Origin: Bacteroidales bacterium
GTDB taxonomy: Bacteria; Bacteroidota; Bacteroidia; Bacteroidales; WCHB1-69
DNA: 64,000 bases
Assembly (NCBI GenBank): GCA_017525245.1
Contig: JAFXTE010000008.1
Location: 62,001 to 126,000, forward strand
Direction of reading: 5' to 3'
Shown: piece by piece, positions 1-64,000 of the stretch
Layout: every line of letters begins with the position of its first letter
Numbering within the stretch: position 1 is the stretch's first letter
Position numbers and translations under genes: made by a program
Notes under the pieces: generated by a model
Seen by the model: only the letters and a program-made list of their open reading frames with translations
Databases searched by the model: none
Told to the model about the DNA's origin: nothing

Positions 1-196
1 GTCGATTTTTGCGTGTGTTTTCGCCTATTTCGTTGCCGACAAATGGCTTGAACAGTTCGCCGAGCGCATCGGCCTCTCGCCGTTGTATTTCATTTTTGGC
101 GCAACGGTGGTTCTTCTCATCGTAGCAATCGTAGTCGTTATGAGTAGTATCAGAATTGCGAGGACTAACCCTGCTGAGGCGTTGAAGAAGGAGTAG
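1..196 (+). CDS. ABC transporter permease (FtsX/MacB type), C-terminal end only
   Basis: The gene is cut by the left edge. The frame begins at base 2 and stops at TAG 194-196, giving 64 residues. They contain one long hydrophobic helix followed by the tail ARTNPAEALKKE, the usual ending of FtsX-domain permeases in Bacteroidetes. The complete permease at 1028 ends in the same residues, so the two are paralogues. Such permeases pair with an ATPase in the inner membrane and move or release peptides, lipids or lipoproteins; the substrate cannot be read here. Confidence 0.85.
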   Translation, partial: SIFACVFAYFVADKWLEQFAERIGLSPLYFIFGATVVLLIVAIVVVMSSIRIARTNPAEALKKE

Positions 197-209
197 TTAC
201 TTGAAAAGG

Positions 210-533
210 TCAATTGATATGTGCAAAATGGTCCAAATAACGGTTGAGCGCGGCAAGGGTGTCCAAATCCCCATCAAGGAAAGCCCCGCAGTAAAGTTCC
301 CGGAATCGGCAGAGCTCTTTCAGGAGGGCTTTGCGGTTGGGTTGCCCATGCCTACCGTATGCGATGGTCAAGTCGATGAGCTCCTGCATCCGCTCAAAAG
401 CCTTTTCGGCGTTGTCGCGACGGCCCTTGGCGAGCCATTTCGTGGCACGATAAGTTTCGCTCCCAATATTGGCCATCTGTTTTGCAAAGGGCATCTCGGC
501 CCATGCTCCGTTACTGAGTGTCACGTGCTGCAT
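210..533 (-). CDS. conserved hypothetical protein, partner of DUF5674 gene
   Basis: 107 residues, predicted mostly helical, with no membrane segment or signal peptide. The first codon overlaps the stop codon of the upstream DUF5674 gene (TAATG), so the two are translationally coupled. I do not recognise the family. A decayed copy of its 3' end lies at about 5090-5165 behind another permease tail, showing that the permease-plus-this-gene unit was once duplicated. The helical content would fit a small four-helix bundle, but this is inference only. Confidence 0.65.
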   Translation of the reverse strand: MQHVTLSNGAWAEMPFAKQMANIGSETYRATKWLAKGRRDNAEKAFERMQELIDLTIAYGRHGQPNRKALLKELCRFRELYCGAFLDGDLDTLAALNRYLDHFAHIN

Positions 534-871
534 TATTCAACGAATTTTGAAACGATGGATTTTATTTGTTCCCTGACTTCTGGATTCTCAACATCACGGC
601 TGCGGTTGCCTTGCCAAGAACGGATATTGATTAAGGAGTCGAATTCGATGAAGTCTTCCCCTGTTTCTTCTGGATACAGGTTGAAACCCCAAAGATTTTC
701 CTGCTCCGAACCGTTTTCGAGTAACATCGACTCCAAGTCGGCATGGAGCTCTGCGTCCACAGCAAGAAGACCTTTTCTCACATCGGCCACACACTTAATC
801 ATATCAATGAAAGTATTGGATGCCAATTCTTTAAGTTGTTCTCTTGATATTTTTTCAGTAAGTACCTGCAT
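533..871 (-). CDS. DUF5674 family protein
   Basis: 112 residues. The centre reads ELHADLESMLLENGSEQENL, then a WGFNLYPE motif, a FIEFDSLINIR segment and QGNRSRDVENPEVREQI. This matches my memory of DUF5674, a small soluble family of unknown function often found in pairs with another small gene. It is the first gene of a two-gene minus-strand unit and overlaps the next gene by one base. A TAnnTTTG promoter box lies at 887-894, 16 bases upstream of the start. Confidence 0.7.
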   Translation of the reverse strand: MQVLTEKISREQLKELASNTFIDMIKCVADVRKGLLAVDAELHADLESMLLENGSEQENLWGFNLYPEETGEDFIEFDSLINIRSWQGNRSRDVENPEVREQIKSIVSKFVE

Positions 872-886
872 AAATCATTTTTTCGG

Positions 887-894
887 CAAAAATA
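887..894 (-). promoter_or_regulatory. promoter -7 box of the DUF5674 pair
   Basis: Minus-strand TATTTTTG matches the Bacteroidetes -7 consensus TAnnTTTG and sits just upstream of the start at 871. Confidence 0.6.
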
Positions 895-911
895 ATAAAA
901 TATCAACTTCC

Positions 912-1016
912 TTGAGCAGCCCCGGAGAGGCAACACGCGCAAAGTGCTAATAACCCCACACAAGCGCAGAGCAGTGTGGAGACTGTGACACAAGCGCAGA
1001 GCAGTGTGAAACCTAA
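912..1016. repeat. short dispersed repeat with CCCCACAC/GTGTGG hairpins (copy 1)
   Basis: Contains GGAGAGGCAACACGCG followed by TAACCCCACACAAGCGCAGA and GCAGTGTGG. A second ACACAAGCGCAGAGCAGTGTG unit follows in tandem 26 bases on. A related copy lies at 18200-18270, and the same CCCCACA...TGTGGGG module forms part of the 255-bp repeats at 37877 and 51389. It occupies the leader of the permease gene at 1028. Confidence 0.7.
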
Positions 1017-1027
1017 AACCAAATGAT

Positions 1028-3400
1028 ATGAAAAGCTACCTCAAATTCCTCAGCAGAAACAAACTCTACACCGCCGTGGAGGCGGTGGGACTGGTGGTGA
1101 GCCTCGCGTTCGTGATTCTGATCGGCAACTACGTGTGGCAGCAGTACGCCATCTCTCATTCCACCCCTGACGGTGAACGTGTCTATGCCGTGAGCGCTGA
1201 CAACTACTTCTTCGGACTCTCGTGGTGGGACAAAGCCTGCTTCGAGGAGGAAATTCCCGAGGTGGAGACGGCCTGCCGGATAGGCTCTACCGACGAAGAT
1301 GCCATTGTCACGTATAAAGGCGAACCATTTAATGCCATTGTGACGTATGGAGACCCAGAGCTGTTCGAAATTTTCTCAGACCACCCCGTGGTGGATGGCA
1401 GTCTTGAACCTTACCGGTTGAAGGGACAGTGCCTTGTCTCTGAGTCTTTTGCGAAGCGCGTGCTGGGTGAAAACCCTGTGGGCAAGCAGGTCTCGATGCG
1501 TTTTTTTTTCGAGAACGTAGGCGAATACACAGTATGTGGTGTCTATCGTGACTTCACGAACTCGATGATGCCAACCACGGAAGTCCTCCTCAACCCCGAA
1601 TTTGAGCCGACACATGTCGGGAACGTGCCGTTCAGTTCTGTCGGGAATTTCACGACCTTGCTCAAGGTGCACGAAGGCACAGACAGAGAACTGTTTGCCC
1701 AAAAGATAAAAGCTGTCTGCCACAAAAACTACGACCGCATTGGTTTAGTCAAAGATTTTCTCATCTATACGCTACCCGAGGTCTATTTCAACGATAACCA
1801 GTTCCATTTCAAGAGCGGCAGTCGGCAAGTGCTGAGGGTTTTGTCGGTTGTGGTGCTTCTGCTCTTCGTCTCCGCGTTGTTCAACTATATCAACCTGAAC
1901 ATGGCCTTGTCGGGGAAACGGGCCAAGGAGATGGCCACGAGACGTCTTCTCGGCACGCAAAAGTCCAGAATCATATTCAACTATATGGTCGAATCCGTTT
2001 TGTTTACCGCAGTATGTTTCGTGGGTGCGCTGTTGTTAGCCTATGCGCTGCTCCCCATGATGAACAGTCTGCTGGGGATTTCAGGCGACGACGGCTTCCA
2101 CGCATGGCAGTTCGCGGCGATTCGGATAGGCATGTCGGCGGCCTGTCTCGCGACCTACCTTTTGGTCATTGTGCTGGCAGGTTGTTTGGCGGGTTTGGCT
2201 CCGGCGGCCATGGCGTCGCGATTCGCACCCATAGATGTTGTGCGCGGCCGCTACCGGCTTCGGAGCAAAATGCTGTTCAGCAAGGTGTTCATTGTCTTTC
2301 AGAATGTGATCACCGTCGTGATGATTGCCTTGGCACTGCTGATGGAAGTGCAGATGCGCTATATGCTCAACCGTCCTCTCAACGCTCGCTCCGAAGGACT
2401 GTACTCGCTTCAGTTTTTCACTCAGAACTACACAAAAGTGCAGCCGCTTATCGACCGTTTGGAGATGATTCCCGAGGTGGAAAGCGTTGGCTGCGGGCGC
2501 GGTTTCGCCGGGCAGATCCAGCAGCTTTTCGGTTTTCCGGACATGGAAGGAGAAGAAATCTCCGTCTGGTCCATTCTTTGTGATGATGTCTATTTCAACC
2601 AGCTCGGACTGCATGTCATAGAGGATTTCGGGCATCCCAAACCCAATTCCGTTTGGTTTTCCAAATCGTTGGCGGACAAACTGCTTCTGAACGATTCCTC
2701 AATGAACTATTATAGCCAACGGTTCAACTTCAACGGGGCAAAGGTGGAATGTGTTGGAGGTGTTTATGAAGACATTCCCACAAGTGTCTCCTCGGCTAAT
2801 GAGGAACAGTCGCTGATTGTCGTTGCTCCGAGGAAAGATATTGCGTTTGCAGAAGGTATAATGATTGAAATTTCAAGTAATTACAAGGAAGCAGAAGCGG
2901 CGGTCATGAATGCATACGAAGAGTATTCTGCCGAAGAGAACAGTTTTGTGGTGCCACCGGCCCGAAACGGCTATGTGCGGGACTTGTTGGACAGGTCTTT
3001 GCTGCCCGCCCAAAAGGCCATGCGCCTGCTCGAACTGTTCATGCTGCTATCCGTCTTGATCTCCCTGCTCGGCCTCGTTGCCATGAGCACCTACTACAGC
3101 GGCGAGAACACCAAGAGCATCGCCGTGCGGAAAACCTTCGGCAGCGATGTGCGGCGCGAGCTGTGGCGCACCGTCAGAAGCTACATGCTGCTCGTCGGAA
3201 TCGCGGCTATGATCGGTGTGCCTGTCGCTGTCTGGCTAAGCGGGAAGTATTTGGAACGTTTCGCCTATCGCATCGAGCATTACGGCTGGGTCTTCGCCGC
3301 GGCGGTCCTGCTCACCGCGCTGATGGCCTTCCTGTCGGTGCTGTGGCAGACACTCCGTGCCGCAAGGACGAACCCTGCGGAGGCGTTGAAGAAGGAATAG
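1028..3400 (+). CDS. ABC transporter permease with two FtsX domains
   Basis: 790 residues. An N-terminal membrane helix (about 12-35) is followed by a large extracytoplasmic MacB_PCD-like region (about 40-260). A first FtsX block of membrane helices covers about 275-410, then comes a second periplasmic region and a second FtsX block (about 665-785). The phrase EMATRRLLGTQKSRI after the first helix pair and the tail AARTNPAEALKKE are hallmarks of the duplicated MacB-like permease family common in Bacteroidetes. No ATPase partner of the ABC type is visible here; it may lie to the left. The substrate is unknown. Copies of its C-terminal tail are scattered through the first 6.6 kb. Confidence 0.85.
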   Translation: MKSYLKFLSRNKLYTAVEAVGLVVSLAFVILIGNYVWQQYAISHSTPDGERVYAVSADNYFFGLSWWDKACFEEEIPEVETACRIGSTDEDAIVTYKGEPFNAIVTYGDPELFEIFSDHPVVDGSLEPYRLKGQCLVSESFAKRVLGENPVGKQVSMRFFFENVGEYTVCGVYRDFTNSMMPTTEVLLNPEFEPTHVGNVPFSSVGNFTTLLKVHEGTDRELFAQKIKAVCHKNYDRIGLVKDFLIYTLPEVYFNDNQFHFKSGSRQVLRVLSVVVLLLFVSALFNYINLNMALSGKRAKEMATRRLLGTQKSRIIFNYMVESVLFTAVCFVGALLLAYALLPMMNSLLGISGDDGFHAWQFAAIRIGMSAACLATYLLVIVLAGCLAGLAPAAMASRFAPIDVVRGRYRLRSKMLFSKVFIVFQNVITVVMIALALLMEVQMRYMLNRPLNARSEGLYSLQFFTQNYTKVQPLIDRLEMIPEVESVGCGRGFAGQIQQLFGFPDMEGEEISVWSILCDDVYFNQLGLHVIEDFGHPKPNSVWFSKSLADKLLLNDSSMNYYSQRFNFNGAKVECVGGVYEDIPTSVSSANEEQSLIVVAPRKDIAFAEGIMIEISSNYKEAEAAVMNAYEEYSAEENSFVVPPARNGYVRDLLDRSLLPAQKAMRLLELFMLLSVLISLLGLVAMSTYYSGENTKSIAVRKTFGSDVRRELWRTVRSYMLLVGIAAMIGVPVAVWLSGKYLERFAYRIEHYGWVFAAAVLLTALMAFLSVLWQTLRAARTNPAEALKKE

Positions 3401-3416
3401 GGGATTTGTGGAGATT

Positions 3417-3446
3417 TGTGGAGACGCAAAATCTTGCGTCTCTACA
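3417..3446. repeat. GAGACG palindrome family, copy 1
   Basis: GAGACGCAA / TTGCGTCTC with loop AATC, directly behind the permease stop. It belongs to a dispersed palindrome family also found at 7978, 17510, 56917 and 59693. It may act as a bidirectional terminator. Confidence 0.7.
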
Positions 3447-3562
3447 GGTTGTATCCGTCGCCAAAACTAATCAAAAACTTTGAAAATGGTGATTTATACA
3501 TCTTATATTTCGCCATTTTATGTTATTTTTATTTATTTTGGCGGACTATCTGAATAAAATTG

Positions 3563-3570
3563 TATCTTTG
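3563..3570 (+). promoter_or_regulatory. promoter -7 box of the AAA ATPase
   Basis: TATCTTTG matches TAnnTTTG, 24 bases before the ATG at 3595, with AT-rich sequence upstream. Confidence 0.65.
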
Positions 3571-3594
3571 CACCTGTCATAAAACGGTATTGTT

Positions 3595-5016
3595 ATGGAT
3601 AAGGATTTTATCGGTAGAAAACAGGAAATCAAGATATTACAAGACATAAAAGATTCTGGAAAAGCTGAATTTGTGGCCGTTTATGGGCGTCGGCGCGTGG
3701 GCAAGACTTATCTGATACAGCAATTCTTCAATTACAGCTTCGCCTTCTCTGCCACGGGCATCCTAGAAGGCACCCGCGAAGAGGAACTCTTTGCCTTTAC
3801 GAGTGCCATGATTGCTGTCGGTTATACAGGACCCCAGCCCAAGACTTGGCTCGAAGCATTTGAAGCACTCAAATCCGTTTTAGAGAAACAGTCGCACAAA
3901 GGTCGTCTGGTCATCTATATTGATGAGCTCCCTTGCTTTGATACGCCCAAGTCAGGCTTTGTTCGTGCTTTAGGACATTTTTGGAACACATGGGCCGCAT
4001 TACGTAAAGATGTCATACTTGTTGTTTGCGGTTCCGCCACCTCTTGGATGATTGAGAACATTGTCAATGACCACGGAGGTCTCCATGATCGAACCACCCA
4101 TACTATCTATTTGAGGCAGTTTACGTTAGCAGAAACGGAATCCTATCTGAAGACTAAGAAAATCCATTGGCCGCGTCAGATGATTGTCGAGACATACATG
4201 ATGCTTGGGGGCGTGCCCTATTACCTCAGTTTGCTCAACCCTCAAGAGAGCCTCGCCCAAAACATCGACAGACTCTATTTCCATAAAAACGCCGAGCTTG
4301 GACCGGAATACAAACGTCTTTATGCCTCTCTGTTCAAGTCGCCAGAATCTTACATTCGCATTGTGGAGCTGTTAGGCAAGAACAAGCAGGGGCTCACAAG
4401 AGGAGAAATTGCAGAAAATCTGAAAATATCATCCAGCGGCACACTGAGTAAACAGCTTGAAAATCTGGAATATTGCGACATTATTCGCCGTTATGTGACC
4501 AAGATGGGTGGCAAACCTAAAACCAACGAGGCCTATTTCCAATTGGTGGACCTCTTCACGCTTTTCCATCTCACTTTCTCCAAGAAACTTACTACCGAAG
4601 ACTATTGGGTGCAGCATCTCAACACTCCAGTCCTTAACACTTGGCAAGGACTTGCTTTCGAGCATGTCTGCATGGTACATATAAACCAGATTCGTCATGC
4701 CCTTGGCCTTGACCGAATCGCGGTGGAATACTATTCTTGGCGAAGTTCTAAAGTTCCTCGGGCACAAGTGGATATGATTATTGAGCGTGCCGACCGTCTT
4801 ATCAACCTCTGCGAAATCAAATACACCCAATCAGAATACACCATCACTTCCGATGAGGACCTGAAAGTCCGAAATCGTGCGGCGGCATTCGTAAGAGAGA
4901 CTAAGACCCGAAGCGGTATTCTTCCCACCTGGATTACCCCTTACGGCCTTTCCCCGAATGAGTATTCCTCAAATGTCCAATATCAGGTGACGATGGATGA
5001 CCTGTTTGCCGGCTGA
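3595..5016 (+). CDS. AAA-family ATP-binding protein (archaeal-type ATPase with DUF234-like C-terminus)
   Basis: 473 residues. GRRRVGKT at about 32-39 is the Walker A loop and VIYIDELP at about 102-109 the Walker B. A winged-helix-like segment (RGEIAENLKISSSGTLSKQL) lies in the middle. The C-terminus has QVDMIIERADRLINLCEIKY, which resembles a PD-(D/E)XK nuclease core (D...ExK). This matches the abundant and poorly understood Bacteroidales ATPases with a DUF234-type tail. It has its own promoter and sits between permease debris, so it probably arrived as a unit; the debris directly after its stop supports this. Confidence 0.85.
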   Translation: MDKDFIGRKQEIKILQDIKDSGKAEFVAVYGRRRVGKTYLIQQFFNYSFAFSATGILEGTREEELFAFTSAMIAVGYTGPQPKTWLEAFEALKSVLEKQSHKGRLVIYIDELPCFDTPKSGFVRALGHFWNTWAALRKDVILVVCGSATSWMIENIVNDHGGLHDRTTHTIYLRQFTLAETESYLKTKKIHWPRQMIVETYMMLGGVPYYLSLLNPQESLAQNIDRLYFHKNAELGPEYKRLYASLFKSPESYIRIVELLGKNKQGLTRGEIAENLKISSSGTLSKQLENLEYCDIIRRYVTKMGGKPKTNEAYFQLVDLFTLFHLTFSKKLTTEDYWVQHLNTPVLNTWQGLAFEHVCMVHINQIRHALGLDRIAVEYYSWRSSKVPRAQVDMIIERADRLINLCEIKYTQSEYTITSDEDLKVRNRAAAFVRETKTRSGILPTWITPYGLSPNEYSSNVQYQVTMDDLFAG

Positions 5017-5020
5017 ATTG

Positions 5021-5165
5021 TCAGCTACGTTGCGTGCCGCGAAAACGAATCCTGCAGAGGCGTTGAAGAAGGAGTAGTTACTTGAAAATGTTAATTGATA
5101 TGTGCAAAATGGTCCAGATAACGGTTTAGAGCGGAAAGGGTATCCAAATTCCCATCAAGGAAACA
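5021..5165. pseudogene. debris of a permease tail plus the 3' end of the 107-residue gene
   Basis: Plus-strand codons from 5027 read TLRAAKTNPAEALKKE and stop at 5075-5077, a permease C-terminus without its body. The following ~85 bases match 197-285, the 3' end of the small minus-strand gene at 210, with scattered substitutions. The same gene junction is therefore present twice: intact at the left edge and as a remnant here. Confidence 0.8.
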
Positions 5166-5191
5166 ACACGCATTGATATTATAATATTTTG

Positions 5192-5199
5192 TACTTTTG
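5192..5199 (+). promoter_or_regulatory. promoter -7 box that decides the start of the secreted protein
   Basis: TACTTTTG fits TAnnTTTG, with a TTG about 19 bases upstream. Transcription would begin downstream of the ATG at 5189, so that codon cannot be used and the start must be the ATG at 5222. Confidence 0.65.
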
Positions 5200-5221
5200 C
5201 AGAAACAATTCCTATGTCAAG

Positions 5222-6289
5222 ATGAGATACAACAGATCTTTAATCCATGACGGTTTGTTAATGATGGTCGTTATCTTGTTTACTTCCATATCTTTTTCGG
5301 TTAAACTTCATGCTCAGCGGGTGTTTGCCCCGTATTACGATGACAAAGACGCCAGATTCCTTTATTGGGATTCATGTAGAAAAGACTATTTGCTCGTCAA
5401 GGACTATGATTTCGGATGCCTCTACATTCCAGGGATTGAAAAACCTGATTACGGTTACTCCTATAGCCATAAGACTCATAAGTTGACGCTGGTGGAGTGT
5501 AAGACGTTTATTGACATACCCGGTGTTCGCCTGAATCCAGATGGTTCCGCGATGATCGATTCGGCTGGCAATCCAATCTTTGAAGAAGTAGAGAAGGTAA
5601 AGACCAAACGTCGTTCGATCAAGTTACCCGATAGTTTGGCGGCTCCTTTGACGGAACTTTACCGTTTGGCTGTGAAGACCGCCCGTCCCGACACTTGTGT
5701 CAGCGATGAGCCGCCAATTTTGGATGGATGGGGATGGTCTTTTTATTCAGGAGCATTCCCTGGCGGTGTCGCGAATGACCCGTTCCGTCATTCCTGTTCA
5801 AACGACACGGTTCGGAATGTTCAGCGTTTCAATAGGATTCATTTCTCTGTGGAAAAAGCCGTAAGAGAAGGGAATGTGAAACCTATTGTGAAGGTGATGC
5901 CTGTAGTGTGGGATTTGATTGAGGCATGGGGCGGGAAAACTGGGGGAAAAAACGAAAAATTGTCTTTTGCGGATAAAATCAAAGAAGTTCGATACTTTGG
6001 AAATGTTATCCCAATTGAAGATTTTCACGTCAAAGAGGAGCGGAAGTGTTTCGAAGTTGCATGTAAAATGTCTTACGGTCGCTGGAAAGTAAAAACCGTT
6101 ATCCCGGAGTGGCTGGTTCGCGATGCGGAGTCGATTGAAATTTGGATTGTCCCGGATCGGCATGACAAAACCCCATACGTTGATTTGACGCGATGGTATA
6201 ATGCAGGGACTCTTCCTGTAGGAGTATGTGTCCAATGTCAGGATGGGGCAACAGGCCATTTGGATATTTATTTCAATTGTAAAGAATAA
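5222..6289 (+). CDS. secreted hypothetical protein
   Basis: 355 residues from the ATG at 5222. Residues about 1-32 are a signal peptide: basic MRYNRS, then a hydrophobic stretch ending near VKLHAQ. The mature part is rich in aromatic and charged residues with no membrane segment. I do not recognise a domain. It stands alone with its own promoter, between permease debris on both sides, so it may be an insertion into the former permease array. Confidence 0.65.
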   Translation: MRYNRSLIHDGLLMMVVILFTSISFSVKLHAQRVFAPYYDDKDARFLYWDSCRKDYLLVKDYDFGCLYIPGIEKPDYGYSYSHKTHKLTLVECKTFIDIPGVRLNPDGSAMIDSAGNPIFEEVEKVKTKRRSIKLPDSLAAPLTELYRLAVKTARPDTCVSDEPPILDGWGWSFYSGAFPGGVANDPFRHSCSNDTVRNVQRFNRIHFSVEKAVREGNVKPIVKVMPVVWDLIEAWGGKTGGKNEKLSFADKIKEVRYFGNVIPIEDFHVKEERKCFEVACKMSYGRWKVKTVIPEWLVRDAESIEIWIVPDRHDKTPYVDLTRWYNAGTLPVGVCVQCQDGATGHLDIYFNCKE

Positions 6290-6427
6290 GGCGTGTAAAG
6301 AATCCTTACACTGCTGTAAAGGATGTTTACGCTTTTTGCGGTATTCATATTGTATTCTGCTTAACGTCAATGACTTCACAGTTTGGCACGGTTGCTGTAT
6401 GGGATTTGCAGCTATAGATTTACCATT

Positions 6428-6571
6428 ATGCGAATCATCCAAAAATCCAAAACCGAGATGGTCTCCGCCATCCTCAACATCGCGGTGCTGGCCGTAACGG
6501 TGGCGGTGGTCACCTTAAGGAGTTTGCGGGCCGCGACGGTAAATCCGGTGAAATCGTTGAGGACGGAGTAG
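6428..6571 (+). pseudogene. C-terminal remnant of a further FtsX permease
   Basis: Reads a hydrophobic helix (ILNIAVLAVTVAVVTL) followed by RSLRAATVNPVKSLRTE and a TAG stop at 6569-6571. This is a clear FtsX-permease tail but diverged from the NPAEALKKE type. No matching permease body precedes it; the upstream ~130 bases show no gene. It is a remnant rather than a small gene. Confidence 0.7.
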
Positions 6572-6584
6572 AGATTTTCGTGTC

Positions 6585-7949
6585 CTAATACAACAGCCCC
6601 TCCATCCTGTCGATGATCCGGGTGTTCAAGTCGCAAAGGGTTTTGTATTTTTCCGTATGACGCAGACGGAGGGCCTTGAACGTGGTGCCCAATTTGCGCA
6701 AGGATCTTTTGTAGTGGACGTTGAGAATGCCGATAACCCCAGCTAACGTAATGTAAACCAGTCCTATCCAGAAATGGTGAGTGAGCAGACTGACCACCAC
6801 AAGCAGGAAGATGTACCAAATCGGGAAGGTGGCGAGCGTGCCGATGGCATACTGGAACGTGGAGTGCATCATCGGGTCTTTGATCTTGTGGGTGAGCCGC
6901 TGCGTGATGAAGTCCGGCAGGAAATTGTTGAGGTAGCCGAAAAGGAAAAGCGGCAACGTGAGGATCATCAAGAAAATACGGAGAATGAGTTTGGGCCATG
7001 AAATCTTCCGGTTGACCACCCAATGATGGAGACCCATCCGCTGCAACAAGCCCGTATATTGGCGCGTGTCTTCCATCAACACAGTGAAATCGTCAGGATT
7101 TTCCTCTTTCAGTTGACGGATGGCGGCGATGATGGTCATGGCAGCATCTTTCTGGTTAGGCAGAAAACGCGGACGCAACCCTTTGCGGCGCAATAGCGGC
7201 TCGCTCATGATATGCGTAAGTGCCTCTATCTCATTGTAATACTCTGGAATATCAATATCGGGAGTCATCTCCTTGACACGGGCGCGGGCCTTTTCATTGA
7301 GGGCAAGATACGCCTGGTTCGGAGCCTCCTTGTACAATTCGAAGAACTCATCGTATGTGAACGGCTTCCCGCAGGTGACCATCAAATCACTTTGAAAGTT
7401 GAAATAGTTGGAATAGTGGATGTTAAGCGGAAGAATCTGCACCCCGAGTTTGAAATCGTTCATTTCCTCGGCGGCGAAAGCGATACGGCTGAAACCTTTC
7501 TTGAAGGTACTCATGTAATGTCCGTGCTGGTGTCCTGCTTCGGGAAAAATGACTAATGTTCCACCCTTCTTCAGCACTTTAGCAGCCCGGTTGAAGATGG
7601 CCAGGTCTTTCTTGATGTCGTCACGACCGCCGTCGCGGTTGCGATAAACCGGCAAAATCTTCAAGAACCGCAAGATCCGCGCCACAAAGTCTTTCTTGAA
7701 GATGTCGCCGCGGGCAATGAACACCGGCTGCCGACCGTCCTTGTACATCGTGTGCAGAATCGCCATCGCGTCCATCATGCCGTTCTGGTGGTTGGCAATC
7801 ACAAACGTCGGCGTCCCCTTCGGCGGGATATTCTCCTTGTTCACGATATAGAAGTTGCGGTAATACACATGGTTATGCGCCGCACACAAGTACTTCATGT
7901 ACAGGTCATACCACCACGAGTGTTTGTCTATGTCTTCGAAGGAAATCAT
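6585..7949 (-). CDS. 1-acyl-glycerol-3-phosphate acyltransferase (PlsC family)
   Basis: 454 residues. The acyltransferase core shows NHQNGMMD at about 53-60 (the Bacteroidetes HX5D version of the HX4D motif), a basic KILPVYRNRDGGRDD region and FPEAGH at about 136-141. Two or three membrane helices lie near 325-395. The family transfers acyl chains to lysophospholipids at the inner membrane. It is longer than a minimal PlsC because of the C-terminal membrane region. It is a single gene facing a permease remnant, and no promoter box was obvious. Confidence 0.85.
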   Translation of the reverse strand: MISFEDIDKHSWWYDLYMKYLCAAHNHVYYRNFYIVNKENIPPKGTPTFVIANHQNGMMDAMAILHTMYKDGRQPVFIARGDIFKKDFVARILRFLKILPVYRNRDGGRDDIKKDLAIFNRAAKVLKKGGTLVIFPEAGHQHGHYMSTFKKGFSRIAFAAEEMNDFKLGVQILPLNIHYSNYFNFQSDLMVTCGKPFTYDEFFELYKEAPNQAYLALNEKARARVKEMTPDIDIPEYYNEIEALTHIMSEPLLRRKGLRPRFLPNQKDAAMTIIAAIRQLKEENPDDFTVLMEDTRQYTGLLQRMGLHHWVVNRKISWPKLILRIFLMILTLPLFLFGYLNNFLPDFITQRLTHKIKDPMMHSTFQYAIGTLATFPIWYIFLLVVVSLLTHHFWIGLVYITLAGVIGILNVHYKRSLRKLGTTFKALRLRHTEKYKTLCDLNTRIIDRMEGLLY

Positions 7950-7977
7950 TTTTTTAGGGTTGAGGGGTTAGGGTCGA

Positions 7978-8005
7978 GTAGAGACGCAAAATTTTGCGTC
8001 TCTAC
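7978..8005. repeat. GAGACG palindrome family, copy 2 (perfect 28-mer)
   Basis: GTAGAGACGCAAAA is followed immediately by its exact reverse complement. It lies between the 5' end of the acyltransferase and the 3' end of the S46 peptidase, where it could serve as a terminator of the peptidase transcript. Confidence 0.85.
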
Positions 8006-8020
8006 AACGTCACACATCGC

Positions 8021-10174
8021 CTATTCAATCACATCGATTTCATCGACAATGTTCTTCGCGCCGGCGAACTTATCGACGATGAAGAGGAAGTAGCGAGCAT
8101 CAAGACTGATGTTGCGGCAGCGATCGACGTCGTACCAGATGTCGCTCATGGTGCCTTCCCACACGCGGTCGAAGTTGGTGCCGATGAGCTGGCCATAGCC
8201 ATTGATGACAGGACTGCCGGAGTTGCCGCCCGTGGTGTGGTTGCTGGCGATGAAGGCCACCGGCAGTTTACCGTTCTTGTCGGCGTAACGACCGTAATCC
8301 TTCTTCTGCCACAGCTCTTTCAGCTTCGGATGCACCTGATAGTCATACACATCGGGATCTTCTTTCTCCATGATGCCATCCAAAGTGGTGTAATAAACAT
8401 AATCGGTGCCGTCGGCGGGTTGGAAGCCCTTCACCTGACCGTATGTCACGCGCATCGTGAGGTTGGCATCCGGATAGAAGACTCTGTCTTTATCTTTCTC
8501 CATCAAAGCCTTGACATACAGACGGTAATACTCATCCAATTGGCTGGATTCTGCGCGGTATCTTGTAACAGCACCCCGATAGGTGTCAAACAGCGCATTG
8601 TATAGCATAATCATTTCATTACCGGCTGTTTTTGCTATTTGTTTAGGTGATGCTTTGGCGATGAAATCCTGATATTTGGCTGCATCCTGGAAGTAAGGCG
8701 CTTTCTTCGCGCTGTTATCCCACAATGCCGTCATCATCTCACGAACCACAGGTTCACTTTGGACATATTTCTTTAATGCCGCAGGGATATTCTCCGCTTT
8801 TTCATGTGTGAAATAGTAGGTCATCAACTCCACAAAACACTCTTTGTCAATCACATCGAAATACTCGGCACGGAAACTCTTGTCGGCATCCTGCATCTTG
8901 GCGCGAGTTTCGTCCTTGATATTGTCATTGCCAAACAACTTGCTCATATAAGGATAGACGACCTCCTCCATCAGTTCCACACCGAAGAGATATTCGTTAA
9001 TGTAAGTAACCATCTGCAGGTTGTTGTTGTAGCTGTCATAGACTTTCTTCATATCCTGCAACAGCGTGCCATACTGTGCTTTACGTTTCGGATCGGCGTT
9101 CACCCATTGTTGGAACTCCTTCTCCTGGGCCTGTTTCTTGCCGATGACGTCGCACTCGCGGATGCCCTTGCTCTCGCCCTGCCACTTCTTCCAGCCGTTG
9201 GAGATGCCGTTGGCCTTGGCGGAGTACATGAGGCGGATACGCGGGTCGAGGTTCATCTGCTTTTTCATCGCATCCAGGCGGATGGTGCGCGCTTGTATCG
9301 CGATGGGATTCTGGATGTTAGCCACCGCATTCACGCCGTCGGAGATAAGGAACTGGCGCGTGGTGCCCGGGTAGCCGAACACGAGGGTGAAGTCGTTCTC
9401 CTGCACGCCCTTGATGGAGACAGGGAAGTACTGCTTCGGCTTCATGGGAACGTTGTCCTTGCTGTAAGCCGCGGGCTTGCCGTCCTTGCCGGTGTAGATG
9501 CGGTAAAGCGAAAAGTCGCCGGTGTGGCGCGGCCACATCCAGTTGTCGCTGTCGCCACCGAACTTGCCGATGCTCTCCGGCGGAACACCCACCAAACGGA
9601 TGTCGTTATAGGTCTCCGTGACGAACATAAAGTACTGGTTACCATAGTAGAACGGTTTGATCTGTGCTTTGTAGCCGGTACCTTCCGTAGCTTTCTTCGT
9701 CACTTTTGCGATATTCTCCTTGATCTTCGCCTGACGGTCGGCTTCCTTGTCTTGGCTGCCCACGCCGGCCAAGACCTGCTCTGTCACGTCCTCCATATAG
9801 ACGAGGAAGGTGACGGTGAGGCCTTCCATGGGAATTTCTTCCTGCATGTTTTTGGCCCAGAAGCCGTCCTGGAGGTAGTTGTGCTCCATGGTGCTGTGCG
9901 ACTGCACGTATGAGTAGCCGCAGTGGTGGTTGGTGAGCAGCAGCCCTTTGGAGGAGATCAGCTCGGCGGTACAGCCGCTGCCGAACAGCACGATGGCGTC
10001 CTTCATACTGTTGTGGTTGATGCTGTAGATGTCATCTGCCGTGAGGTGGAAGCCAAGCTGCTGCATCTCAGCCTCGTTCTGGCTCAAATAGAGGGGAATC
10101 CACATGCCGCCGTCGGCGCGCGCGAAGCTGAGAATCAGGGATAATAACAGGGTCAAGAATAAAGGTTTTCTCAT
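8021..10174 (-). CDS. S46 family dipeptidyl-peptidase, DPP11-like (Asp/Glu-specific)
   Basis: 717 residues from the ATG at 10174. The promoter box at 10214-10221 covers the earlier ATG at 10216, so that start is excluded. A signal peptide (MRKPLFLTLLLSLILSFARA) leads to the mature enzyme. Catalytic motifs are TNHHC (His), GGDSDNWMWPRH (Asp region) and TTGGNSGSPV (Ser). In the S1 site the sequence reads LIGTNFDR: Arg here marks DPP11, while DPP7 has Gly. The enzyme trims acidic dipeptides from peptides in the periplasm, feeding amino acid fermentation. Confidence 0.9.
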   Translation of the reverse strand: MRKPLFLTLLLSLILSFARADGGMWIPLYLSQNEAEMQQLGFHLTADDIYSINHNSMKDAIVLFGSGCTAELISSKGLLLTNHHCGYSYVQSHSTMEHNYLQDGFWAKNMQEEIPMEGLTVTFLVYMEDVTEQVLAGVGSQDKEADRQAKIKENIAKVTKKATEGTGYKAQIKPFYYGNQYFMFVTETYNDIRLVGVPPESIGKFGGDSDNWMWPRHTGDFSLYRIYTGKDGKPAAYSKDNVPMKPKQYFPVSIKGVQENDFTLVFGYPGTTRQFLISDGVNAVANIQNPIAIQARTIRLDAMKKQMNLDPRIRLMYSAKANGISNGWKKWQGESKGIRECDVIGKKQAQEKEFQQWVNADPKRKAQYGTLLQDMKKVYDSYNNNLQMVTYINEYLFGVELMEEVVYPYMSKLFGNDNIKDETRAKMQDADKSFRAEYFDVIDKECFVELMTYYFTHEKAENIPAALKKYVQSEPVVREMMTALWDNSAKKAPYFQDAAKYQDFIAKASPKQIAKTAGNEMIMLYNALFDTYRGAVTRYRAESSQLDEYYRLYVKALMEKDKDRVFYPDANLTMRVTYGQVKGFQPADGTDYVYYTTLDGIMEKEDPDVYDYQVHPKLKELWQKKDYGRYADKNGKLPVAFIASNHTTGGNSGSPVINGYGQLIGTNFDRVWEGTMSDIWYDVDRCRNISLDARYFLFIVDKFAGAKNIVDEIDVIE

Positions 10175-10213
10175 ATTTTTGATGTTTTTATTGACACGTT
10201 TTTTTAGAGGGTG

Positions 10214-10221
10214 CAAATATA
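10214..10221 (-). promoter_or_regulatory. promoter -7 box of the S46 peptidase
   Basis: Minus-strand TATATTTG. It overlaps the upstream in-frame ATG and so fixes the real start at 10174. Confidence 0.7.
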
Positions 10222-10309
10222 TAAAATTTTTGGGGTCTCAGGTTTCAAGATTCAGGTTTCAGGTTTCGTGTTCTCAAGGAAGGGGCGATAAAAGTAGGAT
10301 GAAAAAATG

Positions 10310-10317
10310 TATTTTTG
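10310..10317 (+). promoter_or_regulatory. promoter -7 box of the AtoE-like transporter
   Basis: TATTTTTG fits TAnnTTTG, 80 bases before the start at 10398. The leader in between contains short oligomer repeats (CACTATTCGCTATTCACTAT). Confidence 0.55.
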
Positions 10318-10397
10318 CGGGCTGATTTTTGTTTACTGTTTACGTTCACTATTCGCTATTCACTATTCACAAACATCAATAACCCATAACCATTCAA

Positions 10398-11744
10398 ATG
10401 AGAATCATTAACTTCTGCGTCAACTTAGTACAGAAATACTTGCCGGAGCCGTTTGTTCTGGCCATTTTGTTAACGATTATCGCTGCGCTCACCGCCATGC
10501 CGGTATGCCACCAGACGCCCGTGGAGGTGGTCGAACATTGGGGCAACGGCGTGTGGGGGCTGTTAGCTTTCTCCATGCAGATGTCGCTGATTTTGGTCTG
10601 CGGCGCGACCTTCGCTGGGGCTCCCGCCGTCAAGAAAGGCATCCGCAAGATTGCCGCGTTGCCGAAGACTCCCGCCGCCGCCATTGCCACGGTGACGCTC
10701 GTCTCGGCCATCGCCTGCTGGATCAACTGGGGCTTCGGCCTCATCGTGGGGGTCATCCTCGCCAAAGAGATTGCCCGCGACTGCAAAGGTGTGGATTACA
10801 GGCTGTTGATTGCCTCTGCCTATAGCGGATTCGTGGTGTGGCACGCCGGACTTTCAGGTTCCATCCCGCTGACCATGGCCACCGCCGGCGAAGCACTCAC
10901 CAAAGCCACCAACGGTGCCCTCACCGAACCCGTCAGCGTCTCCTCTACCCTATTCGCGCCACAGAACCTCATCATCGTGCTGCTCGTCATCATCGCCATC
11001 ACCGTGGTCAACACGCTGATGCACCCCAAGGGTGAGCACGTGGTCACGGTGGATCCGCAACTGCTGTACGAGCCCGATGAGGCGCCCGCGAAGGAGGACA
11101 AATCCCCTGCAGCCAAGTTAGAGCAAAGTTATCTCGTATCGGGCATTGTCGCGCTTTTTGGTTTCAGTTTCCTGATTATCAAGTTGTTTGTGAGAGGTGG
11201 CTCGTTAGATCTCAACGCCGTCATCATGCTGTTCCTGTTCACGGGCATTCTGTTCCACGGGACACCGATGCGTTATGTCCGCGCATTCACTAAGTCGGCT
11301 GGCAGCGCGGCGGGTATCATCCTGCAGTTCCCGTTCTATGCGGGCATCATGGGCATCATTACGGGCGTGGGCGCGTCGGGCATCTGCTACGGCACGGTCA
11401 TCAGCGACGCCTGCATCGGCATCTCTACACCGACAACCTTCCCGTTGCTGACATTCCTTTGCGCTGCGGTTCTCAACCTGTTCGTGCCCTCCGGCGGTGG
11501 TCACTGGGCCATCCAGGCGCCGGTCTTTTTCACGGCGGGCGCGAACCTCGGCGTCGATCCGGGACTTACAGGAATCTCCATCGCCTGGGGCGACGCGTGG
11601 ACCAACCTCATCCAGCCTTTCTGGGCTTTGCCGGCTCTGGCCATCGCCAAACTCAACGCCAAGGACATCATGGGGTTCTGTCTCATTGATCTGGCGATTA
11701 CGGGTTTGATCATCTGCGGTGGTCTGTTATTTTGGGCGATGTGA
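10398..11744 (+). CDS. short-chain fatty acid transporter, AtoE family
   Basis: 448 residues, about 11-12 membrane helices. Diagnostic stretches are LPEPFVLAILLTIIAAL near the start, CWINWGFGLIVG in the middle and FVPSGGGHWAIQAP near the end, all typical of the AtoE/TIGR00366 family. These inner-membrane carriers are thought to move butyrate, acetoacetate or other short-chain acids. The ADP-forming acyl-CoA synthetase at 18300 would fit a cell that makes or uses such acids. It has its own promoter and is followed by a separate promoter for the porin. Confidence 0.88.
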   Translation: MRIINFCVNLVQKYLPEPFVLAILLTIIAALTAMPVCHQTPVEVVEHWGNGVWGLLAFSMQMSLILVCGATFAGAPAVKKGIRKIAALPKTPAAAIATVTLVSAIACWINWGFGLIVGVILAKEIARDCKGVDYRLLIASAYSGFVVWHAGLSGSIPLTMATAGEALTKATNGALTEPVSVSSTLFAPQNLIIVLLVIIAITVVNTLMHPKGEHVVTVDPQLLYEPDEAPAKEDKSPAAKLEQSYLVSGIVALFGFSFLIIKLFVRGGSLDLNAVIMLFLFTGILFHGTPMRYVRAFTKSAGSAAGIILQFPFYAGIMGIITGVGASGICYGTVISDACIGISTPTTFPLLTFLCAAVLNLFVPSGGGHWAIQAPVFFTAGANLGVDPGLTGISIAWGDAWTNLIQPFWALPALAIAKLNAKDIMGFCLIDLAITGLIICGGLLFWAM

Positions 11745-11787
11745 TTCATAATTCATAATGCATAATTACAATTATCCATTATTTTCA

Positions 11788-11795
11788 TAAATTTG
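11788..11795 (+). promoter_or_regulatory. promoter -7 box of the porin / membrane protein pair
   Basis: TAAATTTG fits TAnnTTTG, 34 bases before the porin ATG at 11830. Confidence 0.6.
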
Positions 11796-11829
11796 CACTT
11801 TCAAAGTAAAAAACCACAAATATCTGGAA

Positions 11830-13017
11830 ATGAATAAATTGAGTGTTGTTTTAGGTTTGATTTTGTGCATTATTTTGCCATTTTCCGCCATTTCTCAGGA
11901 AGAGAGCGTGAAAAAAGAGAAGAAGAAAAAGGAACGAAAAGAGGTGAACCCTAATTTCAAGCATAAGTTCACCACATTTCATTTGGAGGCCCGTGCGGAT
12001 TTCGAGTACAACTATAATCTCGAGAAATGGGGTACAATCAATTCATCGGGCACTTACACTGGCGGCTCCGTCACACAACACCATTACGGCTTCCGTGGCG
12101 ACTACTTCAACTTCCTGCTCGGCGGCGACATCGGCGACCACATCTCCTATTTCTTCCGTCAACGCATTATCCCCGTCAAAGGGTTTACGGAGCTGTTCGA
12201 CAACACCGATTTTCTCTACATCCAGTATAAGTTCAACGACCATTGGTCGCTGCGCATGGGCAAGGAGGCCATCTATGTGGGTGGATTCGAATATGACGCG
12301 CCGCCCATCGATGTCTATTACTACACCAACTATTGGGGTTCGTTCCCTTGCTTCCTGCTTGGCGTGTCGGCGGCCTACACCGACAAGAGCGGCAAGAACA
12401 AACTCGTGCTCAACGTCGCTAATTCACCTTACGTGAAATACAAGGACAACTCGTGGAATTCGGGGCTTCTCTCCTACAACCTCTACTGGAACGGCAAATT
12501 CGGACCATTTTCCACCCTCTACTCCGTCAACTTTTTGGAGTACCAACGCGGCAAGTTCATCAATTTCATCGTGTTGGGCAACAAGCTCTCGTTCGACAAA
12601 TGGTCACTCTATTTAGACTACATCAACCGCGCTGCCGGATTCAAGAAATTCTTCAATGACTTCTCCATAGTGAGCCGTTTGGACTGGCACGTCTCGCCAA
12701 GCGTAAACCTGTTTGCCAAAGGCGGTTACGATCAAAATTCCGCGGGTTACTATTATACCATTGGAAACGACCCGTACGTGGATGTGGACATGCTGATGCC
12801 GAACAACAGGGCCTATTGTTTCTATGGTCTTGGCATGGAGTACCGTCCGCGCATCTATCCCGACTTGCGCGTCCATGCGTATGTGGCCAACAGCACGATG
12901 ACCCATCCTCTCGGTTATATTGGAGACAATAGCTGGAAAGACATGACCCTCACCGCCAACGTCGGCGTCACCTGGCGTTTGGATTTCATGAAATTATTGC
13001 CCGAAAAATTGAAATAA
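11830..13017 (+). CDS. outer membrane porin, OprO/OprP-like
   Basis: 395 residues. A signal peptide (about 1-22, ending at ISQ) is followed by a lysine/glutamate-rich linker (KKEKKKKERKE). After that come alternating hydrophobic/aromatic strands typical of a beta-barrel, ending near VTWRLDFMKL. The FLLGGDIGDHISYFFRQRI and YIQYKFNDHWSLRMGKEAI segments resemble phosphate-selective porins O and P as found in Bacteroidales. It probably forms an outer-membrane channel; selectivity is unknown. The next gene starts one base after its stop, so the pair is one transcript. Confidence 0.75.
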   Translation: MNKLSVVLGLILCIILPFSAISQEESVKKEKKKKERKEVNPNFKHKFTTFHLEARADFEYNYNLEKWGTINSSGTYTGGSVTQHHYGFRGDYFNFLLGGDIGDHISYFFRQRIIPVKGFTELFDNTDFLYIQYKFNDHWSLRMGKEAIYVGGFEYDAPPIDVYYYTNYWGSFPCFLLGVSAAYTDKSGKNKLVLNVANSPYVKYKDNSWNSGLLSYNLYWNGKFGPFSTLYSVNFLEYQRGKFINFIVLGNKLSFDKWSLYLDYINRAAGFKKFFNDFSIVSRLDWHVSPSVNLFAKGGYDQNSAGYYYTIGNDPYVDVDMLMPNNRAYCFYGLGMEYRPRIYPDLRVHAYVANSTMTHPLGYIGDNSWKDMTLTANVGVTWRLDFMKLLPEKLK

Positions 13018-13018
13018 T

Positions 13019-14266
13019 ATGCCCATATTCCATTTCAAAACCAACAACATTCTGCACCAAGTTTCGCGCATTTCGCGGAACAACGTGGTACGCTATATGG
13101 TGCGTGCATACGGCCGTACACGGGAACTGATCATATTCCTGATCCTATTCTTCGGCTTCTTCATCGGGCTGTCCATCAAGATGACCCTGCCGAACATGCT
13201 GAACACCTTTATGAACACGGCCTACAAACTACTGATAGACACGGTGTTCTACATCATGGCTATCACGGTGATGACGGGCGCTATCAGCAAACTGTTCGTG
13301 GAGTTCGGTGTGGTGGTGTTGTTGGAGAAGATGTTGAAGCCGTTGATGAAGCCGCTTTACAATCTTCCTGGCGTGGCCTCGCTCGGCGCAGTGATGACCT
13401 TCCTGAGCGACAACCCCGCTATCATCACGCTGTCGAAGGACAAGACCTTCCGGCGCTACTTCAAACAGTACCAGATCGCCTCGCTGACCAACTTCGGCAC
13501 CTCCTTCGGCATGGGGTTGGTGGTGGTGGCCTTCATGACGGGCCGCGGTTACGGTAGCGGCGCCTTGGTCGGATTGGCAGGCGCGTTCATCGGCAGTATC
13601 GTCACCACGCGCATGATGCAAAAGCTGACTTTGAAAGCTTATCCCGAATTGGATTCCCCGATGCCCGACACGGTCGTGGAGGAGAAACCTTTGGACGAGG
13701 TGATCAATGAGACAGAAGAAAAAGGGGCGAAGATAGTAGAGGAGAAGAAAGGACCGTTCTTGCGCACGCTCAACGCCATGCTCGACGGCGGCAAGGGCGG
13801 TGTGGAAATAGGCCTCTCCATCATCCCCGGCGTGCTGATCATCTCCACCATTGTGATGATGACGACGTTCGGTGCCCCTGCTGTAGGAGGTTACACAGGC
13901 GCCGCATACGAAGGTGTACCTTTGCTCCCGTGGTTGGCATCCAAGATTGATTTTGTGTTCCGCTGGTTGTTTGGCTTCGAACATCCCGAGCTGATTGCTT
14001 TTCCGATTACCGCTTTAGGTGCTGTGGGTGCAGCCATCGGTCTGGTGCCCGCTTTTGATGCTTCAGGGCTCATCGATGGCAACGCCATCGCGGTTTTCAC
14101 CGCCATGGGCATGTGCTGGAGCGGCTTCCTGAGCACGCACACCGGCATGTTGGATTCCCTCGGCTATCGCCAGCTGATCTCAAAGGCCATCGCCTCACAT
14201 ACCGTCGGCGGCCTCATCGCCGGCATCTCCGCGCATTGGCTGTTCGTATTGTTCTCGCTGTTCTGA
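13019..14266 (+). CDS. nucleoside recognition (Gate) domain membrane protein
   Basis: 415 residues with about 8-9 membrane helices in two halves separated by an acidic cytoplasmic loop (about 218-245, TVVEEKPLDEVINETEEKGA). FLSDNPAIITLSKDK and the later FPITALGAVGAAIGLVP-type segment fit the Gate/nucleoside-recognition family (CD0519/CD1768-like). Family members act in spore or transport functions, but the substrate is not known. The start lies one base behind the porin stop, suggesting that the two cooperate in uptake across both membranes. Confidence 0.75.
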   Translation: MPIFHFKTNNILHQVSRISRNNVVRYMVRAYGRTRELIIFLILFFGFFIGLSIKMTLPNMLNTFMNTAYKLLIDTVFYIMAITVMTGAISKLFVEFGVVVLLEKMLKPLMKPLYNLPGVASLGAVMTFLSDNPAIITLSKDKTFRRYFKQYQIASLTNFGTSFGMGLVVVAFMTGRGYGSGALVGLAGAFIGSIVTTRMMQKLTLKAYPELDSPMPDTVVEEKPLDEVINETEEKGAKIVEEKKGPFLRTLNAMLDGGKGGVEIGLSIIPGVLIISTIVMMTTFGAPAVGGYTGAAYEGVPLLPWLASKIDFVFRWLFGFEHPELIAFPITALGAVGAAIGLVPAFDASGLIDGNAIAVFTAMGMCWSGFLSTHTGMLDSLGYRQLISKAIASHTVGGLIAGISAHWLFVLFSLF

Positions 14267-14293
14267 TGATGAATCGATTAACGAATGAGATAA

Positions 14294-14329
14294 AGAAAAA
14301 CGGAAGGCGAATACGTCTTCCGTTTTTCT
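14294..14329 (+). terminator. intrinsic terminator after the porin operon
   Basis: AGAAAAACGGAAG / CTTCCGTTTTTCT form a 13-bp perfect stem with a 10-base loop, ending in a T run, 28 bases behind the stop codon. Because the arms carry A and T runs it can work in both directions. Confidence 0.85.
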
Positions 14330-14503
14330 ATCAACAACAACCAATTTTATATATTAAATCATGACAATTCTGCTCTGATTTTCACGATGCAAAGAAACAA
14401 TCTTTTCATCACACAGCTAATCCCCATTTTTTGTGTTTTATTCAACAACCAGTCATTATTAGTGGGGATATACAAACAAGGCCATTCCTAATAGAATTTT
14501 TTG

Positions 14504-14511
14504 TATCTTTG
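14504..14511 (+). promoter_or_regulatory. promoter -7 box that decides the ROK kinase start
   Basis: TATCTTTG lies inside the longer open frame that begins at 14431, so translation must begin further on at the ATG at 14533. Confidence 0.7.
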
Positions 14512-14532
14512 CCCCGTAAAATTTTACAAGGA

Positions 14533-15642
14533 ATGTATAATAACGACCCGCGCACCGTCATCACCTTAGACGCCGGCGGCACGCATTTCCGTTTTTCGGC
14601 GATGCGGGGCTGTGAGGCGGTAACCGAGACTTTTGAACTGCCCACCCATCCCAATGATTTGGCGCAACTGTTGGAAGACCTCCGCAACGGATTCCAGCAC
14701 ATTATCGACCAGCTTCCCGACAAGCCCGTCGCCATCAGCTTCGCTTTTCCAGGGCCTGCGGATTACCCCAACGGCGTGTTTCCCAACCGTCTCACAAACT
14801 TCCCCTGTTTCGAAGGGGGCGTGGCTCTGAGTGCCTTTCTGGAGAATCAGTTCGGGTTGCCCGTCTTCATCAACAACGATGCCGACCTGTTCACTTACGG
14901 GGAGGCGCTTGCCGGCGCATTGCCGATGCTGAACGAGAAAATCCGCAATGCGGGCGGCGTGAAACAATACCACAACATCATCGGTTTCATCCTCGGGACA
15001 GGATTCGGTATCGGCATAACTTCCCACAACCAGATGTTCATGGGCGACAATTGCTGCTCCGAGATCTACTGCACTCCCAGTAAATGGGGGCAGGAACTCA
15101 TCGCGGAGGAAGGCATTTCCCTCCGCGCGGTGCTGCGCTACTACCGTGAACTCGCGCATGATGAAAAAGCCGACGGATACACAGACTCTTACGACATATA
15201 CCGCATTGCCGACAGCACGCTTGACGGCGACAAAGATGCCGCTCTGAAAGCTTTCGCCCGTTTCGGCGAGGCGGCGGGTTATGCCATCGCACAGGCAGCC
15301 TGCATGCTGGACGGCATCATCGTGTTGGGCGGCGGCGTCAGCAAGGCCGCGAAATTCTACATGCCTGCACTGCTCCAAGAGGTTCGCGCCACCATGCACA
15401 CCCTCAACGGAAACAAACTGCCCCGCGTGCCTTCCTTCATCTACAACCTTGAGGACCCGACGGAATTTGAGCAGTTCGTCAAAGGCCAAACCAAGGAGAT
15501 TGAAATCTTCGGCACCGACAAGCGCATCCGCATCGACACGCAAAAATGCCTCGGCATCACGCTTTCGCAACTCGGCACCTCCCGCGCCACCGCCATCGGT
15601 GCCTACTGCTTCGCCCTGCACGCGCTCGATACCGGCTGTTAA
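14533..15642 (+). CDS. ROK family sugar kinase
   Basis: 369 residues from 14533. DAGGTHFRFSAM at about 12-23 is the phosphate-binding motif, SFAFPGPADYPNGVF and INNDADLFTYGEALAG are the sugar and catalytic-Asp regions, and GFILGTGFGIGI is the second ATP-binding motif. The CxCGxxGCxE zinc motif of classical ROK members is absent. It probably phosphorylates glucose or a related hexose (or acetylated amino sugar) in the cytoplasm. The phosphohexomutase 94 bases downstream would take the product on. Confidence 0.82.
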   Translation: MYNNDPRTVITLDAGGTHFRFSAMRGCEAVTETFELPTHPNDLAQLLEDLRNGFQHIIDQLPDKPVAISFAFPGPADYPNGVFPNRLTNFPCFEGGVALSAFLENQFGLPVFINNDADLFTYGEALAGALPMLNEKIRNAGGVKQYHNIIGFILGTGFGIGITSHNQMFMGDNCCSEIYCTPSKWGQELIAEEGISLRAVLRYYRELAHDEKADGYTDSYDIYRIADSTLDGDKDAALKAFARFGEAAGYAIAQAACMLDGIIVLGGGVSKAAKFYMPALLQEVRATMHTLNGNKLPRVPSFIYNLEDPTEFEQFVKGQTKEIEIFGTDKRIRIDTQKCLGITLSQLGTSRATAIGAYCFALHALDTGC

Positions 15643-15712
15643 CTATTAACTATTAACTATCAACTATTAACTTCAATAACCAATAACCTATAACCAATAA
15701 CCATTAAAAAAA
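15636..15712. repeat. heptamer-like tandem repeat between the kinase and mutase
   Basis: Degenerate tandem units of TTAACTA followed by units of ATAACCA. Similar simple arrays occur at 10330-10390, 18142-18172, 33960-34000, 55965-55992 and 59770-59810. Confidence 0.7.
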
Positions 15713-15736
15713 TACAAACCAAATATCACCCAAATT

Positions 15737-17461
15737 ATGACAAAAGATTTTACCCAGCAAAACATTGATTCCTGGTTGAACGGGAATTTTGATGCGGACA
15801 CAAAAAAGGAGATTTCGAGAATGCAAGCGGAGGATCCGGCGGCATTGTCGGATGCCTTTTACAGAACCCTTGAATTTGGCACCGGGGGAATGCGCGGCAT
15901 CTTGGGTGTCGGCACCAACCGAATGAACAAATATACGGTCGGATTCGCCACCCAGGGACTGGCCAACTATCTGATTAAATGTTGCAAACAGAACATCAAG
16001 GTGGCCATTTCCTTCGATTCCCGCAATTTCAGCACGGAGTTTGCGACCATTTCCGCCAACATTTTGGCTGCCAACGGCATACAAGTCTTCCTCTTCGACT
16101 CACTGCGGCCCACTCCTGAACTTTCGTTCGCGGTGCGTCACCTCCAGTGCAACGCCGGCATCATGATTACCGCATCACACAACCCGAAAGAATACAACGG
16201 TTACAAGGTTTATTGGAACGACGGCGGACAGCTCGTTCCACCCCACGACAAAAATGTCATTGCCGAGGTCAACAAGATCAAATCGGTTGATCAAGTGAAA
16301 TGGGACGGTCGCCCCGACCTGATCCGCATCATCGGAAAAGACATCGACAACGTCTATCTCACCCTCATCAAACGGCTCACCTTGAATCCGGAAACGGTGG
16401 CGGAAGCCAAAGACCTCTGCATCGTCTATACCCCGCTGCACGGCACCGGCATTTCCGTAGTGCCACAGGCATTGTCGGACTTCGGCTTCAAGAACGTGCA
16501 TATCGTAGAGGAGCAGGCGGTCACCGATGGCAATTTCCCCACGGTGAAATCCCCCAATCCTGAAGAACACGCCGCACTGGAGCTGGCCATCAAGAAAGCC
16601 AAGAAAGTTAAGGCTGACATCGTGCTGGCCACCGACCCCGATGCCGACCGCGTAGGTATCGCTGTTCGCAGGGAAGACGGCGAGTACCAACTGTTCAACG
16701 GCAACCAGACCGCTACACTGCTGTTCCATTACGTGCTCTCCCAAACTAACATCAACCCGTTGGAGAACAACTTCTTCGTAGTGAAGACCATTGTCACCAC
16801 CGACCTCATCAACCAGATTGCCACCGACTATAACGTGGAATGTTTCGATGTGCTGACCGGTTTCAAGTATATCGCCGAAAAGATCCGCGAATACGAGGGC
16901 GAGAAACAGTTCATGGTCGGCGGCGAGGAAAGCTACGGTTACCTTGTCGGTGATTTTGTGCGCGACAAGGATGCCGTATCCGCCTGCTGCATGATTGCCG
17001 AAATGGCAGCCTATTACAAAACCGTCTATCACAAATCCCTGATTGACCAACTGGAAACACTCTACCGTCAATACCAGTATTTCAAGGAAGACATGGTCTC
17101 CCTGACCGAGCCGGGTGAAGCGGGTATGCAGGCCATCCAAAAACGCATGACCGACCTGCGCGAGAAATCTCCCAAAATGCTTGGCGGACAGTCTGTCGTA
17201 AAAATCTACGATTACCAGACGCAGCACGCTTATAATACGATAACCAAAACCAGCGAGCGGATAGACCTCCCCGTCTCCAACGTGCTTCAGTTCATCACCG
17301 AAGACCACTCCAAAGTGACAGTTCGTCCGTCCGGTACCGAACCCAAAATCAAGTTCTATTTCAGCGTTTGCGGCGTCATCGAACCCGAACAAAGCCTCCA
17401 GGAAGTGGACGACCTCTTGAAAGAGCGCATCGCAGGATTGAAGAAGGATTTAGGGCTTTGA
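15737..17461 (+). CDS. phosphoglucomutase / phosphomannomutase family enzyme
   Basis: 574 residues, the length of the large Bacteroidetes phospho-sugar mutases. The catalytic serine loop is TASHNPKEYNGYKVYW (about 141-156), the metal loop is DPDADRVGI (about 299-307), the sugar-binding loop is GGEESYGY and the phosphate-binding loop is RPSGTEPKIKFYF near the C-terminus. It interconverts hexose 1- and 6-phosphates in the cytoplasm. Its position behind the ROK kinase suggests joint work in sugar entry or glycogen/cell-wall precursor supply. Confidence 0.92.
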   Translation: MTKDFTQQNIDSWLNGNFDADTKKEISRMQAEDPAALSDAFYRTLEFGTGGMRGILGVGTNRMNKYTVGFATQGLANYLIKCCKQNIKVAISFDSRNFSTEFATISANILAANGIQVFLFDSLRPTPELSFAVRHLQCNAGIMITASHNPKEYNGYKVYWNDGGQLVPPHDKNVIAEVNKIKSVDQVKWDGRPDLIRIIGKDIDNVYLTLIKRLTLNPETVAEAKDLCIVYTPLHGTGISVVPQALSDFGFKNVHIVEEQAVTDGNFPTVKSPNPEEHAALELAIKKAKKVKADIVLATDPDADRVGIAVRREDGEYQLFNGNQTATLLFHYVLSQTNINPLENNFFVVKTIVTTDLINQIATDYNVECFDVLTGFKYIAEKIREYEGEKQFMVGGEESYGYLVGDFVRDKDAVSACCMIAEMAAYYKTVYHKSLIDQLETLYRQYQYFKEDMVSLTEPGEAGMQAIQKRMTDLREKSPKMLGGQSVVKIYDYQTQHAYNTITKTSERIDLPVSNVLQFITEDHSKVTVRPSGTEPKIKFYFSVCGVIEPEQSLQEVDDLLKERIAGLKKDLGL

Positions 17462-17509
17462 AGATGCTGAATGTTGAATGCTGAAAAAAATGATGGAAAT
17501 TTGGTAAAT

Positions 17510-17537
17510 GTAGAGACGTTTCATGAAACGTCTCTAC
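17510..17537. repeat. GAGACG palindrome family, copy 3 (perfect 28-mer)
   Basis: GTAGAGACGTTTCA is followed by its exact reverse complement. The outer arms equal those of copy 2, while the inner arms differ but remain complementary. It lies behind the mutase stop and may terminate its transcript. Confidence 0.85.
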
Positions 17538-17561
17538 TAATCACCAATCACTAATGATTCA

Positions 17562-18143
17562 ATGAACATCACCGAAGAAGACATCAGGAGAATTGTGCGC
17601 GAGGAAATTGAAGCGTATTTCCGGCGGCAGGCGCAGGACGGGAACGTCGTGGCCGAGCCGCAAGGGAAATACAATGCTGTCCGCGATGCGGAGGATGACC
17701 TGTACAAGCGGGCGATGGCAGCAATGGATGCCACGCTCGGCGAGCAGGAGAATCCGAAGGTCGGGATTTTCTGGTACTCGCCACAACTTCAGGATGTGTT
17801 CGGTGTGGTGGCCATTGACGCAGCTACGGCTCCTAAAAGCGGTCACAGCGGACTGCGCACTTGCAAGGAACTCCACAAGTACATCTGGAAAAAGCAGTTC
17901 AACTACGACAAAGCGCACAATATCAGCAGCCCGTTCCATGGTGATTACAAATACACCCCTCGCGGACATGTCTTCTACGATGACGAACTCGACGAATACC
18001 TCGTGATGATTGGCACCTGGATTAACGACTGTCCTGAAGCTAAAGAAAGAATCAAAGCCGCCTTCAACCTCACCGACCCTAACCTGCACGTCACTTTCCA
18101 ACGCGGCATCCATTGGGAAATCGGAATGGGATACGGAGAATAG
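17562..18143 (+). CDS. conserved hypothetical protein
   Basis: 193 residues, no signal peptide or membrane helix. The N-terminal 25 residues form a charged helix (ITEEDIRRIVREEIEAYFRR). The rest contains KVGIFWYSPQLQDVFGVV and a C-terminal block GHVFYDDELDEYLVMIGTWI that looks like a compact alpha/beta fold. I do not recognise the family and no neighbour explains its task. The preceding palindrome probably separates it from the mutase. Confidence 0.65.
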   Translation: MNITEEDIRRIVREEIEAYFRRQAQDGNVVAEPQGKYNAVRDAEDDLYKRAMAAMDATLGEQENPKVGIFWYSPQLQDVFGVVAIDAATAPKSGHSGLRTCKELHKYIWKKQFNYDKAHNISSPFHGDYKYTPRGHVFYDDELDEYLVMIGTWINDCPEAKERIKAAFNLTDPNLHVTFQRGIHWEIGMGYGE

Positions 18144-18199
18144 TTAGCAGTTAGTAGTTAGTAGTTAGCAGCTGAAACGGAAGACCTAAAAGTATGTAA

Positions 18200-18270
18200 G
18201 CAGCCACGGAGAGGCAATACGCGTGAAGTGCAAGTAACCCCATACAAGCGAAGCGCAGTGTGGGGTCAAC
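18200..18270. repeat. short dispersed repeat with CCCCATAC/GTGTGGGG hairpin (copy 2)
   Basis: GGAGAGGCAATACGCGTGAA is followed by TAACCCCATACAAGCGAAGC and GCAGTGTGGGG. It matches the repeat at 912-1016 and, as there, occupies the leader of a plus-strand gene. Confidence 0.7.
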
Positions 18271-18299
18271 AAAAACGAACAAACAATTAAAATTCAAAT

Positions 18300-20372
18300 A
18301 TGATAAATCCAAAATTATTAAACCCCCAAAGCATCGTGATATGCGGTGCGTCAAGTGACATCCACAAACCCGGCGGCAAAGCCCTGAAGAATCTGTTAGA
18401 AAGCGCTTTCCAAGGGCAGATTTATGCCGTGAACCCCAAAGAGACCGAGGTGCAGGGCGTGAAATGCTATGCCAAGGTCGATGATCTTCCGCAGGTCGAT
18501 TGCGCCATCCTCTGCATCGCGGCAAAATTCTGCGCCCAGACAGTCGATGTGCTGACCCAACAGAAGGGCACCAAGGGCTTCATCATCATCAGCGCGGGTT
18601 TCTCGGAGGAAAACGCCGAGGGTGCCGCTATTGAGAAACATATTGTCGATGCCATCAATGCTGTGGGCGGCTCGCTCATCGGGCCCAACTGCACCGGATT
18701 CCTTAACACCAACTACAGCGGCTGCTTTGACGCGCCAATCCCGAAACTCGACCCCAAAGGTGTCGATTTCATTACCGGATCGGGCGCCACGGCTGTCTTC
18801 ATCAAGGAATACGGCATGAGCAACGGTTTGAAATTCAACAGCGTGTGGGCGGTTGGCAACAGTGCCCAGCTCGGCATCGAAGATGTCCTTGAACATCTTG
18901 ACGAGACTTTCGACCCCGAAAAGTCCTCTCGCGTCATCATGCTCTACATGGAGAAAATCGGTGACCCAATGCGCCTGCTGAAACACTCGCGCAGCCTCAT
19001 CAACAAAGGCTGTCATATCGCTGCCATCAAGAGCGGCGGTAGCGCTGCCGGTTCTCGCGCAGCCTCGTCGCACACCGGCGCATTAGCCACCAATGACGCC
19101 GCTGTGGACGCCCTCTTCCAGAAGGCGGGTATCGTGCGCTGCCACAACCGTCAGGAGCTAACCACCGTCTGCGGTGTGTTCATGCACCCCGAAATCAAGG
19201 GCAAACGCTGTGCCGTCATCACTCACGCCGGCGGTCCGGCCGTGATGCTCACCGACGTGCTCTCGAACGGCGGCATGGAAGTGCCCCCGCTCAAGGATCA
19301 CCCTGCCAGCCCCGCCCTCTTGGCGAAGCTCTTCGGCGGCTCCTCTGTGGGCAACCCCATTGACTTCCTCGCCACCGGCACCGCCGAACAACTCGGCTAC
19401 ATCATCGACACTGTCGAGAACGAATATGACGAGATCGACTTCTCCGTGGTCATCTTCGGTTCTCCCGGATTATTCAGCAACAAAGAGGTCTATGACCTGT
19501 TAGACGAGAAGATGAAGACCTGCAAAAAGCCCATCTTCCCCGTACTGCCGAGTATCATCAACGTGAAAGACGAAATCAACGACTTCATTGCCAAAGGCCG
19601 CATCAACTTCCCTGAAGAGTGCGTCTTAGGCAACGCTATCGTGAAAGTGTATAACACTCCCAAGCCGCAACCCGAGCATGTGGAGCTGCCGCAGGTTGAT
19701 GTGGCCCGCATCCGCGCCACCGTTGACCGCTGCAAAGACGGCTACATGGAAATTGCTGACTACAACGAACTTCTCGACGCCGCCGGCATCTCCCGCAAGA
19801 AGAGCGTGGAGGTCTCCAAGAAGGAGGATGCACTGGCGTTCGCCAAAGAGGTCGGCTGCAGCAAGGATGTTCCGTTGGTCATGAAGGTTGTGGGACCGCT
19901 GCACAAGAGCGATGTGGGCGGCGTGACCCTCGGCGTGAAAGATCTGGACACCGTGGCCAAAGAGTTCGACCGACTCATCGTCATCCCCGAAACCTACGCT
20001 GTGGAGATGTACCCGATGCTGGACGGTACAGATGTCTATATCGGCGCTATTCGCGACCCGAAGTTCGGACACCAGATCTTTTTCGGCTTGGGCGGCATCT
20101 TCATCGAGGTGCTGAAAGACGTGCAGAGTGCGTTGGCCCCGATTACTGCTGCCGAGGCCAAGGAGATGCTCACGAAGCTGCGTGGCTACAAGATTCTGCA
20201 AGGCGTGCGTGGCCAGGAGCCCGTCAACCTCGACCTTTACGCTGACCAGATTGCCCGCGTTAGCGCGCTTGTGCAGGCCGCTCCCGAAATCGCCGAGATG
20301 GACCTCAACCCGCTGTTGGGCAACCCGAGATACGTTACGGCGGTGGACGCCCGTATCCGGTTGGAGAAGTAA
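18300..20372 (+). CDS. acetate/acyl-CoA ligase, ADP-forming (fused alpha-beta subunits)
   Basis: 690 residues. A CoA-binding Rossmann domain covers about 1-130 (ICGASSDIHKPGGKALKN). A succinyl-CoA-synthetase-like flavodoxin domain covers about 145-450 and contains SSHTGALA, the phosphohistidine site. A C-terminal ATP-grasp_5 domain covers about 470-690 (VMKVVGPLHKSDVGGV and MDLNPLLGNPR). The enzyme converts acyl-CoA, ADP and phosphate to free acid, CoA and ATP and thus conserves energy during fermentation. A strong terminator follows. Confidence 0.92.
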   Translation: MINPKLLNPQSIVICGASSDIHKPGGKALKNLLESAFQGQIYAVNPKETEVQGVKCYAKVDDLPQVDCAILCIAAKFCAQTVDVLTQQKGTKGFIIISAGFSEENAEGAAIEKHIVDAINAVGGSLIGPNCTGFLNTNYSGCFDAPIPKLDPKGVDFITGSGATAVFIKEYGMSNGLKFNSVWAVGNSAQLGIEDVLEHLDETFDPEKSSRVIMLYMEKIGDPMRLLKHSRSLINKGCHIAAIKSGGSAAGSRAASSHTGALATNDAAVDALFQKAGIVRCHNRQELTTVCGVFMHPEIKGKRCAVITHAGGPAVMLTDVLSNGGMEVPPLKDHPASPALLAKLFGGSSVGNPIDFLATGTAEQLGYIIDTVENEYDEIDFSVVIFGSPGLFSNKEVYDLLDEKMKTCKKPIFPVLPSIINVKDEINDFIAKGRINFPEECVLGNAIVKVYNTPKPQPEHVELPQVDVARIRATVDRCKDGYMEIADYNELLDAAGISRKKSVEVSKKEDALAFAKEVGCSKDVPLVMKVVGPLHKSDVGGVTLGVKDLDTVAKEFDRLIVIPETYAVEMYPMLDGTDVYIGAIRDPKFGHQIFFGLGGIFIEVLKDVQSALAPITAAEAKEMLTKLRGYKILQGVRGQEPVNLDLYADQIARVSALVQAAPEIAEMDLNPLLGNPRYVTAVDARIRLEK

Positions 20373-20394
20373 CATCTTATACAGAATCCTTAAT

Positions 20395-20433
20395 AAGCTT
20401 GCCGCCGTTCTTTCAACAGCGGCAAGCTTTCTT
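20395..20433 (+). terminator. intrinsic terminator of the acyl-CoA ligase
   Basis: AAGCTTGCCGC / GCGGCAAGCTT form an 11-bp stem with a 13-base loop, followed by TCTTT, 23 bases after the stop. Confidence 0.85.
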
Positions 20434-20475
20434 TAAGAGATTTCCACAAATCATTTTCTTATAAATTCTACACTC

Positions 20476-21060
20476 ATGAAACCAAACAAATGGATTTGCA
20501 AACTATTTCTGCTATGCCTGACTGTCGCTCTTTTTTCTTCATGTCATAACGAGGACAAACTCATCCGCCAGATGTGCGAGGATATGCACACCCGATATCC
20601 ACAAGCCACGCTACAAGACATTTACAAGACCTGTTACCAAGATTATTTCGGTGCTGAACATCTCTTGACCGATACGGCTTCTGCCCGGAAATACCTCAGT
20701 TTGGAACTGGATGAATGTCGGGAGACGGATATGAGTGCCATGCCGAATGAAGAACCCACAGGCTTCCGGCATCGCTTCAGCCGCATCAATCTGTCGAATG
20801 TCGTTAATGGTAAACTAACAGAGCAACAACTTCTTACGATGTTCATAGAAGCAGCTGCAAAGGATAATGCCTACGGTGACAACTGGACCAGCGAATGGGA
20901 TAGAATAGCCACCATCGCCCTGAAAGTCAATCCTGGATGGCGCGACCCCGAGCTGATGGCGGAGCTTCAGGCGGCGGCTCAAACAAACCGGGCCGTCCGG
21001 CACAGCAACGCTTTCCGAAAGGCATACAACCCACACTATCGGATTGTGAAACAGCGATAA
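20476..21060 (+). CDS. conserved lipoprotein of unknown function
   Basis: 194 residues. A signal peptide with lipobox LFSSC (Cys 23) shows it is a lipoprotein. The mature part has YPQATLQDIYKTCYQDYFGAEH and later DNWTSEWDRIATIALKVNPGW, which I associate with a conserved Bacteroidales lipoprotein of unknown role. It converges with the helicase gene, leaving 19 bases between the two stops. Confidence 0.7.
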   Translation: MKPNKWICKLFLLCLTVALFSSCHNEDKLIRQMCEDMHTRYPQATLQDIYKTCYQDYFGAEHLLTDTASARKYLSLELDECRETDMSAMPNEEPTGFRHRFSRINLSNVVNGKLTEQQLLTMFIEAAAKDNAYGDNWTSEWDRIATIALKVNPGWRDPELMAELQAAAQTNRAVRHSNAFRKAYNPHYRIVKQR

Positions 21061-21079
21061 CAGGCTGTTTACTTTGCAG

Positions 21080-23572
21080 TTATTGGTTTTGCACGCGATT
21101 TAGATCTGCCTGCACGATGCGTAGTTCCCAAAACTCAAAATCTTCCCCTAACACCTCTTTTGCCTTACCCAATGACGGGTCTTCAGTATCACGGAAATAC
21201 TCTTCAATTACGGCGCATTTCTCCTTCGGCACAAACCGGGAAGCCTCGTAGTCCCCAGCTTCCACAAACCGGGCAATGTGTCCGTAAATCGTGGACAATG
21301 CGAGGTTACGCTCAGAAGCAATTTCCTCCACAGTCATTCCCTGTTCTAATAATTGCTTGGTTATGAGAAAAGTGGTACCTTTCGGTTTTTTCGCGATTTT
21401 CTCGGGAATATCAAATTCCGGACTTGTATCCTCCAACGATTCCATTCCAGAGAAAATACGCACCATATTAACCAGCTCCTTCCCGAAAGCACGCAAACGC
21501 TTAGGTCCCATACCCTCTATCTCTTTCAACGCATTCATAGTGACAGGCTTCTCTTTGGCAATGGCTTTCAACGTTTTGTTCGGGATTATGGTGTACAGTT
21601 CCGCATCTTCCTCCTCTGCCTTATCCGAACGCCAAGCGGCCAGCACGTCGTACAGCCTGCTCTTACTCATGGCGGCATCCTTGATGGAAAAAGCGGATTT
21701 GCCTTTCTTTTCAAACTCCAATAAACTGACAGCCTTTGCTTTGTGATATTCATCAACATCGAATTTCTGCTCGCAAATGGCTAAGCATTCCTTTTTGACA
21801 AACACCACCTCGCGCAGTTGCTTCAACGCATCCTCAATTTGTTCGTTCACTGTTTTGTTGTCTGTTTTGAATGGCAGCTTGAATAACGCGTCCGATTGCA
21901 TGGAGAGCTGCTCCTTGAAGTAAGATGCCCCTTTTTGGAGACGTTCTTGCAATAAAGGATTTGTCTCACAGAGGGCTGAGGAATGCAATGTCCGGATTTG
22001 TTTCTCAAATTTCCGGGCGACATCCACGAGTTCGTTTTTCGCATTGTCGCGAATAATTGACAACTCTTGTAACAGTTCACCCTCAAACAAAGACCGATTT
22101 TCAACAACCACCTTGGCAGTTTTTCCTATCAGCTTATAAAACTCCTGAAAATCAAACAATTCCAAAATCGTTTCCAATTCGTATTCCTGGCGCAGCGTAT
22201 CCACTTTCTCTTTGGAAGGCTCTTTTTCCGGCATTTGTTCCACGAAATAATCTACCATACCGTCACCAACTAACGTGCCGGCATCCAGTTTCGTCTTCAG
22301 GACAAGGCCTTCAAGGGAAGTGCAACGGCTGAGGGCAACATAGACCTGACCATGCGCGAAAGCCTGTCTGGCATCCACAACTAATTTGTCGAATGTCAAC
22401 CCCTGGCTTTTGTGGATGGTCACCGCCCATGCAAGCCGGAGCGGTATTTGCGTGAAACTGCCGATTTCTTTTTCCTCGATAGCCTGCGTCTGCTCATTAA
22501 GGGTGTAATCAAGGTTCTGCCAACGCACAGATGTGACGGAGATGCGCTCGTTACCGCATGTCACTGTAAGTTCGCCAGTATTCCTATCATAGTCTGTCAA
22601 TTGTCCGATTTTTCCATTGTAATAGGCCTTTTCGGGACTCGGGTCATTCTTGACGAACATCACTTGGGCACCGATTTTCAACTCCAACTCCTCTTTGCAG
22701 GGATAGAGGCTCTGCGGAAAAATGCCGTCTATTTCAGCCTTGAACATGAGACTTTTGCTTTTAAGCTCCGACAAACGCGCATTGTTAATGTCATCAGCCT
22801 GATAATTGTGGGTGGTGAGAGTAATATAGCCCTCTGTTGGCTTGAAACCTGGCAAATAGCGGGAGTTGAGCAGTTGAAGGCATTCTGCATCCATCTTGTT
22901 GTCGCGCACCTTGTTGAGTAGCGTAATGAAGTCTGTGTCGTGCTGGCGGTAGATATGGTCAAGTTCCACACAAAGATACTCGGTCTTCTGGAGAACATGA
23001 CTGCCAAAGAAATAGACGGTTTTATAGTAAGGAGCGAGCAGTTCCCACTCTTCGGGCTTTGCCACGGGTGCAAGCTGGTGGACATCACCGATCATAAGCA
23101 CCTGCACACCGCCAAATGGCCTCGAAGAGCGTCGTGCGCGACGGAGCACTGCATCCACAGCATCCAGCACATCAGCGCGCACCATGCTGATTTCATCAAT
23201 GATAAGCAGGTCGAGAGTGCGCATGATTTTGAGTTTCGTGCGTGTTAATTTCTGGAATTGCAACGAAGAGGTTTCTACCCCATGTCTTGTGGGATTCAAC
23301 GCTCCTTCCGGCAATTGCGGCCCGAAAGGCAGCTGAAAGAACGAGTGGATGGTTTGTCCTCCCGCATTGATAGCCGCCACTCCTGTCGGAGCCACCACGA
23401 CCATCCGTTTGTGCGTTTTGCCGGGCAGACTTTTCAGGAATGTGGTCTTTCCTGTACCCGCCTTACCTGTCAGGAAGATATGCGCATCGGTATGGAGAAC
23501 AAGCTCTTCAACGAACTGAAGTTTTTGATTTACAAATGGTTGATCTGTTTTTAATATTTCTTCACTGGTCAT
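21080..23572 (-). CDS. PIF1/RecD2-like DNA helicase with HRDC and HTH tail
   Basis: 830 residues. TGKAGTGKT at about 35-43 is Walker A, LLIIDEISM Walker B, and TIHKSQGLTFDKL near 385 the UvrD_C_2-type motif. The C-terminal third has a charged helical linker, an HRDC-like domain (ALKEIEGMGPKRLRAFGKEL) and a helix-turn-helix segment (MTVEEIASERNLALSTIYGH). Such helicases unwind DNA ahead of repair or replication. A frame-shifted remnant of a related N-terminus lies at 44778-45102. Confidence 0.88.
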   Translation of the reverse strand: MTSEEILKTDQPFVNQKLQFVEELVLHTDAHIFLTGKAGTGKTTFLKSLPGKTHKRMVVVAPTGVAAINAGGQTIHSFFQLPFGPQLPEGALNPTRHGVETSSLQFQKLTRTKLKIMRTLDLLIIDEISMVRADVLDAVDAVLRRARRSSRPFGGVQVLMIGDVHQLAPVAKPEEWELLAPYYKTVYFFGSHVLQKTEYLCVELDHIYRQHDTDFITLLNKVRDNKMDAECLQLLNSRYLPGFKPTEGYITLTTHNYQADDINNARLSELKSKSLMFKAEIDGIFPQSLYPCKEELELKIGAQVMFVKNDPSPEKAYYNGKIGQLTDYDRNTGELTVTCGNERISVTSVRWQNLDYTLNEQTQAIEEKEIGSFTQIPLRLAWAVTIHKSQGLTFDKLVVDARQAFAHGQVYVALSRCTSLEGLVLKTKLDAGTLVGDGMVDYFVEQMPEKEPSKEKVDTLRQEYELETILELFDFQEFYKLIGKTAKVVVENRSLFEGELLQELSIIRDNAKNELVDVARKFEKQIRTLHSSALCETNPLLQERLQKGASYFKEQLSMQSDALFKLPFKTDNKTVNEQIEDALKQLREVVFVKKECLAICEQKFDVDEYHKAKAVSLLEFEKKGKSAFSIKDAAMSKSRLYDVLAAWRSDKAEEEDAELYTIIPNKTLKAIAKEKPVTMNALKEIEGMGPKRLRAFGKELVNMVRIFSGMESLEDTSPEFDIPEKIAKKPKGTTFLITKQLLEQGMTVEEIASERNLALSTIYGHIARFVEAGDYEASRFVPKEKCAVIEEYFRDTEDPSLGKAKEVLGEDFEFWELRIVQADLNRVQNQ

Positions 23573-23687
23573 TTTATTAAATTTTTTGTTTTAAAGTTTT
23601 TAACGCGCAAATATACATTTTTTCGGTTTACGACTTACGGTTTACGATTTACGATTATCGCAAACCGTAATTCGTTAATCGCAAAAA

Positions 23688-23720
23688 AAGGGACACCCTT
23701 TCGGACATCCCTTATATATA
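23688..23720 (-). terminator. terminator of the ribosomal protein operon
   Basis: On the minus strand AAGGGATGTCC - GAAA - GGGTGTCCCTT folds into an 11-bp stem (with G-T pairs) closed by a GNRA tetraloop and followed by a run of T. It begins 31 bases after the rpsE stop and marks a true operon end. Confidence 0.88.
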
Positions 23721-23743
23721 ACATTTGGAGTAATTCGTTCGGA

Positions 23744-24262
23744 TTAGCCGTTGAACACTTTGTCGAGGCTGACTCCGCGCACTTGGGCCACAGTGTAGGC
23801 ATCGCGCATTTTGGCGAGGGCGCCGATGGTGGCTTTCACCACGCTGTGAGGGTTGGAGGAACCTTTTGATTTTGCGAGCACGTTCTTCACGCCCACGCTC
23901 TCGAAGACGGCACGCATAGCACCGCCGGCGATCACACCGGTACCGGGAGCAGCGGGTTTCATGAAGACGTTGGCGCCGCTGTACTTGCCTTCACCTGCAT
24001 GAGGAATCGTTCCCTTCAGGATAGGCACTTGGATGAGGTTCTTCTTCGCATCTTCCACGCCTTTGGAGATGGCGGTCGAGACTTCACGGGCCTTACCAAG
24101 ACCATAGCCTACGATACCGTTCTCATTACCAACGACCACGATGACGGCGAAACTGAAGATTCGACCACCCTTGGTCACTTTAGTCACTCTGTTGGTGGCG
24201 ACCACGCGCTCTTTGAGTTCGAGGTCAGCTGCTTTTACTTTCTTGATATTTTCGTTAGCCAT
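23744..24262 (-). CDS. rpsE: ribosomal protein S5
   Basis: 172 residues, full length. The N-terminal dsRNA-binding part reads [20 protein letters not shown] and the conserved [10 protein letters not shown] follows. The C-terminal domain has [14 protein letters not shown]5 belongs to the 30S body and takes part in decoding accuracy. It is the last gene of the operon: rpmD, rplO and secY, which normally follow, are missing, and a terminator comes directly after. Confidence 0.97.
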
Positions 24263-24273
24263 AGTATTGATAA

Positions 24274-24633
24274 TTAAAATTTAAGACCACCTTCTCTAGC
24301 TGCGTCAGCCAAAGATTTAACTCTACCATGATATAAGTAACCGTTACGGTCGAACACCACTTCGTTGATGCCGGCTGCGAGGGCGCGGGAGGCGATTTCC
24401 TTGCCCACGAGTTTGGATTTCTCGCACTTGGTCATCTTCTGGGAAGCGATGTCGGGCAGCTTTGAGGATGCGGACACGAGGGTTACGCCGGCCTCATCGT
24501 CAATAACTTGCACATAGATGTCACGGTTGCTTCTGAAAACGGACATTCTGGGACGCACGGGAGTACCGCTGACAATCTTACGAATGCGGTTTTTAATCCT
24601 TTTTCTTCTATATTCTTTTTTATTGTAAGCCAT
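24274..24633 (-). CDS. rplR: ribosomal protein L18
   Basis: 119 residues. [20 protein letters not shown] at the start and the C-terminal [20 protein letters not shown] are typical of L18, which binds 5S rRNA in the central protuberance of the 50S subunit. The stop lies 11 bases before rpsE. Confidence 0.97.
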
Positions 24634-24651
24634 AATATCAAATTTTGACGA

Positions 24652-25212
24652 TTATTTTTCTGCCGACTTACCGGCTTTCTTTCTAACATACTCTCCTTCG
24701 AAGCGGATACCTTTACCTTTGTAGGGTTCAGGTTTACGGTAGGAGCGGATCTTGGTTGCCACCATACCCAACAGCTGTTTGTCGATGCAGTTCAGGATGA
24801 TAATCGGGTTTTTACCTTTCTCATTGATGGTCTGCACAGTGATTTCCTTCGGGAAATCGAACAGGATGTTGTGGGAGTAACCCAAACCCATATCGAGTTG
24901 ATGGTCACCCTTAGCCTCAGCCTTGTAACCGACGCCGATGACTTCCATCTTCTTGGTGAAGCCTTGGGAAACACCGGTGATCATGTTGTTGAGCAGAGCT
25001 CTGTAGAGGCCATGCATAGAGCGGTCGCGTTTGGAGTCGCTCGGGCGTTTCACATGGAGGTGTCCGTCTTCAATTTCGAAAGTGATACGTTCATCGACAT
25101 ACTGTTGCAGTTCGCCTTTCGGGCCTTTCACAGTCACGATGTTGGACTTTTCGTCTCTTTTCACCTCAACCCCTGCGGGGATGGCGATTTGTAATTTTCC
25201 TATTCTTGACAT
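24652..25212 (-). CDS. rplF: ribosomal protein L6
   Basis: 186 residues with two repeated alpha/beta domains. MSRIGKLQIAIPAGV opens the protein and the signature EPYKGKGIRFEGEYVRKKAG closes it. It belongs to the 50S subunit near the GTPase centre. The distance to rplR is 18 bases. Confidence 0.97.
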   Translation of the reverse strand: MSRIGKLQIAIPAGVEVKRDEKSNIVTVKGPKGELQQYVDERITFEIEDGHLHVKRPSDSKRDRSMHGLYRALLNNMITGVSQGFTKKMEVIGVGYKAEAKGDHQLDMGLGYSHNILFDFPKEITVQTINEKGKNPIIILNCIDKQLLGMVATKIRSYRKPEPYKGKGIRFEGEYVRKKAGKSAEK

Positions 25213-25227
25213 AACTTCCTCCTCCTA

Positions 25228-25626
25228 TTAACTGATGTAACATACTACTTCGCCGCCAACGTTTTGGGCTCTGGCTTCCTTATCGGTCATCATGCCGTGG
25301 GAAGTGGAGATGACAGCGATGCCGAGGCCGTTCAACACAGAGGGCAGTTCATCGACACCCACGTATTTACGAAGACCGGGGCGGCTGACGCGCTTAATCT
25401 CGCTGATAGCGGACTGTTTTGTTGCGGGATGGTACTTCAAAGCGATCTTGATCGTTTTAGGCATAGTATCATCCACAAATTTATAGTTCAAGATATAACC
25501 TTTGTCGAAAAGGATCTTGGTTATAGCTTTCTTCTCGTTGGAAGCGGGGATTTCGACCACTTCGTGATGCGCGCGGATGGCGTTTCTCAAACGAGTTAAA
25601 TAATCTGAAATGGGATCGGTATTCAT
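25228..25626 (-). CDS. rpsH: ribosomal protein S8
   Basis: 132 residues. [20 protein letters not shown] at the N-terminus and the signature [20 protein letters not shown] at the C-terminus identify S8, a primary 16S rRNA binder that in many bacteria also represses its own operon. It is followed by rplF after 15 bases. Confidence 0.97.
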
Positions 25627-25649
25627 AATTTAATCTTCTTCATTTAGGT

Positions 25650-25949
25650 TTACCAACTTGCTTTTTTTACTCCGGGGATCTTGCCGGCGAGTGCCAACTC
25701 TCTGAAGTCGATACGGGAGAGGCCGAATTGGCGCATGTAGCCTTTCGGGCGTCCGCTCAGCTTGCAACGGTTGTGCATACGGATCGGGTTCGAGTTCGGG
25801 GGTAATTTCTGAAGTGCGATATCGGCAGCTCTCTTGGCCTCGTAATCATCGCCCTTCATGATTTTCTTGAGTTCAGCGCGTTTCGCTGCATATTTGGCGA
25901 CCATTTTCGCCCTTTTGATTTCTCTTGCTTTTAAAGATTCTTTTGCCAT
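25650..25949 (-). CDS. rpsN: ribosomal protein S14 (long, zinc-free form)
   Basis: 99 residues. The C-terminal signature [20 protein letters not shown] is present. There is only one cysteine and no CxxC pairs, so this is the zinc-independent long type. S14 sits in the 30S head. The upstream rplE stop lies 6 bases before its start. Confidence 0.96.
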
Positions 25950-25955
25950 GATTAC

Positions 25956-26510
25956 TTACTTTTGGTTTTTGAAGGGTAAGCCGAATTCTTTCAACAGGGC
26001 CAGACATTCTTTGTCGTTACGAGCGGTCGTCACGAAAGTGATGTCCATACCGTTAATTTTGAGCACTTTGTCGATGTCAATCTCGGGGAAGATGATCTGT
26101 TCGGGAATACCGAGCGTATAGTTGCCGCGTCCGTCGAAGCCCTTGTCGCTGATGCCGCGGAAGTCGCGGATACGGGGGATGGAGACGGTGATGAGGCGGT
26201 CAAGGAATTCATACATGCGGTCGCCGTGAAGGGTCACGCGCACGCCGATGGGCATTCCTTTTCTCAACTTGAAGTTGGAGATATCCTTCTTGGATTTGGT
26301 GGGGACAGCTTTCTGACCGGCGATGAGGGTCATTTCCTGCACGCCAGCGTCGATGAGCTTTTTGTCGGCGATGCCGAATTTACCGAGACCTTGGTTGAGG
26401 CAGATCTTGGTGATTCTTGGCACGCGCATCACGGATTTGAATCCGAATTGTTCTTTCAGAGCGGGAAGAACCTCGTTCTGATATTTTTCTTTATATCTCG
26501 GCTTGTACAT
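25956..26510 (-). CDS. rplE: ribosomal protein L5
   Basis: 184 residues. [35 protein letters not shown] and [19 protein letters not shown] are typical of L5, which binds 5S rRNA and touches the P-site tRNA. Its first base is the last base of the rplX stop (TAATG), giving translational coupling. Confidence 0.97.
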
Positions 26511-26824
26511 TACTTGATCTCCTCTCCTGTCTTTTTAGAATATCTGACTAATTTACCTTTATCGTTCAACTTTCTACCGACGCGGGTAGCGTTTCCTTTA
26601 GCGTCAACCACCATAAGGTTGGAGATGTGGATCGGGGCTTCTTTCTTGATGATGCCGCCGTTAGGTGCAGCCGCACTGGGCTTGGTGCTTTTGGACACCA
26701 TGTTGCAGCCTTCCACCAGGGCTTTGTTTTCCTTGGGGAGAACTTCCAGCACCTTACCTTGAGTTCCTTTGTACTCACCGGTAATCACTTTTACAGTGTC
26801 GCCTTTCTTGATTTTCAGTTTCAT
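26510..26824 (-). CDS. rplX: ribosomal protein L24
   Basis: 104 residues. The KOW motif [20 protein letters not shown] is at the N-terminus. L24 is an assembly initiator of the 50S subunit. It is joined to rplE by a one-base overlap. Upstream there is a 67-base gap to rplN, the largest inside the operon. Confidence 0.97.
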
Positions 26825-26891
26825 TTCTTTTTTGCTTTAATGTTTGTCAATTGGTCTTTGTCAATTGTATAAAAAATGTTTATTGACTTGA

Positions 26892-27260
26892 TTATAACAC
26901 TTCGGGGGCCAAAGAGACGATTTTCATGAATTGTTTTTCACGAAGCTCACGGGCCACGGGTCCGAAGATACGGGTGCCGCGCAACTCATCGGCTGCGGTC
27001 AGCAGGACCACGGCGTTGTCATCGAACTTGATGTAGGAGCCGTCGTTTCTGCGGACGTGGCGTTTGGTGCGGACCACAACTGCCTTGGACACGGTGCCGG
27101 CCTTGACCTGACCGGAGGGAATGGCACTCTTGATGGCGACCACAATCTTGTCGCCCACGCGTGCATAGCGTTTCTTGGTGCCGCCCAATACGCGGATGCA
27201 GAGCACTTCTTTCGCGCCGCTGTTATCCGCAACTGCTAATCTGGATTCTTGCTGTATCAT
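26892..27260 (-). CDS. rplN: ribosomal protein L14
   Basis: 122 residues. [20 protein letters not shown] and the L14 signature around [20 protein letters not shown] are clear. It is part of the 50S interface with the 30S subunit. rpsQ ends 5 bases before it. Confidence 0.97.
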
Positions 27261-27265
27261 AATGG

Positions 27266-27520
27266 TTACTTAGCTTTTTCTACGATTTCAATTAAACGCC
27301 AGCATTTGTTCTTGGACAAAGGTCTGGTCTCCATAATTCTAACTCTGTCACCGATACGGCACTCGTTTTTCTCGTCGTGTGCCATGAATTTGGTGGAGCG
27401 TTTCAGGAACTTGCCGTAAATGGGGTGTTTCATCTTGCGCTCGACCTTGATGACGATAGACTTGTCCATCTTGTCGCTCACGACAATGCCTTCTCTGACT
27501 TTTCTGTTATTTCTTTCCAT
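27266..27520 (-). CDS. rpsQ: ribosomal protein S17
   Basis: 84 residues. [20 protein letters not shown] opens an OB-fold and [20 protein letters not shown] is the family signature. It is an early 16S rRNA binder. Confidence 0.97.
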
Positions 27521-27540
27521 AATGCTTTATCAGTGATAGG

Positions 27541-27741
27541 TTATTTATTCTCGTTCATTTCTCTTTTGCGCAGTTCAGTCATCATTCGGGCGATGTCTCT
27601 GCGTTGAGCCTTGATCAGTTGGGGATTTTCCAGCGGGGAAATGGCGTGGTTGAGACGCATCGTGACCAGTCTGTCTTGCTCGTTGGCCAGTTTTTCCCTC
27701 AATTCGGGGGTGGTCAGTTCATTGATTTCTTGTTGTTTCAT
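27541..27741 (-). CDS. rpmC: ribosomal protein L29
   Basis: 66 residues in two helices. MKQQEINELTTPELREKLAN and the KAQRRDIARMMTELRKRE end identify L29, located near the exit tunnel of the 50S subunit. Confidence 0.95.
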   Translation of the reverse strand: MKQQEINELTTPELREKLANEQDRLVTMRLNHAISPLENPQLIKAQRRDIARMMTELRKREMNENK

Positions 27742-27755
27742 ACTATTTCCTCCTA

Positions 27756-28181
27756 TTAAATTTCTGCTGAATAATCTCTTCTGACAATAAATTTCGTATG
27801 CACGGGCAGTTTTTGTGCGCCGAGTCTCATAGCCTCACGGGCGACTTCCAACGGAATGCCATCGGCTTCGAAAAGAATGCGACCCGGGCTGACGCGTGCG
27901 GCGTAGTATTCGGGGGTACCCTTACCTTTACCCATACGAACACCCAAACCCTTGGCGGTCACGGGGCGGTCGGGGAAGATACGGATCCAGAGCTGTCCCT
28001 GACGTTTCATCTCACGGGTGATAGCCTGACGGGCAGCCTCAATTTGGCGGGCGGTGATCCAGTACTGGTCCAACGTTTTCAGTGCGAAAGAGCCGAATGC
28101 GATTTCAGAACCACGCTTGGTGATGCTTTTCATTCTGCCCTTCTGCGGCCTTCTGTATTTGAGTTTTTTCGGTTGTAACAT
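27756..28181 (-). CDS. rplP: ribosomal protein L16
   Basis: 141 residues. [20 protein letters not shown] and the [20 protein letters not shown] signature are present. L16 lies at the A-site side of the peptidyl transferase centre. Confidence 0.97.
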
Positions 28182-28231
28182 TGCTTTTAATGTTTAAGGA
28201 TTATTTGATTTACCGGCATCTTGGCGTCGGT

Positions 28232-28993
28232 TTAATTATTGTGATTTCTATTGTTGTTGCGGTTGCGGTCACGACCGTCGCGGTCTCTGCGCGGTCCGCG
28301 GAACATCTTCTTGCCGCCGCCTGCAGGGCGTTGCTCCTTGGCAGCCTCGTTGGCGAAGAGGTCGCGTTTGCCATAGACGATGCCGCGACAGATCCACACT
28401 TTCACGCCGATGCAGCCGTAGGTGGTGTGAGCCTCCACGGGAGCGTAGTCGATGTCGGCGCGAAGGGTGTGCAACGGGATACGGCCGTCTTTGAAGTGCT
28501 CGGCACGGGCGATTTCGGCGCCGCCGAGACGACCGGCCACGGTCACCTTGATACCTTCAGCTTGGGCGCGCATGGTGGCGGAGATGGCGGTCTTCACCGC
28601 TTTCTTGTACGTCACACGGCCTTCGATCTGGCGGGCGATGTTCTGCGCCACGAGTTGAGCGTCCAGATCAGGGCGTTTGACCTCCATGATGTTGATTTGG
28701 ATCTCCTTGCCTGTGATCACTTTCAGTTCCTCTTTCACGCTGTCAACTTCCGCGCCGCCTTTTCCGATGATGACACCGGGACGACCAGCGCTGATGGTCA
28801 CCGTGACGAGTTTTAAGGTTCTTTCAATGTAGATTTTCGAAATGCCGGCTTTTGAGAACTTAGCATTTAAATACTTTCTAATTTTGTCATCTTCGACGAT
28901 TTTACCGGCGAAATTTTTGCCGCCGTACCAATTAGAGTCCCAGCCTCTCACAATTCCGAGGCGCAAGCCGATAGGATTAACTTTTTGACCCAT
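28232..28993 (-). CDS. rpsC: ribosomal protein S3
   Basis: 253 residues. An N-terminal segment ([20 protein letters not shown]), a KH domain with [20 protein letters not shown] and the C-terminal [20 protein letters not shown] are all present. The tail after residue 225 is a low-complexity Arg/Asn/Asp stretch ([18 protein letters not shown]), longer than in most bacteria. S3 forms the mRNA entry site of the 30S subunit. Confidence 0.97.
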
Positions 28994-29004
28994 ACTTTAA
29001 TTTA

Positions 29005-29442
29005 TTATTTTTGTGATTCTTCAATATTTGCCACTTGTACATTCTCTTCGTTGCGGTCGCCGAGAATCAACGTAACATGGTTGGAGCGCTTGCGGATGCG
29101 AGCGGCACGGCCCTGGGGGGCAGTACGGATACGTTTGAGCATCCGGCCTCCGTCAACCATGATGGTCTTGATGTATAAATCGGCGTCCTCGAGGCGTTTG
29201 TCCTCGTTCTTCACCTGCCAGTTGGCAACGGCCGACTTCAACAGTTTCAGTAATTTTTCAGATGCCTCTCTGTGAGAGTACTTCAACACATTCATAGCGT
29301 AATCTACATTCTTGCCACGAATGACGTTGGCCATAATTCTGGTCTTGCGCGGTGAGGTCGGATTATCCACTAATCGGGCCAGGTACACCGTTTTCATTGC
29401 TTCTTTACGCGCATTTGCCGCGTTTTTCTGTTTTACACTCAT
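29005..29442 (-). CDS. rplV: ribosomal protein L22
   Basis: 145 residues. LVDNPTSPRKTRIMANVIRG and the C-terminal RKRSNHVTLILGD are typical. L22 lines the exit tunnel. It is the first gene of this operon. rpsS, rplB and the rest of the S10 block that normally precede it are absent, and a promoter box lies about 100 bases upstream. Confidence 0.96.
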   Translation of the reverse strand: MSVKQKNAANARKEAMKTVYLARLVDNPTSPRKTRIMANVIRGKNVDYAMNVLKYSHREASEKLLKLLKSAVANWQVKNEDKRLEDADLYIKTIMVDGGRMLKRIRTAPQGRAARIRKRSNHVTLILGDRNEENVQVANIEESQK

Positions 29443-29539
29443 TGTTTTTTATTATCTATTATTACTTTGTATTTGTCTAATATTCAAATATTTAACCTGT
29501 TGACAAGTGCCTCTTGAGCGTACATTATCAAATTGGCGG

Positions 29540-29547
29540 CAAAAATA
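29540..29547 (-). promoter_or_regulatory. promoter -7 box of the rplV operon
   Basis: Minus-strand TATTTTTG fits TAnnTTTG. The leader to the rplV ATG would be about 90 bases. It supports rplV as a genuine first gene. Confidence 0.55.
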
Positions 29548-29589
29548 GTCTTTTTTTGCATACAATCAATAGCTTACGAATTTTTTTTT

Positions 29590-29860
29590 CAACAACTCGG
29601 CGAAGTTATCAACAGTCGGCGAATTTTGCGAATTGCGCGAAGATGGCAGTCGGCGAATTTGACGAATTGGGCGAATTTGACTATTTGCGAACTTTGCGAA
29701 TTGGGCGAACTTGACTATCTGCGAATTTTGCGAATTATGCGAATAATATACAAATATATGGTTGAATCCTATTTTGTAAATAAAATTCGCTAAATTTGCT
29801 TAATTCGCCGACAATCTATTCGCCGACAAATCATTCGCCGACAAATTTGGTTGTGCAGGG
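29590..29860. repeat. irregular GCGAATT / TTCGCCGAC repeat field upstream of rplV
   Basis: About fifteen short units such as GGCGAATTTTGCGAATTG, GCGAATTTGACTATT and ATTCGCCGACAAATC follow each other with uneven spacing. A smaller field of the same words in the opposite orientation (AATTCGCAAAATTCGCCGAC) lies at 30425-30490, so the GxxExxY gene is framed by them. Spacing and unit length vary, so this is not a CRISPR. Confidence 0.7.
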
Positions 29861-30241
29861 AATTCGCTTATAATCCAATGAGGCCTTTCCGAAATTAATC
29901 AGTAGTCCCAAATCCAGGCCACTTGCCTTTAAGTAGTTGTACACCTGAGAATGATGCTCCCCTATCAAATCAGACACGGCTTTCAATTCTACAATAATTT
30001 TCCCATAACAAAAGAAATCCGGAACAAAACGCTTGCTTAGCTCAGCACCTTTGTAATACACTTTGAATGTCTTTTCCCTCTCAAAGGGAATATGCCTCCA
30101 AAGGAGCTCTTTTTCAAACGCCTCTTGATAAATAGGTTCTGTGAAACCACATCCTAATTCACTGTGTACCGCCATGGCGGCACCAATAAGGTTGTAAGAT
30201 TCATTTCTGAACAATACTTTGTCATTCATATCAACGTACAT
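29831..30241 (-). CDS. GxxExxY family protein
   Basis: 136 residues from the ATG at 30241. The promoter box at 30265-30272 covers the in-frame ATG at 30286 region, which favours this start. The motif GCGFTEPIYQEAF contains GxxExxY, and VPDFFCYGKIIVELKAVSDL resembles a PD-(D/E)XK nuclease core (PD...ELK). The family is widespread in Bacteroidetes, with no proven role. It stands alone between a terminator and the repeat field. Confidence 0.85.
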   Translation of the reverse strand: MYVDMNDKVLFRNESYNLIGAAMAVHSELGCGFTEPIYQEAFEKELLWRHIPFEREKTFKVYYKGAELSKRFVPDFFCYGKIIVELKAVSDLIGEHHSQVYNYLKASGLDLGLLINFGKASLDYKRIPCTTKFVGE

Positions 30242-30264
30242 TTTGTTTATACTAAGTTTGCGGA

Positions 30265-30272
30265 CAAAGATA
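30265..30272 (-). promoter_or_regulatory. promoter -7 box of the GxxExxY gene
   Basis: Minus-strand TATCTTTG, 23 bases upstream of the chosen start at 30241 and just behind a terminator hairpin. Confidence 0.6.
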
Positions 30273-30287
30273 AGCATTTTTTTCAAT

Positions 30288-30320
30288 AAAAATCACCGGA
30301 AATAACATTCCGGTGATTTT
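30288..30320. terminator. bidirectional terminator hairpin
   Basis: AAAATCACCGGAA / TTCCGGTGATTTT, a 13-bp stem with a 6-base loop and A/T-rich feet. It ends the MuiA-like transcript about 170 bases after its stop. Confidence 0.8.
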
Positions 30321-30424
30321 CTGCTTAATCTAATGATCAACAACTATTTAATTGTCAAACAACGCGCCCGTAATCTCAGACAATTAACAATAAATATTTA
30401 AAATATTGGCAACATTTTGCAAAA

Positions 30425-30490
30425 CACACGTGCTAATTCGCAAAATTCGCAAAATTCGCCGACCCTAATAGCCGACCCTATTCGCCGTTT
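30425..30490. repeat. inverted counterpart of the GCGAATT repeat field
   Basis: Units AATTCGCAAAATTCGC and CGCCGACCCTAATAGCCGAC, the reverse complement of words at 29590-29760. The field runs into the 3' end of the MuiA-like gene. Confidence 0.6.
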
Positions 30491-32129
30491 ACCAGGCGAT
30501 GGTGCGGTCGCTTGGATGCTTTACGCTGTATGTAACAGTGAATGTGCGCGTTTCGCCAGCCTGCAGTTCCACGTCCCAAGTCACCACTCCGATGTCGGTT
30601 TTGTCGTAGGTCGCTTTTGGCGTAATCGTAACGTCCTTCACTTCGATGTCCTTGTCGTTGGAGATCGGGTACTGTTCCTTCAGTGTCAGTTTGGCGGCGC
30701 GGTTCAGGTTGTTCTTGACGGTGATCAGGTACGACTGCGTGACGGTGGTGCTGTTACCCACGTGCTTGGTGCTGCAGAAGTCTTTCTGTTTCTCCCGCTT
30801 CACGGTCATGCGCGGCTCGGTGGTGAGCGTCAATGTAATTTGGCTCTCCGTGTCGTTCGGGCGCAGGCGCGTGCGTCCCACGAAGGTGTTGTTGAACGTC
30901 ACCGTGGCTTCGCCGGGCAGCAGGTTGTATTTCTCGTAGTCAGACAGCGTGGCGACCAAATAGGTCTCATCCGACAGCTTCGGGACGCTGTAGTATTTAA
31001 AGTCGGCCTTGACATCGTAGCTCTTCAGATCTATGAGCTTCTCCTTGCCATTGCCAGGAATGTCATACGGAACTGAAATGGCAAAAGATACTTGAATGTC
31101 CTGGTCTTCCACTTCCACGAAATCGTTCATCAGGATGGGGGCAGATGCTTTTTGTGAGGCAAGATAACCTATTGATGCATCACTTTCTTCAGCAACAGCA
31201 TAACTCACAGAATTGCTGGTGCTGGGGGAACGCATTCTCATCCCATCGACAAAGGTTTGCGGGCGTTGGAATCTTAAGAACCAAGTGTTAAACACCGGTG
31301 CCACGGTGGATCGGTTCGGGGTGGCGTTGGAGAGTGTGAGCTTCACGTTGTTCCAGTCAAGGCCGGTAAGCTGCCGCACTTTCGCCTTGGCCTGCAGCGT
31401 AATGGACTTATCCATCGACGGGATGTTTATGTCGTAGCACGGCACCCATTGCGCCTGATTGGTGAAATAGGTGATGGTGAAGGTGGTGGTGGTGTTTTCC
31501 GGCACGCTCACGGAAAGACGCAACATTCCGTTGAGTTGGGAATTCTCCGTCTCGTCCTGGTTAATCTGGTTGTTCAACCTGTTGACCGTTTCCTTCAGCT
31601 TCTCAATCTTCTTGTTGTCCTTGTCGATGCTCTTCTGCAGTTCGGCGGCTTTCGTGCGGTAGAGCTCCATGTTGGCATTGATGTCGGCGATGGTGACCGT
31701 ACCATCTTTCTGGCTCATGTTGTTCTGAGTGCCGTCAGTGACAAGCTTGAGCAACTGTTTGTGGACAGCCAACTCGTTCTGAACATCTTTCAGCTGTTCC
31801 TGGTAGAGGTCCAGTGAGTCTTGAAGTTTCTTAATGTGGGCAGCTTGTTCCCGTGGTGTCAGATAGTCTTGTGAAAATTCAGTGGCAGAGATGAGCACAC
31901 CGTTTGCTTTGACTTTCAGGCTGTTAATTTCAATATCGGGACTGAGTCCGTCAATAATCACCTCTTGACTGCCGCTTTTGAGCGTAGCGGAGGCGGTGTG
32001 AGTCAGTGCGGCACCGCGAAGATAAACGGTGGCATCGGTCAACTTGGCCGAAATTTGTTTTTGTGCCTGCATAGGAAGAATGCAACCGAGGCAAAGGCTA
32101 ATCAGGATGAAAAGATTTTTGGTATTCAT
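30489..32129 (-). CDS. mucoidy inhibitor MuiA family protein (DUF4140/DUF4139)
   Basis: 546 residues. A signal peptide (about 1-23) is followed by the DUF4140 domain (LTDATVYLRGAALTHTASAT), a long coiled coil (about 95-195) and the beta-rich DUF4139 domain. The latter contains WVPCYDINIPSM and ends with GETRTFTVTYSVKHPSDRTI. It is probably periplasmic or surface-exposed. The name comes from a cyanobacterial or proteobacterial phenotype, and the molecular role is unknown. It is a single gene with a terminator behind it. Confidence 0.85.
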   Translation of the reverse strand: MNTKNLFILISLCLGCILPMQAQKQISAKLTDATVYLRGAALTHTASATLKSGSQEVIIDGLSPDIEINSLKVKANGVLISATEFSQDYLTPREQAAHIKKLQDSLDLYQEQLKDVQNELAVHKQLLKLVTDGTQNNMSQKDGTVTIADINANMELYRTKAAELQKSIDKDNKKIEKLKETVNRLNNQINQDETENSQLNGMLRLSVSVPENTTTTFTITYFTNQAQWVPCYDINIPSMDKSITLQAKAKVRQLTGLDWNNVKLTLSNATPNRSTVAPVFNTWFLRFQRPQTFVDGMRMRSPSTSNSVSYAVAEESDASIGYLASQKASAPILMNDFVEVEDQDIQVSFAISVPYDIPGNGKEKLIDLKSYDVKADFKYYSVPKLSDETYLVATLSDYEKYNLLPGEATVTFNNTFVGRTRLRPNDTESQITLTLTTEPRMTVKREKQKDFCSTKHVGNSTTVTQSYLITVKNNLNRAAKLTLKEQYPISNDKDIEVKDVTITPKATYDKTDIGVVTWDVELQAGETRTFTVTYSVKHPSDRTIAW

Positions 32130-32236
32130 AATTTTGTATATATATGATTAAAGTTAAAATCTGAATCCAAGGATTATTTGACCAGACTTCCTATAGTTTG
32201 TTTAAATAAAATAAGAACAAAGGGTCTAACAAGTGA

Positions 32237-33886
32237 TTACTTGCGTTTTCTTCGTATAAATGCCATGACGACAGCGTACAGAACGCCCAAGATGGTGAAC
32301 GGAATGGCGATTCTCGCTATATAGTCCCCGTGTTTCACATAGAAAGTATTCCCTTCCTGCGCACCCACAATGGTCTGAATAGCGGTGCGTTCGTTGTATT
32401 CTGTCTTCGCCAGCACGCGCCCCGTCGGATCGATGACACCGGAGAAGCCGCCGTTGGCTGCACGAAGCACGTAACGCCGGGTCTCAAGAGCCCGCAACCG
32501 AGCCATGTCGAAATGCTGCCGATGGCCGGGACTGTCATCCCACCACGAGTCGTTGGTAATCACCGCAAGAACATTCGCTCCGTTGCGCACAAACTTCGCG
32601 ACCAGCTCACCATAGACAGACTCGTAGCAGATGGCTGTACCGATGCGCAACTCCCGGCCGTTCACGTCAAACGGGAAAGTGCGCTGTTCGGTGTCCTTGC
32701 CGAGGGAGGAGTTGGAGCCTCCTAACTCAATAAGGACATTTCCCAAGAAACCGAAAATCTTCGGGAAAGGCATTCCTTCCACACCCGGCACCAACCGACA
32801 CTTGTGGTAATGGTCCACCAATCCATTGCGATTGTAAAATCCCGCAGTATTGTAAAATTCCATGAACAATCCTGGTTTTACCTCCCGCGATGCCGGCGAT
32901 ATCTTACGATCCGAAATAGTGACCGTGGAAAGGCCTAACACGAAGTTCAGGTTCGGATATTGCTTTATCGTGCTATCAATCAATGCAAATCCCTCAAAAC
33001 GGGTGTCACCTTCTGTAAAAGTGCGGTTTCGCAACGCCTTCATGTCGATGGTGTGCGCGATAGCCGATTCCGGTGTAATCACGAGATTGGTCTTCTCGTT
33101 GATGAAAGGTTTAGCAACTTCCAACACGCGCTGAATTTCTTCCTCGTTCGTGAGACTGTATTCTTCCTCCCAAGGGTCAGTGTTCTGCTGCACAATGACA
33201 GCCTCAATAGGAGTGGAGCTGTCAATCCTCCGTTCAACCACCTCGTACATGATCACTGAGATGAGTATCGGCAGGATGAGGCAACAAAGGGTGAGAATGC
33301 TGCCGTATTTGCGTGGACGTTTTTCCCGCTCTTTTTTAGCCAAAGGTTCCCAGTAAACCAGGAAGTTGCAGAGCAAAATCCAAACGGTGCCGCCCAGGGT
33401 TCCCGTGACGCTGTACCATTGCACCATAGCGGGCATGGTGGCGAAGACATTTCCTAATGTAAGCCATGGCCATGTCAAATCCCAGTTCAAATGCAAATAT
33501 TCAAATGAAACCATGAAGAAAATCAGCATAACCGCTTGTAAAATACGATTTTCCACTTGTTTCCGGCATGCGTGCCATGTCGCAAACACCAGCGTCTGCA
33601 GCAGTGCATTGAGAATGACAGCCGCCGCCGCGCCAGGCACCGTGCAATAGGCTATCCAGTACGTAGTAATGAGGTTGAAGACGAAGAAGGCGGGATAGAA
33701 GAGCAGGATTCCGCACCCGAAGGCGTTGCGTTTGCCCTCCTTCAGCGAAATGTCGCTCAACCAAAATAGCGGCACAAAGGCCAACATGATGAGGAACGCC
33801 GCCCCGCGCACATACCACGCGAGGGACAATATCAATCCCGTTAATACACTGAGGGATAATTTAATGTACCATTTATTCCCATTCAT
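32237..33886 (-). CDS. lnt: apolipoprotein N-acyltransferase
   Basis: 549 residues. Six or so membrane helices in the first 220 residues precede a carbon-nitrogen hydrolase domain. The catalytic triad is visible: Glu in VITPESAI, Lys in YHKCRLVPGVEGMPFP and Cys in AICYESVYGE. Lnt adds the third acyl chain to lipoproteins at the outer face of the inner membrane. Several lipoproteins in this window would be substrates. It lies downstream of dsbD on the same strand, 102 bases apart. Confidence 0.9.
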   Translation of the reverse strand: MNGNKWYIKLSLSVLTGLILSLAWYVRGAAFLIMLAFVPLFWLSDISLKEGKRNAFGCGILLFYPAFFVFNLITTYWIAYCTVPGAAAAVILNALLQTLVFATWHACRKQVENRILQAVMLIFFMVSFEYLHLNWDLTWPWLTLGNVFATMPAMVQWYSVTGTLGGTVWILLCNFLVYWEPLAKKEREKRPRKYGSILTLCCLILPILISVIMYEVVERRIDSSTPIEAVIVQQNTDPWEEEYSLTNEEEIQRVLEVAKPFINEKTNLVITPESAIAHTIDMKALRNRTFTEGDTRFEGFALIDSTIKQYPNLNFVLGLSTVTISDRKISPASREVKPGLFMEFYNTAGFYNRNGLVDHYHKCRLVPGVEGMPFPKIFGFLGNVLIELGGSNSSLGKDTEQRTFPFDVNGRELRIGTAICYESVYGELVAKFVRNGANVLAVITNDSWWDDSPGHRQHFDMARLRALETRRYVLRAANGGFSGVIDPTGRVLAKTEYNERTAIQTIVGAQEGNTFYVKHGDYIARIAIPFTILGVLYAVVMAFIRRKRK

Positions 33887-33925
33887 AACAGCTGTATCGT
33901 CTTACACCCCCTGGCCTTACAGCCA

Positions 33926-33945
33926 CCCCCCTAAAGGGGGGAATT
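33926..33945. repeat. CCCCCC-TAAA-GGGGGG hairpin
   Basis: A 6-bp perfect GC stem with a TAAA loop between dsbD and lnt, followed on the plus strand by AATTGGGGTTTTT. I recall this word as frequent in Bacteroidetes intergenic DNA; its role is unclear. On the minus strand no T run follows, so it is not a standard terminator for dsbD. Confidence 0.6.
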
Positions 33946-33988
33946 GGGGTTTTTCGTTCGTAAATATCTGTTGCCTGTTCCCTATTGC

Positions 33989-36049
33989 CTATTCCTTATT
34001 GCCTTTAAACGCATCGATGCCTTTGCGGAGGAACGCGATGTATTTGTCCTTGTCGCGCTCATAATAGGTCGGGCCGGAGAGGATGTTGCCGTCGGGATCC
34101 ACGACGAAATAGCAAGGTTGCGAATTTTCGTGGTATTTGGTCTGCTCGATGTAGCGGTTCTTGGCACCCAACATGGTGATGGGGTCGCCGTTGGCGTCGG
34201 TGAGCTTGCCCTTTTCCTCGTCAGGCAGCGGGATCACCTTGTCGTCGGCGTACATGGTGCAGACGATGACCTCCTCGGCGAAGATGCGTCGCACCTCGGG
34301 ATCGATCCAGACGGCGTTCTCCACGTTACGGCAGTTGGTGCAGCCGTGACCGGTGAAGTCAAGGAAGACGGGCTTGCCTTCCTTCTTGGCCACGCGCAAC
34401 GCTTGGTCGTAGTCAAAGTAGCCTTTGATGCCGAACGGGATTTCCAACTTGTCGGCGTACATCGGATCCTCTGTCCATTGGTAGGTGCTGGCGGTTGCGC
34501 CACCAGAGCCACTCTCAGTCCGTACAATGTTGGAAATGTCAAAATCTTGGGTGGTCATCGGCGGAAGCCAGCCGGAGATGGCCTTCAGCGGAGCGCCGAA
34601 CAGACCGGGAATCATATAGACCACAAAGGAGAAAACGGCTACAGAGAGCAGGAAACGGAACCAGCTCTTCTGCACCGGATAGTCGTCGTCGTGCGGGAAC
34701 TTGATTTTACCGAGCAGGTAGAAGCCCAACAGCGAGAATAACACAATCCACAAAGAGAGATAGACCTCACGGTCGAGGATGCGCCAGTGGTAGGTTTGGT
34801 CGGGCACGTTGATGAATTTGAGGGCGAAGGCCAATTCCACGAAGGCGAGCACCACCTTGAGGGTGTTCATCCAGCCGCCGGACTTTGGCAGCTTCTTCAG
34901 CATGTTCGGGAAGAGCGCGAAGAGTGTGAACGGCACAGCAATACCCAATGAAAATCCCAACATGCCGATAACGGGTTTCAGGAAGGAGCCGCCAGCGGCG
35001 TTGAGAGCCACAGCACCCGCGATAGGTAACGTGCAGGAGAACGAAACCAGCACCAAGGTCAAAGCCATGAAGAAAATGCCGGCCACACTACCGGCGTTTT
35101 GACGCTTGGCGGAACCGTTCACCCAGGAACTCGGCAGCGTAATCTCAAAATAGCCCAACAGCGAGAGGGCGAAGATGAAGAAGATGATGGCGAAGAGAAT
35201 GTTCGGAATCCAGTGGGTGCTGAGGACATTGCCGAGGTCCGCGCCGAAGATCAGCGACAGCACCAGACCGAACACCACGAAGATCAGGATGATGAACAAG
35301 CCGTAGAGCATCGCGTTACGTTTGCCGGTGTTGCCGTCTTTCGAGAAGTAGGAGACGGTCATCGGAATCATCGGGAAGACACACGGCATCAGCAAACCGA
35401 CGAGGCCGCCAAGCACAGCACCCAGGAAGTACATCAACAGGGACTCTTCTTCTTCAGCTTTGTCTGCGGGTTCGTCTGCGGCAGGGGCGATTTGCGCAGT
35501 TTGCGTGTTTGCATCTGATTCAACCGTCTCGTTGTCTGCGTTTTCCGTTTCTGTATTCTCTTCTGCGACAGAGGACAATACAGGATGGAAGTCTTTGAGA
35601 TCGAAAGAGAACTTCTCTTCAATCGGGGTGCAACGGCCTTCAATGCAGGCCTGTCCTTCCAACTTGCCTTGTATAGAGAAAGGTTGGTCGTCTTTCACTT
35701 TGACGCGCTGTTTGAACGTCACTTGTTTTGTGTAGAAGTTGGAATGCGCATCCATGAGGTCGTCGTAATCGCTTTGCGGGGTCGGTTCCGCGACTTTGCC
35801 GATGCGTTCATATTTCGGTGATTTGGTGAAGTTGAACACCAGCGGCAGCTCAATCTGACCCTGTCCCGGCTTCTGCGAATAGAGATGCCAGTTGGGTTCT
35901 ATATTGGCGGTGAATTGCAGCTCCGCCACGGAATCGTTGACCTTCACCGTCTTATAGGCCCATTTCACGGGGGTGACGGATTGCGCGAAAGCAAAAAAAG
36001 ACAGACATGCCAGCAGGCAGGTTGTCATCAAGATGCGAATATTCTTCAT
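33989..36049 (-). CDS. thiol:disulfide interchange protein DsbD-like
   Basis: 686 residues. A signal peptide (about 1-22) leads to a DsbD-alpha-like periplasmic domain (to about 165). An acidic linker (about 170-215) follows, then 8 membrane helices of the CcdA/DsbD type (about 215-500) and a C-terminal thioredoxin domain with GHGCTNCRNVE as redox motif. It carries electrons across the inner membrane to keep periplasmic thiols reduced. A promoter box lies upstream at 36083-36090. Confidence 0.88.
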   Translation of the reverse strand: MKNIRILMTTCLLACLSFFAFAQSVTPVKWAYKTVKVNDSVAELQFTANIEPNWHLYSQKPGQGQIELPLVFNFTKSPKYERIGKVAEPTPQSDYDDLMDAHSNFYTKQVTFKQRVKVKDDQPFSIQGKLEGQACIEGRCTPIEEKFSFDLKDFHPVLSSVAEENTETENADNETVESDANTQTAQIAPAADEPADKAEEEESLLMYFLGAVLGGLVGLLMPCVFPMIPMTVSYFSKDGNTGKRNAMLYGLFIILIFVVFGLVLSLIFGADLGNVLSTHWIPNILFAIIFFIFALSLLGYFEITLPSSWVNGSAKRQNAGSVAGIFFMALTLVLVSFSCTLPIAGAVALNAAGGSFLKPVIGMLGFSLGIAVPFTLFALFPNMLKKLPKSGGWMNTLKVVLAFVELAFALKFINVPDQTYHWRILDREVYLSLWIVLFSLLGFYLLGKIKFPHDDDYPVQKSWFRFLLSVAVFSFVVYMIPGLFGAPLKAISGWLPPMTTQDFDISNIVRTESGSGGATASTYQWTEDPMYADKLEIPFGIKGYFDYDQALRVAKKEGKPVFLDFTGHGCTNCRNVENAVWIDPEVRRIFAEEVIVCTMYADDKVIPLPDEEKGKLTDANGDPITMLGAKNRYIEQTKYHENSQPCYFVVDPDGNILSGPTYYERDKDKYIAFLRKGIDAFKGNKE

Positions 36050-36082
36050 ATCAGGGTATTTTATTCAAAAAAAATCAAATTG

Positions 36083-36090
36083 CAAAGGTA
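36083..36090 (-). promoter_or_regulatory. promoter -7 box of dsbD-like gene
   Basis: Minus-strand TACCTTTG, 33 bases before the ATG. Confidence 0.6.
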
Positions 36091-36201
36091 TAAAATTTTC
36101 ACGAAAATTCAGAAAACAATATCAAACAAAAGTACAACCAATCAGAGAGACTGTAAACACTAAACTTTTGTATAGAAGTGTTTTAACGCTGTTCGTTCTT
36201 T

Positions 36202-36585
36202 TCAGAATTTCGCCATAAACTTCGCACTCTCCACCACGAACCGTTCGTGGATTCCTTCACCGACGATTGTTTCTCCCTCGAAGCATTTCACGGAAAAGAC
36301 CAGACGGCGGCGATCCACCTCGGTAAGTTCGGCCTCGCAGCGGATGGTCGCGCCCACGGGACTGGCTTTCAGGTGCTTGATGTTGACGGCAATGCCGACG
36401 GTGGTGTTGCCTTCGCCGATTTTGTCGCACACGGCCATCAGGCAGGTTTTCTCCATCAGGGCGATCATCGCGGGGGTGGCGAACACCTCCAACGCGCCGG
36501 AGCCATAGACTGCGGCGGTGTCTTTGTGCTCCACCACCAGCTGCTCGCTGTGGCGGAGACCGGTCAGGTTGTTAAATTCGGTCAT
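36202..36585 (-). CDS. hot-dog fold thioesterase, FlK-like
   Basis: 127 residues. Segments SGALEVFATPAMIALMEKTC and GIAVNIKHLKASPVG fit the fluoroacetyl-CoA-thioesterase-like hot-dog family, with Glu in MEKTC and His in IKHLKA at the expected catalytic places. It probably hydrolyses a small acyl-CoA or acyl-thioester. A promoter box (caaaaata, 36605-36612) lies directly upstream. The FlK substrate itself is not implied. Confidence 0.82.
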   Translation of the reverse strand: MTEFNNLTGLRHSEQLVVEHKDTAAVYGSGALEVFATPAMIALMEKTCLMAVCDKIGEGNTTVGIAVNIKHLKASPVGATIRCEAELTEVDRRRLVFSVKCFEGETIVGEGIHERFVVESAKFMAKF

Positions 36586-36604
36586 AGTAGGATGTTTTGG
36601 GGTG

Positions 36605-36720
36605 CAAAAATAAAACTTTTAATCATACAAAGTTCACCACCGCAAACACCTACGGCACACGGAAACCACCGTGGCAAACAAAATCACCGGCAAGTTCATC
36701 CGATCAATGGCAAAGGAGGG
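36605..36720 (-). pseudogene. decayed membrane-protein fragment, copy A
   Basis: Minus-strand codons give FAIDRMNLPVILFATVV, then a frame shift, then VFAVVNFV and a stop. It matches the fragment at 54860-54985 (FAIDRKNLPAILFATAFAV... VFGVVNFIAK), which is in one frame. Both are the C-terminal helices of the same small membrane protein. This copy is clearly broken. Confidence 0.65.
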
Positions 36721-36868
36721 CTGCCTAATTTACCGCGTAATTTGATCTGAAGTTTTCTTCAACCGAGGACAATCATTCAAATTCTTTTTGAAATTCCTTT
36801 GTGGAAAACCTCGCATAGAATACCATCCTTCTGTGTATCCGTTTCCTCATCCAGCTATAGGGTTCTGT

Positions 36869-37825
36869 TCACAAAAGATGCGGTTTCTTCATATCTTCGT
36901 ATGAAATTTCCCTGAAGCTGACATGATTCTCAAAGTGCATGCGAACAAAGCCGATATCGCCATAGTCGTTCTTTTCCACCATGATGTCGGCCATCTCTAT
37001 AGCGGTGGTGCCATCTTCAAACGTGTCACATATTCTATACAAATGGGTAATACCATTTTCAGATAATTCAAAATCATAGGAATCACAATCGTCTTCAAAA
37101 ATCTCAAAGTAGTAGTATTCAGGACGATAGACAAACATCACCACTGAAGAAAAAGAACCGATTTGCTCCCAATTACATAAATCGCTTAAGCGTGGACATT
37201 TGCAGCCCTCGCTCACCTCCTGGGAACTGTTTTCCGGAGAAGTGAGTATCACCGCCTGTTCCAGTCTGCCGGCGGTCTCATACAGTTTCTTGATGACCTG
37301 CGTTTGTTCTATGGGATTGCGGCCAAGCATAAGCAAGCTTATACTGTCAATGATCACGAGCCGAACCTGGTTTTCCTGACGCAACTGCCCCATGCGACGG
37401 ACAATTTCATCGATATCCGCTTCCAAGTCGTCTTCTATCCAAACCGGGGCTTCTTTTATCGATTGTATGGCCGCCTGATCTATATCCCGATAGTGAAACC
37501 CTATCATGTTCATCACATCCATCATTTCCGCGGAAGGTTTGGGCACGCTTTCCAAACGGCCTGTTATGGAGGCCTTAAGTCTTCTCACGATTTCCAGCTC
37601 GGTCAGATCGAGGGACAAATACGCCGTGGGCACTTTCTGAACCACACCGATGTTGCGCAGAAGGGACACGGCGAAGGCCGTTTTGCCCATCCCGGGCCGT
37701 GCGGCAACGGTGCATATTTGCCCTGTCCGCAGTCCGCCGATGAGGTGGTCAAGGTGTTGGAAGCCCGTGGTCACGGGTTCGCACTCTTTGTTGGGGGTAA
37801 GAGTTATGAGGTGATTTAATTTCAT
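36869..37825 (-). CDS. orphan DnaB-like helicase C-terminal domain ATPase
   Basis: 318 residues. TTGFQHLDHLIGGLRTGQIC and AARPGMGKTAF (Walker A), AYLSLDLTELEIVRRL, LVIIDSISLLM (Walker B) and SSVVMFVYRPEYY reproduce the motifs of the replicative helicase C-terminal domain. The N-terminal DnaB domain is missing, which suggests a RecA-fold relative rather than the main helicase. An acidic insert (FEDDCDSYDFELSENG) is unusual. It stands alone with no obvious promoter box. It may be a phage- or plasmid-derived accessory ATPase. Confidence 0.75.
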   Translation of the reverse strand: MKLNHLITLTPNKECEPVTTGFQHLDHLIGGLRTGQICTVAARPGMGKTAFAVSLLRNIGVVQKVPTAYLSLDLTELEIVRRLKASITGRLESVPKPSAEMMDVMNMIGFHYRDIDQAAIQSIKEAPVWIEDDLEADIDEIVRRMGQLRQENQVRLVIIDSISLLMLGRNPIEQTQVIKKLYETAGRLEQAVILTSPENSSQEVSEGCKCPRLSDLCNWEQIGSFSSVVMFVYRPEYYYFEIFEDDCDSYDFELSENGITHLYRICDTFEDGTTAIEMADIMVEKNDYGDIGFVRMHFENHVSFREISYEDMKKPHLL

Positions 37826-37876
37826 GTTGGGAGGTTGATATTTAAGAGTTACTACTACTGATGCAATAATACTTTT

Positions 37877-38135
37877 AAGAAATTGGTAAATGGTCTTCGC
37901 GTGCCGGAGGCACGATATCCTAATAACCCCACATCAGCGTAACGAAGTGGAGCGCAGTGTGGGGTGACGGCGGAGGCAGCACGTCGATGGCGTGTTGAAA
38001 ACACGCTACTATCAGCGAGTCGAGTAGTGGCGTGCCTCTGGCACGCAGATTTCCGCCGCGCATTTCCACCCCCACACTGCGGCCTGTCGGCCTTAGTATG
38101 GGGTTACTAAAATTGCGTGCTTCCCACGCCCAGCA
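37877..38135. repeat. 255-bp hairpin-rich dispersed repeat, copy A
   Basis: Nearly identical to 51389-51647, with a few substitutions and two pairs of compensating indels. Hairpins in order: CGTGCC-GGA-GGCACG; ACCCCACA...TGTGGGGT; GCGTGTT-GAA-AACACGC; CTACT...AGTAG; GCGTGCC-TCT-GGCACGC; CCCCACACT...AGTATGGGG around GGCC-TGTC-GGCC; and a last GCGTG stem. There is no open frame of note. Confidence 0.9.
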
Positions 38136-38231
38136 GCGCACGATTTCAAATCGGAAAGTTAAAATACAGCCACATGTCTGCAAATCAATATATCATATAA
38201 AAAATATCGTATCAGTAGTAAAGGGTTAATA

Positions 38232-38576
38232 TCAATCAATGGCTAAATATAAGGCCGCTGCCACCAACCCGGTCCAAAGGAACGTCAGCACAAAGAAGAG
38301 AATCGTAAGCCAACGTTTGCGTATCCCCGAAATGCGAAGCAACAACCTTCCTGCGGCGGCCGTGAGGCCATAGCACACCAGGGTGCTCATCACCCGCAGC
38401 CCCGGCACTAAGACAATACACCCCTGAGGGTTAAACAGATTTCTGAAGATAACATTCAGATGGACTTGCAACAATACAGGGATCAGTAATGCAACCACGA
38501 TGGTCATTATCAAGAGAACAACCTTGTCTGCTTTACTTGGGGTGTCCAGGTTGTTTGTTTCTTTGTTGGTGTTCAT
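38232..38576 (-). CDS. small membrane protein of unknown function
   Basis: 114 residues. A polar N-terminus of about 18 residues is followed by three or four hydrophobic helices (about 20-42, 55-80, 88-112). No known motif was seen. It follows 38607 on the same strand after 30 bases and could be the last gene of a small operon with the two genes upstream. Confidence 0.6.
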   Translation of the reverse strand: MNTNKETNNLDTPSKADKVVLLIMTIVVALLIPVLLQVHLNVIFRNLFNPQGCIVLVPGLRVMSTLVCYGLTAAAGRLLLRISGIRKRWLTILFFVLTFLWTGLVAAALYLAID

Positions 38577-38606
38577 ATTTAGATTTTAGACATGGCGTGT
38601 TACAAC

Positions 38607-39023
38607 TTAGTTAAATAGACTTGCAATTCCACAAACGATTGCCCCAATAATTGCGATTATAATAACTGTTACAATTGTGACAAGAAAATACTGTCCTATC
38701 ATACCAAACCAACTTTCTGATTCTACAATTGTATTACCGCCTCTTCCTACAATTCGATGAATCTCCTTTGGGGTAGTTTCTTTAATCATATAATTAGGGA
38801 ATGATTTTCGGCAGATAGACGCTTGGTTGGATGTTCTTCTCACGAAATTTGAGGATAGATAATCTCCAGAACGTGAAGAATAGTATTCGACATCTTGAGT
38901 ATGCACATCGCCAGTTTGTCTATCAACGAACTTGAAACATACAATATTAATAGGACAAGATGTGCACACTCCTCTATCTCCAGTGGGATTCTCGACAACT
39001 GAAAAAGTTCTTTCAACTAGCAT
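38607..39023 (-). CDS. hypothetical protein with C-terminal membrane helix
   Basis: 138 residues from the ATG at 39023. A longer frame back to 39092 would overlap the upstream gene, so the shorter start 10 bases behind that gene is preferred. It has three closely spaced cysteines (CTSCPINIVC) and a C-terminal hydrophobic helix (YFLVTIVTVIIIAIIGAIVC). It could be tail-anchored. I do not recognise the family. Confidence 0.6.
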   Translation of the reverse strand: MLVERTFSVVENPTGDRGVCTSCPINIVCFKFVDRQTGDVHTQDVEYYSSRSGDYLSSNFVRRTSNQASICRKSFPNYMIKETTPKEIHRIVGRGGNTIVESESWFGMIGQYFLVTIVTVIIIAIIGAIVCGIASLFN

Positions 39024-39033
39024 ATTTTTTTGA

Positions 39034-39621
39034 TTATGGTAATACAACTCGAGTGTAATTGGGGCCTCCAATTTCTTTCCAATCATAGGCACCTATGACC
39101 TTTCCTTCTGCATTTAATATCGGAACAAACTTATACTTATACAATTCCATCCATTCCTGCTTTTGTTGATATGACAAATCTGTTCTTTCTTGAATATACC
39201 GTACTATATTTTGGTATTCTTCATAGGTCTGGATGCGCCGAATTAGTTCTGTATTGGAATTTATATCGCCAATTGCTCTTGTCGCACTTTCTATTGCTCC
39301 TTGATAGTCACCGACATTTAGGCTCACTTTTACATCTTTAAGTTTTGTGTCAATATTGTTTGAAAACCATTCTAATGTCTCTCTGTCATTACTAATTCTC
39401 TGTCTTTTTTCTCCAATCAATTGTGCCAATTCAGAATATTTCTGATATGCCATATTGGAACGATTTTCTTGTGCTTGAAAACTTCTTTCTAAAATTGAAT
39501 AATCTGTGGATTGTGGCTTGTACTCAACAGGTGTGAATACTGTGGGTCTGAATTGGGCATACGCTAAATTAACAGATAATGTCATAATCAATGTCCCCAT
39601 GAGCAATTTTCCCATTTTCAT
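39034..39621 (-). CDS. secreted hypothetical protein
   Basis: 195 residues from the ATG at 39621, which opens a good signal peptide (MKMGKLLMGTLIMTLSVNLAYA). An earlier in-frame ATG at 39732 would add 37 residues without signal character. The mature part is helical and Glu/Gln-rich (about 45-150), probably a coiled coil. It ends in a short beta segment. It is the first gene of a likely three-gene unit with 38607 and 38232. Confidence 0.62.
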   Translation of the reverse strand: MKMGKLLMGTLIMTLSVNLAYAQFRPTVFTPVEYKPQSTDYSILERSFQAQENRSNMAYQKYSELAQLIGEKRQRISNDRETLEWFSNNIDTKLKDVKVSLNVGDYQGAIESATRAIGDINSNTELIRRIQTYEEYQNIVRYIQERTDLSYQQKQEWMELYKYKFVPILNAEGKVIGAYDWKEIGGPNYTRVVLP

Positions 39622-39770
39622 TTGATAAATCCCTAATCCGTGTCGGGCACAACTTTTAATTTCGCCTACTCTATACTGCAGTTTTCGGCATCCCTGCGTT
39701 ATGGTTTGTTTGTGATCACGTATGTTCCGCAAGCTCTTTTCGTTGCGGTTATTGGCGCATTTTCGTGATT

Positions 39771-39999
39771 TTTCGTGGGAGATTCCGCTCGCTCACTGCG
39801 TTCGCGGCGGAATGGTGCGCACCTCCGTATAAGACCAAGGGGGGGAGAAGATGGGCGGCGGAGAAAATCTGCCGTTGCCTGAACTTTTACGATCGCCGCC
39901 CATCTTCTCCCCCTTTTCCCCTGTATGCGGCACACCATTCCGCCAGTGACGATAGGAACTGGCGGAATCTCCTTCGTTCAAAGACAAATTTCCACGAAA
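39771..39999. repeat. 229-bp nested inverted repeat
   Basis: Four pairs of exact arms nest around one centre: TTTCGTGG/CCACGAAA (39771, 39992), GGAGATTCCGC/GCGGAATCTCC (39778, 39962), GGCGGAATGGTG/CACCATTCCGCC (39806, 39933) and GGGGGAGAAGATGGGCGGCG with its exact complement (39841, 39894). It ends 13 bases before the stop of the next gene. It could be a MITE or a large structured RNA/terminator. Confidence 0.9.
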
Positions 40000-40011
40000 C
40001 AGTCTGAGTCA

Positions 40012-41136
40012 TCATTGCAAAACTTGAGTGAGTATCCCTGCCTCGTCCATCACCAAACTGCGGTCGAGGGGGATGTATTTTGCCTGACCGGAGTATCCCG
40101 TGATGTAGTAGTTCTTGGCCAGATCATCGCTGAACCGGCTTACAAAGGCGGCACGGATGCGGCTGCACTTTTCATTGATGGAATTGCCGGTGGAGTCAAC
40201 CAAATCGTCAATGCTTTGCTCCATTTTAGCCGAATCATCACGGTTCGAAATACGATAGTAAATCTGCAACAACTCCTCGTGGTAGTCCACCAACTCTTTG
40301 AACCGCAATCCTTTGGGGTGGCGCAGGTAGAAGAAATAGACCACCTTGGAGAGTGTCGGCAGGGAGATTTCCATATCGTTGTAGTCGGGCAGGAAGATGC
40401 TGTAATCCTTGGTGATGCGAAGCGTGCTCAGTTTGGGGTCGGGCAAGGCAATCAGTTTCTTTATGACAAAGTCGGACACCCCAATCGAGCGCATCTCTTC
40501 GATTCGCTGCCGGATCTCGTCCGCGAGCACATCGATTCTTCCCCGGTCCGCGTTGTCTCTGGGGTCTGTGTCCACGTTCTCCCGCAAGCGACTGTAACGC
40601 AGGGGCTGTTCGATAAGCGTGCTATGAAATGTATTCGAATCAGGGCGAGGCGTCTGCGCGATGGCCGTCAACAATTGCTCGAATTGGGTGTCGTTACTGT
40701 ACAGAAGTGGAAACAGGGTGAAAGCATGGCCGTCTAAAGAGGTCTCTTCATAGCGCATCAGCATGGATGGTTCCGTGATTTGCAAAGGCAATTCGGGCAT
40801 TTTGTCCTCTTTGTCTATCCTGTAGGAGAGGATTTCCCGATAGGTGTCCTGAATCCACGACGGATCGGACTTCGCCTTCTCAATCCATGCGGAATCGGTC
40901 TCCGGCCAGTTGTACTCCACAATTTGCGCCAGCTTGCCCAACATCGCCGGCAAATAGGTAAACGATTCGCCCAAAATGTTGACAGCTTTCCCCATATTCT
41001 GGTGAAAATACCCGTTGATCTCCTCATTCGCGCCCGCCTCGACATACAGCATCATGCCATATTGAGGCTTAAAAGGCAGGTCCCGGCTGAACAACGCCTT
41101 CTGACGATGGACTACTTTCGATGGTGTATCATTCAT
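40012..41136 (-). CDS. hypothetical protein, soluble, unknown function
   Basis: 374 residues from the ATG at 41136. The promoter box at 41173-41180 overlaps the earlier in-frame ATG at 41175 and excludes it. No signal peptide or membrane helix. The sequence is helical with a central charged region (DRGRIDVLADEIRQRIEEMR). I do not recognise a family. It stands alone; the nested inverted repeat follows its 3' end. Confidence 0.65.
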   Translation of the reverse strand: MNDTPSKVVHRQKALFSRDLPFKPQYGMMLYVEAGANEEINGYFHQNMGKAVNILGESFTYLPAMLGKLAQIVEYNWPETDSAWIEKAKSDPSWIQDTYREILSYRIDKEDKMPELPLQITEPSMLMRYEETSLDGHAFTLFPLLYSNDTQFEQLLTAIAQTPRPDSNTFHSTLIEQPLRYSRLRENVDTDPRDNADRGRIDVLADEIRQRIEEMRSIGVSDFVIKKLIALPDPKLSTLRITKDYSIFLPDYNDMEISLPTLSKVVYFFYLRHPKGLRFKELVDYHEELLQIYYRISNRDDSAKMEQSIDDLVDSTGNSINEKCSRIRAAFVSRFSDDLAKNYYITGYSGQAKYIPLDRSLVMDEAGILTQVLQ

Positions 41137-41172
41137 AATATGAGTACTCTTACTTACAATTATTAACCGGCG

Positions 41173-41180
41173 CAAAAATA
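41173..41180 (-). promoter_or_regulatory. promoter -7 box deciding the start of the gene at 40012
   Basis: Minus-strand TATTTTTG; overlaps the upstream ATG at 41175. Confidence 0.6.
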
Positions 41181-41315
41181 CGATATTTCAGGGGTTGATG
41201 GGGGAGTTGCAAGGCTTGCAGGGGAGGGGGTGAGTGTGAACAGATTATCCCGTTTCAGGTGGGTGAATATCAGCTGTAATTTTTTGCATTACGGGGATAA
41301 TCGACCACTTTCTAC

Positions 41316-41489
41316 ATGAATACTTACCCCAAAGAGACCTCAGAACTCTCCATCGCCATCGAAAGCAATACCAAACTGTGCAGCGGGGTTCTCAATAAAT
41401 TGAGGAAAAAGCAGTCCGCAAGCGATTCCCCGAAAACAACAAAGAGGATGTGTCAAAAGTCCAAAAAAGGACATTTTTTGGATTTGTAA
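41316..41489 (+). pseudogene. possible gene fragment cut by a MITE-like element
   Basis: 57 codons. The first 44 (starting MNTYPKETSELSIAIE) have normal codon look and helical character. The last 13 are read from the MITE-like palindrome at 41447. This suggests a former gene interrupted by the element. It has no recognised family; treat as tentative. Confidence 0.35.
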
Positions 41490-41539
41490 CCATCTGACAA
41501 TCAGGTATTGATTCTTGCCAAAACAACTTTTGACACACC
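41447..41539. mobile_element. MITE-like palindromic element, copy 1
   Basis: About 93 bp with ends TGTGTCAAAAGT / ACTTTTGACACA and a related interior (GGACATTTTTTGGATTTGTAAC). It matches the element at 46138-46244. No transposase is present. The ends resemble those of Bacteroidales insertion sequences whose exact family I cannot assign. Confidence 0.75.
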
Positions 41540-41578
41540 TTCGTTTGATTTGTCAAGTGTTTTATCACTATTGCATTA

Positions 41579-42619
41579 TTATTTAATATTTACAAATGTG
41601 ACATCATTCTCTTTGAGATTATTTGTAATAACCTGATATAAAGGAATGGCTTCCTTTCTAAATGGGTCATTCTCTAAAAGATCATTCTTGTCATCACATA
41701 GTTCGTCATACCACTCCGTTAATTCTTCCGTCCATATGCCTTTGCTTTTCGCCGCAAGCATCATGTTTAATTCGAGACCTTTTGCAGCATTCAAAGATCG
41801 TTGTTTGTCGATTGGACGACCTGTGATTTCATTTATTCTTTCAGGTGCAAATGGATTCGTGTCAACAATAAATTTTGCAAATTCATTACGTCCACAATGC
41901 AGAAGTGTGATAAATGCAGGCCAATCTTTATCATAGAACCTGCCAGTTTCAAGCTGATGCATATAAAGATAATACGAAGTTGCAAAAACAAGATTTCGCA
42001 CATTTATATCTTTATATGTCGGATAATCTAAAGGAAACTGACATGTAAGAACACTTGATAATACTATTGACAAATATTCCTCATTTGCAAAATTTATGAG
42101 TTCAGCAGGATTTTCTATCACGCATGAAAGTAAATCTTTGATTGAACTTACTGTTGCATTATCATTAAAATCAGTACTCGCTTTCATATTTGAAAGACAA
42201 GAGTCAAGTGCGTCGTTAATATTCATGATTTTTGGCTTTTTAAGATGTTCATTTTGGTTGGGTATTACTTCCTGTGGTGTGGGATATTGATTAAGTATAA
42301 ATGAATGATGTTTATATGCAGAAATTTCTTTCCCATCAAAGTCGATTATTTTGTCCAAAACATAATCATCCATCTTAGGTTCCCAGAAATTTTTATCGGC
42401 CTTAGAATCGTCAAGAGCTTTTATGAATGCATCTATCAAATCAACAGTTATTTTGAATACGAAGTTTTTAGTATTTGGAGATTCCTTGTGGTATGTTTCT
42501 GGTAATTTTTTACCAGACATATCTTCTGACTGAATCGGATTTGCTTTTATTAGAAGCAAGGGACCAACAGATTCTATTTTACCTGATTCAAGCGATATTA
42601 TAACATGTTTCATATACAA
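41579..42619 (-). CDS. hypothetical protein, last gene of the MITE-bracketed operon
   Basis: 346 residues, no membrane helix. The N-terminal ~80 residues look beta-rich (HVIISLESGKIESVGPLLLI). The C-terminal part (about 180-340) is helical with a WPAFITLLHCGRNEFAKFIV segment. I know no homologue. Start and upstream stop are 10 bases apart, so it belongs to the operon. AT-rich codon use differs from the housekeeping part of the window. Confidence 0.65.
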   Translation of the reverse strand: MYMKHVIISLESGKIESVGPLLLIKANPIQSEDMSGKKLPETYHKESPNTKNFVFKITVDLIDAFIKALDDSKADKNFWEPKMDDYVLDKIIDFDGKEISAYKHHSFILNQYPTPQEVIPNQNEHLKKPKIMNINDALDSCLSNMKASTDFNDNATVSSIKDLLSCVIENPAELINFANEEYLSIVLSSVLTCQFPLDYPTYKDINVRNLVFATSYYLYMHQLETGRFYDKDWPAFITLLHCGRNEFAKFIVDTNPFAPERINEITGRPIDKQRSLNAAKGLELNMMLAAKSKGIWTEELTEWYDELCDDKNDLLENDPFRKEAIPLYQVITNNLKENDVTFVNIK

Positions 42620-42629
42620 AAGATTTAAA

Positions 42630-43730
42630 TTAATTCATATCCACCCCGTATAAATGCAAGTTTCTCATCCATCCTTTATCTCCAACGATAAAAGTTAGTA
42701 CAATCTGTGTTAACTTGAAATGTTCAAAATGCAAGTCCATAGAAGTTGGAATATTGTCAATATTGCCCAATCTATTATTGCTATCTCGAAAAATATTCCT
42801 TATATTAAAGTTAAGTTCAATACGTTGTTGGATTTTCCTTACATAATTATCTTTAATAGGAAGAGATAGCTCACTTTTCAAACATTGTTCGTCCATCCCC
42901 CTACAGGTAAGTACCAAATTTCCTTCTTGCATGTCAATATTGAGTTGTGAATTCAATTCACCTTCCAACATTGCGCCAGAGGTTTCTTGCATGAAGAACT
43001 TGGTGACATTGAATGTTATGTTTTGTGGTATAAGACCATAAGTTTTGTTATAAATCTCAGTATTGCTTGATGAGGAAACAAATATAGGACATTTACCTAC
43101 TTGGTTCATTCTATTATAGCAGTCTCTCAAAGCTTTTTCACCATCAACAGGCTTATCAAAGTCATGCTGGTTTTGTTTGTATTCATCGAAAAATGCAGCT
43201 TTGTTTGAATTATAATTGTTTCTTATTTCATCGTCTCCAAAAAAAGTTTGACTGCTGCTGTTAACATGATTATAAATATACAAGAATATCGAATCATAAT
43301 AAGCAGCTGTATTTCCATAATCTGTCACGGTTTCATTGAAATACTCTTTCACTGTTGGTACCATAATAGGAAATATCGAATAATCATCAAGATTTTTAAA
43401 ACGTTTTTTGTAATAGGTGAGCAATGATGATATCAGAGCTAAAAAATCTAATTTTTCAGCACCTTCTGTATTTTCCACAGCATTTATCAGCAAACCGATT
43501 GTAGTAATTACTCTAATAGCGTTTTCTTCAGCTCGTTTTGATGAATATTTCATTACATACATATACATAGCGAGTGGCAACTCAGGACAGTATGGAACAT
43601 CCGAGTAAGTGTCAAAATGGTTCAAATTGGAAACCAGAGTTTTCCAATTTTCTATAACCACAGAATTGTCGCTGTTTTTGAACCCAGCGATAATGTCACG
43701 AGCGGGGGTTAACAACATAGCTTTTTCCAT
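42630..43730 (-). CDS. hypothetical protein of the MITE-bracketed operon
   Basis: 366 residues. A helical first half (about 1-215) is followed by a beta-rich second half (about 225-360, with ITFNVTKFFMQETSGAMLEG and NLVLTCRGMDEQ). No signal peptide or known motif. It is separated by only 4 bases from the small frame upstream and by 10 bases from the gene downstream, so the cluster is tightly packed. Confidence 0.65.
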   Translation of the reverse strand: MEKAMLLTPARDIIAGFKNSDNSVVIENWKTLVSNLNHFDTYSDVPYCPELPLAMYMYVMKYSSKRAEENAIRVITTIGLLINAVENTEGAEKLDFLALISSLLTYYKKRFKNLDDYSIFPIMVPTVKEYFNETVTDYGNTAAYYDSIFLYIYNHVNSSSQTFFGDDEIRNNYNSNKAAFFDEYKQNQHDFDKPVDGEKALRDCYNRMNQVGKCPIFVSSSSNTEIYNKTYGLIPQNITFNVTKFFMQETSGAMLEGELNSQLNIDMQEGNLVLTCRGMDEQCLKSELSLPIKDNYVRKIQQRIELNFNIRNIFRDSNNRLGNIDNIPTSMDLHFEHFKLTQIVLTFIVGDKGWMRNLHLYGVDMN

Positions 43731-43734
43731 TGAC

Positions 43735-43869
43735 TTATTTTATGATATTTTCTGATTGATCTTTTACTGTGTAATCGCAATGTTCATTGTACATTTGGCA
43801 TATGGTGCTGTGCTTCCAACTAACATTGGGAATATTGTTAATTTCTGATTCTGTGTTATAATTCCGCAT
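43735..43869 (-). CDS. small 44-residue protein inside the operon
   Basis: Begins MRNYNTESEINNIPNVSW and ends with a TAA stop at 43735-43737. It fills the whole gap between its neighbours: the upstream stop is 8 bases before its ATG and its own stop 4 bases before the next ATG. That tight spacing is the main argument for translation. It is polar, with two cysteines, and has no recognised family. Confidence 0.55.
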   Translation of the reverse strand: MRNYNTESEINNIPNVSWKHSTICQMYNEHCDYTVKDQSENIIK

Positions 43870-43877
43870 ATAGAAAG

Positions 43878-44384
43878 CTATCTTTTATTGTTCATGAATT
43901 GATTCATTGGCACCAACTGAGGTTGAGGGCCATAAGGAGTTTGGCTATATACAGTTACAAACGCTTTGTCTATATAGTTGTTAAGAACCACCTCAAGTGC
44001 TGACAGTATAAGTTGCTCTCCATCGCATTGTCCCTCGATAGCTTCTAAGGTACGTCGTAGCGCAGACACAATCATCATAAGGTCATTGTCAATTATTCGA
44101 CCGTGTTGGTTGATATGTCCTTGCGCCATCTTCTTTAGTATTTCTTTTGAAGGGAGGCCTTGTTCATATAAATCAACTGTTGTTCTTATCTTATTTATGT
44201 AGTACTCAATATCAGTAGCATTTGGTTGAACTGAATTTAGTGATATGCAGTAACAATCGTACAATACGCATCTGCCACCATCTGGCACAACTACTGTTTT
44301 GGCCAAAATCTGATAATCACCTTTTGAGGTGTTAATGTCAATGGGTAATAGATCCCCATCAATTTTGTATCTTACTGTTGCCAT
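43878..44384 (-). CDS. hypothetical protein, first gene of the MITE-bracketed operon
   Basis: 168 residues. The N-terminal half looks beta-rich (VRYKIDGDLLPIDINTSKGD) and the middle helical (IEYYINKIRTTVDLYEQGLP). The C-terminal 25 residues are rich in Pro and Gln (YGPQPQLVPMNQ). I do not recognise a family. A good promoter box lies 80 bases upstream at 44465-44472. Confidence 0.65.
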   Translation of the reverse strand: MATVRYKIDGDLLPIDINTSKGDYQILAKTVVVPDGGRCVLYDCYCISLNSVQPNATDIEYYINKIRTTVDLYEQGLPSKEILKKMAQGHINQHGRIIDNDLMMIVSALRRTLEAIEGQCDGEQLILSALEVVLNNYIDKAFVTVYSQTPYGPQPQLVPMNQFMNNKR

Positions 44385-44464
44385 AATTATTTGGTTTTGT
44401 GTTTCTGTTCAGCTTTAATTCCGTGAATTGTATGTTCTTCATCTTGTTGGTTTGAATCATCGTG

Positions 44465-44472
44465 CAAAGATA
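44465..44472 (-). promoter_or_regulatory. promoter -7 box of the MITE-bracketed operon
   Basis: Minus-strand TATCTTTG with TTTG words about 20 bases upstream. A plus-strand box TATCTTTG lies nearby at about 44543, pointing away, with no convincing gene behind it. Confidence 0.6.
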
Positions 44473-44605
44473 CAAACTAAAACACAAACGCAGTTAGTTT
44501 TGCAAGGCTTGCAAAACTCGTTCTGTTTTCTCCATTTGGTATATCTTTGCACATTCATTTTGAGATATAAAAAAGGCGTGACGATGTTCCTCTTTGCTAC
44601 ATGCA

Positions 44606-44726
44606 TCCCTAATAGGTTCTGGAAAAACCTTGTATCGTTGCAAGCAGCGAACACTTCACGCCCATGCGTGAACTTTTCGCAATCCAGCCTCAGATACATT
44701 TAGAATTTTCCAGATTCATTAGGGGA
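44606..44726. repeat. 121-bp nested inverted repeat
   Basis: Outer arms TCCCTAATAGGTTCTGGAAA and TTTCCAGATTCATTAGGGGA pair over 21 positions with few mismatches. Inside lies TTCACGC-CCAT-GCGTGAA. It sits between the operon promoter and the helicase remnant. No copy elsewhere in the window. Confidence 0.6.
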
Positions 44727-44777
44727 GGCAAGAGCGTAAGCTCAATATATAACTTATGTTCTTTTCTTTATTTTATG

Positions 44778-45102
44778 TCATAGATTATCTTTGTTAGTTT
44801 GACGATGCAAAAGTACAATTATTTTCTGAAACTTTGAAATGGTGACGCATTTAGATGTGGATTTTTGTTCTACTGGAATTTTGCATCGTTGACCTCTGAC
44901 CTTAAATGCTGCTATATCTGTGAGTACAAGAACCAAAAAGTTCTTGTTGATTTCTTTTTGAATCCTTTCCTCAAAAGCGGTTCTACCGGTGCCCGCCTTT
45001 CCCTGTAATGAAAAGAGTGTTGTTGGTGTTTGCCACAAGGTCAACAGTTTTTTGCTGCTCAAGTTGGTTGGGGTCAAATGTGAATTCTCCTTTCTCCATC
45101 AT
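44778..45102 (-). pseudogene. frame-shifted N-terminal remnant of a PIF1-like helicase
   Basis: Starting at 45102 the frame reads MMEKGEFTFDPNQLEQQKTV and then NTNNTLFITGK. One extra G then shifts it, and the next frame continues AGTGRTAFEERIQKEINKNF and LVLVLTDIAAFKVRGQ. Together these reproduce the Walker A region of the helicase family at 21080. The remaining ~700 residues are missing. Confidence 0.75.
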
Positions 45103-45211
45103 TGTCGTTTTGGTTTCGGAAGCAAAAGCACGATGGCGGTGCGAAGTCTATTTGCGCGACCGAAAAAACGTATCACATCAATTTAGCGCAAACAACTACA
45201 GACAAAAATAT

Positions 45212-45219
45212 TATCTTTG
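45212..45219 (+). promoter_or_regulatory. promoter -7 box of the DUF2971 gene
   Basis: TATCTTTG, 21 bases before the ATG at 45241. Confidence 0.65.
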
Positions 45220-45240
45220 CAACAATAAAAACTTTACGAT

Positions 45241-45993
45241 ATGAATCCATTTATGGTACATACAGGTAAACATGTATTTCATTTTACGAAATTTGAATCT
45301 GCATTGAGAATCATTGCATCCAAATCATTGAAATTTGGTCGTTTTGAGAACATGAATGATATTGCTGAAGCAAAAAGAGATGTTTATGGTATGGTATCTG
45401 CTGATATAATAAATGCTGAGTTATCAAAATATCAATCCATAAGTCTTACCCTGGATGATCCTTCGCACCGCGGTTTTAAAATTGACCCTCTCTGGGGACA
45501 CTATGCACAAGGAGGAAATGGAGCCTGCTTGGTTTTTGACATAGAAAAGTTATCTCAAAAGATGAAAGAACAATTTGAAACAAATGCGACAATTGCACCA
45601 ATCAATTATTCATCTGAGTTTACAAATGCAATTTTCACAGAAGGAGATTCTCAAGAAGCAGTAAGACAGTATATAGAAGATAATCTTGAGGACATCTTCT
45701 TCACAAAATCTCTTGATTGGGAATATGAACAAGAATTAAGAATATTAATCAAAGAAGACGACCTTAATGAGAAATTTATCTATTGGGATGATGCATTAAT
45801 CGCCGTTATACTTTGCCTTCCTAAAGTTTATGATTATAAAGAAACAGCTGAATTCAAAATACTGAAATCAATGTTAACTGATGTTCCAATCCTCCATTAT
45901 ACAACATCTTTGGGAAACAAAGAGTTGCTTGATGAGAATGGGGAAAAAGTATGTGACATTCCTGGAGTGGACTTACAAATACTCTTCGAATAA
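45241..45993 (+). CDS. DUF2971 family protein
   Basis: 250 residues. HFTKFESALRIIASKSLKFG, then FENMNDIAEAK and DPLWGHYAQGGNGACLVFD follow the DUF2971 pattern: an N-terminal tyrosine/lysine region, a MND motif, then a WGHYA...G segment. DUF2971 has no assigned activity but is frequent in defence islands. It has its own promoter and lies between the helicase remnant and MITE copy 2. Confidence 0.75.
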   Translation: MNPFMVHTGKHVFHFTKFESALRIIASKSLKFGRFENMNDIAEAKRDVYGMVSADIINAELSKYQSISLTLDDPSHRGFKIDPLWGHYAQGGNGACLVFDIEKLSQKMKEQFETNATIAPINYSSEFTNAIFTEGDSQEAVRQYIEDNLEDIFFTKSLDWEYEQELRILIKEDDLNEKFIYWDDALIAVILCLPKVYDYKETAEFKILKSMLTDVPILHYTTSLGNKELLDENGEKVCDIPGVDLQILFE

Positions 45994-46137
45994 GGTATGT
46001 TAAATAAACTGTATTCAATTTGTAAATAGCAATCTCTGTTTGATTTTTGCGGTTTGCCTAAATGTTTCCACTACAGCGCATACGTGCCCTCATAAAGGTA
46101 ACTGTTTTTTTTGCGAACGTTAAGCAAGAAAAAAGAG

Positions 46138-46244
46138 AAAAGAGGGTGTGTCAAAAGTCCCAAAAACGGCATTTTTCAATTTGTAACTCTTTGATAACCA
46201 GATAGCGATTTTTGCTAAAACCGACTTCTGACACACCCTCTTTT
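46138..46244. mobile_element. MITE-like palindromic element, copy 2
   Basis: 107 bp bounded by a perfect 16-bp inverted repeat (AAAAGAGGGTGTGTCA / TGACACACCCTCTTTT). The interior (GGCATTTTTCAATTTGTAAC) is clearly related to copy 1 at 41447. The two copies bracket 4.6 kb of accessory genes. Confidence 0.78.
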
Positions 46245-46291
46245 TAGTTGGAATATTAATCTGTTTTATCAAATGTTTGAAATCTGAAGAT

Positions 46292-47476
46292 CTATATTTC
46301 ATTCGGGTTCAACCATGATTCTTCTGGCTTAGCAATCAATCTTGCATTTTGGTATGCCGCATCCAGAGGTAGTATTGTTTCTGGTTCATACATTCGCAAT
46401 TCTTTATTTGGAGTTAGCACTAATGCGAAATCTGGTCTATCACTATATGTTCCTTTAAGATAAATGGGCATCAATAGCTGTATCTTGTCTTCTTGTGGGC
46501 GGTACATTGGAACTATAAATTTATAATTACGCTGAGCTAATGCAACGGCAAAACCGATAGCATTATCAAATTTTGTGGCAAGTTCCTCTGTAGACATAGT
46601 ATGGTATTCTTCAGGAAACCTACGTCTTCGTTCTTCAATAATATGTGTAAATGTGTCGAAATCCTTATCAATCTCCCATGTGGTTTGGAAAATCACCTCA
46701 TTAACATCGTCAAAAAATTGTGGAGGGAGAGCATTTGCGTTTTCGTCAAAGCCCATTTTCCGAAGTTTTAAACGGCCTCCTGAACGTGAAGGATTTTTAA
46801 TTTGCATTTCACCATCTTTACATTCCGCATCTCCTACAACAATGACTTCATGAAAGTACTTATCTAAAAGATTGGTATTAAACATGACGTACTTTTTGTC
46901 CTTCGAGAAAATAATCTTTCCATCACGACCGTCCTGGCTCTCTTTTATTAACCTATTTAATATGTTTTCTAAATAGGATTTTAGAATAGGGTGATTAATT
47001 CCTGATTGTTTGTTCTTGTACTTCCAGGATTCTGGAATTGTGTTCTTTGCAATATCTTCTAAAAACTCAGATCCATCCCAAAATAAATCAAAATACATTG
47101 TTCCGATATTAAAACGACTATCAAGAATCCTCATTTTCTCAAAGTCATTAAGGGTGCCCCACGTTACACCGTTGAAAATGTTTTTGTCCTTGATGAACCA
47201 ACCTAATATTTGTTCCCCTTCTTTATTTAAAAAGGGTACTTTAAATCTGATGTATTTAGCAGAATCTCTATCTATAGGCGTTCCGTCAGGAGTCTTTGTG
47301 TATCCCGCACCATTCAAATACTCAACACTATTTTCGTTGATAGCTATGTCAATGGTTGCTCTATCCACCGGTTGATTTCCTTCAATAATATTTTTTAATT
47401 CGTCAATGTATGTGCCTCTGTTGGCAACATATCCAAGAGAATAAATCCCATTTTTCTGTTTGTTAATGTTTTCCAT
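46292..47476 (-). CDS. DUF3825-like protein
   Basis: 394 residues, no signal peptide. The C-terminal end, with LLMPIYLKGTYSDRPDFALV, then ETILPLDAAYQNARLIAKPE and ESWL, matches the ending I remember for DUF3825 proteins. The middle has WGTLNDFEKMRILDSRFNIG and a phosphate-like loop SRSGGRLKLRK. No activity is known for the family. Its promoter box is at 47520-47527. It lies next to the DUF1016 remnant in the island. Confidence 0.6.
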   Translation of the reverse strand: MENINKQKNGIYSLGYVANRGTYIDELKNIIEGNQPVDRATIDIAINENSVEYLNGAGYTKTPDGTPIDRDSAKYIRFKVPFLNKEGEQILGWFIKDKNIFNGVTWGTLNDFEKMRILDSRFNIGTMYFDLFWDGSEFLEDIAKNTIPESWKYKNKQSGINHPILKSYLENILNRLIKESQDGRDGKIIFSKDKKYVMFNTNLLDKYFHEVIVVGDAECKDGEMQIKNPSRSGGRLKLRKMGFDENANALPPQFFDDVNEVIFQTTWEIDKDFDTFTHIIEERRRRFPEEYHTMSTEELATKFDNAIGFAVALAQRNYKFIVPMYRPQEDKIQLLMPIYLKGTYSDRPDFALVLTPNKELRMYEPETILPLDAAYQNARLIAKPEESWLNPNEI

Positions 47477-47519
47477 ATCCTTTAATGTTTTAGTTATTTG
47501 TATAATGTTTTTTCACCGG

Positions 47520-47527
47520 CAAAAATA
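47520..47527 (-). promoter_or_regulatory. promoter -7 box of the DUF3825-like gene
   Basis: Minus-strand TATTTTTG, 44 bases upstream of the start. Confidence 0.55.
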
Positions 47528-47571
47528 CAACGGTGCCGCGCAACCTATTTTCGCTTGTTTTTCGGTATTTG

Positions 47572-48179
47572 TTATTTGCTCTTCTGTTCCAAAAAGATTT
47601 GTTTTTGCAGCTCTATCTCTTGGCGCAGCTGTTCCTTCGTGGGCAGATAGGTGAGATATTTAGCTTGGAACAATTGTTCGCTGCCATGGAGAACGCTATA
47701 TCGCGCCATATCTTCGCTGGTGTCGGAGCAAAGCAACAAGCCGATGGTGGGATTGTCCCCATCTGTACGCATCAATTGGTCATACATCCTTACATACATA
47801 TCCATCTGTCCCACATCCTGATGTGTTATCTGCTCGGTCTTCAGGTCTATCAAGAAGAAGCACTTCAGGATATAATTGTAGAACACCAAGTCAATATAAA
47901 AATCACCCATATCCGTGCGGATATGCTTCTGTCGGGCCACAAAGGCAAATCCCTTGCCCATCTCCATGATAAAACTTTGCAGATGACTGATGATACTACC
48001 CTCCAGTTCTGTCTCCGTAAAATCAGCATAGGGTTGCACAAGAAACTCTGCCACGCGGCCAAAACTCCGAATTGTGGCCTCGGTGCGGCCACATTTTCGG
48101 ATTGTTGACTCGCTGCGTCAACTATATGGAATTGTTGACTTAACGAGTTGTAACTATGGGTTGAATCTATTTCTGTCAT
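47572..48179 (-). pseudogene. DUF1016 nuclease gene lacking its N-terminal domain, frame-shifted
   Basis: From about 48054 the frame encodes a DUF1016 C-terminal PD-(D/E)XK domain: ELEGSIISHLQSFIMEMGKG, FYIDLVFYNY, then FFLIDLKTEQITHQDVGQMD. The only ATG behind the promoter (48179, MTEIDSTHSYNSL) is in another frame, and a TAG blocks the nuclease frame upstream of residue VAEFL. The whole N-terminal domain (about 150-190 residues) is missing. Two palindromes lie at the junction (48073-48093, 48104-48122). GTG at 48054 could still give a short protein. Confidence 0.7.
48073..48122. repeat. two palindromes at the DUF1016 domain junction (locus 1)
   Basis: TGTGGCC-tC-GGT-Gc-GGCCACA and GTTGAC-tC-GCT-Gc-GTCAAC, each with a 3-base loop and the same single mismatch place, 29 bases apart by centre. 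Related palindromes occur in the other DUF1016 genes. Confidence 0.75.
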
Positions 48180-48202
48180 GTTTCTATCCTTTTTATGAAC
48201 CG

Positions 48203-48210
48203 CAAAAATA
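48203..48210 (-). promoter_or_regulatory. promoter -7 box of the truncated DUF1016 gene
   Basis: Minus-strand TATTTTTG, 24 bases upstream of the ATG at 48179; a promoter has survived although the gene is broken. Confidence 0.55.
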
Positions 48211-48217
48211 CAAAAAA

Positions 48218-49276
48218 TCACAATGCCTGGTATGCTTGAAGTTGGGCGGTCAAACGGTCACGCACTTTCTGCTGAATATCAGTGGGAGAAAGGACCAACA
48301 ACTCTTTGCCGAAAGACGATAATTCCCGGATTAGTTCGTAGTTCTCGATGCACTCAATGGAGAAGAACGCGCCACCGTCAAGCTTTGGGTATTGCTGACG
48401 CAATTCCTTTTCCTTCTCTCCTTTATAATGCCGCTGGGACTCGTGCAAGGGTTTTGTGGCGACATAATCTTTGGAATAGTCGCTGACCCAGAAGAGGATG
48501 GTCTGCAAGGGATTTCCCTCGATGAGCGTCACTCCGATGATGTCCTCGAAACATTCGTTGAGGTCGCCATCATATTCCCTATAAGGACGTGCGGGCAATG
48601 GGACGAACTTGTCCAGGCGGTCGAGGGCGAAGTTGAGTATTTTGCCCGTATCTTCGGCAGCGGCAATTAAATACCAACGACGGTTATACTCCTTGAGCAA
48701 ATAGGGAAAAACCACCACCGAGCGATCAATTTCAGGCGTGTCGAACTTGTGGAAATGCAACTCCACCACCTGCTTCTGCGTGATGGCAGTGAACAACTCA
48801 CCCAGCAGACTCTTTCCTTCCAACGGATTCTTGGTGAACGACACAACTTGGCGACCGGTCTTCACTTTGAGACTTTCCCTGAGCCGTTCCAAACCCTCAA
48901 GATTCGGCAGGCCATCAAATTGTCCAAGGAGGGTGAAGGCTTCGCCAAGAAGGCGCTTCTCGTCATCCGTAAGCTTCTGCGTAAAGATGGAGAACGATGG
49001 ATCCGCATAACGATGGCAACTTTTCTTGACCGTCTTGAGAGTTCGTGGACTTACATCATCAATCTGATAATGCTCTATTTCAGCGACAAAAGGGCTTTCG
49101 TGTTCCAAATAATGAAGGTCAAGTTCAATGGTACGGCGGCTTACATGCTGTTCCCGTTCCTCCAACTCCTCGTTGACCAGACGGCACAAATCTTCGGTCG
49201 AGTAGTTGTGGTAACGGTTCGCCAACAGCTTGTCGAGAATGTAGTAACGTGTGACGGCGTTTTTGTTTGCGGGCAT
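48218..49276 (-). CDS. WYL-domain transcriptional regulator
   Basis: 352 residues. The N-terminal winged helix (about 5-65, YSTEDLCRLVNEELEEREQH and VSRRTIELDLHYLE) binds DNA. The WYL domain (about 170-260) contains EYNRRWYLIAA and a C-terminal WCX-like extension follows. WYL proteins sense nucleotides or nucleic acid and often control defence operons. It lies downstream of the DUF1653/nuclease operon on the same strand, but with its own promoter box at 49299-49306, and may regulate the island. Confidence 0.85.
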   Translation of the reverse strand: MPANKNAVTRYYILDKLLANRYHNYSTEDLCRLVNEELEEREQHVSRRTIELDLHYLEHESPFVAEIEHYQIDDVSPRTLKTVKKSCHRYADPSFSIFTQKLTDDEKRLLGEAFTLLGQFDGLPNLEGLERLRESLKVKTGRQVVSFTKNPLEGKSLLGELFTAITQKQVVELHFHKFDTPEIDRSVVVFPYLLKEYNRRWYLIAAAEDTGKILNFALDRLDKFVPLPARPYREYDGDLNECFEDIIGVTLIEGNPLQTILFWVSDYSKDYVATKPLHESQRHYKGEKEKELRQQYPKLDGGAFFSIECIENYELIRELSSFGKELLVLSPTDIQQKVRDRLTAQLQAYQAL

Positions 49277-49298
49277 AATGTTTCGATTTTTCCGGCTG

Positions 49299-49306
49299 CA
49301 AAAATA
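49299..49306 (-). promoter_or_regulatory. promoter -7 box of the WYL regulator
   Basis: Minus-strand TATTTTTG. Next to it lies the palindromic stretch ATTCGCGAAACCTATTTTCG, with repeated TTTCGCGAAA words that could be an operator. Confidence 0.5.
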
Positions 49307-49376
49307 CGAATAATTCGCGAAACCTATTTTCGCGAAACCAGCAGAGCCGTCATGATTATGGCAGCTCTGCTAATTG

Positions 49377-50063
49377 TTACATCTTCCTAAGCACCATTTC
49401 CGGGACGTATCGATTCTTTGTTTCCATATCACCAAGTCCCAAACGGGGATAAACCATACCTCCGATTCCGGGTATCACTTCGCTGCCTTCGCGTTCGTCA
49501 TCAACGGCAAAGGTGATGAAATGAAATTTGCTGCTGATCTCTTCCGGAAATTCACGCATCAGATTTGGCACGCCATCTTTGTACATCACCGGAGCAAGAA
49601 TGGCTATCTGATCGGGTGTTGTTTTCCCTATCAGCCTGGTTAATTGCGTCTTAACCACGCAGGAAGTGTTGATAATAGATTTGACAATCACCAACAACTG
49701 GCAATCGTTGATAGGCTCTTCGTATGCTTTCTCTATGGGAGATATTTCCACTTTAGAGCCGTCTTCATTGGTGTGGATCACCTCGCGAGAGTTCCAATAA
49801 ACCGATTTCTTCAATTCTCCTTTGCCAAATCCCGATTCCACCCCTGCCGCCAACCAGTCGGCGTCTTCAGAGGCACATACCAACATGGTATGATCGGCTA
49901 AGACCGTTCGATATTCAGACGCCAAGACCTTGCCCAATTCTATACCAAGCGTACGAAACGCTTCTCGGTAATCATTCACATTGGTGCCCTTGTCTGCCAA
50001 AGCATCAAGAGAAGCTTTGATAACAGCTTCATCACCATATTGTAGGTTTTCAAACTTTCTCAT
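49377..50063 (-). CDS. possible phosphoribosyltransferase-like protein (conflict-system type)
   Basis: 228 residues, soluble. QLLVIVKSIINTSCVV at about 122-137, followed by helix KTQLTRLIG and strand QIAILAPVMYKD, resembles the strand-loop-helix PRPP site of PRTases. The usual acidic pair and TGGT loop are, however, replaced by KS...NTSC. If related, it is a degenerate PRTase. It is the last gene of a three-gene operon, 15 bases behind the nuclease gene. The assignment is tentative and the protein may be something else. Confidence 0.4.
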   Translation of the reverse strand: MRKFENLQYGDEAVIKASLDALADKGTNVNDYREAFRTLGIELGKVLASEYRTVLADHTMLVCASEDADWLAAGVESGFGKGELKKSVYWNSREVIHTNEDGSKVEISPIEKAYEEPINDCQLLVIVKSIINTSCVVKTQLTRLIGKTTPDQIAILAPVMYKDGVPNLMREFPEEISSKFHFITFAVDDEREGSEVIPGIGGMVYPRLGLGDMETKNRYVPEMVLRKM

Positions 50064-50078
50064 AAGCCCTCCTTTCTG

Positions 50079-50921
50079 TTATAATATTGCAACCAACTCG
50101 CGTCTCGTGGTTGGTTTTTTATCAATGATTTCCTGTTCTTTTTCATCAGGCCAAGGACAACTACCAGTAAAGTCGCCAAGCCGCCAGTAAAATATTCTTC
50201 CGCTTACACGATAGTGGAGTCCATCAATATTATCCAAGACCTCTCGGCAAGCATCGCTGACTATCCCATCAGAAAAGATGTTCAGATTAAAATATTTTGT
50301 TTGCTCTGCATGAGTGATAATTTCCGACAAGCTCACCCTGTGGTTATTTCCACATCCTCTCCAAACACCAAGGAATACATAGGCCATATCTGCCAGTTCA
50401 TCAACGGTTGCGATATCTCCATTGACTGATATCTGTCGGAGAGCGTCAACAAATTCATCACTGATAAGAATCAATCTGTTCAAATCTTCCTCGTATGGGA
50501 AATACTCAGTGGATGTGTAATCTCGAATACTTTCCGGAATGTTATTTCCCACTTGACTTCCAACCGCAGAATAGACCAATTTCAAGGCAAACGTCTCATT
50601 GCGTTCCCGACAATCTCTTATCTGGTGCTCAAAATCAGATGTAATGGTTCTTTCCGATGATCCTGTGTTCCATGTCAAATTCTGAGTGTTCTTCAACTGA
50701 TGATACACGTTTTTGTCGGGATGAGCAATCAAAAGATCATCGACAAAAGTGTCTTCCAGCTGCGTCTGCAAAGCAACGCCATCCAAAGCCGCTTTATACC
50801 GAGCTATACACGACACTATCTGAAATACCGCATAATAATCTTCATAAAGACCGCCTTTGGCATTGGAGACACCTCCTTGGTGCTTGTTGGCAAGATAAAC
50901 TCTGTCTGCTTCACTTCTCAT
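50079..50921 (-). CDS. Cap4/DUF4297-like dsDNA nuclease candidate
   Basis: 280 residues. The N-terminal third has the order expected of this PD-(D/E)XK group. KGGLYEDYYAVFQI carries Glu 27, LEDTFVDDLLI carries Asp 61/62 and VYHQLKNTQ has Gln 75-x-Lys 77. Cap4-like domains cut double-stranded DNA in antiphage systems. The C-terminal part (about 110-280) shows no known sensor domain. The start overlaps the DUF1653 gene by 11 bases, so the two are coupled. The nuclease call is inference from motif order. Confidence 0.55.
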   Translation of the reverse strand: MRSEADRVYLANKHQGGVSNAKGGLYEDYYAVFQIVSCIARYKAALDGVALQTQLEDTFVDDLLIAHPDKNVYHQLKNTQNLTWNTGSSERTITSDFEHQIRDCRERNETFALKLVYSAVGSQVGNNIPESIRDYTSTEYFPYEEDLNRLILISDEFVDALRQISVNGDIATVDELADMAYVFLGVWRGCGNNHRVSLSEIITHAEQTKYFNLNIFSDGIVSDACREVLDNIDGLHYRVSGRIFYWRLGDFTGSCPWPDEKEQEIIDKKPTTRRELVAIL

Positions 50922-51141
50922 AAGCTTCTTCTTCCGTTATTTCCGTGAAACGTTTTATTATTCGACCATCTCTCTCTACAAAACCATCGAACATCTCTTT
51001 GGGGCGAACCCAAACCTTATGATCGCCATATAGAGCCTGATATACAACAACTAACGCTAACGATTCACTGTCCTGACCAATGACCAGAACCTTGTATATG
51101 CCACCCTTAAAGTGACGATAGTATCGTGTTTTATCAGACAT
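50911..51141 (-). CDS. DUF1653 domain protein
   Basis: 76 residues from the ATG at 51141. The promoter box at 51164-51171 leaves no room for the earlier ATG at 51159. RHFKGGIYKVLVIGQDSESL, then YQALYGDHKVWVRPKEMFDG and RFTEITEEEA, cover the whole DUF1653 pattern. The domain is a small SH3-like beta fold of unknown role. As first gene of the operon, overlapping the nuclease gene, it may be a binding partner or regulator. Confidence 0.8.
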   Translation of the reverse strand: MSDKTRYYRHFKGGIYKVLVIGQDSESLALVVVYQALYGDHKVWVRPKEMFDGFVERDGRIIKRFTEITEEEAYEK

Positions 51142-51163
51142 ATCAATCTTTCTATTCACGGTG

Positions 51164-51171
51164 CAAAGATA
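51164..51171 (-). promoter_or_regulatory. promoter -7 box of the DUF1653/nuclease/PRTase-like operon
   Basis: Minus-strand TATCTTTG, 23 bases upstream of the start at 51141. Confidence 0.65.
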
Positions 51172-51388
51172 AACTTTTAATTAAAACAGGCAGGGAATGA
51201 TGAAAAAATATTCATCCACCAAAAGGTCAGTTGCAATATTGTTGCCGGAAGTTCCAATATTAGTCGTATCATTATCGCGCCAGATCGTAATGATGAACTC
51301 GACGCTCAAGTCAATCTCCGGATTTTTTTCTCATTATCATCACTGTTTAAATACAGCTGCCATATTATGGGCGCGTTTCTTTATGCTA

Positions 51389-51647
51389 AAGAAATTGGAA
51401 AATGGGCTTCGCGTGCCGGAGGCACGATATTCGAATAACCCCACATCAGCGTAACGAAGTGGAGCGCAGTGTGGGGTGACGGCGGCGGCTGCACGTCGAT
51501 GGCGTGTTGAAAACACGCTACTATTAGCGAGTCGAGTAGTGGCGTGCCTCTGGCACGCAGACTTCCGCCGCGCATTCCACCCCACACTGCGGCCTGTCGG
51601 CCTTAGTATGGGGTTACTAAAATTGCGTGCTTCCAGCACGCCCAGCA
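51389..51647. repeat. 255-bp hairpin-rich dispersed repeat, copy B
   Basis: The same element as 37877-38135 with about 95% identity by eye. Its last hairpin is complete (GCGTGCT-TCC-AGCACGC), while copy A has lost two bases of it. It lies between the DUF1653 operon and the DUF1016 remnant. Confidence 0.9.
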
Positions 51648-51652
51648 CCCCC

Positions 51653-51785
51653 TGTTTTTCTCTTCTTTTGTTCCAACTCCCTCGCCGTGCGCTCCACTAC
51701 CTGTTCAAGCTGGTAGGTGGAGACGCCGAGGGGCTTGTTGACCTAATTCGTCAGCAGGTTGCTGACGAATTGGAATGAAGGATCC
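51653..51785 (-). pseudogene. DUF1016 gene remnant (C-terminal tail joined to linker palindrome)
   Basis: Minus-strand codons give NKPLGVSTYQLEQVVERTAR and ELEQ, almost identical to the C-terminus of the intact gene at 53122. Directly upstream lies a perfect palindrome (51745-51771), the kind found between the two domains of intact genes. The nuclease domain between them has been deleted and the join is out of frame. Confidence 0.75.
51745..51771. repeat. perfect palindrome of DUF1016 type (locus 2)
   Basis: AATTCGTCAGCA-GGT-TGCTGACGAATT: 12-bp arms, 3-base loop. Confidence 0.85.
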
Positions 51786-51955
51786 TCCCGGGCGCAAGGG
51801 AGCTTGCTTGCGGATAGCGCACCCCATTTTCTGCAAAAATTCCTCTTTGAAATTTAACAATTGGTAATTTGAATTGTTAAAATATTTTACAAACGCTTGT
51901 TTTCCAGGGCTTGCGAAAATCATACAAAACCCTTGACAAACGGGCGGTTTCGTTG

Positions 51956-51963
51956 TATATTTG
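51956..51963 (+). promoter_or_regulatory. promoter -7 box of the DUF1016 gene at 52054
   Basis: TATATTTG with TTGACA about 20 bases upstream. It rules out an ATG at 51967. Confidence 0.65.
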
Positions 51964-52053
51964 CCAATGGAAGATGGTTGTCTGCAAAGAGGCATGATTT
52001 TACATCTTCCACTCAACGAAAATATATCTTCTCAATTTAAAAATGAAAACATT

Positions 52054-53109
52054 ATGGCAGAAAAAGAAATAATCCAGATGCAGAATAACGACTATGACGA
52101 ATTACTGCTAAGGGCTGTGGCCGTAATTGAGAAAACACGCACTGATGTTGCCCGACACATTGCCATTGCGGCCAGTAACACCTATTGGGAGATTGGCAAG
52201 CTGCTTTATGAGAAGAAACTCGAAAGCAGGCATGGTAGTCAGGTGGTAAAACGGCTGTCGGCAGACTTGAAAAAACGGTTTCCCAAGATGGGAATGTCAC
52301 CACGTAACTTGTGGTATATGAAGACTTTCTTCGAACGATATAAAACAGCAGATGCAAAAGTGCAACGAGCCGTTGCACTTTTGCCGTGGTCGCATAACGT
52401 ATTACTTCTCAGTAAAGATTTGAACGACGAAGATACGTGGTACTATGCGCATGAGAGCACTGAAAAAGGCTGGAACCGCGACCTGCTGTTGAACGCCCTT
52501 AAACTGAAGATGCATGAGTCGAATCTGTCGGCACCTGCTGACAACAATTTCGCATCCTCTTTGCCTGCCGCACAGGCGAGGTATGCCAACGAGGTGTTCC
52601 GCAACGGATATAATCTCGGTTTTCTCGGGGTGACGGAGCCGATATTTGAACTTGAGTTGGAACAGAGGCTTGTCGAAAAGATAAAGCTGTTCCTGCTTGA
52701 ACTGGGAAAGGGTTTCACCTTCATTGGCAACCAACACACAGTGGAGTACAACGGAAAGGAAAGCCGTGTAGATATGCTCTTCTTTCACAGGAAACTGCGC
52801 TGTCTGGTGGCCGTTGACTTGAAGATAGGCGAGTTCAAACCCGAATACGCGGGCAAGATGAACTATTACCTTTCCCTGCTCGACCGCATAGAACGTCAGG
52901 ATGGCGAAAACCCCTCCATCGGCATCATACTCTGCGCAGAAAAGGACCACCTTGACGTGGAACTGGCACTCGAAGGCATCACTAAGCCTATCGGTGTGGC
53001 CGATTATCAACTTATCATCCCCAAGGAGGAACTGAAAAAGACCATTGTCGCCGAAATACGGGCTTTTAACCGAGAACTGAAAATTGAAAATGGCAACAAC
53101 AAAGTATGA
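52054..53109 (+). CDS. DUF1016 / YhcG-type PD-(D/E)XK nuclease
   Basis: 351 residues from the ATG at 52054; an ATG at 51994 in the same frame is possible. The N-terminal DUF1016_N domain (about 10-100) has ASNTYWEIGKLLYEKKLESR and FPKMGMSPRNLWYMKTFFER. The C-terminal nuclease domain (about 185-335) has RVDMLFFHRKLRCLVAVDLK, the D...DLK catalytic pattern. The linker contains a perfect palindrome in frame. The family is linked to DNA processing and mobile or defence elements without a defined role. It converges with a paralogue, 12 bases between stops. Confidence 0.88.
   Translation: MAEKEIIQMQNNDYDELLLRAVAVIEKTRTDVARHIAIAASNTYWEIGKLLYEKKLESRHGSQVVKRLSADLKKRFPKMGMSPRNLWYMKTFFERYKTADAKVQRAVALLPWSHNVLLLSKDLNDEDTWYYAHESTEKGWNRDLLLNALKLKMHESNLSAPADNNFASSLPAAQARYANEVFRNGYNLGFLGVTEPIFELELEQRLVEKIKLFLLELGKGFTFIGNQHTVEYNGKESRVDMLFFHRKLRCLVAVDLKIGEFKPEYAGKMNYYLSLLDRIERQDGENPSIGIILCAEKDHLDVELALEGITKPIGVADYQLIIPKEELKKTIVAEIRAFNRELKIENGNNKV
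52354..52384. repeat. in-frame palindrome in DUF1016 gene (locus 3)
   Basis: GCAAAAGTGCAACG-AGC-CGTTGCACTTTTGC: 14-bp perfect arms with a 3-base loop, coding for KVQRAVALLP just before the PWSHN motif. Confidence 0.9.
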
Positions 53110-53121
53110 GAACAGCGGCAC

Positions 53122-54297
53122 TTAATGGGGTTGTTTGGATGTGAATGGATTTAATCCGTTTTTCCCACTTTGTTCCAACTCCCTCACCGTCCGTTCCACC
53201 ACCTGCTCAAGCTGGTAGGTGGAGACGCCAAGGGGTTTGTTGATGCCTTTCAACGACCATTCCACCACAGTCTTGTCCGTTGATTTGCAGATGATCAGTC
53301 CCACGGTGGGGTTGTCGCCCTCGGCTCGCAGCAACTCGTCAACGGCAGTGACGTAGAAGTTCAGCTTGCCGGCAAACTCGGGGATGAACTTCACCACTTT
53401 CAACTCGACGACGACATAGCGGTGCTGCGGTATGTGATAGAACAACAAATCCGGGAAAAAGGTCTGCCCATCCGGCATTTGCAGCTCCATCTGCCGCCCA
53501 ACGTAGGAGAATCCTTTCCCCAATTCTAATAGGAACTGAGTCACCTTGGACACAAGCGCATCCTCCAGGTCCTCCTCCTCGTATTCCTCTTTCATCGAAA
53601 GGAAGTCGAAATGGTAGGGGTCTTTCAGTATCTCTTTCGCCAATTGGCTCTGCGTGTCGGGCAAGGTGCTTGAGAAGTTGGTAATGGCTGCTCCTTGGCT
53701 TCCGAAGAGATTGGCGGCTATTTGATTCTCAAGTCTGCTGCGGCTCCAGCCTTCTTCCACCACTTTATTGATATAGAACAAGGCTTCATCGAGAGATTGG
53801 CATTTGGAGATGATGTGGACATGGTGCTTCCAAGGTATCCGGCCGAAAATCTCGGGCATTTCCAATTCGCCACCAACTTGGTGGCTTTTTTCATCAACTT
53901 CTAATTGGCCACCAAGCTGGTGGCTTTTTTCGTCAGCAGCTTGCTGACTAATTAGGCCAACAGGCTGCTGGCCTTTTGTAACTCTTTCATAATAAAACGA
54001 ATACCATTGCTTCATATATTTCACATTGGAATATGAGAAGCCTGTTTCATTAGGGAATGCTTGCCGCATATCGAGGGCAAATTGCTTTACTACGCCAGCT
54101 CCCCAACGCTCTTCTGCACGTAGCGCCACCAAATCACGGCCTACGCTCCAGTAAAACTCAAGCATGGCAGTGTTCACTCGAACTGCGGCTTTCAATTGGC
54201 TTTGGCGGAAACGCTGCTTGATGTCTGCCATCCATTGTACATAGCCTTCGTCTGCGGTCATCACATCACGGGATATAAATGTCGGTTTTTTATTCAT
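53122..54297 (-). CDS. DUF1016 / YhcG-type PD-(D/E)XK nuclease
   Basis: 391 residues. The N-terminal domain has MLEFYWSVGRDLVALRAEER and FSYSNVKYMKQWYSFYYERV. The nuclease domain has FFPDLLFYHIPQHRYVVVEL followed by KVVKF, the PD...ELK core, and a GKLNFY motif. Between them (about 109-143) lies a repetitive linker (QQPVGLISQQAADEKSHQLG and so on), encoded by four palindromes. The other intact copy lacks this length. A promoter box lies at 54321-54328. Confidence 0.9.
   Translation of the reverse strand: MNKKPTFISRDVMTADEGYVQWMADIKQRFRQSQLKAAVRVNTAMLEFYWSVGRDLVALRAEERWGAGVVKQFALDMRQAFPNETGFSYSNVKYMKQWYSFYYERVTKGQQPVGLISQQAADEKSHQLGGQLEVDEKSHQVGGELEMPEIFGRIPWKHHVHIISKCQSLDEALFYINKVVEEGWSRSRLENQIAANLFGSQGAAITNFSSTLPDTQSQLAKEILKDPYHFDFLSMKEEYEEEDLEDALVSKVTQFLLELGKGFSYVGRQMELQMPDGQTFFPDLLFYHIPQHRYVVVELKVVKFIPEFAGKLNFYVTAVDELLRAEGDNPTVGLIICKSTDKTVVEWSLKGINKPLGVSTYQLEQVVERTVRELEQSGKNGLNPFTSKQPH
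53869..53973. repeat. four in-frame palindromes in DUF1016 gene (locus 4)
   Basis: GCCACCAA-C-TTGGTGGC, GCCACCA-AGC-TGGTGGC, GTCAGCA-GCT-TGCTGAC and GGCCAaCAG-G-CTGcTGGCC. Their centres are 39, 24 and 24 bases apart, all multiples of three, so the frame is kept. Confidence 0.9.
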
Positions 54298-54320
54298 TTT
54301 GTTAAAGATTTAACGAGCTG

Positions 54321-54328
54321 CAAAAATA
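54321..54328 (-). promoter_or_regulatory. promoter -7 box of the DUF1016 gene at 53122
   Basis: Minus-strand TATTTTTG, 24 bases upstream of the ATG at 54297. Confidence 0.6.
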
Positions 54329-54365
54329 CATTTTTTTGCAAATATACAGACAATTCATTTACAAT

Positions 54366-54863
54366 TCAAACCGACCTTGTTCTTATGAAATGTCCCTCCT
54401 GAACGGCGGCAAAGGTCGCGACAACGGCTATCATGACCATTGGCACGACAGATTCCAGAAACACGGTCAATGGAACTCCGACGAAAAGCAGAAAATCTGC
54501 CGCCTTGTTGGCGATGGTGTGCGGGAAAAGACATCTCTTGTACATCACTATGGCGGAAATCTGGTTGATGACTTTGATGACGACAATCACCGCGCCCCAG
54601 AACCAAAGCCAATGGGGAAGTGCCAAGACAGGGATCAGCTTTATACAACAGCCGACCACAAACGCCAAATCCGCCAGACTGTCCAATAGTGCCCCCGTTT
54701 TGCTTTCGCAGTGGAATTTCCTTGCCAAGAAACCATCTGCCATATCGCTCAGTCCGCAGGCGAAATACATTACCCAAAAAGCGACACTTCCCACATCGGA
54801 AAAGAGGAGACCGAAAGTGCCAAGGAACCGGAAGGCTGTTATGAAGTTTGGGAGGTTTTTCAT
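54366..54863 (-). CDS. CDP-alcohol phosphatidyltransferase family protein
   Basis: 165 residues from the ATG at 54863. The catalytic signature is complete: DMADGFLARKFHCESKTGAL followed by LDSLAD, that is D-x2-DG-x2-AR-x7-G-x3-D-x3-D. Four or five membrane helices. It transfers a phosphatidyl group to an alcohol (glycerol phosphate, inositol or serine class) in the inner membrane; the acceptor cannot be read. The start overlaps the stop of the membrane-protein fragment upstream (ATGA), suggesting former coupling. Confidence 0.85.
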   Translation of the reverse strand: MKNLPNFITAFRFLGTFGLLFSDVGSVAFWVMYFACGLSDMADGFLARKFHCESKTGALLDSLADLAFVVGCCIKLIPVLALPHWLWFWGAVIVVIKVINQISAIVMYKRCLFPHTIANKAADFLLFVGVPLTVFLESVVPMVMIAVVATFAAVQEGHFIRTRSV

Positions 54864-54985
54864 TTGGCTATGAAATTCACCACCCCAAACACCAGATGGC
54901 ACACCGCAAACGCTGTGGCGAAGAGGATTGCCGGGAGGTTCTTCCGGTCGATGGCAAAGAGGATGAACGCCAAACAGGACTCATA
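54860..54985 (-). pseudogene. membrane-protein C-terminal fragment, copy B
   Basis: Codons read ESCLAFILFAIDRKNLPAIL, then FATAFAVCHLVFGVVNFIAK and a TGA that overlaps the next ATG. No start is visible because the frame runs back into the acyltransferase gene. A more decayed copy lies at 36605-36720. It may be the tail of a gene that once preceded the CDP-alcohol transferase. Confidence 0.6.
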
Positions 54986-55598
54986 CTGTTTCGATGGTTT
55001 TCTGCAACCGTTCCAGAAACCGTGCCGCGTCGCCACCGTCCATCTGCACGTGGTGGAACTGGAACGAGACGGGCAGCAGCGTCTTGAACCAGCTTTTGCG
55101 GTATTTGCCCCACATCACCATCGGGTTGAGGAACTTGTCAGTGTATTGGTTGCAGATGCAGTCGAGCTCGGTCTGGATCATCGCGGAGGTGCCGACAATC
55201 ATGTAACCGTCAAGGAAGCTGCTCTCGCACTCCTCCGCCACTTTGGTGGTCAGCGCGATGTAGTCGCGGTTGAACTGCTGCAGGTCGTCGGTGAAGGGGA
55301 TGTCGCAGGAGTTGATGCCGCTCTTGCGGTTGCGCACCACCACGTTGACGGCGATCTGGTCGTAGCGGAACAGCTTGCCGTCCTCGGGCAGCAGGTGCAG
55401 TTCCTCGGTCCGGCTGGCGGTCTTCCCAATGCACCAACACATCAGCGTGTTGAACTTGATGCCGCTCTTCCGGCTGGCTCTCAGCAGTTTGCTCACATCC
55501 ATCGTCTTTACCAGCGTCACCATCGGCATCGGTGCCGTCATCCACATCTCGAAGGCGAAAGCGCGCGGGGTCTCCTGGGGTTGTACTTCGGTTTTCAT
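54981..55598 (-). CDS. chloramphenicol acetyltransferase (CatA) family acyltransferase
   Basis: 205 residues from the ATG at 55598, two bases behind the stop of the zinc-ribbon gene. The C-terminal active site reads VSFQFHHVQMDGGDAARFLE, the HHxxxDG motif of the CAT family. RASRKSGIKFNTLMCWCIGK is also typical. The acetyl acceptor is unknown; many such homologues do not confer drug resistance. It forms an operon with the zinc-ribbon gene. Confidence 0.85.
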   Translation of the reverse strand: MKTEVQPQETPRAFAFEMWMTAPMPMVTLVKTMDVSKLLRASRKSGIKFNTLMCWCIGKTASRTEELHLLPEDGKLFRYDQIAVNVVVRNRKSGINSCDIPFTDDLQQFNRDYIALTTKVAEECESSFLDGYMIVGTSAMIQTELDCICNQYTDKFLNPMVMWGKYRKSWFKTLLPVSFQFHHVQMDGGDAARFLERLQKTIETV

Positions 55599-55600
55599 AC

Positions 55601-55807
55601 TTATCTTTTTTTCAGCACCACCAGTTCCGCATCCGCACCATCCTTCCTGTATTCGCTCACGAGGATGTAGTGTTCGTCGCAGGCAATCCCGAAACAACGG
55701 CCGTCGCCTTTTTCCACTTGGTTACCCCAATAGGTGGCATTGGTGCCGAGGATCTCTGGGGTTAGCGGCATTCCGCAGCTCTGACAAAATTGTTGTTCTT
55801 TATCCAT
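55601..55807 (-). CDS. zinc-ribbon domain protein
   Basis: 68 residues from the ATG at 55807. FCQSCGMPL near the N-terminus gives one CxxC pair, and further on a single Cys (FGIACDEHY) and His could complete a zinc site. Such small proteins usually bind metal or regulate, with unknown task. It is followed after 2 bases by the CAT-family gene. The promoter box is at 55921-55928. Confidence 0.7.
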   Translation of the reverse strand: MDKEQQFCQSCGMPLTPEILGTNATYWGNQVEKGDGRCFGIACDEHYILVSEYRKDGADAELVVLKKR

Positions 55808-55920
55808 ATTGATTTCGTTTTTTGTTCTGTACTGCCCCACACTGCATCTCGGCATCGCTTTCGCGCCACGGACGCAGCAGGATTCTGTCAGTTTCCATCA
55901 TCCAAGAAAGTATGAGACCG

Positions 55921-55928
55921 CAAAAATA
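55921..55928 (-). promoter_or_regulatory. promoter -7 box of the zinc-ribbon/CAT operon
   Basis: Minus-strand TATTTTTG, about 115 bases before the start at 55807. Confidence 0.5.
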
Positions 55929-56023
55929 CAATGTTTTTGCGTGATGTCAACAGATAATAGCCATAGTCTAAGTCTAAGTTTAAGTCTAAGTAAAATGAGC
56001 CCTTCCGTCTCAATCTCAAGTCC

Positions 56024-56887
56024 TTACAGTTTCACCGTAATCAACACCACAGCGATTATGGCGATGGCAAGTCCTAAATAGTTCTTCCACGTCAGTTTCT
56101 CTTTGAAAATCAGCCAGCCGATCAAGGCGGTGAGACAGACCACCCCGATGTTGTAGATGGGGAACAGCACCACATTATCGAAATAGCGCATCGCGTGAAA
56201 CACACAATAGGTGGAGAAGAAGTTGATGACACCCAACGCGATACCGCCAAGAAGGTTCTTGCTCTGCCATTTGGATTTGCCGCTCACGAGGTCGTAAGCC
56301 ACCAAAACGATGCCGAACAACATGGCTATCAGATAGATGAAAGCAATCATAAAACCCATGTTGTCGCCCGTGTTGCGTTGCTCGTTAAGCTTCATCAGAA
56401 TATCGCCCGTACCCGTGCCGAAGAAAATCATAACAGGCAGCAACCAGTTGATTTTTCTTGTGTTGTCGGATGTCGCACCATTTCCTCCCACCACCAAAGC
56501 CAACGCCACGAGAGCCAAGACGATACCTGCCGAGACCTTCAGATTCAGTTGTTCATGGAAGATGAGCACGCCGGCCAAAGCGGGCAGTACCACCGACAGT
56601 TTGCTGGAAAGCGAGGTGATGGTAATGCCCGAAAGCTGGGTGGACGCAGTCATCAGCAAGTAGGTGAAGATGAACCAGAAACCCGTCAGCAACGACAACC
56701 CGAACCAAGGTTCATGAACCAGTTGGGGAATCGTGTCGTAATGCTTGCATATCAGGAAACCCGTGACCACCGCGAAGACGTAGTTCCACATCAACGCTTG
56801 GTGATTGTCTAACTCAAAACGCTTGAAGAAGCGCATGGCGACAAAAACACCGGATGAAAACACTATGGCTAAAACGAGGTAAATCAT
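56024..56887 (-). CDS. EamA (DMT) family transporter
   Basis: 287 residues with ten hydrophobic helices in two EamA repeats. Typical pieces are YLLMTASTQLSGITITSLSS, then KLSVVLPALAGVLIFHEQL in the first half and CLTALIGWLIFKEKLTWKNY in the second. It is probably an inner-membrane exporter of a metabolite. A TACTTTTG box at 56897-56904 leaves only about 9 bases to the ATG, so the mRNA may be nearly leaderless. Confidence 0.85.
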   Translation of the reverse strand: MIYLVLAIVFSSGVFVAMRFFKRFELDNHQALMWNYVFAVVTGFLICKHYDTIPQLVHEPWFGLSLLTGFWFIFTYLLMTASTQLSGITITSLSSKLSVVLPALAGVLIFHEQLNLKVSAGIVLALVALALVVGGNGATSDNTRKINWLLPVMIFFGTGTGDILMKLNEQRNTGDNMGFMIAFIYLIAMLFGIVLVAYDLVSGKSKWQSKNLLGGIALGVINFFSTYCVFHAMRYFDNVVLFPIYNIGVVCLTALIGWLIFKEKLTWKNYLGLAIAIIAVVLITVKL

Positions 56888-56909
56888 TTGGGCGTCAAAA
56901 GTAGTATTT

Positions 56910-57065
56910 TATGCGGAGACGCGATTATCGCGTTTCTTCCAGATAGAATTCCCATGTGTCCCTGTGGCCTTCCTCTTGCGGCGACTGCGCCGTATTGTCC
57001 CCGCTCTTGCAGGCGGTTATCCCGACAACGGCAAGCATCACCATGCAAGATATACTCGGTTTCAT
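56910..57065 (-). CDS. small lipoprotein
   Basis: 51 residues. MKPSISCMVMLAVVGITACK gives a short signal peptide with lipobox GITAC (Cys 19). The mature part is about 33 polar residues (SGDNTAQSPQEEGHRDTWEF...). The 3' end overlaps a palindrome of the GAGACG family. It lies between the SDR and EamA genes on the same strand. No family recognised. Confidence 0.5.
56917..56937. repeat. GAGACG palindrome family, copy 4
   Basis: GAGACGCGAT/ATCGCGTTTC, 21 bases, overlapping the end of the small lipoprotein gene. Confidence 0.6.
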
Positions 57066-57115
57066 AAAACGACTCGCTCTTTAATCACTGACAAATTAAA
57101 CATTGTCTTTCCGGA

Positions 57116-57871
57116 TTATTTCCTTACAATCACGCTGCCGCTGCCTTGGTGCGTCGCAAGGATCAGCACTTCGGCAATCTGCACGTGGGCGGGCGCATTG
57201 GCGGCATAGACGGCCACATCGGCGATGTCATCGCCCGTAAGCGGCTTGATACCTTTATAGACGTTGGCGGCGCGCTCCGTGTCGCCATGGAAACGGGTGT
57301 TGCTGAAGTTTGTCTCCACAAGACCGGGCTTGAGGTTCGTCACGCGGACGGCACTGCTTGCCACATCAAGGCGCAGTCCGTCCGTGATGGTTTTCACCGC
57401 CGACTTGGTGGCGCAATAGACGTTGCCGTTGGCGTATGCAGCATCACCGGCCACGGAACCGATATTGATAATATGGCCGCGGTCGCGCTGCACCATCCCC
57501 GGCACTATGAGACGGGTCATGGTCAACAACCCCTTGATGTTGGTGTCGATCATCGTCTCCCAATCCTCGAAACTGCCCTCGTATTCGGGCTCCAGACCAA
57601 GTGCCAAGCCGGCATTGTTCACTAACACATCAATGGCTTTCCATTCATCGGGAAGTGCGTTGATGCACTGCGTGGCCTTCTCACGATCCCGCACATCAAA
57701 CACCAACGTCAGCACTTGAGTGCCCTTATCCGTCAGCTCCTTGCGAATTTCTTCCAGTTTCTGCTCGTTGCGTCCGGTCAGAATCAGTTTGTCGCCATTC
57801 TCGGCGAATTTCCTTGCACATCCAAGCCCAATACCGCTTGTCGCTCCTGTTATCAATACAATCTTATTCAT
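57116..57871 (-). CDS. short-chain dehydrogenase (YdfG-like SDR)
   Basis: 251 residues from the ATG at 57871. VLITGATSGIGLGCARKFAE is the NAD(P)-binding motif, VLVNNAG follows, and the catalytic YCATK with Ser in GSVAG completes the active site. The pattern fits the YdfG-type NADP-dependent 3-hydroxy acid or serine dehydrogenases. The substrate is not certain. A promoter box lies at 57916-57923. Confidence 0.85.
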   Translation of the reverse strand: MNKIVLITGATSGIGLGCARKFAENGDKLILTGRNEQKLEEIRKELTDKGTQVLTLVFDVRDREKATQCINALPDEWKAIDVLVNNAGLALGLEPEYEGSFEDWETMIDTNIKGLLTMTRLIVPGMVQRDRGHIINIGSVAGDAAYANGNVYCATKSAVKTITDGLRLDVASSAVRVTNLKPGLVETNFSNTRFHGDTERAANVYKGIKPLTGDDIADVAVYAANAPAHVQIAEVLILATHQGSGSVIVRK

Positions 57872-57981
57872 AATCAATATATTAAATTGTGATAAATTCA
57901 ATAGGATTTCGATTACAAAAATACATTTTTTGCATTATGAAATGTTCCTGAGTTTCCCGACGTGCATTTTTGATTTTTTTG

Positions 57982-57989
57982 TACCTTTG
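57982..57989 (+). promoter_or_regulatory. promoter -7 box that decides the gmk start
   Basis: TACCTTTG lies behind the first in-frame start at 57970 and points to the ATG at 58009. Confidence 0.65.
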
Positions 57990-58008
57990 CCGCCTAAAAC
58001 AACCTGAT

Positions 58009-58578
58009 ATGAACGGCAAAGTAATTATTGTGTCCGCGCCGTCGGGGGCGGGCAAAACCTCCATCGTGAAGCACGTGTTGGAACTTCTTCCCGAGCTGCG
58101 GTTCTCCATATCCGCGACCACCCGCACCAAACGGGACGGCGAGGTCAACGGCAAAGACTACCATTTCCTTTCGGTTGATGACTTCAAAAAAGGCATCCGC
58201 CACGATGCGTTTTTGGAGTGGGAGGAAGTCTATGCCAACCAGTTTTACGGCACCCTCAAGAGCGAAATCCAGCGTATCTGGGACGAAGGCAAGGTCGTGA
58301 TTTTCGACGTGGATGTGAAAGGCGGACTCAACATCAAGAAGTACTTCGGTGACAAGGCGTTAGCCATCTTCGTGGAACCTCCGACAGTGCAAGAGTTGGA
58401 AAACCGGTTGCGCAAACGCGGCACCGAAACCGAAGAATCGTTGCGCAAGCGCGTGGAGAAAGCCGAATACGAGCTTTCGTTTGCGCCGCAGTTCGACAAA
58501 ATCATCCTCAACGACAACTTGGATGTCGCCCGCGAGGAGATGCTCCAGACTATCCGCGAATTCCTTGACAAAGAATGA
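58009..58578 (+). CDS. gmk: guanylate kinase
   Basis: 189 residues. IIVSAPSGAGKTSIVKHVLE is the P-loop, RFSISATTRTKRDGEVNGKD the GMP-binding region, and VVIFDVDVKGGLNIKKYFGD the core. It converts GMP and ATP to GDP and ADP. Its last four bases overlap the start of the flavoprotein gene (ATGA), so the two are coupled. Confidence 0.95.
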   Translation: MNGKVIIVSAPSGAGKTSIVKHVLELLPELRFSISATTRTKRDGEVNGKDYHFLSVDDFKKGIRHDAFLEWEEVYANQFYGTLKSEIQRIWDEGKVVIFDVDVKGGLNIKKYFGDKALAIFVEPPTVQELENRLRKRGTETEESLRKRVEKAEYELSFAPQFDKIILNDNLDVAREEMLQTIREFLDKE

Positions 58579-59696
58579 GTTGTAAGCGAAAACATATCGC
58601 CATTATCGGGGCGGGGGCTTCGGGACTTTTTTTGGCGAAGAAGCTTTCCGAATCGCCAGACATGGATGTCACCGTCTTCGAGAAGAACCGCCAGGTGGGT
58701 GCAAAACTGCGTGCCTCCGGCGGCGGCAAGGCCAACATCTTCAACCGTGATATCCGCCCCGACCATTACAACAAGCCGGAATTTGTCGCAGAGTTGCTAC
58801 AACATTATTCTCCGGAACAGCTTGAGAACCAGTTCTCTGAATGGGGGTTAGTGACGATTACCGATGAGGAAGGCCGCGTCTATCCCGCCTCGCAGTTTTC
58901 CCAAACCGTCGTCGATGTGCTGACCCATTATCTGAACGAGAATGTACAATTGGTGACGAATTACGATGTCCAACACCTTGATTATAAGAACCGGAAGTGG
59001 AAAATCAACGACTCCCCCACCCTATTCGACGTGTTGGTTCTGGCATCAGGATCTCCTGCCGGAATGATTCCAAAAAACCAACGGGGCTACAATCACTATT
59101 TGCAAGATTTAGCACTGAAAATCAACCATTTAGAATCTTCTTTATCGGGTTTTATCCTTAAAGATTATCCAAAGTCACTATCGGGCTGCAGAACGAAGGC
59201 TGTCGTTTCATTGTATCAAAACAAAAAACTGATACACAAAGAGTCGGGAGAAATCACGTTCAAGGATGACGGGATTTCCGGCATTGTCATTATGAACTTG
59301 TCGGCCTACTACCGCCGGTTGCTTTCCACGAAGAATTGTCGTTTGGAAATCAACCTCACCTATTGGGACGAAAATTTCGACACAGACACTTATTTACGCG
59401 ACAATCACAACACCACCGGACTTTTACATCCGAAATTAGCCGCCCTATATCAGCAGAAGCCCTTCGACATTCACCGGCTCACATTCCAAATCGAAGACAC
59501 CTATCCGTTAGAAGGGGCGCAGGTGTGCCACGGCGGTATCGACCTGCCGGAAATTGAAGGGAACTTTGCCGCAAAAAGATTCAAGAACCTCTACATTCTC
59601 GGTGAAATGCTGGATGTGGATGGCGTTTGCGGCGGCTACAACCTATTCTTCGCGTTCGCGTCAGCGGCAATAACGGCCACCTCTATAACAAAGTAG
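58575..59696 (+). CDS. HI0933/BaiN-family flavoprotein
   Basis: 373 residues. HIAIIGAGASGLFLAKKLSE at the N-terminus is the FAD-binding Rossmann motif and ASGGGKANIFN the family signature (the usual form is GNGRCN). The C-terminus has CHGGIDLPEIEGNFAAKRFK and VDGVCGGYNLFFAF. Family members are NAD(P)/FAD oxidoreductases of unclear substrate. Coupled to gmk by a 4-base overlap. Confidence 0.88.
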   Translation: MSCKRKHIAIIGAGASGLFLAKKLSESPDMDVTVFEKNRQVGAKLRASGGGKANIFNRDIRPDHYNKPEFVAELLQHYSPEQLENQFSEWGLVTITDEEGRVYPASQFSQTVVDVLTHYLNENVQLVTNYDVQHLDYKNRKWKINDSPTLFDVLVLASGSPAGMIPKNQRGYNHYLQDLALKINHLESSLSGFILKDYPKSLSGCRTKAVVSLYQNKKLIHKESGEITFKDDGISGIVIMNLSAYYRRLLSTKNCRLEINLTYWDENFDTDTYLRDNHNTTGLLHPKLAALYQQKPFDIHRLTFQIEDTYPLEGAQVCHGGIDLPEIEGNFAAKRFKNLYILGEMLDVDGVCGGYNLFFAFASAAITATSITK

Positions 59697-59720
59697 AGAC
59701 GCGCCTCAGCACGCCTCTAC
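59693..59720. repeat. GAGACG palindrome family, copy 5
   Basis: GTAGAG...CTCTAC with an imperfect inner stem around CTCA, 28 bases, overlapping the stop of the flavoprotein gene. Confidence 0.6.
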
Positions 59721-59803
59721 CATTCTTTCATTCGCTTCTTCAGCCAAACGTCCTATAATTTCACGTCATTCTTCATTATGCATTATGCATTATGAATTAT
59801 GAA

Positions 59804-61933
59804 TTAGTATTTCGGCTCCACTCCCATGTTAAAGAACATGAACGAGTAGATATCCACAATTTCATCGACGGCTTTGTCAAGGGGTTTGCCGGCACCGTGT
59901 CCCGCGTTGCTCTCGATGCGGATGAGATGCGGTTTGTCGCCGATGTCGCTGTTCTGCAGAGTCGCGGCGTACTTGAACGAGTGCGCGGGCACCACACGGT
60001 CGTCGTGATCGGCGGTGGTCACCAAGATGGCAGGATATTCCTTACCGTTCTGGATGGAGTGCAGCGGGGAGTACTTGTAGAGGTACTCGAACATCTCCTT
60101 GCTGTCCTCGCTGGTGCCGTAATCCACGGCCCAGTAGCGACCAATGGTGAACTTGTGGTAGCGCAGCATGTCCATGACACCCACTTCCGGGATGGCCACG
60201 GCGAAGAGGTCGGGACGCTGGTTCACGACCGCGCCCACGAGCAGACCGCCGTTGGAGCCGCCCATCACCGCAAGCTTCTCCTTGCTGGTGTAGCCCTGTG
60301 CAATCAGGAACTCAGCCGCAGCAATACAGTCGTCGAAAACGTTCTGCTTCTTCAGCTTCGTACCAGCCTCGTGCCACTCCTTGCCATACTCGCCACCGCC
60401 GCGAAGGTTGGCCACAGCATACACACCGCCCTGCTCCAGCCAAGCCAAACGAGTCGCGCTGAAACTTGGCGTGAGCGAGATGTTGAAACCACCGTAACCG
60501 TAGAGCAGCGTCGGGTTGTTGCCGTCCATCTTAATGCCCTTCTTGTGTGTGATGAACATCGGAATCTTGGTGCCGTCTTTGGAGGTATAGAATTTCTGCT
60601 CCGTCACATATTCGTCGGAGTTGAACTTGATTTCGGATTTCTTGTACAGGATCGATTTGTTGTTTTTGACATCGTAACGATAGATGGTCGCTGGCGTGAC
60701 GTATGAGGTAACGGTGTAGAACGTCTCGGTATCCTCAGCTTCGCCAGAAAAGCCGCCAATGGAACCGATTTGGTCATTGTCGAGATTGGCGAGGAACTTG
60801 CCGCCCTCGTCGAAAATCTTCACCACAGAATGGGCGTCTTTGGTGTAGTTGGCAATCAACCGTTTACCGATGTGACTGACGCCCGCGAGAACTTCGCCCT
60901 TGGTGGCGGGAATGACATCGGTCCATCCCATCGTCGTGAGACTGCCAATCGGGATGCTAATGACCTGGTATTCGGGCGCGTTGTGGTTGGTCATCACGAG
61001 GAAATGGCCGTCAATCTCGTCTATCACGCTGTAGTCATCCGTAAAGTCGGTCACCGCCTTGATAAACTGTGCTTTCGGATCATTCAAATCTTTGTAATAC
61101 AGAGAATTGCCCGATGTAGATTCGCTACCGTAAATCACTAAGTAGCGTTTGTTGACAACCTCGGCGCTAAAGCTAAGGTTCGGGTTGGTGGGGTCTTCGT
61201 AAGCTAATTTATCCTCTTTTTGGTCGGTTCCGACTTTGTGGTAGTAGAGTTTGCCGTTCTCGTTCACGCCGGAGAGTTCGTTCTTAGGCTCGGGGAAACG
61301 GCTGTAGAAGAAGCCGTCGTCCTTCCAAGCGATGCCAGAGAACTTCACCCACACGAGGTGGTCGTCCAAATCCTTGCCCGTCGCGATGTCCTTGACGTAA
61401 ATTTCCTGCCAATCACTGCCGTTACGTGAGATGGCGTAACCGAGATACTTGCCGTCATCGGAAATGTCGAGCGTGGAGAGCGCCACGGTGCCGTCATTGG
61501 AGAGTTTGTTGGGGTCGAGCAACTCAACTGCTTCACCATCAAGGGAATTCTTGTAGTAGAGCACGCTCTGGTTCTGCAGACCGTCGTTGCGGTAGAAGAA
61601 GTAGCGGTCACCTTTTTTCCACGGCGCACCCTCCTTCGGGTAGTTCATGATATCCAACAGATGTTTCTTCATCTTCTCACGATATGGAATCTGCGCCAAG
61701 AACTTGTTAGTCACCTCGTTCTGCGCCTTCACCCAGTTGGCGGTCTCCTCGGAGTAGTCGTCCTCGAGCCAACGGTAAGGGTCAGGAACAGCCACACCGA
61801 AATAGTGATCGACGGTGTCGCATTTCTTGGTTTCGGGATATTCCACCTTCGGAACCGTGTTGTTCTTCTTATTACAAGATACAAGCATAATGATGGTGCT
61901 TAATGCTAAAATACTGATAGTTAGTTTTTTCAT
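59804..61933 (-). CDS. prolyl oligopeptidase family serine peptidase (S9A), lipoprotein
   Basis: 709 residues. The signal peptide ends in the lipobox MLVSC (Cys 20). A seven-blade propeller (about 80-430) precedes the hydrolase domain. Catalytic residues are Ser in GGSNGGLLVG, Asp in DDRVVPAHSF and His in NAGHGAGKP. It cleaves small peptides after proline in the periplasm or at the outer membrane. It would complement the S46 enzyme at 8021. The promoter box is at 61965-61972. Confidence 0.92.
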   Translation of the reverse strand: MKKLTISILALSTIIMLVSCNKKNNTVPKVEYPETKKCDTVDHYFGVAVPDPYRWLEDDYSEETANWVKAQNEVTNKFLAQIPYREKMKKHLLDIMNYPKEGAPWKKGDRYFFYRNDGLQNQSVLYYKNSLDGEAVELLDPNKLSNDGTVALSTLDISDDGKYLGYAISRNGSDWQEIYVKDIATGKDLDDHLVWVKFSGIAWKDDGFFYSRFPEPKNELSGVNENGKLYYHKVGTDQKEDKLAYEDPTNPNLSFSAEVVNKRYLVIYGSESTSGNSLYYKDLNDPKAQFIKAVTDFTDDYSVIDEIDGHFLVMTNHNAPEYQVISIPIGSLTTMGWTDVIPATKGEVLAGVSHIGKRLIANYTKDAHSVVKIFDEGGKFLANLDNDQIGSIGGFSGEAEDTETFYTVTSYVTPATIYRYDVKNNKSILYKKSEIKFNSDEYVTEQKFYTSKDGTKIPMFITHKKGIKMDGNNPTLLYGYGGFNISLTPSFSATRLAWLEQGGVYAVANLRGGGEYGKEWHEAGTKLKKQNVFDDCIAAAEFLIAQGYTSKEKLAVMGGSNGGLLVGAVVNQRPDLFAVAIPEVGVMDMLRYHKFTIGRYWAVDYGTSEDSKEMFEYLYKYSPLHSIQNGKEYPAILVTTADHDDRVVPAHSFKYAATLQNSDIGDKPHLIRIESNAGHGAGKPLDKAVDEIVDIYSFMFFNMGVEPKY

Positions 61934-61964
61934 TGATATGATTGTTTTAATTATTTCGGAAGTG

Positions 61965-61972
61965 CAAAAATA
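61965..61972 (-). promoter_or_regulatory. promoter -7 box of the prolyl oligopeptidase
   Basis: Minus-strand TATTTTTG, 32 bases upstream of the start. Confidence 0.6.
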
Positions 61973-62073
61973 ATTTTTTTAGTGAGCAGTGAGCTGTTAG
62001 CATTTCGAAGAAATGGACGGGAATCTTGGGTATTCAAAAAATTCAACAGAGCAAAAAGTATTCATATTTTTAC

Positions 62074-62081
62074 TATATTTG
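62074..62081 (+). promoter_or_regulatory. promoter -7 box of hicAB
   Basis: TATATTTG, 23 bases before the hicA ATG at 62104. It excludes the longer frame from 62026. Confidence 0.65.
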
Positions 62082-62103
62082 CCGCGCAAAACAAAATGTT
62101 ATT

Positions 62104-62292
62104 ATGAGCTATAAAACAGTGAAAGAGGTTATTAGCCTGTTGTTAAAAAACGGATATGAACTCAAAAGTCAAAAAGGAAGCCTCTTGAAGTTTGAAAAAG
62201 ACGGGAAAGTGGTGATTGTCCCAAATCATGGCAGCAAAGGTATTGAGAAAGGAACTTACTACAGCATCCTTAAACAAGCTGGATTAAGATAA
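62104..62292 (+). CDS. hicA: HicA-type mRNA interferase toxin
   Basis: 62 residues, the family's usual size. KTVKEVISLLLKNGYELKSQ, then KGSLLKF and the active-site region VIVPNHGSKGIEKGTYYSIL with His match HicA, a dsRNA-binding-fold RNase that cleaves mRNA. The antitoxin gene follows after 20 bases. Confidence 0.88.
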   Translation: MSYKTVKEVISLLLKNGYELKSQKGSLLKFEKDGKVVIVPNHGSKGIEKGTYYSILKQAGLR

Positions 62293-62312
62293 TTAATGAA
62301 AAAAAAGTGACA

Positions 62313-62705
62313 ATGACAACAGTAGATATTATTGTGGAACATGCCGGCAAGAATCTGAGCGCATATATGAACGATGCACCCATTTTCACGGTAGGAAAAG
62401 ATTTGAAAGAAATCGAAAAGAACATACGAGAAGCGATCGAATTATATTTGGAAGACAATCCGAATCCGTGTCCCACCTTGTCGAAAGAATATGAGCTGAT
62501 ATTCAAGATTGATGCCGCAACATTCATCAACTATTACAGTAATGTGTTCACGAAAGCTGCACTGAGCAGGATAACTGGCATCAATGAACGTCAATTATGG
62601 CATTATGCGGCCGGGGTGCATAAGCCACGAAGAAAACAAGCAGAGAAAATGCAGAACGGCATAAAATCTCTCACCCATGAACTCGAATCCATCCAACTGA
62701 TATGA
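62313..62705 (+). CDS. hicB: HicB-type antitoxin
   Basis: 130 residues. The N-terminal RNase H-like fold (DIIVEHAGKNLSAYMNDAPI, then FTVGKDLKEIEKNIREAIEL) is followed by a C-terminal helix-turn-helix (SRITGINERQLWHYAAGVHK) that would bind the hicAB promoter and repress it. ATG at 62313 is preferred over GTG at 62307. Confidence 0.82.
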   Translation: MTTVDIIVEHAGKNLSAYMNDAPIFTVGKDLKEIEKNIREAIELYLEDNPNPCPTLSKEYELIFKIDAATFINYYSNVFTKAALSRITGINERQLWHYAAGVHKPRRKQAEKMQNGIKSLTHELESIQLI

Positions 62706-62812
62706 GATGTTGAATTCTTTTTATTATGGCGTTCCGGCGCAGTGTCAGAACCTTACACCACCGTTCCGAACAACCCGTTCTATAACCTGTAACCCATAAC
62801 CATTAAAAATTG

Positions 62813-62820
62813 TATCTTTG
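62813..62820 (+). promoter_or_regulatory. promoter -7 box of purL
   Basis: TATCTTTG, 26 bases upstream of the ATG at 62846. Confidence 0.65.
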
Positions 62821-62845
62821 CGCCATATTTTTGAAACCACAGATT

Positions 62846-64000
62846 ATGCGTAACGCCCGTATTTTCATAGAAAAAAAACAGGGTTTTCAAGTCGAGGCCG
62901 ACAGTTTGAAAGCCACTTTGAATCAGAATTTTAATCTCAAAATCAACAACCTTCGCCATCTGAAGGTCTATGACATATTCAATATAGACGAGGAGCTGCT
63001 CAGGAAAGCCGAAAGCGTGGTTTTCTCCGAGCCCGTGACCGATGACATTTATCACGAATTTCCGTTGGACGGCAAGAAATATTTTGCTGTGGAGTTCCTG
63101 CCCGGGCAGTTCGACCAGCGCGCCGACAGTGCCATGCAGTGCCTTAAACTCTTGAATCCCAAGACGGAAGCGGTCATCAAAAGTGCGAACTTGTATGTGA
63201 TTGACGGGGACCTGACTGACGAGCAATGGCAGAAGGTGAAGAAATATTGCATTAACGAGGTGGAGGCCCGCGAAAAGGACATGTCCCGTCTTGAGCTAAT
63301 GGAAGATCCTGAAGTTCAAGATGTTCCGATTTATAATGGTTTCAGAACCTGGACTGAGGAGCAATTGCGTGACTTCCACGGCAAGATGGGGCTGGCAATG
63401 TCTATGGAGGATCTGAAATTCATCCAGCAATATTTTGCCAACGATGAGAAACGTGATCCGTCCGATACAGAGGTCAAGCTGTTAGACACCTACTGGAGCG
63501 ACCACTGCCGCCATACAACGTTCGAGACTGCAATCACGGACATCCAAACAGAAGGTGACAATATTTACAAAGAGCAGATAGAAAATTCGTTGCGTGAATA
63601 TCTCGCTGTGCGCGACGAAATGTACGGCAAAGACACGCAACGGCCTGTCACGCTGATGGATCTGGCTTCCATCAACGGCAAATACGAGTACAAACGCGGC
63701 AACCTCCCAGACAAGGAAATCTCCGAGGAGAACAACGCTTGCAGTATCCGCGTGAAGGTGGATGTCGATGGCAAGGAGGAGGACTGGCTGCTGATGTACA
63801 AGAACGAGACGCACAACCACCCGACGGAGATTGAGCCGTTCGGCGGGGCAGCCACCTGCGTGGGCGGTGCCATCCGCGACCCATTGAGCGGGCGTAGCTA
63901 TGTGTATCAGGCACTGCGTGTTACGGGCGCGGGCGACATCAACGCCCCGATTTCCGCCACATTGCCTGGCAAACTCCCGCAGTCGGTGATTTCCAAGACC
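62846..64000 (+). CDS. purL: phosphoribosylformylglycinamidine synthase, N-terminal part
   Basis: 385 residues, open at the right edge. The N-terminal domain is followed by the linker with TYWSDHCRHTTFETAITDIQ and the ATP-binding region with YKNETHNHPTEIEPFGGAAT and CVGGAIRDPLSGR. It is the large single-chain form (normally about 1,230 residues). It catalyses the fourth step of purine synthesis, converting FGAR to FGAM with glutamine and ATP. Confidence 0.95.
   Translation, partial: MRNARIFIEKKQGFQVEADSLKATLNQNFNLKINNLRHLKVYDIFNIDEELLRKAESVVFSEPVTDDIYHEFPLDGKKYFAVEFLPGQFDQRADSAMQCLKLLNPKTEAVIKSANLYVIDGDLTDEQWQKVKKYCINEVEAREKDMSRLELMEDPEVQDVPIYNGFRTWTEEQLRDFHGKMGLAMSMEDLKFIQQYFANDEKRDPSDTEVKLLDTYWSDHCRHTTFETAITDIQTEGDNIYKEQIENSLREYLAVRDEMYGKDTQRPVTLMDLASINGKYEYKRGNLPDKEISEENNACSIRVKVDVDGKEEDWLLMYKNETHNHPTEIEPFGGAATCVGGAIRDPLSGRSYVYQALRVTGAGDINAPISATLPGKLPQSVISKT

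Follow-up and report, generated by a model that had tools for sequence, protein, structure and literature searches.

Palindromic units inside DUF1016/YhcG nuclease genes as probable binding sites of the encoded proteins

The sites of ParB proteins are palindromic and read by dimers, and one of the B. subtilis parS sites is located inside spo0J. The O2 site of PurR is a repressor operator in the coding region of its own gene, beside a promoter operator, and the phiX174 A protein acts at an origin inside its own gene. Lambda O is a replication initiator with four nearly perfect 19-bp repeats and no known nuclease. The RAYT transposases are enzymes whose genes are associated with cognate short palindromes, the REP elements, dispersed between genes.

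The published parS consensus is the 16-bp sequence TGTTNCACGTGAAACA (as given in PMC7022226), and the specificity of ParB and Noc is attributed to a few residues, with arginine-guanine contacts and switches of residue and base (as described in PMC7383237). The repeated binding sites of lambda O, that is, ori, lie inside gene O (according to PMC3985674 and PMC4488673). Rickettsia palindromic elements (RPEs), about 100-150 nt long, are described as inserting into coding sequences as well as into RNAs and between genes (PMC4316617), and Nematomorpha mitochondria are described as having inverted repeats of up to 284 bp within coding sequences (PMC6649704).

DUF1016/YhcG proteins appear to share with ParB/Spo0J/Noc the fold of the DNA-binding domain and a specificity set by a few residues, but they carry a nuclease in place of the CTPase domain, and in nearly every member examined the putative site is part of the gene that encodes the protein; their units, being 27 bp long with variable arms, do not fit the 16-bp parS consensus. 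Like lambda O, they would be DNA-binding proteins with repeated sites in their own coding sequence, whereas the lambda protein initiates replication and is not known to have a nuclease domain like the one found here. The putative DUF1016 site resembles PurR O2 in being intragenic, although O2 is a single case and the DUF1016 unit is family-wide with rare extragenic copies. REP/RAYT systems likewise associate an enzyme gene with short palindromes, but the DUF1016 site is inside the gene, and the many dispersed extragenic copies typical of REPs were not found for the E. coli unit, the one tested (a median of 2 places per genome and at most 4 with a 36-base query). RPEs are also in-frame palindromes within genes; the DUF1016 unit differs in being short, confined to one position and one family, and coupled to the protein, and instead of insertion into many unrelated genes there is one peak position of palindromes along DUF1016 genes, insert-free genes included. 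Nematomorpha genes similarly retain inverted repeats, but are mitochondrial, and the abstract of that study does not tie the repeats to DNA recognition by the proteins they encode (PMC6649704). Within the literature that our search covered, we found no established function for YhcG/DUF1016 and no description of a palindrome in DUF1016, YhcG, or RhuM genes.

The window, that is, the whole stretch of DNA analysed, comprises 64,000 nt of Bacteroidales bacterium GCA_017525245.1 (contig JAFXTE010000008.1, positions 62,001-126,000, forward strand) and contains two intact DUF1016 genes and two remnants, with the following features in window coordinates.

47572..48054, minus strand: YhcG_C nuclease-domain remnant, part of the remnant 47572-48180
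48070..48096, minus strand: unit in the decayed DUF1016 gene, in which 48074-48092 form perfect 6-base arms around a loop of 7 bases
48100..48126, minus strand: another unit in that decayed gene, in which 48104-48122 again form perfect 6-base arms around a loop of 7 bases
51745..51771, minus strand: perfect 27-bp unit (12+3+12) in a DUF1016 remnant (about 51650-51771), adjoining its C-terminal fragment (about 51650-51744)
52054..53109, plus strand: intact DUF1016/YhcG gene, 351 aa, with DUF1016_N at residues 22-155 and the YhcG_C PD-(D/E)XK nuclease at residues 180-326 (Pfam and models)
52303..52317, plus strand: codons R84 to Y88 (columns 83-87) at the N-terminus of helix 83-96, covarying with arm pairs d4, d6, and d7
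52356..52382, plus strand: 27-bp in-frame palindromic unit encoding the region of helix 101-108; perfect pairing extends to 52354-52384 (14+3+14)
53122..54297, minus strand: intact DUF1016/YhcG gene, 391 aa, with a long linker, four units, and DUF1016_N at residues 25-198
53864..53890, minus strand: 27-bp unit of the 53122 gene, centre 53877
53903..53929, minus strand: 27-bp unit of the 53122 gene, centre 53916
53927..53953, minus strand: 27-bp unit of the 53122 gene, centre 53940
53951..53977, minus strand: 27-bp unit of the 53122 gene, centre 53964

Both intact genes score above the curated Pfam cut-offs (114.8 + 187.1 and 117.4 + 185.9 bits for PF17761 + PF06250), and D240 and K257 of the nuclease domain are invariant among 58 aligned proteins. 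The original prediction had named palindromes at all four loci, and every one is present in the sequence, including the four in 53869-53973 with centres spaced by 39, 24, and 24 bases; it was also right that the architecture is common while the arms differ between genes. Its placement of them between the N-terminal and nuclease domains has to be corrected, as in both intact genes they lie within Pfam DUF1016_N. The homologue L040 has units of the same kind as the decayed gene at 47572-48180. The decayed copies in the window are broken at or near units, as is the L224 type of E. coli.

The unit consists of 27 bp in a fixed frame, with AATT-like ends, 8-base variable arms, and a 3-base centre. 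It was found in 182 of 188 aligned DUF1016 genes from many phyla, the six genes without a unit by the criterion used being L001, L037, L045, L051, L176, and L195, and 217 of 236 units share a single codon position and frame inside the DUF1016_N domain. Genes with the shortest linkers (11-14 residues in that stretch) have one unit at the same place, and long-linker genes have several, in agreement with the idea that units expand and contract in the linker. Across 65 genes from Bacteroidota, ten alignment columns contain 53 perfect palindromes (arm of at least 8, loop of at most 9) versus 1.45 expected from synonymous-codon shuffles, so that the proposed comparison with shuffled controls came out far above chance. 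A scan of 394 kb (332 ORFs) of the same genome, on four contigs chosen as known carriers of DUF1016 genes, found the 27-mer form with at least 11/12 pairs 11 times versus 0.8 expected. Seven of these matches, among them all three with 12/12 pairs, belong to DUF1016 genes, with the 51745 remnant accounting for one; the remaining four (11/12 pairs) lie in other ORFs, in two cases at the end of the ORF.

The arm bases follow amino acids encoded outside the palindromic stretch. Columns 83 and 87 associate with arm pairs d6 and d4, and Arg at column 83 pairs with G:C at d6 in 76 of 79 genes, a rule obeyed in each of three collections and by both window genes. The pairings seen are the classical Arg-G and Glu-C, with the residues at helix N-termini. 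Exceptions are genes without Arg83 that nonetheless have G:C at d6 (5 of the 27 genes lacking Arg83 in Bacteroidota and 3 of the 12 in the viral set), and R114 fits in only 1 of 3 cases in other phyla. The extra units of multi-unit genes obey the code at d4 (37/43, the overall commonest pair giving 30), d3 (21/29 versus 14), and d2 (25/32 versus 18), hardly at d7 (17/28 versus 15), and not at d6 (24/39 versus 31).

The best matches of the predicted DUF1016_N structure are the DNA-binding domains of ParB/Spo0J/Noc. A PDB sequence search with the profile gave no match up to E 1. In both window genes only DUF1016_N and YhcG_C were found at E <= 0.001; because no N-terminal ParB/Srx CTP-binding domain was among the hits, we do not class these proteins as ParB. 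Since the arm bases follow residues elsewhere in the protein and the N-domain is predicted to match the ParB/Spo0J/Noc domains, we consider it likely, at roughly 80%, that DUF1016/YhcG proteins bind the palindromic site in their own gene, a reading that draws on covariation, its replication across collections, and the modelled fold.

RhuM, a family unrelated to DUF1016, probably reads a palindromic site in its own gene as well, judging from codon choice. In 24 of 24 cases a purely synonymous choice goes with the identity of one residue in the presumed recognition helix, and this choice often opposes the codon usage of the gene itself. RhuM units with 9/10 pairs occur in 73/80 genes versus 10/240 shuffles, and the gene-wide count is 52 versus 4.6; the 7/10-pair criterion is weak, as it is passed by 80/80 genes and also by 145/240 shuffles. 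In the pair test, columns 82 and 86 rank at the top, followed by 53, 49, 51, 88, 52, and 56. Strong covariation (z 5.1-6.5) is also seen at column 110 and at columns 80, 82, and 86, which directly follow the palindrome. The helix-turn-helix of RhuM was identified by eye. In one RhuM protein, Pfam gave Virulence_RhuM alone above the cut-off and no nuclease domain, and a viral-contig scan with one RhuM protein found no relative. Unlike in RhuM, every DUF1016 residue-base pairing includes at least one non-synonymous base, so part of the DUF1016 code could be mimicked if helix 83-96 touches the helix that the palindrome encodes.

Relatives of DUF1016 occur in many phyla, in 477 plasmid records and 15 phage records, and the yhcG region (at least 80% of the query) is present in 3310 of 5426 complete E. 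coli genomes. E. coli yhcG carries units, and the examined strains differ in having one to three, which bears out the expected gain and loss at strain level. Two strains without yhcG have a 27-mer at gltD-nanQ identical to unit U1 of L216, L217, and L219, with surrounding bases that, by eye, are not shared, and six yhcG-bearing strains have a variant palindrome about 14 bp past the stop codon. Three extra E. coli places were inspected and lie in yhcG, in the yhcG-nanQ gap, and in the gltD-nanQ gap of a yhcG-less strain. In the flanks of 118 loci, the own 19-mer core recurs at 14/16 or better in 3/118 versus 9/1180 other-locus controls (L117, 48 bp before; L076, 6 bp after; L139, about 220 bp before the open frame). 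Copies outside the gene are thus real but rare, and because of this rarity a classical promoter operator is not seen. Palindrome density rises mildly within 300 bp upstream (0.27-0.36 per kb versus 0.15 beyond 2 kb) and downstream (0.21-0.32 versus 0.21). Type I restriction loci are among the neighbours, not as the rule: 75 neighbour proteins include 6 N6_Mtase, 5 HsdM_N, and 4 Methylase_S, HsdR-size proteins being undercounted in this set, from which nine long and five other proteins of the 89 prepared were omitted.

Several other explanations of the palindromes were weighed. An inserting palindromic element, as first proposed by analogy with Rickettsia, would account for multi-unit linkers and for unit numbers that vary between strains, but as the origin of the single-unit state it is contradicted: shortest-linker genes have their unit without any insert, nearly all genes across phyla have one, mostly at a single codon position and frame, the arm sequences change together with residues in other parts of the encoded protein, and there is little dispersal in E. 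coli. Selfish insertion of the Rickettsia type predicts neither insert-free presence, near-universality, nor covariation, and we regard it as highly improbable. Selection of an mRNA hairpin, because it pauses ribosomes, affects mRNA stability, or is bound by the protein, is suggested by units that can be drawn as a stem of 12 bp closed by a loop of 3 bases and by a centre pair d0 hardly above expected pairing (0.56 vs 0.47). Among the 1168 cells at d1-d8 of 146 unique units, however, there are 19 GT, 46 AC, and 53 other mismatches (permutation means 84 for sense-strand G.U-type and 109 for A.C); because G.U-type mismatches are not favoured, a hairpin in sense RNA, the strand on which these counts bear rather than antisense RNA, is unlikely, and the tracking of helix N-terminal residues of a ParB/Noc-like fold also speaks against it, which leaves RNA-level selection with a very small share of the probability. 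We give about as little credit to the view that the covariation reflects protein-protein contact only and that a mutational process such as hairpin-templated repair keeps the palindrome. All DUF1016 pairs do touch a non-synonymous base, helix 101-108 follows helix 83-96, and the four 11/12 matches lie in other ORFs; yet the synonymous-only test in RhuM, with codon usage checked, the fixed 27-bp border, the AATT ends, and the 0 sites with 12/12 pairs in the other ORFs scanned argue against this view.

Granted self-recognition, the nuclease might nick or cut its own palindrome and thereby start replication or recombination of the locus. The units that follow the recognition helix form iteron-like arrays, the nuclease domain has its invariant D240 and K257, the decayed copies are broken as noted above, and lambda ori is a precedent; deletion of yhcG is also reported to be synthetic-lethal with dnaB, dnaN, and parE alleles, YhcG being grouped there with HsdMRS, McrABC, IntF, IntS, and PinE (according to PMC2672614). 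Against this, RhuM seems to follow the same logic with no Pfam nuclease domain in the protein scanned, and we consider a processing site unlikely, while giving it real weight. Homing or exclusion, in which the unit would be the target in gene-lacking alleles and YhcG would spread by cutting, is in our view doubtful. The identical 27-mer in yhcG-less strains and the variant after the stop codon favour it, but it leaves unexplained why the gene itself keeps the site; a past loss of yhcG could have left the empty-site unit behind, and the likeness of that unit to U1 ends with the 27-mer.

Under self-recognition, DUF1016/YhcG would be a sequence-specific DNA-binding nuclease whose 27-bp site, or array of sites, is written in the codons of its DNA-binding domain. 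The ParB/Noc-like DUF1016_N would read each half-site as a symmetric dimer: the helix carrying the SxRNLxYM motif would contact d4-d7 with its N-terminus, the helix following WxH would contact d2-d3, and the helix at GWSR would contact d1-d2. A change of recognition residue would be accompanied by a change of the palindrome in the same gene. The site would act in cis on the encoding gene; its likeliest role is that of an operator within the gene, or of a loading site, by which the nuclease would be held low or kept at its own locus. Autogenous control by an internal site is a tentative proposal, to which we give slightly less than an even chance. Any such model must avoid the risk that the nuclease cuts the gene to which it is bound.

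The coding palindrome gives a probable DNA target of YhcG, together with a residue-to-base code and a likely ParB/Noc-like fold. In two unrelated families, DNA binding seems to shape the gene of the binding protein at the level of codons and of amino acids, so that synonymous and protein evolution would be inseparable in DUF1016 and RhuM. It is about an even question whether these belong to a wider class of self-reading genes, in which HTH-type proteins encoded on mobile and defence islands (DUF1016, RhuM, and probably more) must bind a palindrome in their own codons, specificity and coding sequence being locked together and the site serving as a portable operator, centromere, or self-mark. 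If so, amino-acid and synonymous choices alike would be dictated by self-binding and the internal site would travel with the gene; and if that site is an operator or centromere, this would explain how the control of an island nuclease moves together with it.

The window lies within a 3.68-Mb draft genome that has 12 YhcG_C matches, and besides two DUF1016 remnants it contains two intact DUF1016 genes:

52054-53109, plus strand, intact DUF1016 gene
53122-54297, minus strand, intact DUF1016 gene

All palindromes named in the original prediction were found in the sequence. It had placed them at or next to the junction between the two domains, whereas Pfam puts the site inside DUF1016_N. Same-site palindromes occur in seven of nine further opened loci of this genome (L001, L004-L008, L010-L012), with 16-base arms in L008 and L010; L001 has none by the palindrome measure applied, and L012 is a C-terminal fragment. 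Both decayed loci of the window have breakpoints at or near palindromes. The C-terminus of the fragment at 51650-51771, VNKPLGVSTYQLEQVVER, is nearly a repeat of that of the 53122 gene (53122-53230), so one of the two may have arisen from the other by partial copying. An inverted repeat at 49340-49371 (14-base arms, 86%, 4-base loop), directly past the minus-strand gene at 49377, is probably an ordinary terminator. A 27-mer paired at 11 of 12 positions within the coding sequence of a 366-aa ORF (window 42630-43730, minus strand, and L314:4632-5739) may be due to chance, the expectation being 0.8 per 394 kb.

The excess over codon-shuffled controls on which the original prediction depended is observed: 65 aligned full-length Bacteroidota DUF1016 genes, each with 20 synonymous-codon shuffles, hold 53 perfect palindromes (arm of at least 8, loop of at most 9) in consensus columns 100-109 against 1.45 in the shuffles, and counts outside these columns are close to background. 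After the addition of 59 viral-contig loci and of the 80 best among 586 confirmed loci in named genomes spanning many phyla, 210 loci gave 195 full-length frames and 188 unique genes. The peak is present in each of the three groups (52 vs 1.3, 62 vs 1.4 and 42 vs 1.0).

At least one unit is found in 182 of the 188 genes, 236 altogether, by a criterion that 89 of 564 shuffles also pass; 220 units have odd length and 217 share one codon phase. In these units, selected by pairing score, pairing at offsets d1-d8 from the centre is 0.83-0.97 against 0.33-0.58 by base composition, d9-d12 are AATT-like and d13 is near background (0.38 vs 0.31); the unit is therefore 27 bp long (12 + 3 + 12). In 90 of the 134 non-redundant units, picked by hand, each of the 12 pairs shows changes on both sides, and cells changed in this way number 280 against 79 in the shuffled set. 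Since unit number goes with linker length (one unit in short-linker genes, often several in long-linker genes), having one unit is apparently the basal condition, from which the arrays appear to have expanded. Among 1168 cells (d1-d8, 146 unique units), mismatches comprise 19 of G.T type, 46 of A.C type and 53 others, with permutation means of 84, 109 and 517, respectively. A selected sense-RNA stem would favour G.U, and mismatches of this type are not favoured.

That the DUF1016 protein reads the palindrome in its own gene is supported by covariation and the predicted fold; a dimer would bind the site in cis. Background-corrected mutual information in 134 genes below 80% identity ranks two columns outside the palindrome highest, 83 with d6 (z 8.8) and 87 with d4 (z 7.7), followed by 111/d2 (6.0), 114/d3 (5.8), 140/d2 and 141/d1 (4.3), 86/d7 (3.6) and 81/d5 (3.1), the remaining protein giving at most 3.5. 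The residue-base associations resemble classical contacts: Arg83 goes with G:C (76/79), Arg87 with C:G or T:A (25/25), Glu86 with C:G (11/11), Arg114 with C:G (25/29) and Arg/Lys140 with C:G (64/74). When each gene was matched to its nearest relative by nuclease domain, giving 67 non-overlapping pairs, 83/d6 ranked first of 2348 tests (p 6.5e-9), with 141/d1, 87/d4 and 140/d2 next (p about 1e-5), in a design that reduces the effect of shared ancestry but falls short of a full phylogenetic test. The column 83 rule holds in 21/22 Bacteroidota, 38/39 genes of other phyla and 17/18 from viral contigs; the Arg114 rule holds in just 1/3 in other phyla. The 52054 gene fits the code at d6 (G, for R84), d4 (A, for Y88), d5 (C, for S82) and d2 (C, for R142). 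The 53122 gene fits it too, having C or T at d6 for S90, A for Y94 and C for R186, though K93 (G, d7) and V160 (G or C, d3) are matched there with less common choices. Extra array units obey the code at d4, d3 and d2 but not at d6 and hardly at d7, which counts against it. Copies of a gene's own unit also occur just beyond the gene, close to where it starts or ends, at L139:3679, L076:4942 and L117:3754 (14-16 of 16 arm bases).

Coding palindromes were also met in the genes of a second family, RhuM, first in the flanks of DUF1016 loci:

L226-L255 and L259-L308, RhuM genes with their own conserved coding palindrome
L108:2453-3622, RhuM gene with its own coding palindrome
L127:2263-3300, RhuM gene with its own coding palindrome

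Ten columns of 80 full-length RhuM genes hold 52 palindromes against 4.6 expected, and in 73 of the 80 at least 9 of the 10 positions d2-d11 are paired, compared with 10 of 240 shuffles. Across 68 genes below 85% identity, four columns in what is presumed to be the HTH recognition helix (VSKQTISEHL), 51, 53, 55 and 56, covary with d6, d3, d6 and d2, respectively, columns 80, 82 and 86, directly after the palindrome, with d9, and column 110 with d8. In genes whose two d2 codons specify Arg and Phe, CGG..TTC or CGA..TTT is a purely synonymous choice, and it tracks column 56 in every case: Glu/Gly with G:C in 20/20, Tyr with A:T in 4/4 (p 9e-5; mutual identity of the four Tyr genes 53-78%). Base composition as the cause is contradicted by codon usage, several Glu genes with 17-33% third-position G+C having CGG..TTC against their own usage (elsewhere in the gene, TTT 14 and TTC 0 in L233, TTT 18 and TTC 1 in L262), and L108 (Tyr, 56%) using CGA although CGG is commoner in its remainder, 13 to 2. 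DNA reading can account for a synonymous choice, which is out of reach of amino-acid contacts.

Strain-level differences in unit number, which the original prediction proposed to look for as gain or loss, are seen among opened E. coli strains, with three units in yhcG of L211, L216, L217 and L215 (labelled K-12-like; first unit imperfect), one in the O157 strain L219 and different units in CI5 (L218). L221 has a separate frameshifting deletion. In FDAARGOS_401 (L224), yhcG is cut off right after the third unit and followed by a small gene annotated as transposase (WP_000639208.1), an annotation shared by eight further strains among the matches listed, including Nico21(DE3) and strain C. A variant palindrome lies about 14 bp past the yhcG stop codon in all six yhcG-bearing strains compared (L215-L220). 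Megablast of the gene region matched 5033 of 5426 E. coli genomes, some in the neighbouring nanQ alone, and at least 80% of the query in 3310. In two strains lacking yhcG, the 27-mer AATTCGCCAGACAGTGTCTGGCGAATT sits between gltD and nanQ; U1 in L216, L217 and L219 has exactly this sequence. Wide dispersal of the E. coli unit was not seen.

As to function, autogenous control suits both families and is put forward tentatively, at slightly less than even odds. A DNA-processing or origin-like role appears unlikely, though it would suit the nuclease domain and the unit arrays, has a parallel in phage lambda O, and agrees with the synthetic lethality of yhcG with dnaB, dnaN and parE (PMC2672614). 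Homing or exclusion, which would suit the empty site in E. coli, is more doubtful still.

Single cases of protein sites within the protein's own gene are known besides that of phage lambda. The lambda origin inside gene O is one such case (PMC3985674, PMC4488673). Our literature search found no family-wide, residue-by-base coupled self-site for a nuclease family or RhuM.
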